From IMG/VR virus record IMGVR_UViG_3300023176_001501, positions 1 through 24,376 of that record: a DNA stretch of 24,376 nt. One strand, given 5' to 3'. The notes below the pieces were generated by a model. The model had not been told where the DNA came from, searched no databases, and saw only the letters and a program-made list of their open reading frames with translations. Of this stretch, positions 1-24,376 are shown piece after piece. Origin of the DNA: a virus. Positions within the stretch are counted from its first letter, which is position 1, and each line of letters opens with the position of its first letter. A program made the translations under genes and the position numbers.

Positions 1-6
1 TATTAG

Positions 7-248
7 TTTTGTCAGGTTTTTCTTTACCCACCCTTTCCTTTTACGATTATTAGGGATTTTAGGCCTATTTCCGAAGGGGGTCCTGACAAAATGACAAAAC
101 TGCCAAAAGTGCGCCAGTACTGCGTTTGCGCCATTTTGACAAAACTGACAAAATGACAAAACTCACCCGTTTTTGCCAAAATTAATACCTAAATCCGACT
201 AATTGCGATAAATAAGGGGGTCTTTTGTCAAAAGTTTATGACAAAACT
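7..248. repeat. TGACAAAA iteron-like cluster
   Basis: This gene-free stretch holds eight exact copies of TGACAAAA. Six are on the plus strand (84-91, 92-99, 137-144, 146-153, 154-161, 239-246) and two on the minus strand (7-14, 223-230). Two near-copies, TGCCAAAA, lie at 101-108 and 174-181. A 19-bp direct repeat, CTGACAAAATGACAAAACT, occurs at 83-101 and again at 145-163, and GGGGGTC precedes the motif at 76-82 and 216-222. Arrays of short directly repeated sites like this typically bind an initiator or repressor, so a replication origin or control region is plausible. No ORF of note is seen here. The role is inferred; the repeats are directly visible. Confidence 0.75.
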
Positions 249-516
249 ATTTGTCTGTTTCAGGGGTAAAATCAGGGATAAATTCTAATTCTTTTACTAG
301 ACCAAAAGAATTTTCTAAGATCTCATCTATTTTAAGAATACCTTGTTCGATTGTTGTTGAATAATCGAAGACACGTGAGGTTCCGAATGTAAAAAAAAGT
401 AAGGCGACAAATTCCGCATCTGCGCCGCGTTCGATAAATTCCGAGAATAAAGATTCGAGTCTACGTTCTGCTTCTGCGACTGTTGGTTTCTTCTTTTTGA
501 TATCCAAGACTTTCAT
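247..516 (-). CDS. hypothetical protein (89 aa)
   Basis: I do not recognise this small, mostly helical protein. It starts with a Lys-rich segment (KKKK at residues 7-10), continues with charged helices and ends acidic. There is no signal peptide, clear membrane segment or known motif. It is the last gene of the leftward group at the left end, separated from its upstream neighbour by an unusual 158-bp gap. Its stop codon lies inside the last TGACAAAA copy. The ribosome binding site before the ATG is weak (ACTCCAAGT), which lowers confidence in the start. Confidence 0.55.
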   Translation of the reverse strand: MKVLDIKKKKPTVAEAERRLESLFSEFIERGADAEFVALLFFTFGTSRVFDYSTTIEQGILKIDEILENSFGLVKELEFIPDFTPETDK

Positions 517-674
517 ACTTGGAGTTTAGCTGAGAATGGTTAAAAAGGAAAGTGAGGTGTTTTGCCGCAGACTACACCTCAGAGTCCGGAGTGTGGGGTA
601 ATGAAAGTTTAAGGAACCCCAAAACGGCGCGTCTCTTATTATTTTAACAGGCCAGACGACTTGCCTGCTCGCGA
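517..674. other. structured intergenic gap between two leftward genes
   Basis: This gap has no ORF, although it lies between co-oriented genes in a genome where most neighbours overlap. Read on the minus strand it offers three short inverted repeats in a row: CAGGC/GCCTG, GGGGT/ACCCC and GAGGTGT/ACACCTC. The local sequence is richer in G and C than its surroundings. It could hold a small RNA, an attenuator or a processing site. I recognise no known RNA family in it. Confidence 0.4.
554..580 (-). terminator. possible terminator/attenuator hairpin
   Basis: Perfect 7-bp arms GAGGTGT (554-560) and ACACCTC (574-580) flank a 13-nt loop. On the minus strand the stem is followed after seven bases by a run of five T (complement of 542-546). 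The long loop and the delayed T run make a strong intrinsic terminator uncertain. It lies upstream of the 89-aa gene, so it could attenuate that gene. Confidence 0.35.
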
Positions 675-860
675 TTATCTTCTGGACGCGTAGTTCTTAA
701 AGAACCCGTCTGTCACCCAGTCAAACCAAAAATCTCTACAACTACATTCGTCGTAGCGTTTATCAATCTTTTGCATACGATAGTAGAACTCCCCTACATC
801 TTCGCAATCTTGAATGATACCTTCGGCATCTGCCTCCATATCAATTAAAAAATCAGACAT
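675..860 (-). CDS. hypothetical acidic protein (61 aa)
   Basis: This is a short protein of unknown function, rich in Asp, Glu and aromatic residues, with a CEDVGEFYYRM stretch and a Cys pair (DECSCRDF) near the C-terminus. No family is recognised. I chose the ATG at 860 because GGGAA lies four to five bases upstream; an in-frame GTG at 869 would add three residues and directly abut the stop of the upstream gene. It sits in the leftward early-type group with the 70-aa and 89-aa genes. Confidence 0.6.
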   Translation of the reverse strand: MSDFLIDMEADAEGIIQDCEDVGEFYYRMQKIDKRYDECSCRDFWFDWVTDGFFKNYASRR

Positions 861-869
861 TTTTCCCAC

Positions 870-1082
870 TTAGTGCACCTCCACTTTTCTTTGGATGCTG
901 TTAACAGCTTCTTCAACTAAACCAACTAAACGTTGTCTGTCGTTGTTGATCTGCCAGGAATAGACATCCGGTTTACTGATCTCGATAAGTCCTGACTCAA
1001 CGTATTGCTTAACCAACTCAAAGATGGCATCTCTTAATACGTCTCTAGTCTTATCGATTACTTCTCCTGTTTCTATATTCAT
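870..1082 (-). CDS. hypothetical protein (70 aa)
   Basis: This small protein has a predicted helix, a central SWQINNDRQRL segment and a second helix. I see no recognised family or membrane segment. It is the first gene of the leftward group and has a strong ribosome binding site, AGGAGG, four bases before its ATG. It faces the rightward 60-aa gene across a 98-bp divergent promoter region with a palindrome, so it is probably an early gene. Small proteins in this position are often regulators or host-takeover factors, but nothing in this sequence proves that. Confidence 0.7.
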   Translation of the reverse strand: MNIETGEVIDKTRDVLRDAIFELVKQYVESGLIEISKPDVYSWQINNDRQRLVGLVEEAVNSIQRKVEVH

Positions 1083-1102
1083 ACTACCTCCTAATGAATA
1101 TT

Positions 1103-1117
1103 TATACTATTAGTATA
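1103..1117. promoter_or_regulatory. palindromic operator candidate, leftward promoter
   Basis: The perfect palindrome TATACTA-T-TAGTATA lies 20 bp upstream of the leftward 70-aa gene. Read on the minus strand, TATACT within it matches a -10 box at five of six positions, so a bound protein would block the leftward promoter. The inverted repeat is visible; operator function is inferred. Confidence 0.45.
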
Positions 1118-1127
1118 GCAAAAGTAG

Positions 1128-1156
1128 TTTACAGCGCAAGTATTATTTGATACATT
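1128..1156 (+). promoter_or_regulatory. putative sigma70-type promoter, rightward operon
   Basis: TTTACA (1128-1133), a 17-bp spacer and TACATT (1151-1156) lie upstream of the 60-aa gene, which has AGGAG at 1171-1175 before its ATG. The -35 box matches the consensus at five of six positions and the -10 box at four. The same TTTACA hexamer appears in the other divergent region. This would drive the long rightward operon. Confidence 0.4.
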
Positions 1157-1180
1157 TAGTAATTATTTATAGGAGAACGT

Positions 1181-1363
1181 ATGAGCGAAGTAAAAAATAT
1201 TATTGAGGGTGTCCTTGCTCTTCAAAGTCCAACTGCTCCAGTCGGTGGCAGAGATATGAAAAAAGACCTGGACTCTATTAGAAAGGTTAGCGCCTTTGTT
1301 GAGTACATCTATACCCATCATCCAGCGTTGTTTGAGAAAGCCTACAAGGAGGCCAGTAAATGA
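1181..1363 (+). CDS. hypothetical protein (60 aa)
   Basis: This is the first gene of the rightward replication operon. It is a small soluble protein with a Pro-Gly turn (SPTAPVGGRD) between two helical halves and a Lys-rich C-terminus. No family is recognised. The start is supported by AGGAG five bases upstream. Its TGA overlaps the ATG of the next gene in the form ATGA, the first link in a long chain of coupled genes. Confidence 0.7.
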   Translation: MSEVKNIIEGVLALQSPTAPVGGRDMKKDLDSIRKVSAFVEYIYTHHPALFEKAYKEASK

Positions 1364-1596
1364 CAAACTATACTATGTTTAATGGTCAAGCTGTTGAATG
1401 GGAATGGCGCGATAAAGAAAAACAATACCATCAGACTTATATACCCAAAAAGTCAGAGTTAATTATTATTGGGCTTGAAGGCGAAGAAAAGCAAGCTTGT
1501 AAAGATGAGCTTTGGGAAAGATTACAGCCTGAGTTTCAAAGTATAAGAGATCATATTAATTTAAAAGCAAGACTAAGGAGAGCTAAAAATGGCTGA
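1360..1596 (+). CDS. hypothetical protein (78 aa)
   Basis: This charged protein begins with a Trp- and Tyr-rich region (VEWEWRDKEKQYHQTY) and ends in basic helices (LKARLRRAKNG). I do not recognise a family. Its start overlaps the previous stop by four bases (ATGA), and an AAGGAGG-like site (TACAAGGAGGCC) lies upstream inside the preceding gene. Its end overlaps the following 32-aa ORF by eight bases. Context suggests an accessory role in early phage functions, with no specific evidence. Confidence 0.7.
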   Translation: MTNYTMFNGQAVEWEWRDKEKQYHQTYIPKKSELIIIGLEGEEKQACKDELWERLQPEFQSIRDHINLKARLRRAKNG

Positions 1597-1687
1597 GTTT
1601 TTAATGGTAGCAGGAATAACATTTACGGCTGCAATTACATTTATGGCAGTAGCTTTATTTGTTATAGAAAAGTTTTTAGAAAAATGA
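1589..1687 (+). CDS. 32-aa single-pass membrane micro-protein
   Basis: This tiny ORF encodes about 25 hydrophobic residues (from FLMVAGITFTAAITF onward) followed by a short basic-acidic tail, EKFLEK. It is essentially a single transmembrane helix. AAGGAG lies about eight bases upstream (1575-1580). It overlaps the preceding gene by eight bases and the following one by four (ATGA), which supports translation. Single-TM micro-proteins of phages can act in membrane takeover, exclusion or lysis control, but none of these is shown here. Confidence 0.6.
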   Translation: MAEFLMVAGITFTAAITFMAVALFVIEKFLEK

Positions 1688-1839
1688 ATTATACAGAAGA
1701 AGAAAAACAAGCCTTAGAGGCAATCAAAATTGTCAGAGCCTATATAAAAAACAACTTAGTGTTTGTAGGTGAGGCAAAGTTAGACGATATCTTATTTAAC
1801 TTGCAAGAAGAAATAATAGGCAAGGCAGAGTTTAGATGA
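1684..1839 (+). CDS. hypothetical protein (51 aa)
   Basis: This small acidic protein looks entirely helical, starting MNYTEEEKQALEAIK and ending with a GKAEFR tail. I do not recognise a family. It overlaps the upstream membrane micro-protein and the downstream 16-aa ORF by four bases each, both in the ATGA arrangement typical of translational coupling. It probably depends on translation of its upstream neighbour, since no strong ribosome binding site is visible. Confidence 0.6.
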   Translation: MNYTEEEKQALEAIKIVRAYIKNNLVFVGEAKLDDILFNLQEEIIGKAEFR

Positions 1840-1886
1840 TTAGTTATCCCTGGGGTTGGTTTGACCCCGAACAATTACCAAGATAA
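1836..1886 (+). CDS. 16-aa micro-ORF upstream of helicase
   Basis: The ORF MISYPWGWFDPEQLPR is rich in Pro and Trp. It starts with an ATGA overlap on the previous stop, and its TAA overlaps the ATG of the helicase gene (TAATG). The helicase has no clear ribosome binding site, so this ORF may deliver ribosomes to it. An AAGGCAGAG stretch upstream could serve as its binding site. It could be a coupling device, a functional micro-protein, or chance. Confidence 0.4.
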   Translation: MISYPWGWFDPEQLPR

Positions 1887-3493
1887 TGCCACTTAGAGAT
1901 TATCAGCAAGAAGCTTTAGATGCGCTGGAAAATTATATCGCTGTAGAAAGCGGTAATCCTTTGGTTGTAATGCCAACTGGTTCCGGTAAGTCGCATGTTA
2001 TTGCAGAGTTTGTCAAACATATGAACGAACAAAAGAAACAAAAGGCACTTGTTGTTAGTCATGTTAAAGAAATACTTTTCCAAAATTACCAAAAATTAAA
2101 AGACGCTTGGGAAGGCGATATCGGAATGTACGGTGCTAGTCTTGGCCGTAGAGATACAGACAACGATATTATCTACGCGCAACTACAATCGGTTTGGAAT
2201 AAGGTGGGCTCCCTCCCTTCATTCAACACTCTTATAATTGATGAAGCTCACCTTGTTCCTAAAGACGGTGAGGGAATGTATCGTTCCCTTATCGTCGCCT
2301 TACGCGAACAAAATCCAGATCTAAGCGTTGTTGGTTTTACAGCCACACCTTATCGTTTAAATTCTGGAATGCTGACAGAGGGAGAAGGCGCTATCTTTGA
2401 CGATATCGCAATAGATTTTAGTAGCGGAGAAAACTTATTGCGCCTAATAAATGATGGCTATTTATCTCCACTTGTAACCAAATGTATGACTACTCAATAC
2501 GACGTAGAAAGCGTCGGTATTAGAGGGGGAGAGTTTATTCAGTCTGACCTCCAAGCCAAGATGAATGATGAAGGTAAGACTATAAAAGTTATTCAAGAAG
2601 TTTTAAGTAAAGGCGCGTTGCGTAAACAATGGTTAATCTTTTGCGCTGGCATTCATCATTCCGAGATGGTCTGCAGCATACTTCATCTCAACGGTGTCAG
2701 CGCAAAGGTTGTTACTGGAGATACTAAACCAAAAGAAAGAGACCAACTAATAGAAGATTTTAAAACCGGAAAACTAAAAGCGCTGGTAAATTGCGACGTA
2801 TTAACAACTGGATTTGATGCACCTAATACAGATTTGATCGTTATGCTGCGCCCCACTCAAAGTCCTGGTCTATACGTTCAAATGATGGGGCGCGGCATGC
2901 GTACAGCAGAGGGTAAAGAAAATTGTTTAGTCCTGGATTTTGCTAAGAATATTGAACGTCATGGTCCAATCAATCAGATCAAGCCAAACAAAAAAGGACA
3001 GCGCAGAAAGACTGGCGTTATGCTGGTCAAGTCTTGTAAAGAATGTCAATCGTATGTACCGAAAGCGGCTAACACTTGTCCGGATTGTGGCTATCAGTTC
3101 CCTATGCGGAAACTGCAACTAGATTTAGTATCGTCTCAACTAGATATTATTTCTGATAAAAAGAAAGTAGAACGTTACGATCTAAAAGTGATTGATATGT
3201 GGGTAGGCCATCATCTTGCAAAAGGCAAAGACATACCTGTATTAAAAGTCAGCTACAAAACCCCCAACAAAATTATTAGTGAATTTATTTGTTTTGAACA
3301 TACTGGTTACGCTAGGCAGAAAGCGGTTAACTGGTGGAACAATGTGATCTCTGGCGAAAGTTTGCGTCGTAGCCCTCCTCTTACAATCGACGAGGCTCTC
3401 TTTCGCCAAACCGAAATTAATAAACCTAAAGCAATCAAAGTCGACTTTACGGGAAAATACCCAAATATAGTCAACCATATTTATGATCGGTGA
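1886..3493 (+). CDS. SF2 DEAH-box helicase with C-terminal zinc ribbon
   Basis: This is a superfamily 2 DNA helicase/ATPase of the type III restriction/UvsW-like class. Visible motifs are Walker A MPTGSGKS (29-36), DEAH (119-122), TAT in FTATPYR (151-157), motif V around TTGFDAPN (307-314) and motif VI QMMGRGMR (332-339). A four-cysteine zinc ribbon follows (C384, C387, C398, C401). The last ~120 residues are unassigned. Such phage enzymes melt origins, remodel forks or migrate branches; no methyltransferase or specificity gene sits nearby, so restriction is unlikely. It belongs to the rightward replication operon and overlaps the next gene by 11 bases. The family is clear; the exact replication role is inferred. 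Confidence 0.93.
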   Translation: MPLRDYQQEALDALENYIAVESGNPLVVMPTGSGKSHVIAEFVKHMNEQKKQKALVVSHVKEILFQNYQKLKDAWEGDIGMYGASLGRRDTDNDIIYAQLQSVWNKVGSLPSFNTLIIDEAHLVPKDGEGMYRSLIVALREQNPDLSVVGFTATPYRLNSGMLTEGEGAIFDDIAIDFSSGENLLRLINDGYLSPLVTKCMTTQYDVESVGIRGGEFIQSDLQAKMNDEGKTIKVIQEVLSKGALRKQWLIFCAGIHHSEMVCSILHLNGVSAKVVTGDTKPKERDQLIEDFKTGKLKALVNCDVLTTGFDAPNTDLIVMLRPTQSPGLYVQMMGRGMRTAEGKENCLVLDFAKNIERHGPINQIKPNKKGQRRKTGVMLVKSCKECQSYVPKAANTCPDCGYQFPMRKLQLDLVSSQLDIISDKKKVERYDLKVIDMWVGHHLAKGKDIPVLKVSYKTPNKIISEFICFEHTGYARQKAVNWWNNVISGESLRRSPPLTIDEALFRQTEINKPKAIKVDFTGKYPNIVNHIYDR

Positions 3494-3773
3494 GCCTATA
3501 AGATTTTATCCTATGCGCAAGAAGACGGGCGGACTAGAGTTCGTTCCGTTTGACTATACGGAATTGAATTTAGAATTTAATGGAACAAGAGAAGAATACA
3601 AAGATATACTGGACTACTGGGAGATGATAAACAAACCACTTTATGATGAAACCAAGAGTTATGCAGACAATCTGCAAGCTATCTTTAACGATTTAAGATA
3701 TTGGCCTAGACCAATGAAACACACATCTGTTATACAGATATTAATACTGGAGTATGAAAATGGAGATAACTGA
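3483..3773 (+). CDS. hypothetical protein (96 aa)
   Basis: This is a soluble protein rich in Tyr, Asp and Asn, with a basic N-terminal patch (FYPMRKKTGG) and a YWPRPMKHTS stretch near the C-terminus. I do not recognise a family. It overlaps the helicase by 11 bases and the RecE-like nuclease by 20, so it is translated within the same operon and might assist either enzyme. No strong ribosome binding site is seen before the ATG. Confidence 0.7.
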   Translation: MIGEPIRFYPMRKKTGGLEFVPFDYTELNLEFNGTREEYKDILDYWEMINKPLYDETKSYADNLQAIFNDLRYWPRPMKHTSVIQILILEYENGDN

Positions 3774-4590
3774 ATTAAAAGAATATCAATTTACAGAAAG
3801 GGGTGATGCTTTAATATTTAAAGACATACCCAACTCTGTCTATCACGCTGGTCCAGGACTAAGCAGTTCTAATGTCAGAGCGTTTGGCAGATCGCAACTA
3901 CATGCTGTCGAGCACGTTCAAGAGACAACGCCAGCTATGAATTTTGGTACAGCTGCTCACGCTATGATTGTTGAAGGCGAGGAAGTATTCAACGAAGAAA
4001 TAGCAGTTATTACTGGTTCTCCCTATACCAATGCTAATAAAGAATTAAAAGCTGAGTATGAGGAAAGAGGATTAACTGTTATCAAAGAGGCAGAGCTCAA
4101 CGCTATTAAAGGTATGAAACAAAACCTTATTGATGAAGGCGTTATGTATATTGAGGCAGAGGGTAGATTAGCAGAGGCTAGTTTTTACTGGTATGAAGGC
4201 GAGATACTTTGTAAGTGTCGTCCGGACGTGCTATGTCCGCCAATTCAAAAGCCTCATGCAGAGAATGCTATTGTTGCGGTTGATTATAAAACTACGCAGA
4301 GCTGTCATCCTAAAGAGTTTGTTGGCTCTGTCAGAAAATATGGCTACGACATGCAAGCAGCCTGGTATCGTAGAGGCCTAGAGAAAGCTGGCTTTAAAGT
4401 CAAGGAGTTTGTATTTGTAGCGCAAGAAAAGGTGCATCCTTTTGCATCTAAAGTCTTTCGTATGCAAGAAGAACATATGAACAGAGGTTGGGAGATAATG
4501 GAACAATACTTAGAGGATTATAAAAATTATGAAAAAGGTGGTCATTTAAGTATCTATAACAGCCCCAATATAGTAGATTTAGAACTGTGA
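3754..4590 (+). CDS. RecE-like PD-(D/E)XK exonuclease (DUF3799/PDDEXK_12 type)
   Basis: This protein most likely resects double-stranded DNA ends 5' to 3' to give single strands for annealing. It has the typical N-terminal YHAGPGLSSSNVRAF segment (30-44), FGTAAHAMI with His69 (64-72), E141, the PD of CRPDVL (D158), VDYKT with D177 and K179, and the YGYDMQAAWY motif (196-205). This order matches the phage exodeoxyribonuclease VIII/RecB-nuclease-like family. At 278 aa it is a compact, nuclease-only form, lacking the long N-terminal part of E. coli RecE. An alternative start two codons downstream (ATG at 3760) is possible. The annealase partner is probably the Sak4/DUF669 pair about 600 bp away on the opposite strand. 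Confidence 0.88.
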   Translation: MKMEITELKEYQFTERGDALIFKDIPNSVYHAGPGLSSSNVRAFGRSQLHAVEHVQETTPAMNFGTAAHAMIVEGEEVFNEEIAVITGSPYTNANKELKAEYEERGLTVIKEAELNAIKGMKQNLIDEGVMYIEAEGRLAEASFYWYEGEILCKCRPDVLCPPIQKPHAENAIVAVDYKTTQSCHPKEFVGSVRKYGYDMQAAWYRRGLEKAGFKVKEFVFVAQEKVHPFASKVFRMQEEHMNRGWEIMEQYLEDYKNYEKGGHLSIYNSPNIVDLEL

Positions 4591-4859
4591 TTGATTATAA
4601 GTTTAAAGAAGACGAAATATTAACAGCGATCAAAGACTATATAGACCAAACTTATACCCAACATTACGCTAACGGCAAGTACCAAGCTACTGACATGATT
4701 ATTGATAGTGGTCATGGAGAAGGTTTTGCGGTTGGCAATATAATGAAGTACGCTATGAGGTTCGGCAAAAAGAACGGCAAAGAGAATGCCGATCTAATGA
4801 AAATCATTCACTATGCAATAATAGCTTTGTATGTTAATGGATATAAAAAGGATAATTAA
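4587..4859 (+). CDS. DUF3310 family protein
   Basis: The signature HGEGFAVGNIMKYAMRFGKK (43-62) followed by a D-L-x-K-x-x-H-Y helix is typical of DUF3310, a small helical family common in phages and often loosely labelled a nucleotide kinase. The biochemical role is not established. It uses a GTG start overlapping the nuclease stop (GTGA), which argues for translational coupling. The N-terminal half (ILTAIKDYIDQTYTQHYANG) is helical. At 90 aa it has the normal size for the family. Its place next to recombination genes fits DNA or nucleotide metabolism, but this is only context. Confidence 0.75.
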   Translation: MIDYKFKEDEILTAIKDYIDQTYTQHYANGKYQATDMIIDSGHGEGFAVGNIMKYAMRFGKKNGKENADLMKIIHYAIIALYVNGYKKDN

Positions 4860-4860
4860 A

Positions 4861-5067
4861 ATGTTTGACAGATTCGATAAGTACCTCTGCTACTATGTAT
4901 CAGAAAATGGAATGCGAGTAGCTTTGCTCAATGCGCCTGATGAGGATACTGCAAAATTTTTTGTCCAATTAAAGTCTATGGAAGAAGATGAAGTTTTTGT
5001 TCCAGCTGAAATCATAGATATCTGCAAGCATGACCCCAGTCATCATATCAGTTTAACCATTCATTAA
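4861..5067 (+). CDS. hypothetical protein (68 aa)
   Basis: This is a small acidic protein of mixed strand/helix character, with a Tyr-rich start (DKYLCYYVSENGMRVAL) and a HDPSHH segment near its end. No family is recognised. I chose the ATG at 4861 because it lies one base after the previous stop and AAGGA sits nearby; an in-frame ATG at 4831 would extend it by ten residues inside the preceding gene. It is the last gene of the rightward operon and is followed by a hairpin terminator candidate. Confidence 0.65.
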   Translation: MFDRFDKYLCYYVSENGMRVALLNAPDEDTAKFFVQLKSMEEDEVFVPAEIIDICKHDPSHHISLTIH

Positions 5068-5080
5068 TTCATTCAGAAAA

Positions 5081-5146
5081 GGCTAGGTGAGTCCCACCTA
5101 GAGTGTGTAGAGGGGGAAAGGAAGGACTCTTTTTCGGCACCCTAGC
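5081..5146. terminator. convergent intergenic terminator with possible pseudoknot
   Basis: A perfect hairpin, CTAGGTG (5083-5089), loop AGTCC (5090-5094), CACCTAG (5095-5101), sits between converging operons. On the minus strand it is followed by CCTTTT, giving a normal terminator for the Sak4 operon. On the plus strand its loop is complementary to GGACT at 5124-5128, which is followed by a TCTTTTT run, so a pseudoknot or an alternative GAGTCC/GGACTC stem can form. GCTAGG (5082-5087) can also pair with CCTAGC (5141-5146). The pairing potential is visible; folding is inferred. Confidence 0.6.
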
Positions 5147-5157
5147 GTACCAATTAA

Positions 5158-5667
5158 CTACAAGCTAGGCTTAGCTGGCTTGCTTTCTTCGTTGACCCAA
5201 GATGGAGTTTCCTCAGATACTTGCGCAACTTTAGGTTTCTCCGTATGGTCAACTGCTTTAAACCCAGTAATATTATTCCTATCTGGATATTCTGGATTAT
5301 CGCTTTTCTCAATACCAAAGGTTGAGATAACTTTTAGGCCTACTAACTCGCCTGCATTTGCTGGCGGATTTTTTTCTAGACCAAGAGCTTTCAATAGTTT
5401 TGAGAACTGCCTAGATGCAATCTCTCTAACCATTTCTTGTTTCTCCTGGTCGGAGTTAGTGTACCAAAGGTTAAAATTGTTTCTAGCAATCCAACCTTTG
5501 TATTTATCACCTGCGACAGTTACCTCAAGCTTGAGATAAGAATTGCCTGCTTGAGAAACAGTTTTCTCGCAAGTCTTAATCTCAGTTAAGTAATCGCCTT
5601 CGGGGATAAAGGTGTTATCGTTTTCGTTAGTATCGAAATCAAACTTGACATCTGCAAAATCGCTCAT
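5158..5667 (-). CDS. DUF669-like single-stranded DNA-binding protein
   Basis: This 169-aa protein resembles the DUF669 family, phage OB-fold-like ssDNA-binding proteins found beside Sak4 recombinases. Family-like features are F-I-P-E-G-D-Y (20-26), the G-N-S-Y-L-K-L-E-V strand (41-49), the N-F-N-L-W segment (64-68), a helix ending KLLKALGL (90-97) and ELVGLKVIS (107-115). The C-terminus is Pro-, Ser- and Glu-rich, like the flexible tail of many SSBs, though not strongly acidic. The start at 5667 is chosen because AGGAGG lies five bases upstream; a longer in-frame reading from 5706 would run into the Sak4 gene. It begins one base after the Sak4 stop, so the two are co-expressed and probably act together in strand annealing. 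Confidence 0.75.
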   Translation of the reverse strand: MSDFADVKFDFDTNENDNTFIPEGDYLTEIKTCEKTVSQAGNSYLKLEVTVAGDKYKGWIARNNFNLWYTNSDQEKQEMVREIASRQFSKLLKALGLEKNPPANAGELVGLKVISTFGIEKSDNPEYPDRNNITGFKAVDHTEKPKVAQVSEETPSWVNEESKPAKPSL

Positions 5668-5668
5668 A

Positions 5669-6376
5669 TTAGCCTCCTGTATTAAAACCAAGTTTATTAA
5701 TAACATGCGTTAAGTTAGGCTCTTCAAAAGTGTCCAACTTACCGCTCCTATCTTTGGCGGTGTAATTCGCGCCAAGGGTTGTCTGTAACCAACGATTGGT
5801 TACTTTTTTACCTTCCTCGTTTTCTTCTTCAAAGACTCTTAATACAAGAACCTCATCAAAGAAGTAAGGAATTTGAACCGGTAGTTTTGCACCAACCATC
5901 ATAGGCTGATAAGTAAACATACCAGTTTGCTCATCACGTATTTTGTCTTCTTTAGCGACAAAGATAACGTGAATTTTAAGATCCCTAAACCTACGCATAG
6001 TTTTGGTCATAATTTCTATAACCTCACCATATGCACGTCTTGGGTCTTTGCTTTTTTGCTTTTCTGATGCAAGCAAAATTTCGGACATTTCTGTCACGCT
6101 GTCTAGGCAAACGGTGTCGTAATCAAGTTGACCTGACTCAAGTAACTGAGCGATCTCCTCGATTTCGTGCGCCTCTTTAACCTCAATAGCGGTGACGTTA
6201 TCTTTATCTTTAATAGATAAAAGACCGGCCTCCATACTGATGATTAAAGTTTTGCCAGGGGCAGTTGCGCAGGTAGTCGTTTTACCTGCTCCCGATGCAC
6301 CGTAGATTAAAAGCTTTGCGCCTTGTTGTTCTACTAGTTCATTAGGACTTTTTATACGACTAAGAATATCAGACAT
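5669..6376 (-). CDS. Sak4-like RecA-fold recombinase ATPase
   Basis: This is a phage nucleotide-binding protein of the Sak4 (AAA_24) group, single-strand annealing recombinases with a minimal RecA core. Walker A GASGAGKTT spans residues 26-34 (K32, T33), followed by strand TLIISMEAG (43-51), and Walker B is DTVCLDS (87-93). The 235-aa length and the absence of an N-terminal oligomerisation domain suit Sak4 rather than full RecA. The downstream DUF669 ssDNA-binding gene is the usual partner, which strengthens the call. It starts with a strong GGAG site nine bases before ATG. It would anneal strands made by the RecE-like nuclease during replication or recombination-dependent repair. Confidence 0.85.
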   Translation of the reverse strand: MSDILSRIKSPNELVEQQGAKLLIYGASGAGKTTTCATAPGKTLIISMEAGLLSIKDKDNVTAIEVKEAHEIEEIAQLLESGQLDYDTVCLDSVTEMSEILLASEKQKSKDPRRAYGEVIEIMTKTMRRFRDLKIHVIFVAKEDKIRDEQTGMFTYQPMMVGAKLPVQIPYFFDEVLVLRVFEEENEEGKKVTNRWLQTTLGANYTAKDRSGKLDTFEEPNLTHVINKLGFNTGG

Positions 6377-6403
6377 ATATCTTCTCCTTTTTTTTATAAA
6401 GGT

Positions 6404-6432
6404 ATTTTAATTTAATTAATTTACAATTACAA
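6404..6432 (-). promoter_or_regulatory. putative leftward promoter for Sak4/DUF669
   Basis: On the minus strand, TTGTAA (complement of 6427-6432), a 17-bp spacer and TAAAAT (complement of 6404-6409) sit upstream of the Sak4 gene. The -10 box matches consensus at five of six positions and the -35 box at four. It overlaps the rightward promoter candidate, so the two could compete. The region is so AT-rich that chance matches are possible. Confidence 0.35.
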
Positions 6433-6449
6433 TATGTGGAAAGAATAAT
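6420..6449 (+). promoter_or_regulatory. putative rightward promoter for HTH/primase operon
   Basis: TTTACA (6420-6425), an 18-bp spacer and AATAAT (6444-6449) precede the HTH gene. Both boxes match consensus at five of six positions. The -35 hexamer equals that of the first divergent region. No strong ribosome binding site follows, so the leader would be short. Confidence 0.4.
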
Positions 6450-6465
6450 ATGAACGGAATGTAGC

Positions 6466-6801
6466 ATGAACGAAGTACACAAAGATCAATGGAAAGTTAA
6501 CTATCTCTGGAGGTTAAAAACTTTAACCGATAGAGAGCTTAATACATATCTTTCCGAAAAGCTAGAACCTGAATATAAGGAGAGAGAGGTGCGAAGATAT
6601 ACCTTAAAAGAATATATTGAATTTGTAGGAACTGAGCCAGCAGCAGAATTATTTGACTGTTCGCCAGCAACTACTAAGTCCTGGAGATATGGTGCAAGAC
6701 AGCCATCTATCAAACAGGCAAAAAAAATAATTAAAGCTAGTGGGGGTAAGCTTGATTTCGAGTCTATATACGGTCCATTAGAAGAAACGAGTGAAGATTA
6801 A
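6466..6801 (+). CDS. helix-turn-helix regulator (Cro/CI-like)
   Basis: Residues about 47-90 form a probable helix-turn-helix: helix TLKEYIEFVG, then EPAAELFDCSPATTKSWRYG, where AAELF leads into the turn and SPATTKSWRYG is the recognition helix, followed by QPSIKQAKKIIKASGG. The first 45 residues are charged and helical and could mediate dimerisation. Size (111 aa) and domain suit a phage transcription regulator. It stands directly at the divergent promoter between itself and Sak4/DUF669, so it may control that region and its own operon. It is followed after two bases by the GTG of the primase gene. Target sites cannot be identified from the sequence alone. Confidence 0.65.
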   Translation: MNEVHKDQWKVNYLWRLKTLTDRELNTYLSEKLEPEYKEREVRRYTLKEYIEFVGTEPAAELFDCSPATTKSWRYGARQPSIKQAKKIIKASGGKLDFESIYGPLEETSED

Positions 6802-6803
6802 GA

Positions 6804-8927
6804 GTGTTCAACCTAAATATTACAGCGCAAGATACTGCGTTGGATTTAGCGCTTGCGTATGCTGAATATGGTGTAAGTGTAGTACCACTACACCGCCATA
6901 ATAAAGTTCCGCCAAAAGAACTTGGCGGTTGGCAACAGTTTCAAGAGCGACAGCCAACGACGGAAGAAATAACTAAATGGTTTAAAGGTAGAGATGATTT
7001 AGTTGTAGCTTTAGTATGCGGAAAGTTTATTGTCGTCGACGCAGATACTCCTGAAGCTGTTAATTGGGCTGACGCTAGTCTACCTACTACCCCATTCAAA
7101 GTCGCTACAGGTAAAGGCGTACACTATTACTACAACAATCCTGAAAACTTTACTACATATGTTGCAAGAAGAACCGCAACAACCGAACCTGAAAAATTAA
7201 TAGATATAAGAGGTGTAGGTGGCCTTATTGTTGCACCACATAATATACATGCTACTGGTGCTATATATGAACCAATAACTATTCCTGAATGGGAACTAGA
7301 TGAAGTAGAAGATCTGCCTGATTTTACTAGAGAACTTTGGGTAAAGATTACAGGCGCAGATAAAGTAAATGGCAAACCAATACAAACACCTTTGTCTTTA
7401 GATGGTGTAGTAGAAGGATCAAGAAATGATCAAGCGGCTAGACTTGCTGGCTATTTAATAGCAAAAGATTTAAACATAGACTTTGTACATTTCTTTGTTA
7501 ACTCTTGGAATCAACAAAATAAACCACCTCTCCCTGATTCAGAAATACAAACTACTGTTAATAGTATTCAGAAAACTCACGAACGAAAAAACCAACAAGC
7601 ACCAGCCTACATATCTAAGCAAAACAATATTCAAGAACCAATCGACTTATACAGTCCTCCTGGAATCATCAAGGATGTTTACGATTACTCAGAAAAGATA
7701 GCGCAGATATCTCAACCAGCTTTAAGTATGCAAGCAGCTTTGGCTCTTTGCTCTGTATCTCTTGGAAGAATGTATAAGACCAATATGAATAATTTTTCAT
7801 CTTTGTTCTTTATGTGTATCGCAAAGTCAGGTCAGGGAAAAGAAAATGTAAAGACAGTTATAGAAGCTATCTTAGATCAAGCTGGCCATTCTGACTTAAT
7901 GGCTGGTGATGGCTACACTTCTAGTGGTGCTATCTATTCTATTCTGAGACATAAACCAACACATATAACAGTTATGGATGAATTTGGTAAAAGGTTAGAA
8001 AGTATATCTAACTCAAGTAATTCTAATAAAGAAGATGCTATCCAAGTTCTTATGGAAACATGGGGAAGATGTCATGGTACTTTGCGACCTGACAATTATT
8101 CTATGATGACGTTAACGCAGAAACAACAACAAGAAGTGCTAGATAGATCAACTATCAAACCTGCAATAACGTTGGTCGGTATGAGCGTACCAAAGAATTT
8201 CTATGGTGCGCTCTCAACCGGTCGTATCGTAGATGGATTCTTAAATAGATTTATTGTTGCTGAATCTAACATCCCAAGAACTGTCGGTAAAATGAAACCG
8301 TTTGTTGAACCACCTAAGTCAACAACTGACTGGGTATCGCATGTTCGTCAAGTCAGAGATGAAATGGAGCAGATTGCTGTCAATAATGCTGAGATAGATT
8401 TCAAACAACGTATCGTATCTTTCTCAGATGAAAGTAACCATTTACTAGAAAAGCTTGCTTACGATTTAGTAGACCAACAAAACCGTTTAGAGAAAGATGG
8501 CTTAGAAGTATTGCTATCAAGAACAAGAGAGAAAGCTATGCGACTTGCTATGATTGCAGCGTTAGCAGATAACCGTAATGCCAAAGTTATACCAGTAGAA
8601 ATGACTAAGTGGGCTATTGATTATGTTAATTATTACGATCAGCTATTAGTAGAAAGCTGTAGAGATAAAGTTGCTGGTTCTGAAATGGAAGGCAAGATTA
8701 AACAAATACTTAACTTTATTAGATCTCAAGGTGACTGGGGTATAAGTAAGCGTGATATTGATAGACGTGAAATATTCAGATCAATGAAGTCGTATGAAGT
8801 TAAAGAAATTATAGAAAGGCTTAAAAACGCTGGTGAGATCCAGGAGAAAGACTTGCGAGCCAAAGGAACAGGTCGACCAACAAAAAGAATTGTTGCGATT
8901 GATCCTGAATTTTTTGATGAAGATTGA
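6804..8927 (+). CDS. PrimPol-PriCT-DUF3987 primase/helicase-like replication protein
   Basis: This 707-aa protein probably primes phage DNA synthesis. The N-terminal third looks like an archaeo-eukaryotic prim-pol: VVDAD with D79 and D81 as metal ligands, GKGVHYYY with H107, and DIRGVGGLIVAP (R136). A PriCT-like region follows (about 200-260, EGSRNDQAARLAGYL). The C-terminal part resembles DUF3987, with a P-loop-like AKSGQGKEN (340-348) and Walker B-like ITVMDEFG (388-395). The loop has Glu/Asn where Ser/Thr normally follows the lysine, so ATPase activity is uncertain. A helical C-terminal tail (SKRDIDRREIF onward) may be a winged helix. It uses a GTG start just after the HTH gene and overlaps the next ORF by 11 bases. 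No DNA polymerase is seen, so the prim-pol may matter for replication. Confidence 0.82.
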   Translation: MFNLNITAQDTALDLALAYAEYGVSVVPLHRHNKVPPKELGGWQQFQERQPTTEEITKWFKGRDDLVVALVCGKFIVVDADTPEAVNWADASLPTTPFKVATGKGVHYYYNNPENFTTYVARRTATTEPEKLIDIRGVGGLIVAPHNIHATGAIYEPITIPEWELDEVEDLPDFTRELWVKITGADKVNGKPIQTPLSLDGVVEGSRNDQAARLAGYLIAKDLNIDFVHFFVNSWNQQNKPPLPDSEIQTTVNSIQKTHERKNQQAPAYISKQNNIQEPIDLYSPPGIIKDVYDYSEKIAQISQPALSMQAALALCSVSLGRMYKTNMNNFSSLFFMCIAKSGQGKENVKTVIEAILDQAGHSDLMAGDGYTSSGAIYSILRHKPTHITVMDEFGKRLESISNSSNSNKEDAIQVLMETWGRCHGTLRPDNYSMMTLTQKQQQEVLDRSTIKPAITLVGMSVPKNFYGALSTGRIVDGFLNRFIVAESNIPRTVGKMKPFVEPPKSTTDWVSHVRQVRDEMEQIAVNNAEIDFKQRIVSFSDESNHLLEKLAYDLVDQQNRLEKDGLEVLLSRTREKAMRLAMIAALADNRNAKVIPVEMTKWAIDYVNYYDQLLVESCRDKVAGSEMEGKIKQILNFIRSQGDWGISKRDIDRREIFRSMKSYEVKEIIERLKNAGEIQEKDLRAKGTGRPTKRIVAIDPEFFDED

Positions 8928-9147
8928 TAAGAGAGTTTTTAAAGAAAGTCTAGCAGATGTAGGAATAGGAATAATTATTGCTTTGCCTATTTCTTATATT
9001 GTTCTAAATATTTGTAAGTATTATGAGTGTAGTGTTTTTACTACCTCAATTATCCAAACAACCGTTTTTACAATCGTTGCTTTTTTAAGAAAGTATTTTG
9101 TAAGGGCCACATTTAAAAAAGGAGATATGTATGAATCCAAAACCTAA
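8917..9147 (+). CDS. small two-TM membrane protein (DUF7220-like)
   Basis: This 76-aa protein has two hydrophobic segments (about 13-32 and 41-58) joined by a short loop with a Cys (NICKYYECS), and basic ends. The SLADVGIGIIIALPISYIV start and LRKYFVRATFKK end recall a small phage membrane family that I remember as DUF7220; this is from memory. The start at 8917 overlaps the primase gene by 11 bases, and the end overlaps the next gene by 17. It could be a holin-like or membrane-remodelling protein, but its position among replication genes does not support a lysis role. Confidence 0.65.
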   Translation: MKIDKRVFKESLADVGIGIIIALPISYIVLNICKYYECSVFTTSIIQTTVFTIVAFLRKYFVRATFKKGDMYESKT

Positions 9148-9610
9148 GATGGAAACGATTAACGATCAAAAGCGCGAAGAGCGCGTCGCTGGTTTTATAG
9201 AGGGGCTTTGGAATGTTCGTTGTAATAAATTACCAGTTAGTTATGGATTAGATTACTGGTGCGAATCTAAAGAAGTTTCTTTTTGGATGGAGGTAAAATG
9301 CAGAACTTTTAGTATAGAAAAGTATGACACTTTACTATTATCAGCATCTAAATTAAGAATGGGTGCGGCCTTATCTATGGCAACCAATCATCCGTTTGTA
9401 ATCGTATATGCTATGACAGATAGCGTTTACAGCCATACTTGGCAAAGAGATAAAGTGTATGACGTTCGCTTTGGAACGATTAAAGAACCAATATATGAAG
9501 AGGACTCTGAGCCTTATATTCATTTTTCTAGAGATGAACTTGAATGTTTATCGCCACATCCTTTAGGTTTTGATAGAGAGGAGATGGGATTAGTTAAGAA
9601 GAAGAGTTAA
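9131..9610 (+). CDS. putative PD-(D/E)XK-fold nuclease (159 aa)
   Basis: The pattern L-D41-Y-W followed by F-W-M-E54-V-K56 and then a basic residue fits the PD-(D/E)XK nuclease core: an acidic residue about 13 residues before an E-x-K on a strand. An upstream helix carries E24 as a possible further ligand. The C-terminal half (DVRFGTIKEPIYEED, SPHPLGFDREEMG) is unassigned. GGAG lies six bases before the ATG. It sits between the small membrane protein and other small DNA-related genes. A holding role in junction resolution, end processing or host DNA attack is possible; I do not recognise the exact family. Confidence 0.6.
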   Translation: MNPKPKMETINDQKREERVAGFIEGLWNVRCNKLPVSYGLDYWCESKEVSFWMEVKCRTFSIEKYDTLLLSASKLRMGAALSMATNHPFVIVYAMTDSVYSHTWQRDKVYDVRFGTIKEPIYEEDSEPYIHFSRDELECLSPHPLGFDREEMGLVKKKS

Positions 9611-9620
9611 AATATGCGCT

Positions 9621-9749
9621 ATGGAAAACTTATGGGATTACAAAGGATTGTTTTGGGACGAAGTATCCAAAGATTTTTACACTTGGTCAGAGCTGAAAAA
9701 GCTTTGGAAAGAAAGAGGAGATGAGTCGTCAGAAAGCAGAGACGATTAA
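9621..9749 (+). CDS. hypothetical acidic, Trp-rich protein (42 aa)
   Basis: This short ORF (from MENLWDYKGLFWDEVS) is rich in Trp and acidic residues and has a phage-like composition with a strongly charged tail. It fills the gap after the nuclease-like gene. A competing ORF of 36 aa in another frame (9614-9724) is nearer an AAGAAGAG site and ends exactly at an ATGA, so either could be the real gene. I favour this one for its composition. Confidence 0.4.
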   Translation: MENLWDYKGLFWDEVSKDFYTWSELKKLWKERGDESSESRDD

Positions 9750-9774
9750 ACTTTGCGTTTATAGCAAAGATATA

Positions 9775-9924
9775 ATGACTAAAACTTTTGACGAACTTAC
9801 TCAAGAAATATCAGAATCAATAAAAAATAAAAAATACTACTTTGAACTTAGTAGTAGGTACGTAGGAGAAGATACATGCCAATCAACAGCAGAAACAAAG
9901 GTGCTGCCTTTGAGCGAGAAATAG
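9775..9924 (+). CDS. hypothetical protein (49 aa)
   Basis: This small helical protein begins MTKTFDELTQEISESIKNK and then runs into a segment that overlaps the next gene by 49 bases in another frame. AAAGA lies upstream of the ATG. An upstream in-frame ATG at 9721 would give 67 aa and overlap the preceding ORF. No family is recognised. The end overlapping a well-supported nuclease start reduces confidence in the last third. Confidence 0.4.
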   Translation: MTKTFDELTQEISESIKNKKYYFELSSRYVGEDTCQSTAETKVLPLSEK

Positions 9925-10298
9925 CCAAAACTTTAAATCAATTTTTTGAAGAGCAAGGGATAGACTTTGCTTGTAAAAGAAATCTAGATCAATATCAATC
10001 TAAAAATCTTTGCGATATCAATATTCCTTTTCACGCTGTCGAATGTAAGTTTTACAAAGAAGGCGATTGGTATCAGTCAGGCTGGTGGAATCAAGTATGC
10101 GAATCTGCTGGCAACAGAATCCCTGTTTTAATTTTTAAATACAATAGAAGAAGTACAAAGGTTTGTATTCCAGGCTACGCCTTAAATACTGAATGGGATA
10201 AAACCAATACAATAACTACGGTTATGACTTTAGAAGATTGGTTAGAAGTTCTCAGAAAGAACTGGAAAGAATACGAAAAAATGGATTTTGAAAGTTAG
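9876..10298 (+). CDS. Holliday junction resolvase-like PD-(D/E)XK nuclease
   Basis: This 140-aa protein starts PINSRNKGAAFEREIAKTL, the basic, E-containing first helix (E13) seen in Hjc-like resolvases. D47 (LCDINIP) and E56-C-K58 (AVECKFYKEG) give the PD-(D/E)XK site, and the following GDWYQSGWWNQVCE supplies the helix with Q73. This suits a dimeric endonuclease that cleaves four-way junctions or branched replication intermediates. GGAG lies nine bases before ATG. It ends convergent with the virion operon, overlapping its last gene by four bases. The exact substrate is inferred. Confidence 0.7.
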   Translation: MPINSRNKGAAFEREIAKTLNQFFEEQGIDFACKRNLDQYQSKNLCDINIPFHAVECKFYKEGDWYQSGWWNQVCESAGNRIPVLIFKYNRRSTKVCIPGYALNTEWDKTNTITTVMTLEDWLEVLRKNWKEYEKMDFES

Positions 10299-13297
10299 GC
10301 TATGTTAGAAAGTCTTTGTGCTATATCAATATTAGCTGGAGATGTTCCAAGTAAACTAGGACTCATTATTCCTGATGTTTGCGCTGGTAAAGCAGAAACT
10401 TCTGGCAAGTCTAGTTGTGCTGTTAATCTTTTTGGTGTAATCTGAGTTGCAGATGTACGAAGTTCTTTGTTTAATTGTTGTGTTATATCTCCTAGATTGA
10501 GATCTTCAGCTAGTTGAGATAATCCAGCTTCTGCGGCGCCTGCTGCTTCTCTGCTTCCCTCTACCACTTCCTGTCCTAACGTAACAGGTCCTGTAAGTCT
10601 TACAGCATCCTTAACAGCTTGATAAACAATATTTACGCTTTCTGGATCAGATTTAGCAAATCTTCTAACAACAGCAGGATTTCTCATTATCATTCCAAAT
10701 ATTCCAAGCTTAGCTAGTGTTGGCAACATTGCTATATTAAATGCGTTTATAGCAACTGCTCCAGCTATTAGAGTTCCTGCTCCACCTTTTTCTGCAGCTG
10801 TCATCACTCGCAAATCTCTTACCAAACTTCTTAAAGATTCTACAGTTTCTTTACCAAACATTTCTCTAAGAACGTCATCACCTTTTGAATTTAAAGCTCT
10901 TTCTAAAGCTTCTGGATTAAATACTTCATCAACTTTTGCTCCTGGCCCAGTAGTAAGCCTCATCAAATCACGCATACTTTCTTGTTGGATTCTTTCAAAG
11001 TTTCCTGTTCCTTTTAATATTTCTTTAGCTTGCGCAATATTTGCTGCTTGACCATTTTTAAATATAGTGTTGACAACTTCGTCTGGACTTGCGGAAGATA
11101 TTCTTGTTAAGAATCTATCTGATTCAGCTCTAGCTGCTGCATTCTCCGCATCCGTAAATCTTTTTAAAGCTTGGGTAAACTCTTTAGAGTTTAAGTCATC
11201 TGCTATTTTCATCAATTTTTCTGCTTTAAATCCTGTATTTATTTTTAAGAAATCATCTATAGTGGATTTAAAGTTAGGAACATCTTTAAATATAACATCT
11301 GCTGTAGATCCTAGTTTATTAATCTCTCTTGCAAAAATTACTGGATTGACAGTACCGTCAATTATATCAATAGAATCTCTTGCAGCCTGTTTAATAATAT
11401 TTTGTCTAAGCTCTTCTAGAACTAATTTTTTTTCTGCCTCTCCAGGCAAAGCATTTATTACTTTATTAATTAATTCTGGTCTGTCTTTTCTTACAACCCT
11501 AGAAAATATTTCATCTACGTCGAAAGCTCCTTTAGCTGCATTCTTCTGTATTTTTGCAACCATCACGTCGTTAAATGGTTCAACTGCAGCTTTGTAGCGT
11601 TTGTTGTATTCTTTTATCATTTGTGCAGCTTTAGATATATTTTTAGCTGCAGCCCCAACTTGTCTACCCTCGCCAACCTTGATCATACTAGTAACAAAAT
11701 CTCCACCTTGAGCAAGATCGTCAAATATTTTATCAACTTCTTCAATCGCTCCTTTTAAAGCATTTCCTGTTTTACCAGCAAAAGGTCCTGTTGCTCTATC
11801 TACTGTCAATAAAGCTCCTCGTAAGTTATTTAAAGCCTCAATTGATATACCGCCTGCTTCAGTATCTTTAATAACATCTTTTATTATTTTTATTGGCGAA
11901 GCGGCCACTTCATCAGCTAAAGTTTTCTCAATAGTTGGATATTTTTTAACCAAGTTATCTAAATACTTATCTAGTCCTTTAAGCTTTATTCCTATTTGAC
12001 CGTAAACAGCATCTAGTCCTTTTGATCTTAAAAATCTATCTATTGCTTCTTCTTCTTTTTTAAAAGGTTTAATAACGCTTCTTTCGTACGCATCTTTAAG
12101 TTGCTCTCTAATTACCCTTCCAAGTTCTACTTTGTCTGGGCTTCCGGAAAAAGCTCCTTCATCTATTGCTTTAATAGAATTTTTAATAACTTCATTTAAT
12201 TCTTTTCCAGATGCTTCGGCATTTTTTCGAAGAGCAAGCAAATAGTCGTCAACATCTTTTATAGTATCTCTTCCAGCTGCTACAGCAGAGTCGAATGTTT
12301 CTATTGTTAAATCTTTAGCGTCTAATTTTTCTAAAAATCTTTGAAGCCTTTCGTTGCCGTATTGAATTAATCGTCTATCTCTTTCTTTCCTACCAAAGAC
12401 AGTTTCTGCTGCTGCCTGAAAACGTCCTGGTATTTCTCTACCTAAAGCTCTTTGAGATACCGCAGCTGGAGTAAAAGATTGAATAATACCTTTTGCTTGC
12501 GCCTCTTTAACATCTTTAAACGTTGGAGTTCTTCCCAAACTTTTTGCTAAAGTTATCAATTCTTCTGGATCAGCGCCTTGGGCAATAGCTCTAGATATGT
12601 CTATATCTATAATAGGAGCTTTTTTGCCTAACATAGCGTGTAGAGCAGCGCCTCCGCCCTCAAACAATCCTTGGGATACCCCACCTATCAAAGCTTCAAA
12701 TGCTAAATCTTCTGCAACCTCTCCAGCCGATTGTTGTTGTAAACCCAAAGCAAGCTCTCCTGCTTCTTCTACGCCTTTACCGCCTGCAGTACCAAGAGCT
12801 GACGCAGCAGTTCTAGCAATACGATCGTTTTTAAAAAAGTTTTTTAATAATTTTAAAGCCCTTCCGTGCGGAGACAGAGCAGCTACAGCACCTGCAATAG
12901 GTCCAACTACTCCGGCTAAATCAGCAAAGTCTCCGGAAGAAAAACCAGACTCGTCAATAATTACATTTTTATTTGATGTTGGACTGATGCCAAGTCTTTT
13001 TAGACCAGCTGGTGTTAAAGCTAAATTACCAGCAGAATCTCTAGTAAAACCTTTAGTTCCAACTTTTCTTTGTAAAACCAATTCTTTTTCTTCTAAGGTC
13101 TCAGCCATGTCAAGTTGAGATCTAAGAATAGGGGCGTTTACTCCTGTTGTATAATCAAAATAATTTCCGTCAAAATCCTGAGAAACCGTTTCGTTTGCAA
13201 GATATCTTTTAACAGCAGCGATTGCCTCTGCTTCTTTGCCAGGGTCTCCCTCGACTTCTATTATTCTTCCGTCGGGTGTTACTATTTCGTAAATCAT
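10295..13297 (-). CDS. large internal virion/ejection-type protein (1000 aa)
   Basis: I assign this by context and composition, not by family. It is almost entirely helical and charged, with an N-terminal VTPDGRIIEVEGDP segment, two hydrophobic Gly/Ala-rich stretches near residues 128-145 and 190-220, and a strongly hydrophobic segment near 838-872 (GTLIAGAVAINAFNIAM) followed by basic residues. Large helical proteins with membrane-active parts, last in a tail/internal gene run, resemble ejection proteins (compare T7 gp15/gp16 or P22 gp16/gp20) that enter the cell envelope with the DNA. It starts one base after the stop of the 515-aa gene. No lytic transglycosylase motif was noticed. A tape-measure-like role is the main alternative. 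Confidence 0.6.
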   Translation of the reverse strand: MIYEIVTPDGRIIEVEGDPGKEAEAIAAVKRYLANETVSQDFDGNYFDYTTGVNAPILRSQLDMAETLEEKELVLQRKVGTKGFTRDSAGNLALTPAGLKRLGISPTSNKNVIIDESGFSSGDFADLAGVVGPIAGAVAALSPHGRALKLLKNFFKNDRIARTAASALGTAGGKGVEEAGELALGLQQQSAGEVAEDLAFEALIGGVSQGLFEGGGAALHAMLGKKAPIIDIDISRAIAQGADPEELITLAKSLGRTPTFKDVKEAQAKGIIQSFTPAAVSQRALGREIPGRFQAAAETVFGRKERDRRLIQYGNERLQRFLEKLDAKDLTIETFDSAVAAGRDTIKDVDDYLLALRKNAEASGKELNEVIKNSIKAIDEGAFSGSPDKVELGRVIREQLKDAYERSVIKPFKKEEEAIDRFLRSKGLDAVYGQIGIKLKGLDKYLDNLVKKYPTIEKTLADEVAASPIKIIKDVIKDTEAGGISIEALNNLRGALLTVDRATGPFAGKTGNALKGAIEEVDKIFDDLAQGGDFVTSMIKVGEGRQVGAAAKNISKAAQMIKEYNKRYKAAVEPFNDVMVAKIQKNAAKGAFDVDEIFSRVVRKDRPELINKVINALPGEAEKKLVLEELRQNIIKQAARDSIDIIDGTVNPVIFAREINKLGSTADVIFKDVPNFKSTIDDFLKINTGFKAEKLMKIADDLNSKEFTQALKRFTDAENAAARAESDRFLTRISSASPDEVVNTIFKNGQAANIAQAKEILKGTGNFERIQQESMRDLMRLTTGPGAKVDEVFNPEALERALNSKGDDVLREMFGKETVESLRSLVRDLRVMTAAEKGGAGTLIAGAVAINAFNIAMLPTLAKLGIFGMIMRNPAVVRRFAKSDPESVNIVYQAVKDAVRLTGPVTLGQEVVEGSREAAGAAEAGLSQLAEDLNLGDITQQLNKELRTSATQITPKRLTAQLDLPEVSALPAQTSGIMSPSLLGTSPANIDIAQRLSNIA

Positions 13298-13298
13298 T

Positions 13299-14846
13299 TT
13301 ATATGGTAAGTCTTACTCTTGATACAGGTGCTTCAGGAGTAGTCATTTGTAATTGTCTTACATCTCTTCCTAGTAAAGCCAAGTTCCTTGCTTTTCCAAA
13401 TGCTTTTTCTTCATTTTGTTTTTGTTTCTTTAACTGATCTTCAAGAAGTAATTCTAATTTAGTAGCAATGGCTTTTGGATCTTGAGAAAGTATTTTAGTA
13501 TCTTGTAATTGACCAACAATTTGATCAACTATTTGTCTATCAAGGTTTGATATAGTTCTTCCTGACTCGCCAAGAAGCTCTCTAATCTCTCTGTTTTTCA
13601 TTATTTCTAAAACAGTTTTTACATACTCTCTTGGATTTTCTGATTTTAACGAAGCTTGAATATTTTTTGCATTAGCAGCAAGCGATGGATCTCCTGCAAC
13701 AAAAGCCATAATCTTTTTAAAGTTAGAACTTATTATATTACCAACCCCAAAAATGCTTTGGCCTTTAGTTTTTAAAGTTCTTAAAATATCTTGCAATTGA
13801 GATATATTTCTTTTATTACCTAAAGCAGCTTGATAATTTTCCAAATATTCTCCCTCAAGCTTGTCTATTGCAGTTATATCGCTTACATCAACACCGCCAG
13901 CTTTGGCTTCAGCTAATCTCATTTCGGCCTCTCTTTCTCCCTCAAGAACTTGTTCTGCAGCTTTTTCTTCAGCAGCTGCAGCAGCTCCTTTTGCTATTCC
14001 TGTAAATCTGCCAGTTTCAACAAGGCTTACTCCTATATTTCTAAGAAGTCTATTCATGTCTTTATCGCGCATATAACGATCTTGAAAATCTATAATTGAT
14101 TGTTCTATAGCTTCTGCATTAGCTGCCTCTCTCTCAGCATCAGCCATAGCTTCTGCTATTTTATTTTGATCTGCTCCTAATACAGCATCTATTTCCTCAT
14201 CAGAAATAATGTTTTGTCCTAAAGGAGCCGGAGCTTTTTTATCTTCTGTTTCTGTTTTTTTAGTTTTTGATAAATCATCTAAAGCTTTTTGTAAAACTTC
14301 TTCCTCAGTAGTTTTCATAGCGCCCAGTCCTAAGAACGCACCTCCGGCTGCAGTTGCTGGAATTACTCCTGGTTTTGGAGCAACCTTATAAGAACTAAAT
14401 TTAGTTGGATCTAAAGCTTGAAATCCTTTCTTCCCTGGTTGAGCAACGCCTGGAAGCTTTGTCATAGTTATTGGCGATAATCTAGATTGACCTAATTTTA
14501 CTGCAGCTGGTCCAAGCTTTGATCCTAAAAATCCAATTGCTTTACCTGCAGGTGGTAAAGTGGCAAGTCCTAAAGCAGCAGTTTGCAAAGCCCCGAGAGA
14601 TTTATTTTTTGATTGAACTTGGTAAGCTTCTGCTGGATCTCCTGTTGGAGAAAGAGCGGTATTAATTAATTCTTCAGATACAACTTCCCCTCTAGGATTT
14701 CTTAGAGTGTAAACAAAATCTCCTCCAGAAGTTTGTTCTATAGAAGGAGAAAGTTGGTAGTATTCAAATTCTGGTCCTGAAACTCCGGAGAGAAAATCAT
14801 CTGCCTCTCCACCTTTTTGAAACATTTTGCGACCAAATATATTCAT
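13299..14846 (-). CDS. probable internal virion protein (515 aa)
   Basis: This protein starts MNIFGRKMFQKGGEADDFLS, with a KGGE motif shared with the LysM protein of the same operon. A Gly/Ala-rich hydrophobic region follows (about 85-115), then another near 160-180, then a long charged, probably coiled-coil region (about 180-330) full of Glu and Ala. Composition and position suggest a structural or ejected protein. It overlaps the 447-aa gene by one base (TAATG) with GGAG upstream, so it is co-translated. No enzymatic motif is seen. Confidence 0.6.
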   Translation of the reverse strand: MNIFGRKMFQKGGEADDFLSGVSGPEFEYYQLSPSIEQTSGGDFVYTLRNPRGEVVSEELINTALSPTGDPAEAYQVQSKNKSLGALQTAALGLATLPPAGKAIGFLGSKLGPAAVKLGQSRLSPITMTKLPGVAQPGKKGFQALDPTKFSSYKVAPKPGVIPATAAGGAFLGLGAMKTTEEEVLQKALDDLSKTKKTETEDKKAPAPLGQNIISDEEIDAVLGADQNKIAEAMADAEREAANAEAIEQSIIDFQDRYMRDKDMNRLLRNIGVSLVETGRFTGIAKGAAAAAEEKAAEQVLEGEREAEMRLAEAKAGGVDVSDITAIDKLEGEYLENYQAALGNKRNISQLQDILRTLKTKGQSIFGVGNIISSNFKKIMAFVAGDPSLAANAKNIQASLKSENPREYVKTVLEIMKNREIRELLGESGRTISNLDRQIVDQIVGQLQDTKILSQDPKAIATKLELLLEDQLKKQKQNEEKAFGKARNLALLGRDVRQLQMTTPEAPVSRVRLTI

Positions 14847-16189
14847 TACTTTACTCCACCGGGGGTATAGTATGATCCAAATCCTGGAATAGAATATGGG
14901 CTTGTTCCTGCAGCCGGAAGACTAGATGGAATATTAACTTGGTAAGGATTAGAAGGCCCAACAGTTCCAGCAAATGGACCGCCCGCTAATACTTGTTCAG
15001 TTGTATATTGTTGATTGCCTGGTTGATATAAAGAAGACTGAGGATTGTATATTGCTGGATTAAAGTAAGCTCCTCCAGTATTTGTTAAGCCTTGACTTTG
15101 CATATAACCCTGGTAAGCAGATCCAGTAGGAGCTGGTTGATCTGGTCCTTGAGATGTTGTAGGCGGCTGATACTGAATTGGTTGTTTCATAGCGCTATAC
15201 GCGGTTAAAAATCCTCCTAGTCCTTCTGCTAAAGGATCTCTAGGCATTCCATATGTTTTTGATACTTGAGTTCTTCCTGCTTGATATTGAGGTGCAAATC
15301 CTTGAACAAATTGAGTTGCTAATAAAGGAGCTTGTCTTTGCTCTAGTTGTTGAGCGTATTGTCTTGCAAGTCTTTGTTCTTCAATTGCTCTTTCAGTTCC
15401 GCCAAGTCTTTCAAGTTCTGCTATATCGGCAGCTCTTAGCTGTTGTCCCATTTGACCTAAACCAGCAATGTCTGCCCCATATAATCTTTGAGCTGCGGCA
15501 ATATCTCCTCCAAATCCAGCCTCAAGTTGAGCTGCGGCTCTTGCGCCAGCTCTTTGTCTTTCTAGTTCTTGTAAAGATCTTTCTTGAGCAGTTTGGAAAC
15601 CACCTGATCTCAATCTTCCAAGAACTTCTCCCAGCCCTCTACCAAAAGCTCTTTGTCTTTCTTCAGCGCCAAGTCTTGCTCTAGAGCCAAAAGCTGATTC
15701 TCCACCTCTAGAAATATCTGCTGCTCTTTGTTGTATGTCTTGTTGAGCTGCGGCTTGCAGGGCATCTTCAATAGTTTGTTGAACTACTTGTTGCTCGAAT
15801 GGATCGTAATACATTCCAGCCATTCTTGGATCGTATTGCTGCATTGACAAACCTAAATATTGTCTAGCGGATGGTCCTCCAAATCCTAAGCTTGATTGCA
15901 AAGCACCCAAACCTCCGCCATAGGCTTGCTCAGCTCTGCTTAAAAATGGTTGAAAAGATCCTATTCCTGCTCTTGCTATTTGTCTTGCTCTTATTTCATC
16001 TGGAGTAAGACCAGCGGTTCTTTGTAAAATAGCTGGTTGATCTAAATAAGCTTTTTGCGCCGCTTGAGTAGCTTGCGCTATTAATCCTGGGGTATCAGGA
16101 GATCCAAAATAAAGCTCTCTTAAATTAGGATCTGATAAAACTTCAACTCTATCTACACCAGCTAATATTGGATTGATTTGTTCTGCCAT
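14846..16189 (-). CDS. probable internal virion protein, Gln/Ala/Arg-rich (447 aa)
   Basis: The first two thirds are a Gln-, Ala- and Arg-rich helical region, e.g. QQDIQQRAADISRGGESAFG and ERQRAGARAAAQLEAGFGGD, that likely forms coiled coils. The last third is low-complexity and Pro-, Gly-, Tyr- and Ser-rich. I recognise no family. Its place between the LysM and 515-aa genes, with 1-nt overlaps at both ends and a GAGG site for the next, suggests stoichiometric expression of virion parts. It may be a core or ejected protein, like small T7-type internal proteins but larger. Confidence 0.6.
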   Translation of the reverse strand: MAEQINPILAGVDRVEVLSDPNLRELYFGSPDTPGLIAQATQAAQKAYLDQPAILQRTAGLTPDEIRARQIARAGIGSFQPFLSRAEQAYGGGLGALQSSLGFGGPSARQYLGLSMQQYDPRMAGMYYDPFEQQVVQQTIEDALQAAAQQDIQQRAADISRGGESAFGSRARLGAEERQRAFGRGLGEVLGRLRSGGFQTAQERSLQELERQRAGARAAAQLEAGFGGDIAAAQRLYGADIAGLGQMGQQLRAADIAELERLGGTERAIEEQRLARQYAQQLEQRQAPLLATQFVQGFAPQYQAGRTQVSKTYGMPRDPLAEGLGGFLTAYSAMKQPIQYQPPTTSQGPDQPAPTGSAYQGYMQSQGLTNTGGAYFNPAIYNPQSSLYQPGNQQYTTEQVLAGGPFAGTVGPSNPYQVNIPSSLPAAGTSPYSIPGFGSYYTPGGVK

Positions 16190-17799
16190 TAAATTGCCTC
16201 AAACATATTCATTAATTCGCGCATATTCTTTACGCCTTCTGCTCTAGATGATTTGCCACCACCTATAAGCTCAATCCCTTTAGGAGTTTTTTTGGTTGTA
16301 AAAGATCCTGCGCCTCTAACAGCTTTTGCAGTCATTACAAATTCCCCATCACTTAACATTGCTGGAATATCGTCTGAAGTTCCAGTCCCTGGTCCAGATG
16401 ACTCGCCGCCATCGCGCATGTCTAATTCTTCCACCATCGCTAGACCACCTTGATTAAAATGTTTTCTGACCTCTCCGCCTTTAGCAAATTGTAAAGCTAC
16501 TGGAGCTGGTCCTAAACCAAACTCTTCTCTAGTTCCGCCAGTACCTAAAGCTTTTGATAATTGGTATCTTCCTAAAGGATCCATCGTTACAAGAGGAGTT
16601 TCTGCTAAACCTCCCTCTTCTTTTTTAGCAGCCATATATGCTGCCAATCCTGTTAAAGCAGGTATTGCAAAATTACCACCCATACCTCCAAATAATCCGC
16701 CAATACCAGGTCCTCCTGTTTGTTGACCTGCGCCTCCAGCAAAAATGTTTTGAGCCCCACCTATCAATCCTCTGCCTGTCGTTTGTCCGGATGCTCTTGC
16801 TTGAGCAACTAATTGGTTAAAAGTACCATTTGCTTTTGCTTGATCTATTTGAGCTTGACTATATCCAGCAGCTAATAATTCTTGCGTTCTAGTTTGACCG
16901 GTATCTCCAGTTAACATTTTTGCAAAGTCTTCAATTCTTCCTAGTTGAGATTGTCCGTAGCCAGTAGCTTCTTCATATGGGGTTTGAGGTCCAACCAAGC
17001 TACCAATCCCTTGGCTTACTTTTTGTAATCCGCCTCCAAGTCTAGATAGTCCACCTGCTCCTGGTAAGTTAAGAGTAGCTCCAGCTTGAATTAAATTTGG
17101 GTTAGTTATTTGAGGATTAGCTTTTAATAATTCTGCAACGGTTGTTCCTTCTTTTGCAGCAATACTTGATAAAGTATCTCCAGATTGAACGGTAGTTTGA
17201 CCTCCGCCGCCTCCAAATAATCCAGTTACAGACCCTAGAGGATCTTTTACAAATGATCCAATACCTGACTTTAACGCTCCAGGAATACTTTTTAAAGTTG
17301 CTCCTAAGCCTCCGCCAGCTTTGATTGCATCTAAACTTTCGCCTATTCCTGGTCCAACTCTGAGCGGTCCAGCAACAGTTAATAAAGCAGCAGGATTAGC
17401 TCTGCCCTTTGCTACGTCATATACAGTACTTGCTTTTGATATTAAAGCAGCAGGTGCTTGCCAAGGACCAGGTACAAATTGCGCTACTTGCGCTACTGGC
17501 TTAACAACTTTTTTAACCACTTTTTTAACTTTCTTGACTAACTTAGATAAAAATCCAAATTCAGGTAAACCAGTAATTGGATTTAAATCCATATCGCCAT
17601 TTCCAACTACAAATTGATTTGGATCAATTCCATACTTGGAAATAGAGTTACGAATGTAAGTGTTTAAAAGAGGATCATCTTTAAGAACTTGAGCGGGTAC
17701 AACTAATTCATCTGGCGCAACGTGCGCAAGAAACGTATCTTCGTTTCTTCCCATACCAGCAATACCTTGTAAGTCTTGTCTTTGTTGTTCGTTTAGCAT
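16189..17799 (-). CDS. LysM-domain virion protein (536 aa)
   Basis: A LysM peptidoglycan-binding domain is visible at about 202-246 (VQSGDTLSSIAAKEGTTVAE and ANPQITNPNLIQAGATLNLP). A strongly basic repeat, KKVKKVVKKVVK, lies at 89-100, and the rest is Gly/Ala-rich with FAKGGEV (438-444). A DEL-V-V-P-A-Q-V segment near the N-terminus (30-38) echoes DGEFVMTAKAV (484-494) near the C-terminus. Together these suggest a virion protein that touches the cell wall during DNA entry. I see no hydrolase active site. It overlaps the 447-aa gene by one base and follows the 103-aa gene with a 27-bp gap and an AGGTTA site. Confidence 0.75.
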   Translation of the reverse strand: MLNEQQRQDLQGIAGMGRNEDTFLAHVAPDELVVPAQVLKDDPLLNTYIRNSISKYGIDPNQFVVGNGDMDLNPITGLPEFGFLSKLVKKVKKVVKKVVKPVAQVAQFVPGPWQAPAALISKASTVYDVAKGRANPAALLTVAGPLRVGPGIGESLDAIKAGGGLGATLKSIPGALKSGIGSFVKDPLGSVTGLFGGGGGQTTVQSGDTLSSIAAKEGTTVAELLKANPQITNPNLIQAGATLNLPGAGGLSRLGGGLQKVSQGIGSLVGPQTPYEEATGYGQSQLGRIEDFAKMLTGDTGQTRTQELLAAGYSQAQIDQAKANGTFNQLVAQARASGQTTGRGLIGGAQNIFAGGAGQQTGGPGIGGLFGGMGGNFAIPALTGLAAYMAAKKEEGGLAETPLVTMDPLGRYQLSKALGTGGTREEFGLGPAPVALQFAKGGEVRKHFNQGGLAMVEELDMRDGGESSGPGTGTSDDIPAMLSDGEFVMTAKAVRGAGSFTTKKTPKGIELIGGGKSSRAEGVKNMRELMNMFEAI

Positions 17800-17826
17800 A
17801 TTAATATAACCTATATGTTAGCATTT

Positions 17827-18138
17827 TTAAGGCGTTGATACAGTAACTGAGCCTAATCCAGTTGTAGCAGAAAGTCCTGTCAGATAAGTGCGATGACTGG
17901 TTAAATCAATAAACTCAGTACCGTCAAAAACCTGCAACACTTCTGTAGTAGTATTGAAGATTAGCGCACCTCTATTAAAACTAAGAGAGTCACGTTCAGT
18001 AGTCGATAATTGCAAAGTATTATCAGGATCTACTGCCCCTAAGTTTATCTCTAAAATACGTACAAGTCTATTAAAAAGCTCAGCAGAAACGGTTTCTCCT
18101 TGAGCTAGCGGCAGTCTAGTTGGCAGTAATTTAGCCAT
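17827..18138 (-). CDS. small virion-associated protein (103 aa)
   Basis: This protein is mostly strand-forming after an N-terminal helix (SAELFNRLVRILEINLG). The segment GALIFNTTTEVLQVFDGTEFIDL is of the type found at the base of phage tail fibre and decoration proteins. The ATG overlaps the stop of the 622-aa gene by one base (TAATG). A role in tail or fibre attachment is likely, judging from phrase and position; the family is not established. Confidence 0.55.
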   Translation of the reverse strand: MAKLLPTRLPLAQGETVSAELFNRLVRILEINLGAVDPDNTLQLSTTERDSLSFNRGALIFNTTTEVLQVFDGTEFIDLTSHRTYLTGLSATTGLGSVTVSTP

Positions 18139-20006
18139 TATCTTCTACCGTCTTGTCGGATATCTATTCTTGTAGCTCCTAGTCTCCAGCCTATTCCTAA
18201 GTTTCCATCATTTGCCGCGTCATCATCCGATTCAAAACGCAAGGCTGCTTGACGGCCGCGAGCTCTAATATTTACTTGACCTGTATTATCTTGTATTGCG
18301 CTTGTAGAAGCTGTAGATAAAGAGTTGCCTGGATAATCTCTAGTTTGTAAAACTATATTAATAGAGCCGTTATTGCTGTTTTGTAAGAATTTAAAATCAG
18401 GTATTAGTCGTCTAATAAATTGGAAACTTTCTCCATCTCCTATATCAAAGTCAGAGCTTTGAATATAAACATTCTCCATAGGCGAACCATCAGCGTCAAA
18501 ACCAAATTCTTGTTGATATAGATAATTATCGGTTGTAGCTCTAGGATAAGGCTCTACACCAGTATCTAGCCAAGCTGTTCTATTTAATTGGCCATATGAC
18601 CAAGCGTCTTCTGCGTAGTTATACAGTACATATCTATCAATATCGTCACTTCCTGAAGAACAATAGAACCAGCCTACTTCTGTTTTATCGTTGATAGTAA
18701 ACGCATGTATTTTATAAGCTTGATTTAGATTTATATCGCTGAATACGTAATTTTGAACTTTACATCTTAAAGTCTGTACAGAGCCGTTATAGACGTAAAA
18801 GTTATTTTCGCTCATCCAAAACGTACCGTTAGGAGCGGTTACACATGCTTTTGGTCCAACAAGACCAATACCTTCGTTGATTAAATTAAGAGCAAAAGTA
18901 TAAGGAGGTCCTACAAACTGCATACTGTATAAAGAAGTATCAGTCCAAATAAGTATTTCTTGTCTTGCTTTGCACGCTCCAATTATTTGCGATCCTGAAG
19001 AAAGTCTTACTTCTCCAGCAGTATTGGTAATTAAAGATTCAAATTCTAATTCGTTTTCTTGATCAGAAAATGCAACCAACATCGGATCAATAGTACCAGT
19101 TCTTGCTCCGCCTGATATTGGATCAGCACCCAAGACTATTAAGTGTCTATCCGTTTCTGAGGTTATTACTTGCAATCCAACTGTTGGAACTAGATTAGCT
19201 CCTGATCGTCCAGATAACTCTACTGCTCTTGTGCTCGTACCGTTGTTCTCGATCCATTCGTAGATACCGCCCCCTCTAACATTCATTATTAAGTTTTCGC
19301 CAAAGTTATCATGTGACCAAAGCCTTAATTGGTTAGAAGCTGAAAGCGAAGTAGAAGAGCCCCACGCTCCAGCACCCCAAGCACCTACGCCATATCCAGT
19401 AGATGCTACATATACATCTAAACCTGTATTGATTTGATAAGCACCTACAGTTGAAGAGCCGCCGTTTCCAGTATCAGAACCATCTGCCAATACTGTATTC
19501 CCATCTGTATCTTTAGCTTCTACGGTATAACTATCGTCATCTATAACAGTTGCTATTTGATATTCTTGATTAAGAACTGTATCGGTAATATTACCGCCTA
19601 AAGATGTTGCTCCTGAAAATGTAACAAAATCGTTTTGAACTGCTCCGTGAGCAGTATCTGAGACAGTTAGTGTCGCATCTCCGTTTACAGCAGCAAAGGT
19701 TACATCTCCTGCTGCGGTTGTTGATCGTATTGGGGTTATGTCGTCGTAATCAGAACCTTCTTGAATATAATATTTTAAATTAGTTCCTAAACCTAAGTAT
19801 TTAGTACCTTCTAAAGAAATCCAAGCATGTAGAGCTCGGCATGTTCCTAAAAAGGTTTGAGATATTAATTTAGTCCAACCGCCAAACTTTTCAGGTCTGC
19901 CTTTTCTAAAACGTACTAAATTGCCGTCAAACCAACCACCCTCGTTATCGTAGTCAGTTCCTTCTCTATTTATGCCTGGTCTAAATACTGCTTTCTGTAA
20001 TGCCAT
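18138..20006 (-). CDS. large structural protein, tail/stabilisation-like (622 aa)
   Basis: The N-terminus, KAVFRPGINREGTDYDNEG then GGWFDGNLVRFRKG and GGWTKL, is of a type common in marine podovirus-like genomes, often called stabilisation or tail protein; I cite this from memory. The body is rich in Gly, Thr, Ser, Asn and Asp and looks like strands, compatible with a beta-propeller or tail-hub protein. An Ala/Gly/Asp insert (about 100-190) looks like an extra beta domain. It starts inside the end of the 155-aa nuclease gene with 26 bases of overlap and no strong ribosome binding site. I see no catalytic motif. Confidence 0.65.
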   Translation of the reverse strand: MALQKAVFRPGINREGTDYDNEGGWFDGNLVRFRKGRPEKFGGWTKLISQTFLGTCRALHAWISLEGTKYLGLGTNLKYYIQEGSDYDDITPIRSTTAAGDVTFAAVNGDATLTVSDTAHGAVQNDFVTFSGATSLGGNITDTVLNQEYQIATVIDDDSYTVEAKDTDGNTVLADGSDTGNGGSSTVGAYQINTGLDVYVASTGYGVGAWGAGAWGSSTSLSASNQLRLWSHDNFGENLIMNVRGGGIYEWIENNGTSTRAVELSGRSGANLVPTVGLQVITSETDRHLIVLGADPISGGARTGTIDPMLVAFSDQENELEFESLITNTAGEVRLSSGSQIIGACKARQEILIWTDTSLYSMQFVGPPYTFALNLINEGIGLVGPKACVTAPNGTFWMSENNFYVYNGSVQTLRCKVQNYVFSDINLNQAYKIHAFTINDKTEVGWFYCSSGSDDIDRYVLYNYAEDAWSYGQLNRTAWLDTGVEPYPRATTDNYLYQQEFGFDADGSPMENVYIQSSDFDIGDGESFQFIRRLIPDFKFLQNSNNGSINIVLQTRDYPGNSLSTASTSAIQDNTGQVNIRARGRQAALRFESDDDAANDGNLGIGWRLGATRIDIRQDGRR

Positions 20007-20448
20007 CCAAAGGTTCCAATTCTGGTATTTTGTTAAATATTAATAAAGTTTTAATTAAAGACTCTTTAGAGTCAATCTTTTTTAAATTGTCTATAGTCTT
20101 GGCGACAGAATTTTCAACTTCGCTAAAAGGTAAGAAGAAAACCTTATCGAGTGGCAAGGCAACTAAGCAGAAAATATCTACTTGCCCGCTACCATATCTT
20201 AGCATTTTATTCTTTCTTTTGTTATCTGCGTTAGAACGAAAGTCCCAACGGTAATAATTTTTACCGTCTTTTTTATAAAGACTATTGGTTGTTTTAACTT
20301 GAATACGGTATAACTGACCTTGATGATCAAGAATAAGATCGGATTTATGGCCTTCAGGAGCCAGAATTACAGAGTCGCAATATCTCAACAAATATGATGC
20401 TGCTAAATATTCTCCAGCAAGAGCTACTCTTGCAGAGATATGCGACAT
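19981..20448 (-). CDS. PD-(D/E)XK endonuclease, QVK variant (155 aa)
   Basis: The arrangement GEYLAASYLL (E13), then SDLILD (D37) and YRIQVKT (Q50, K52) matches the PD-(D/E)XK endonuclease family (PF11645-like) that includes homing-type enzymes, with Gln in place of the usual Glu before the lysine. The middle (YYRWDFRSNADNKRKNK) is strongly basic and fits DNA binding, and DIFCLVALPLDKVFFLPF is the usual following strand pair. AGGAGG lies five bases before ATG. It sits between the lysis genes and the virion genes, an odd place, and its end overlaps the 622-aa gene by 26 bases, like a free-standing mobile nuclease gene. A role in DNA packaging or repair is an alternative. Confidence 0.72.
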   Translation of the reverse strand: MSHISARVALAGEYLAASYLLRYCDSVILAPEGHKSDLILDHQGQLYRIQVKTTNSLYKKDGKNYYRWDFRSNADNKRKNKMLRYGSGQVDIFCLVALPLDKVFFLPFSEVENSVAKTIDNLKKIDSKESLIKTLLIFNKIPELEPLDGITESSI

Positions 20449-20456
20449 GTAGCCTC

Positions 20457-20666
20457 CTACAATTTATTAGATACAAAAACCGCAATTAATCCTGCTAAGA
20501 TAATTACAGCTAATAAATAATCTTTAAAAGAGTATTTTTTTTCGTATGCTTCGTTAATAAATGGTGTTTTTGGATCATCAGCAACAAAGTGTCCTTTGGC
20601 TGTTCTTGCTCTTTTTCTAACCACTTTTTTTACAGGTTTTTTTACTGCTTGTTTTTTTTCTGCCAT
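20457..20666 (-). CDS. small basic protein with C-terminal TM (69 aa)
   Basis: The first 27 residues are strongly basic (KKPVKKVVRKRARTAKG) and are followed by a conserved-looking DDPKTP stretch. A hydrophobic segment (about 50-66, YLLAVIILAGLIAVFV) forms a single C-terminal transmembrane helix. The basic face could bind DNA, RNA or the acidic face of the membrane. I recall similar proteins in marine phage genomes but know no function. AGGAG lies five bases before ATG. Its 5' end overlaps the previous gene by 25 bases. Confidence 0.65.
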   Translation of the reverse strand: MAEKKQAVKKPVKKVVRKRARTAKGHFVADDPKTPFINEAYEKKYSFKDYLLAVIILAGLIAVFVSNKL

Positions 20667-20845
20667 TTTTCTCTCCTAGTTATTTCGTTCTTTATTTTTT
20701 GTTTTACTTTCGGCCCAATATTGAACATTTCCAGTAACTTCTTTAATTCAGCAAGATCAGCCATTTTCATATACGAATGTTCTGTTTTCATCTTACCAGT
20801 TTTTTTATCTTTTACCGTATGGCTTTTGTTAAGCTTGATAGGCAT
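20642..20845 (-). CDS. small basic protein (67 aa)
   Basis: This highly charged, Lys-rich protein starts MPIKLNKSHTVKDKKTGK and contains a helix MADLAELKKLLEMFNIG followed by KVKQKIKNEITRR. It has no membrane segment. I recall related proteins with the same start in marine phages, function unknown. I chose the ATG at 20845, one base after the lysozyme stop, over the upstream in-frame ATG at 20875 within the lysozyme gene; translation would be coupled. It might bind nucleic acid. Confidence 0.65.
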   Translation of the reverse strand: MPIKLNKSHTVKDKKTGKMKTEHSYMKMADLAELKKLLEMFNIGPKVKQKIKNEITRREKWQKKNKQ

Positions 20846-20846
20846 G

Positions 20847-21293
20847 TTAAACAAGTCGCCAGTCTTTTGCTTCAAAAAGCAAAGCTTCAGCCTCTCTTCT
20901 TCTTACTAATCCAGCTAATACTTCGCCGTTAGCCTTGTTCCATCTTTTAATTTGATTAGGAACTTCTTCGTATTCGCTATTATTTAATTTTTTTAATAAA
21001 GTTGATTTCTTTAAATTAACTGGGCCTAAGTTATAAGTCCAAGAAACCAACGAATCAAATTGTTGTTGATTTAAAGGTACATGCACATAATCTTTTACAT
21101 ATTGCTCGTATTCTTCTTCTAACTCTCGTTGTAACATAAAGTCAGCTTTATCTTGGCTCCACTTGTCGCCTTCTTCTACGCCTTTAGTATGACCGTAACC
21201 AATAGTCCAAACACCAGCAGGACACTTGTAAGCTTCAAGCTCACATCCTTCAAAGTGTTTTATTAACTCCAAACCTTCGTCTGAGATATGCAT
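20847..21293 (-). CDS. GH24 lysozyme endolysin
   Basis: This 148-aa enzyme cleaves peptidoglycan between N-acetylmuramic acid and N-acetylglucosamine. The catalytic triad of the T4/P22-type family is visible as E15 (HFEG), C24 (KCPAG) and T30 (VWTIGYGHT), with the usual eight- and five-residue spacing. The SWTYNLG and GLVRRREAEALLF motifs of the family follow. There is no signal peptide or N-terminal membrane anchor, so it should need the holin to reach the wall. AAGGAG is six bases before ATG, and its start is two bases after the stop of the holin gene. Confidence 0.93.
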   Translation of the reverse strand: MHISDEGLELIKHFEGCELEAYKCPAGVWTIGYGHTKGVEEGDKWSQDKADFMLQRELEEEYEQYVKDYVHVPLNQQQFDSLVSWTYNLGPVNLKKSTLLKKLNNSEYEEVPNQIKRWNKANGEVLAGLVRRREAEALLFEAKDWRLV

Positions 21294-21295
21294 GT

Positions 21296-21790
21296 TTACT
21301 CCTTATCAGGGGTGTTGGATGCTCCAAAATAGAATGATATGACAGCACTTGCTAAACCGCCAAGATAGCCTAGTACCAAGTTGATAAGAGCCTCAGAATT
21401 TTGTTCGGGAGGTTGAATGGTGACTAAAAATATATAGCCAAGAAATCCACCCAAAGTTGCGATCCCCATAATTCTAGCAGTCCAGTCTTTGCTAAAGTTT
21501 TTTCTTGCATCTTGCTTGTCTTTAACTTCAAGCTCAAAGACATCTACTTCAAGTTCTTTCATTTGTAACTCAAAGTCTTTTTCTGCTTTTTTAAGCTCAA
21601 GCATTTGAGCTGGGGTTGCTTGTTGAATGCCTTGTTCTATAGCTTTTGGAGTATTAGGAACACCTAAAACATCTGCTATAACAGATCCTGCCATTCCGCC
21701 AAGTGGACCAGCTAAAGCAGATCCTAAAGTGGGAGCAACGCTGCCAACAACATTTTTCAGTTTACCTGATAATAAATTTTTAAAAGCCAT
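21296..21790 (-). CDS. GTA-type 3-TM holin-like protein
   Basis: This protein resembles the GTA_holin_3TM family (PF11351), holins of gene transfer agents and phages. It has a hydrophobic Gly/Ala-rich N-terminal segment (about 15-43, VGSVAPTLGSALAGPLGGMA), a charged central helix (KKAEKDFELQMKELEVDV) and two C-terminal membrane segments (about 107-124 and 135-155, ending GGLASAVISFYFGASNT). It directly precedes the lysozyme. It should form pores that let the lysozyme through. The start has only weak sites upstream, so translation may be coupled to the XhlA-like gene. Confidence 0.85.
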   Translation of the reverse strand: MAFKNLLSGKLKNVVGSVAPTLGSALAGPLGGMAGSVIADVLGVPNTPKAIEQGIQQATPAQMLELKKAEKDFELQMKELEVDVFELEVKDKQDARKNFSKDWTARIMGIATLGGFLGYIFLVTIQPPEQNSEALINLVLGYLGGLASAVISFYFGASNTPDKE

Positions 21791-21793
21791 AAT

Positions 21794-22006
21794 TTATACC
21801 ATCAAAGCCCAAGATAATAGAGCTATTATTATAGCTCCAGCAAAACTTATTATTCCAAAAGTAGCTATCCTTATAGTTTTATTAATACTAGATATTTCTT
21901 CTTTGATTTCGCCAGTTTCTTTAAATATGGTTTTCCAACGCTCTTCGCATTTGACCTCATGTGCGTGAAGGTTAGCTGCTACTTCTGCTGTTGTTGCTTT
22001 TGCCAT
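21794..22006 (-). CDS. XhlA-like lysis accessory membrane protein (70 aa)
   Basis: This 70-aa protein has a charged helical N-terminal half (EERWKTIFKETGEIKEEISS) and a single C-terminal membrane segment (about 46-69). The arrangement resembles the XhlA/hemolysin-like small phage proteins that sit with holins. It starts one base after the stop of the 118-aa gene and lies just upstream of the GTA-type holin. It may modulate holin action or anchor a partner. The match is by arrangement, not by specific residues. Confidence 0.6.
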   Translation of the reverse strand: MAKATTAEVAANLHAHEVKCEERWKTIFKETGEIKEEISSINKTIRIATFGIISFAGAIIIALLSWALMV

Positions 22007-22007
22007 A

Positions 22008-22364
22008 TTAGTTTGCTAATGGGTTTTTATCTTTTTCTAATTTATCTTCTAAATTTTTAATTTGTTTTTCTAGGCTTTCTTTAGAGTTCATATGTTGCTC
22101 TTTTAGTAAAGCCCAATCCTTGTTGTTCTGAGTTACATTATCCTCAAGAACTTTAATTAGTTCAAGTTTTTGTAATTTCTCATTTATTACCAATAACTCA
22201 GCTTGAATAGCGTTTATATCTTCTTCGTAAGATACTGCGGTTTGCGATTCCAAGGCTTCTAGTCTTTGCACATACCCAGCACCAGCGTAACCTACGCCAG
22301 CAATGGTGGCTAATAAAGTTCCAAGAGCTACTAACTGAGCTAATTTTGATTCTAAGAAGTTCAT
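22008..22364 (-). CDS. inner-membrane coiled-coil protein, spanin-like (118 aa)
   Basis: The N-terminus has one membrane segment (about 7-28, KLAQLVALGTLLATIAGVGYA) and the rest is a long charged coiled coil (QAELLVINEKLQKLELIK, KESLEKQIKNLEDKLEKD). This is the layout of an inner-membrane spanin (Rz) with a periplasmic helical domain. No outer-membrane lipoprotein partner (o-spanin) was recognised nearby. It overlaps the 654-aa gene in ATGA form and precedes the XhlA-like gene. A structural bridge in the lysis or virion complex is another possibility. Confidence 0.5.
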   Translation of the reverse strand: MNFLESKLAQLVALGTLLATIAGVGYAGAGYVQRLEALESQTAVSYEEDINAIQAELLVINEKLQKLELIKVLEDNVTQNNKDWALLKEQHMNSKESLEKQIKNLEDKLEKDKNPLAN

Positions 22365-24325
22365 AAATTTACCTGCGATTGTAAGATGGTTTGCATCTTA
22401 TTTATATTTGTATTGGCTAAATTGTAATATGCGTTAGTATTATCATCAATCCTTGCATCTGTATAAATAATTTTGCTTTCATACCAAAGATTTTGGTCTG
22501 GTATAGAAACATCTTTATAACGGTTAAAACCTGGCACATATCCAAGATAAGCGACAAAAGCTGTTTGATCTGCATACTCACCAGATTCTTGTTGCTCTTC
22601 TTCCATTTCTTCTTGTTCTTGTTTTAGATTATTGGCTAATATCTGATCAGCTATCTTATCTGCCTCAGATGATGTCATTACATTAGAGGTAGCGGTTAAT
22701 ATTTGATCTTGCATGTCGTTAATTTGCACATCAGACATAACCGCATTATCTAAAGTAAAAAGTGGCGTGATAGTTATAGAGTTATCTCCTATAGAATCAC
22801 TTAACTGTAATACCGTATTGTTTTGCATATTAGCTGACATTATCTGATCAGATATAGAGGGAGAAGATGTCGTACTAATACCTGCGGCCTGAGCATCGTT
22901 ACCAATATTATTTTGTTTGGTATAACTCTCGTTAGCAGTTTGTAAGGTTTGAGCTACAACTTTCAAAGCACTAGCAATACTATTACCTTTGGGTGTTTCT
23001 TCAAAAGTTTCTATAACTTCTTCAATAAACTCTTCTTCAATAATTTCTTCAAAATTCTCTTCTACGATTAATTCTTCTACAAATTCTTCTTCAATAATTT
23101 CTTCTATAGGTTCTTCTTCAATAAATTCTTCTATTTCTTCGATTATTTCAGTTGTTGTAAAAATTTCTAAAAGTTCCTCTGCGTCAAAAACATTTATTGG
23201 AACTGTTTGAGTTACAGGTTCATACGTATCTAATACATCTATTATTGGATCTATAAAAATATCTTCTTGGTAAGTTTCATTAAAATCAAACTGTTCAAAT
23301 TGCTCTTCTTCTACAGGATCGGTATAAAGAATCACTTCATCTTCTGTAATTTGAAATGTTTCGTATTCCATAGGTGCGGTTTGTATAGCCATAATTCCAA
23401 TAACTTCTGGTATATACCCTGAACAAGTTGGGCTATATTGTGGATCTTTTTCACATTCATAATCACGATAGGCTTGTTCGTAACCACTGCATTCGGTTGA
23501 ATATAAAGCATCAATACTACATTGTTGATCCTGATAGGCTTGGTCATACCCACTACAGCTAGTTGAATACAGAGCATCTAGATTACATTGTTGAGCTAAG
23601 TAAGCCTCTTCATAACCATCGCAACTAGAATCATTAAGAGGATCGCTGCAATCAAGACCGTCTCCTTCTCCGTACAAAGAACCGCCAGCTTCTAGATTGG
23701 TATTTTTATCTGAAGCATTCCAATCATAACTATAACAATTAGTACCGTTAGTTGAGCCTGTATTGCATTCATCGTGAAAATAATAAGTATAGGTTTGGCT
23801 AGAGTTTCCTTGCTCACCAATAAGAACATCGTGATTAATGATATCTAAATCACCGTATCTAATATCGTAAGTATTATTGTTCCAAAGTATTACCTCAAAA
23901 CTATTATAAGAACCTTGGCGATAATACTCTTGCATCTTGTACCAACCAAAAACAATCTTGTCGTTAAAGTTTTTAGCAGCCATTTTTGCATTCGCATCTA
24001 CCGCTATAAGATCAGTCCAAAACGGATATATGGTGTAATTAAATTGAGCTAATGGATCAGGTGTGTAGTCATTGCACCCGGTCCCACTTGAACCAAAATG
24101 TAAGCAGCCGTTGGTAGCCATTCTTGCAGTAGAGAAAGTTTGTTCGTAAAAGGTAAAATCAAAACCTAGATTAAATGCGGAAGATATAGAATCATCGCCT
24201 GATGTTAGCCAAGTGACATCGGTTTGATTGGTTAAATCTACAAGAGATTGATTAGATTCGTATATGTATTGAGGAAAAGCTTGTAAACAAAAAAGGGCTA
24301 TTCCCCATAAAACTCTTTTTCGCAT
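22361..24325 (-). CDS. secreted NIDO-like, cysteine-repeat, acidic protein (654 aa)
   Basis: A basic start and hydrophobic stretch (MRKRVLWGIALFCLQAF) form a signal peptide. Residues about 45-190 resemble a NIDO (nidogen-like) domain: ATNGCLHFG, YPFWTDLI, FGWYKMQEY, FEVILWNNNTYDIRYGDL. Three 22-residue cysteine repeats (CxGYxxAYxxxxC, 235-300) follow, then a Glu/Phe/Ile-rich acidic region (about 383-443) and a Gln/Glu-rich stretch near 569-580. The order suggests an extracellular or envelope protein. The cysteine repeats could form disulfides outside the cytoplasm. It is the first gene of the leftward lysis/virion block in this window. I cannot assign function; adhesion, surface modification or a spanin-like role are guesses. 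The ribosome binding site is weak (ACGAATAAACA), so the start is less certain. Confidence 0.6.
   Translation of the reverse strand: MRKRVLWGIALFCLQAFPQYIYESNQSLVDLTNQTDVTWLTSGDDSISSAFNLGFDFTFYEQTFSTARMATNGCLHFGSSGTGCNDYTPDPLAQFNYTIYPFWTDLIAVDANAKMAAKNFNDKIVFGWYKMQEYYRQGSYNSFEVILWNNNTYDIRYGDLDIINHDVLIGEQGNSSQTYTYYFHDECNTGSTNGTNCYSYDWNASDKNTNLEAGGSLYGEGDGLDCSDPLNDSSCDGYEEAYLAQQCNLDALYSTSCSGYDQAYQDQQCSIDALYSTECSGYEQAYRDYECEKDPQYSPTCSGYIPEVIGIMAIQTAPMEYETFQITEDEVILYTDPVEEEQFEQFDFNETYQEDIFIDPIIDVLDTYEPVTQTVPINVFDAEELLEIFTTTEIIEEIEEFIEEEPIEEIIEEEFVEELIVEENFEEIIEEEFIEEVIETFEETPKGNSIASALKVVAQTLQTANESYTKQNNIGNDAQAAGISTTSSPSISDQIMSANMQNNTVLQLSDSIGDNSITITPLFTLDNAVMSDVQINDMQDQILTATSNVMTSSEADKIADQILANNLKQEQEEMEEEQQESGEYADQTAFVAYLGYVPGFNRYKDVSIPDQNLWYESKIIYTDARIDDNTNAYYNLANTNINKMQTILQSQVNL
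22997..23179 (-). repeat. acidic low-complexity coding repeat
   Basis: Inside the 654-aa protein, residues 383-443 repeat the pattern E-E-[FIL]-[IV]-E-E, with runs such as IEEIEEFIEEEPIEEIIEEE. The DNA carries matching repeats of TTCTTC/GAAGAA. This may bind Ca2+ or mimic DNA. Confidence 0.6.
23426..23623 (-). repeat. three 66-bp coding repeats (22-aa Cys repeat)
   Basis: Three successive 22-codon units, beginning CDGYEEAY, CSGYDQAY and CSGYEQAY and ending before a fourth CSGY (residues 235-300), are visible. Each contains two cysteines and a D-x-x-Y-S pattern. The conserved spacing suggests a repeated small disulfide-linked module. Confidence 0.75.
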
Positions 24326-24376
24326 TGTTTATTCGTTTTAGTTTTGCGTGTGTAAAGAACTTTTACCGCTCCTACA
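24326..24376. other. window edge, upstream of 654-aa gene
   Basis: The last 51 bases contain no ORF. On the minus strand TTTACA lies about 30 bases before the ATG, followed by an AT-rich stretch, so a promoter or leader could be here, but the sequence is too short to judge. Confidence 0.3.

Follow-up and report, generated by a model that had tools for sequence, protein, structure and literature searches.

A conserved array of 8-bp words upstream of the small terminase gene as a candidate packaging-initiation site in marine phages

The way in which small terminases recognize pac is not well understood. In phage lambda, the R-sites of cosB are repeated sites that are read by the small terminase (TerS) and lie close to its gene, terS. 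The pac site of phage P1, as given in the available excerpts of PMC10028697, lies in pacA, spans 161 bp and contains, as proposed binding sites of the pacase, seven hexamer repeats in two clusters. In SPP1 and SF6, pac is a region with direct repeats that covers promoters and the start of the TerS gene (excerpts of PMC4737164 and PMC6316719), and the purified SF6 TerS domain hardly discriminates these repeats by sequence (PMC4737164). More generally, the available part of a review (PMC9611059) characterizes TerS binding in pac packagers as mostly weak and non-specific in vitro, and describes cos in general terms.

Here we describe an array of the 8-bp word TGACAAAA at one end of a 24,376-nt stretch of viral DNA (the window), next to a gene that probably encodes TerS. 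Like P1 pac, the array is a short repeat-bearing element at a small-terminase gene. Unlike P1 pac as the excerpts present it, the word contains no GATC, the array is located upstream of terS and not inside it, and 8–11 copies occur in both orientations around an AT trough, with no IHF consensus in the five arrays tested. With SPP1 and SF6, as far as the cited excerpts describe them, the system shares direct repeats at the TerS gene and may share a TerS with an N-terminal HTH; the SF6 DNA-binding domain (2cmp, 4zc3) is among the best structural matches of the TerS model. It differs in that SPP1 has three repeat sets and the SF6 domain is non-specific, whereas here a single, strictly conserved word occurs in as many as eleven copies. 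Direct repeats combined with an AT-rich unwinding element are also a feature of the SPP1 origins oriL and oriR (excerpt of PMC6316719); by the same account oriL is located inside gene 38, which encodes the initiator, whereas the present array lies at terS, with the primase-helicase gene (Prim-Pol) about 6.6 kb away. Unlike in lambda, there is no clear sign of unique cohesive ends, and most contigs run through the array. We found no description of this array in the literature searched, which is not proof of its absence. Of three readings, namely a pac-type packaging-initiation site read by TerS, an origin of replication and a control region for terS, we favour the first.

Words and layout of the array

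The first-pass annotation had reported eight exact copies of TGACAAAA (six forward and two inverted), a duplicated 19-mer and two GGGGGTC boxes in a gene-free stretch, and had judged the cluster to exceed chance expectation. Counting and repeat comparison bear out each of these points (Table 1). All eight copies fall within positions 1–246, and none is found in the rest of the window. Dinucleotide shuffles of the whole window contain 1.91 copies of the word on average and five at most, so that none of 100 attains eight; for any 8-mer within 350 bp, 40 Markov shuffles of the window reach a maximum of four copies against the eight observed. The stretch is intergenic: p247 ends at its right side and the start of terS lies to the left, outside the window. 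The inverted repeat bounding the element recurs in two relatives (L045 and L011) in longer versions.

Table 1. Array elements and neighbouring genes, in window coordinates
Feature	Position	Strand	Basis or remark
TGACAAAA, forward copies	starts 84, 92, 137, 146, 154, 239	+	exact word count
TGACAAAA, inverted copies	starts 7, 223	-	exact word count
Left arm of 11-bp inverted repeat bounding the element, TAGTTTTGTCA	4-14	-	TAG flank plus TGACAAAA word at 7-14
Right arm of bounding inverted repeat, TGACAAAACTA	239-249
Pyrimidine-rich tract with ACCCNCCCTT, then G-rich tract ending in AAGGGGGTC	22-82		parts conserved in relatives
GGGGGTC box, first	76-82	+	precedes first word pair
Duplicated 19-mer CTGACAAAATGACAAAACT	83-101 and 145-163		repeat comparison
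Word pair	84-99	+	start spacing 8 bp; within 19-mer copy 83-101
Word triplet	137-161	+	words at 137, 146, 154; overlaps 19-mer copy 145-163
GGGGGTC box, second	216-222	+
Palindrome TTTTGTCA-N8-TGACAAAA	223-246		inverted copy at 223, forward copy at 239
p247, 89 aa	247-516	-	adjoins array; syntenic in both clades
HTH repressor-like protein	6466-6801	+	phrog_35, E 7e-5; possible binder under the operator reading
Prim-Pol/PriCT/DUF3987 primase-helicase	6804-8927	+	possible initiator under the origin reading

The cluster is real, but the extent first assigned to it was incomplete. Locus L018 differs from the window by 12 mismatches over 3,605 bases, with the first 300 identical, and its array continues leftward for about 105 bp: three extra words lie beyond the left end of the window, at distances of approximately 105, 90 and 79 bp, followed by the AT trough. 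Judged from this alignment, the window truncates the element, and the complete array is one of 11 words. Complete arrays measure approximately 338–360 bp.

An exact 17-base pattern search of viral sequences, most of the dataset being metagenome contigs and many of them fragmentary, recovered 40 stretches. The 25 with at least five clustered words encode relatives of the window proteins; the other 15, with only two or three words, encode none. Alignment of 21 distinct arrays (from 25 of the 27 word-bearing loci, the other two, L013 and L019, being truncated or unmatched by the search expression) shows that 86% of word columns are invariant versus 32% of other columns. A common layout recurs: an inverted pair, which a direct copy follows at 11 bp, then the AT trough, one inverted word, the pyrimidine- and G-rich stretch, direct words 8–9 bp apart in some groups, and the terminal palindrome. 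In a 44-kb contig, nine of the ten words fall within 330 bp, and no equal cluster is found elsewhere in the contigs checked. Both the word count beyond the cluster and the comparison with related phages had been proposed as checks in the first-pass annotation, and both speak for the array. Since the words are kept while their surroundings diverge and no equal cluster exists elsewhere in these contigs, the interpretation as an array of protein-binding sites is well supported at the level of sequence comparison.

The words are A-rich, and a minus-strand frame across the array runs for 111 codons without a stop in both L040 and L034; these features would suit a low-complexity or expanding tract that evolves neutrally, or repeats that belong to a coding region. 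However, the longest open stretch, in the same first frame, ranges from 26 to 111 codons across nine relatives, so that a coding role was rejected: the reading frame is not kept. The word columns are also far better kept than the flanks, their spacing is maintained, and shuffles yield no such clusters. We consider a neutral or coding nature of the repeats extremely improbable.

The AT trough inside the array has a G+C content of 6–10%. In six of nine related contigs (G002, G003, G015, G031, G034 and G035) the lowest 50-mer of the whole record falls in this trough; in the other three (G019, G024 and G027) and in HTVC023P it does not. In DSL-LC04 the AT trough likewise contains the record's lowest 50-mer. 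The array has no match in Rfam.

The small terminase gene beside the array

The product of the leftward neighbour gene, which lies outside the window, is 32–33% identical to the annotated small terminases of the Pelagibacter phages HTVC027P and HTVC023P (about 33% for the latter), both of which show weak matches to Pfam Terminase_2. The window-lineage protein itself has no PHROGs or Pfam match at E 0.001, including none to Terminase_2, and the Pam5 small terminase is recovered by the TerS profile at E 0.13 only. The AlphaFold model of the window-lineage protein has a pLDDT of 60, and Foldseek finds no match at E 0.001. Among the realigned Foldseek candidates, the SF6 domains score Z 6.8 (2cmp, 54 residues) and Z 6.2 (4zc3), the full-length protein (3zqq) 6.4, PaP3 6.1 and NV1 5.7; unrelated or designed helical proteins score equally. 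We assign the gene to TerS with good but not complete confidence, on the basis of distant sequence similarity and a weakly predicted fold.

Phages with this TerS and array are common in IMG/VR. A TerS scan yielded 80 loci, 71 of which have at least 500 bp upstream and were counted. All 71 contain 7–11 words in the 700 bp before the terS start, and in each of them the nearest word starts approximately 105–170 bp upstream of terS. Of the nine loci with less than 500 bp upstream, six show 1–5 words and three (with 0–22 bp) show none. In a second clade, clade 2, TerS is approximately 70–80% identical and the same word is found in a different arrangement. By word counts, DSL-LC04 and HTVC027P have no comparable array upstream of terS. 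A search of genome contigs for host or prophage relatives with TerS gave 452 pattern matches and no relatives.

A large terminase gene with TIGR01630 and phrog_38 matches is located about 10 kb beyond terS. Two contigs overlapping at both ends imply, by simple arithmetic, a genome of approximately 59 kb. Contig ends, considered as a proxy for genome ends, show a moderate upstream enrichment near terS and no clear hotspot at the array: 13 of 25 upstream ends lie within 500 bp of terS in one count and 12 of 25 within 640 bp in another, a similar clustering of ends is seen on the downstream side of the gene, and most contigs cross the array. Among the loci compared, only the window and L013 end inside the element; metagenome contigs such as these could derive from concatemers. 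In G019, a 52-kb relative contig (loci L062 and L064), a 1,383-bp repeat with 87% identity is found near both ends, at 58–1440 and 50982–52364.

Word arrays in a second lineage

HTVC023P is distant from the window phages: a tblastn comparison with the window proteins at E 1e-3 finds only TerS and the structural protein p18138 in common. Its replication genes comprise an AEP-TOTE primase, a UvrD helicase and a polymerase, which have no detectable relation to window proteins. The top 8-mer cluster of HTVC023P is another word, CTAGGAAA, present in five copies within 92 bp directly upstream of terS and seven genome-wide. By itself this cluster is modest, as one of 40 shuffles attains five. It is, however, general among the 80 HTVC023P-type loci found in IMG/VR: all 73 with at least 210 bp upstream (seven were left out) carry 4–8 degenerate sites in 190 bp upstream of terS, compared with a mean of 0.18 and a maximum of 3 in 1,528 control windows, the degenerate pattern having been picked after viewing the sequences. 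As HTVC023P shares almost nothing else with the window and still has an array before terS, the array appears to travel with TerS.

The slot positions are mostly kept between HTVC023P-type loci, while the words that occupy them may change together. Most loci have TAG in the slots; L210 and L211 have TAA in all six, L217–L220 have TGG in three of four, and L165 has CAG in three of five. Such multi-slot changes within sublineages suggest coevolution with a binding protein, and gene conversion could alternatively homogenize the slots. No TerS residues explaining the slot changes could be named: HTH substitutions in L210 are partly common to L225, which keeps CTAGGAAA.

Long inverted repeats enclose the region from approximately -270 to -25 relative to terS in L188 and other HTVC023P-type loci. 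In DSL-LC04 (L055:20562-20764), imperfect 36-base inverted arms are found upstream of terS with no clear word array. The inverted repeats of both groups have imperfect arms of approximately 18–36 bp with a common TACACT..CT.ACAAA-like core. HTVC023P-type genomes have been circularized via terminal overlaps, according to the available excerpt of PMC9599517.

Packaging site, origin or operator

Two lineages whose replication genes are unrelated both have an array beside terS, which suggests that TerS reads the array and that its function is to start packaging; the repeats at the TerS gene in P1 pac and SPP1 pac are published precedents. On these comparisons, we give slightly better than even chances to the array being a pac-type packaging-initiation site read by TerS in a podovirus-like phage of about 59 kb. 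We infer TerS as the binder, cutting at the array and headful packaging: the HTH domains of oligomeric TerS would bind the 8-bp words in both orientations, the array-bound TerS would recruit the large terminase for the first cut of the concatemer, and headful packaging would follow. The TIGR01630 kind of large terminase supports the pac reading. Against it stand the AT trough within the array, which is an origin-like trait, the lack of comparable arrays in DSL-LC04 and HTVC027P, the distribution of contig ends, the low sequence specificity published for SF6 TerS and other pac packagers, the modest cluster in HTVC023P taken singly, and the weak TerS model.

The first-pass annotation had proposed an initiator or repressor binding array, possibly the origin of replication. 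The binding array stands, whereas an origin is not established, the GC-skew turn being elsewhere. In an origin, the words would serve as iterons for an initiator, for which the C-terminal region of Prim-Pol/DUF3987 is the simplest candidate, and the initiator would melt the AT trough. Short direct and inverted repeats with a trough that has approximately 6% G+C and is in many records the minimum fit such an arrangement and resemble the SPP1 origins mentioned above; replication genes begin approximately 1–2 kb from the array, and Prim-Pol is found in both clades that carry the TGACAAAA array. Clade 2 contigs spanning the region retain the word array but lack the nearby SF2 helicase, which is therefore unnecessary for the array and was rejected as a required binder. 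Prim-Pol has no PDB match, and its C-terminal model (pLDDT 53) is too poor for structure search. The skew minimum sought at the array is not there: the cumulative GC-skew turn sits at the divergence of p870 and p1181, approximately 1.1–1.5 kb away, and follows gene orientation (in G003 the minimum is at 23,104 versus the array at 21,547–21,876). Moreover, HTVC023P has a different word before terS while its primase, UvrD helicase and polymerase are not detectably related to window proteins and the AT content there is unremarkable. The origin reading stays alive because of the AT trough inside the complete array, and we regard it as possible though unlikely.

It appears improbable that the array is an operator or promoter region which governs terS together with the early genes of leftward orientation and to which the HTH protein, p247 or TerS would bind. 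The array does lie inside the leftward gene series p870-p675-p247-terS, its inverted word pairs look like dimer sites, and the HTH protein weakly matches a repressor family; p247 has no Pfam or PHROGs family. However, a promoter and terminator scan near the array detects three promoter-like sites, not above the shuffle mean of 4.3, and up to eleven sites over approximately 350 bp are long for an operator. HTVC023P also lacks both the HTH protein and p247 in the tblastn comparison at E 1e-3.

The packaging reading has a more specific form, in which TerS would read the 8-bp words sequence-specifically and coevolve with them (TGACAAAA here, CTAGGAAA and its variants CTAAGAAA, CTGGGAAA and CCAGGAAA elsewhere), with the packaging start and an AT-rich melting region or replication origin possibly joined in one element; we hold this form to be doubtful. 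Strictly conserved words before terS that differ by lineage would represent natural matched pairs of TerS and site, making pac recognition a simple binding and swap question in common marine phages.

Two further observations concern the neighbouring genes. In the clade 2 contig G034 (L319:3439-5626), an insertion of two genes separates p247 from the early genes; by their motifs, we take them to be DNA methyltransferase look-alikes. At the other end of the window, tandem-like TTCTTC repeats at 23013–23147 correspond to a glutamate-rich stretch in the 654-aa protein p22361.

Follow-up and report, generated by a model that had tools for sequence, protein, structure and literature searches.

A phage gene with a NIDO-type head lies in a three-gene cassette of marine phages and may serve a recognition complex in the host envelope

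NIDO is an animal-adhesion-type domain. What would a phage gain from such a domain in a protein that looks secreted, carries cysteine repeats and a glutamate-rich zone, and is encoded close to lysis genes? The locus that raises this question was analyzed as a window of 24,376 nucleotides, positions 1 to 24,376 of the linear IMG/VR virus record IMGVR_UViG_3300023176_001501, which is probably a fragment. Its gene at 18138-20006 encodes a phrog_3287 virion structural protein with relatives in, among others, HTVC027P, HTVC023P, and CRP-901. Annotations of these relatives name stabilization or needle-head proteins, which points to a podovirus as the virus of the window. The gene under study is called B here, and its neighbors A and C (Table 1).

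Table 1. Features of the A-B-C genes and the adjoining lysis neighborhood in the window (B residues are numbered from the start codon)
Feature	Position	Strand	Remarks
Phage lysozyme (endolysin)	20847..21293	-	PF00959, E 1.5e-49; phrog_7
164-aa phrog_1544 membrane protein, holin candidate	21296..21790	-	E 2.3e-26; phrog_1544 has no assigned function
70-aa protein of the lysis neighborhood with C-terminal TM segment	21794..22006	-	XhlA-like layout in our reading
Gene C, 118 aa, N-terminal TM segment and coiled coil (predicted)	22008..22364	-	overlaps B by 4 nt
Gene B, secreted protein with NIDO head, Cys repeats, and acidic zone	22361..24325	-	654 aa; ATG 24325, stop 22361; ORF complete
B residues 1-19, predicted Sec-type signal peptide	24269..24325	-	signal rule; cleavage position approximate
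B residues 21-220, NIDO-superfamily domain, aligned core ~37-174	23666..24265	-	hhalign 99.3; AF2 block-mean pLDDT 73-94
B residues 226-301, Cys-repeat array, helical in AF2 model	23423..23650	-	
B residues 336-445, disordered acidic Glu zone, maximum at 381-440	22991..23320	-	
B residues 446-654, C-terminal region	22364..22990	-	last 75 residues recur in other-headed B proteins
Gene A, 3' end, VGAVKVLYTRKTKTNKQCEKEFYGE*, last 25 codons, cut by contig end	24298..24375	-	overlaps B by 28 nt; compare A of locus L009

The original prediction gave B a signal peptide, 22-residue cysteine repeats, a glutamate-rich zone, and a place near lysis genes, and all four descriptions were borne out. The N-terminus, MRKRVLWGIALFCLQAFPQYIYE, fits a Sec-type signal. 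Cysteines are paired at residues 226/235, 247/257, 269/279, and 291/301 with a period of 22 residues, and the array is also visible in the DNA as a 66-nt repeat with 73% identity. By a pattern count, relatives of B carry from about one to seven copies, and this variation in copy number marks the region as a true repeat array. Glutamate makes up 47% of residues 381-440, and the net charge of mature B is -99 (median among relatives, -114). In the AF2 model, the acidic zone is disordered and the C-terminus is helical with mixed confidence. In one relative (L068:3204-5317), the B gene is broken into frames of 524 and 187 residues by a frameshift that is either real or a sequencing error.

The identity of the head required a less direct approach. 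At the Pfam gathering score, PF06119 matched neither the window's B nor the relatives scanned, and direct searches of B itself against Pfam, PHROGs, NCBIfam, INPHARED, and the sequences of solved structures returned nothing significant. Because PF06119 missed B, true bacterial NIDO sequences were collected for a profile-profile comparison. With hhalign, the phage head aligned to 39 bacterial PF06119 domains with a probability of 99.3 (E 2.8e-20, 135 columns, residues ~37-174), while none of six controls exceeded 0.4; among these were the phage B C-terminus, the phage repeats, the A family, carbohydrate-binding-like heads, and regions that flank NIDO in the bacterial proteins compared. Structure prediction with AF2 was useless with 8 alignment rows (pLDDT 29) but usable with 97, when it placed a beta-rich domain at residues 21-220 (block-mean pLDDT 73-94). 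Against the PDB, neither Foldseek nor VIA-align yielded a significant match (best Z 4.9), in a library that may or may not contain a solved NIDO structure; a structure search of a viral library turned up a single strong match, from a phage (A0A6J7WUF5, E 5.6e-10). No tail-fiber fold was found in these structure searches, which are a weak test of that point. The NIDO-like domain of the original prediction is thus upheld at the profile level: judged by sequence comparison, the head of B is a real but divergent NIDO domain. The label is valid for the superfamily only, since the profile comparison was positive while the PF06119 cut-off was missed. Bacterial and animal PF06119 proteins share with the head of B a homologous domain, the same order of beta-strands, and NG and FWxD-type motifs. 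They differ in that the phage head falls below the Pfam cut-off, is fused to cysteine repeats, an acidic zone, and a phage-specific C-terminus, and is encoded within a phage triad.

That triad changes how the gene is to be read. The original prediction was right about the architecture of the gene, but it missed that B is no single oddity: B is the middle of a three-gene cassette, A-B-C, and its NIDO head is one among several that can be exchanged. A is a protein of ~340 residues with a signal peptide, a Thr/Asn/Ser-rich tract, and a four-cysteine domain of ~100 residues, and C has ~118 residues with one predicted TM segment and a predicted coiled coil. The genes of the triad overlap tightly, as they do in the window. 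Relatives of B were encoded in 333 IMG/VR stretches in one alignment-based scan, and at least 597 stretches carry the A domain. Among 268 fetched loci with A, 202 had a candidate for B and 179 a candidate for C; many of the loci missing either seem to run off the contig, and the counts are non-independent, as some loci overlap or share a contig. The order A-B-C was kept in nearly all IMG/VR loci having flanks, and it stayed constant while the loci otherwise differed in gene content. The triad is present in hundreds of ocean phage contigs in IMG/VR, and the search of marine viromes that had been suggested for this architecture found its relatives to be common. Loci L009 and L005 have strongly different tail and structural genes around closely related B proteins, which suggests movement of the triad from one phage background to another. 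No description of it was found in the literature searched, which mostly omits subscription journals, and the cassette is apparently new. The A domain also occurs in 26 genome-assembly contigs, mostly marine MAGs across unrelated taxa (L097-L122) with names such as Trichodesmium, Woesearchaeota, Euryarchaeota, and Bacteroidetes. An origin of the domain in host chromosomes was considered and set aside, these matches being read as probable phage contigs in MAG bins. In one A domain (L046:9579-9983), two conserved cysteines are lost jointly (LAQD and TPAP vs LCQD and TPCP), which suggests that the two form a disulfide pair.

Are these proteins exported? A simple, home-made signal-peptide rule was matched by 193 of 248 A proteins and 186 of 202 B proteins, vs 15 of 521 background ORFs (>=150 aa). 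Together with the paired cysteines, these matches strongly suggest that A and B leave the cytoplasm.

Using the A domain, the triad was also found in cultured phages: the Pelagibacter phages HTVC202P (gp24-26), HTVC115P, HTVC033P, HTVC023P, and Baldr, which are of unrelated types, and the Kyanoviridae phage Mosig. A is present as well in the Roseobacter phages CRP-207 and CRP-810. In the set tested, the homology of A is certain (E 7e-21 to 9e-53), and C was found at the expected place in Mosig, HTVC033P, and HTVC202P (7e-11 to 2e-8). The B head of pelagiphages differs from NIDO. It has weak similarity to CBM_4_9 in HTVC202P and S28-C10, and B is annotated as a "putative carbohydrate binding domain" protein in HTVC033P and S28-C10. 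The strong negative charge is kept in pelagiphage B proteins, as is the signal-peptide-like start as far as tested. Window-type B ends in 75 residues that are seen again in B proteins bearing other heads at four loci (L101, L106, L100, and L099); these rank above the first unrelated ORF among ~1,400 in a search with this segment; between the window-type C-terminus and B proteins of cultured pelagiphages, homology was not significant.

Heads also change within the NIDO class. Between L030 and L039, identity is 0.91 in A, 0.90 in the B C-terminus, and 0.98 in C, with 0.62 in the head; between L213 and L220, the head is 94% identical and the C-terminus 37%. Such comparisons of sequences indicate that NIDO heads recombine against constant neighbors and are exchanged between phages. 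Across the class, mean identity of the head is 0.65. The divergence of A follows that of the B C-terminus slightly more than that of the adjacent head (0.61 vs 0.52; 91% of subsamples), a weak hint that A and the B C-terminus interact.

Variable heads of this kind could also belong to a virion protein, with B as a receptor-binding or tail-associated component, an interpretation already given to carbohydrate-binding proteins of marine phages. In metaviromic islands, no identifiable genes were more frequent than those for "putative carbohydrate binding domain containing protein", and host recognition was their assigned role (PMC3909814); one triad B protein carries this same annotation. In addition, the triad is often near tail genes. 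However, signal-like N-termini at the frequencies found for A and B are unexpected for tail proteins assembled in the cytoplasm, B overlaps the gene of the membrane-anchored C, and the structure searches, weak as they are on this point, matched no tail-fiber fold. We consider a place in the virion quite improbable. BAQ94057 of S28-C10 and gp45 of HTVC033P are middle genes of the same triad and resemble the window's B in their exported-type N-terminus and acidic zone. They differ in the head, and such proteins were assigned to virion host recognition, with the triad unrecognized, in the island study (PMC3909814). The signal peptides suggest instead an exported role for those "carbohydrate binding" marine-phage proteins that are members of the triad.

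The genomic neighborhood raises a second alternative. A lysozyme-type gene lies within seven genes in 46 of 51 NIDO-class loci with flanks (in a few of the 46 it is a large protein bearing a lysozyme domain), and many loci also have holin-like and spanin genes. In the window, B is near the genes for the phage lysozyme and the phrog_1544 protein. This neighborhood suggests late expression, and a periplasmic A-B-C could be an accessory lysis factor. It might set the time of lysis, in the way T4 RI acts with its holin, or make the outer membrane weaker, for instance if the polyacidic zone binds divalent cations or the head binds peptidoglycan. The extreme acidity of B and the single TM segment and coiled coil of C speak for such a role. 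Swappable recognition heads would not be expected of a generic lysis factor, however, and no annotated lysis gene is directly beside the triad in Mosig or HTVC202P. Accessory lysis is, in our estimate, unlikely, though ranked second among the explanations.

A narrower version would make the triad a spanin substitute, with C in the part of the inner-membrane spanin and its outer-membrane partner supplied by A or B. Like the Rz/Rz1 spanins, C combines a TM segment with a coiled coil within a lysis region, an i-spanin-like layout, and the window showed no candidate lipoprotein, a lack that means little in a fragment. The difference is that separate Rz-like genes adjoin the triad in the same phages: a family of Rz-like i-spanins (phrog_739, 1.5e-10) occurs near it in 20 of 51 NIDO-class loci, and L023 has an Rz-like lipoprotein (phrog_812, 2.6e-11). 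Consequently, simple substitution for spanins does not account for the triad, and we rank this explanation last, as highly improbable. Two small genes of these neighborhoods deserve mention. At L023:12599-12799, the interval from the triad to the spanin-like gene encodes a 67-residue protein whose start is lipobox-like, and at L019:4052-4567, two genes downstream of C, we read a peroxiredoxin-like gene.

The explanation that we rank first, ahead of accessory lysis, a virion protein, and spanin substitution, is that A-B-C is a putative recognition complex, anchored in the envelope, that would act on the surface of the host in receptor masking, exclusion, or adhesion. We hold it tentatively, at somewhat less than even confidence. 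It is drawn from an anatomy of export, an anchored partner, a spacer, and exchangeable heads. B would be the recognition part of a three-protein extracytoplasmic complex, in which A and B would leave via Sec and C would be anchored in the inner membrane and extend its coiled coil into the periplasm. The C-terminal region of B may dock with A, C, or both, its long disordered acidic zone would act as a spacer, and its disulfide-rich repeats would bear the exchangeable head, NIDO here and carbohydrate-binding-like elsewhere. The head would bind something of the host envelope or cell surface. The likeliest use would be masking or alteration of surface glycans or of the receptor that the phage itself uses, which would keep siblings from re-infecting the cell and released virions from sticking to dying cells and debris. 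Alternatively, the complex could serve the adhesion of infected cells. Surface remodeling, exclusion of other phages, and binding of released virions to debris, which the original prediction put forward as possible roles, all agree with what was observed.

Several lines of evidence favor this recognition complex. The conserved order amid differing genes and the tight overlaps argue for it, as do the signal peptides on A and B and the paired cysteines. So does the head, with its NIDO homology, its exchange between phages, and the carbohydrate-binding-like heads that fill the same slot in cultured pelagiphages. The assignment to host recognition of genes annotated like one of the B proteins (PMC3909814) points the same way, as does the late expression that the lysis neighborhood suggests, and there is a precedent in Llp of phage T5, an exported protein that blocks the phage's own receptor (PMC9586334). 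The likeness to Llp is in the way of working only, a phage-encoded exported protein acting on the surface of the infected cell itself; no sequence relation is claimed. Llp is a small lipoprotein from a single gene and is made early, while lysis-linked genes are usually late, which counts against the parallel. Other points also weigh against the proposal: the NIDO head is well conserved, unlike what rapid co-evolution with a receptor alone would give, and the coevolution of A with the B C-terminus is weak. Pelagiphages are also known to encode curli (T8SS) modules (PMC9599517, PMC7029224), which resemble the triad as a multigene exported surface system common to pelagiphage families. Their proteins are unlike those of the triad, and in the loci examined no curli gene was annotated or clustered beside it. 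In the cultured phages, annotation showed neither CsgG nor CsgF there, and a curli module was set aside as the identity of the triad.

Genes with the pattern of the triad are abundant in marine phages, including cultured SAR11 phages, although their products are labeled hypothetical or have been taken for receptor-binding proteins of the virion. Should infected cells export the complex, part of the variable recognition repertoire now read as host range would reflect modification of infected cells instead. This idea is testable in phages already in culture. A broader and more doubtful possibility is that A-B-C is an undescribed, ocean-wide system shared by unrelated phage types, in which an envelope-anchored, adhesin-like complex with plug-in heads would be placed on infected SAR11 and other marine cells. 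Receptor-binding diversity would then have a counterpart outside the virion, to which some "carbohydrate-binding receptor-binding proteins" of marine phages would belong. The triad also has a CRP-207-type variant (L123-L202), in which the slot of B holds a shorter protein of 273-278 residues with neither a NIDO head nor a strong glutamate zone. Relatives of the A domain of this variant are encoded in 234 IMG/VR stretches.
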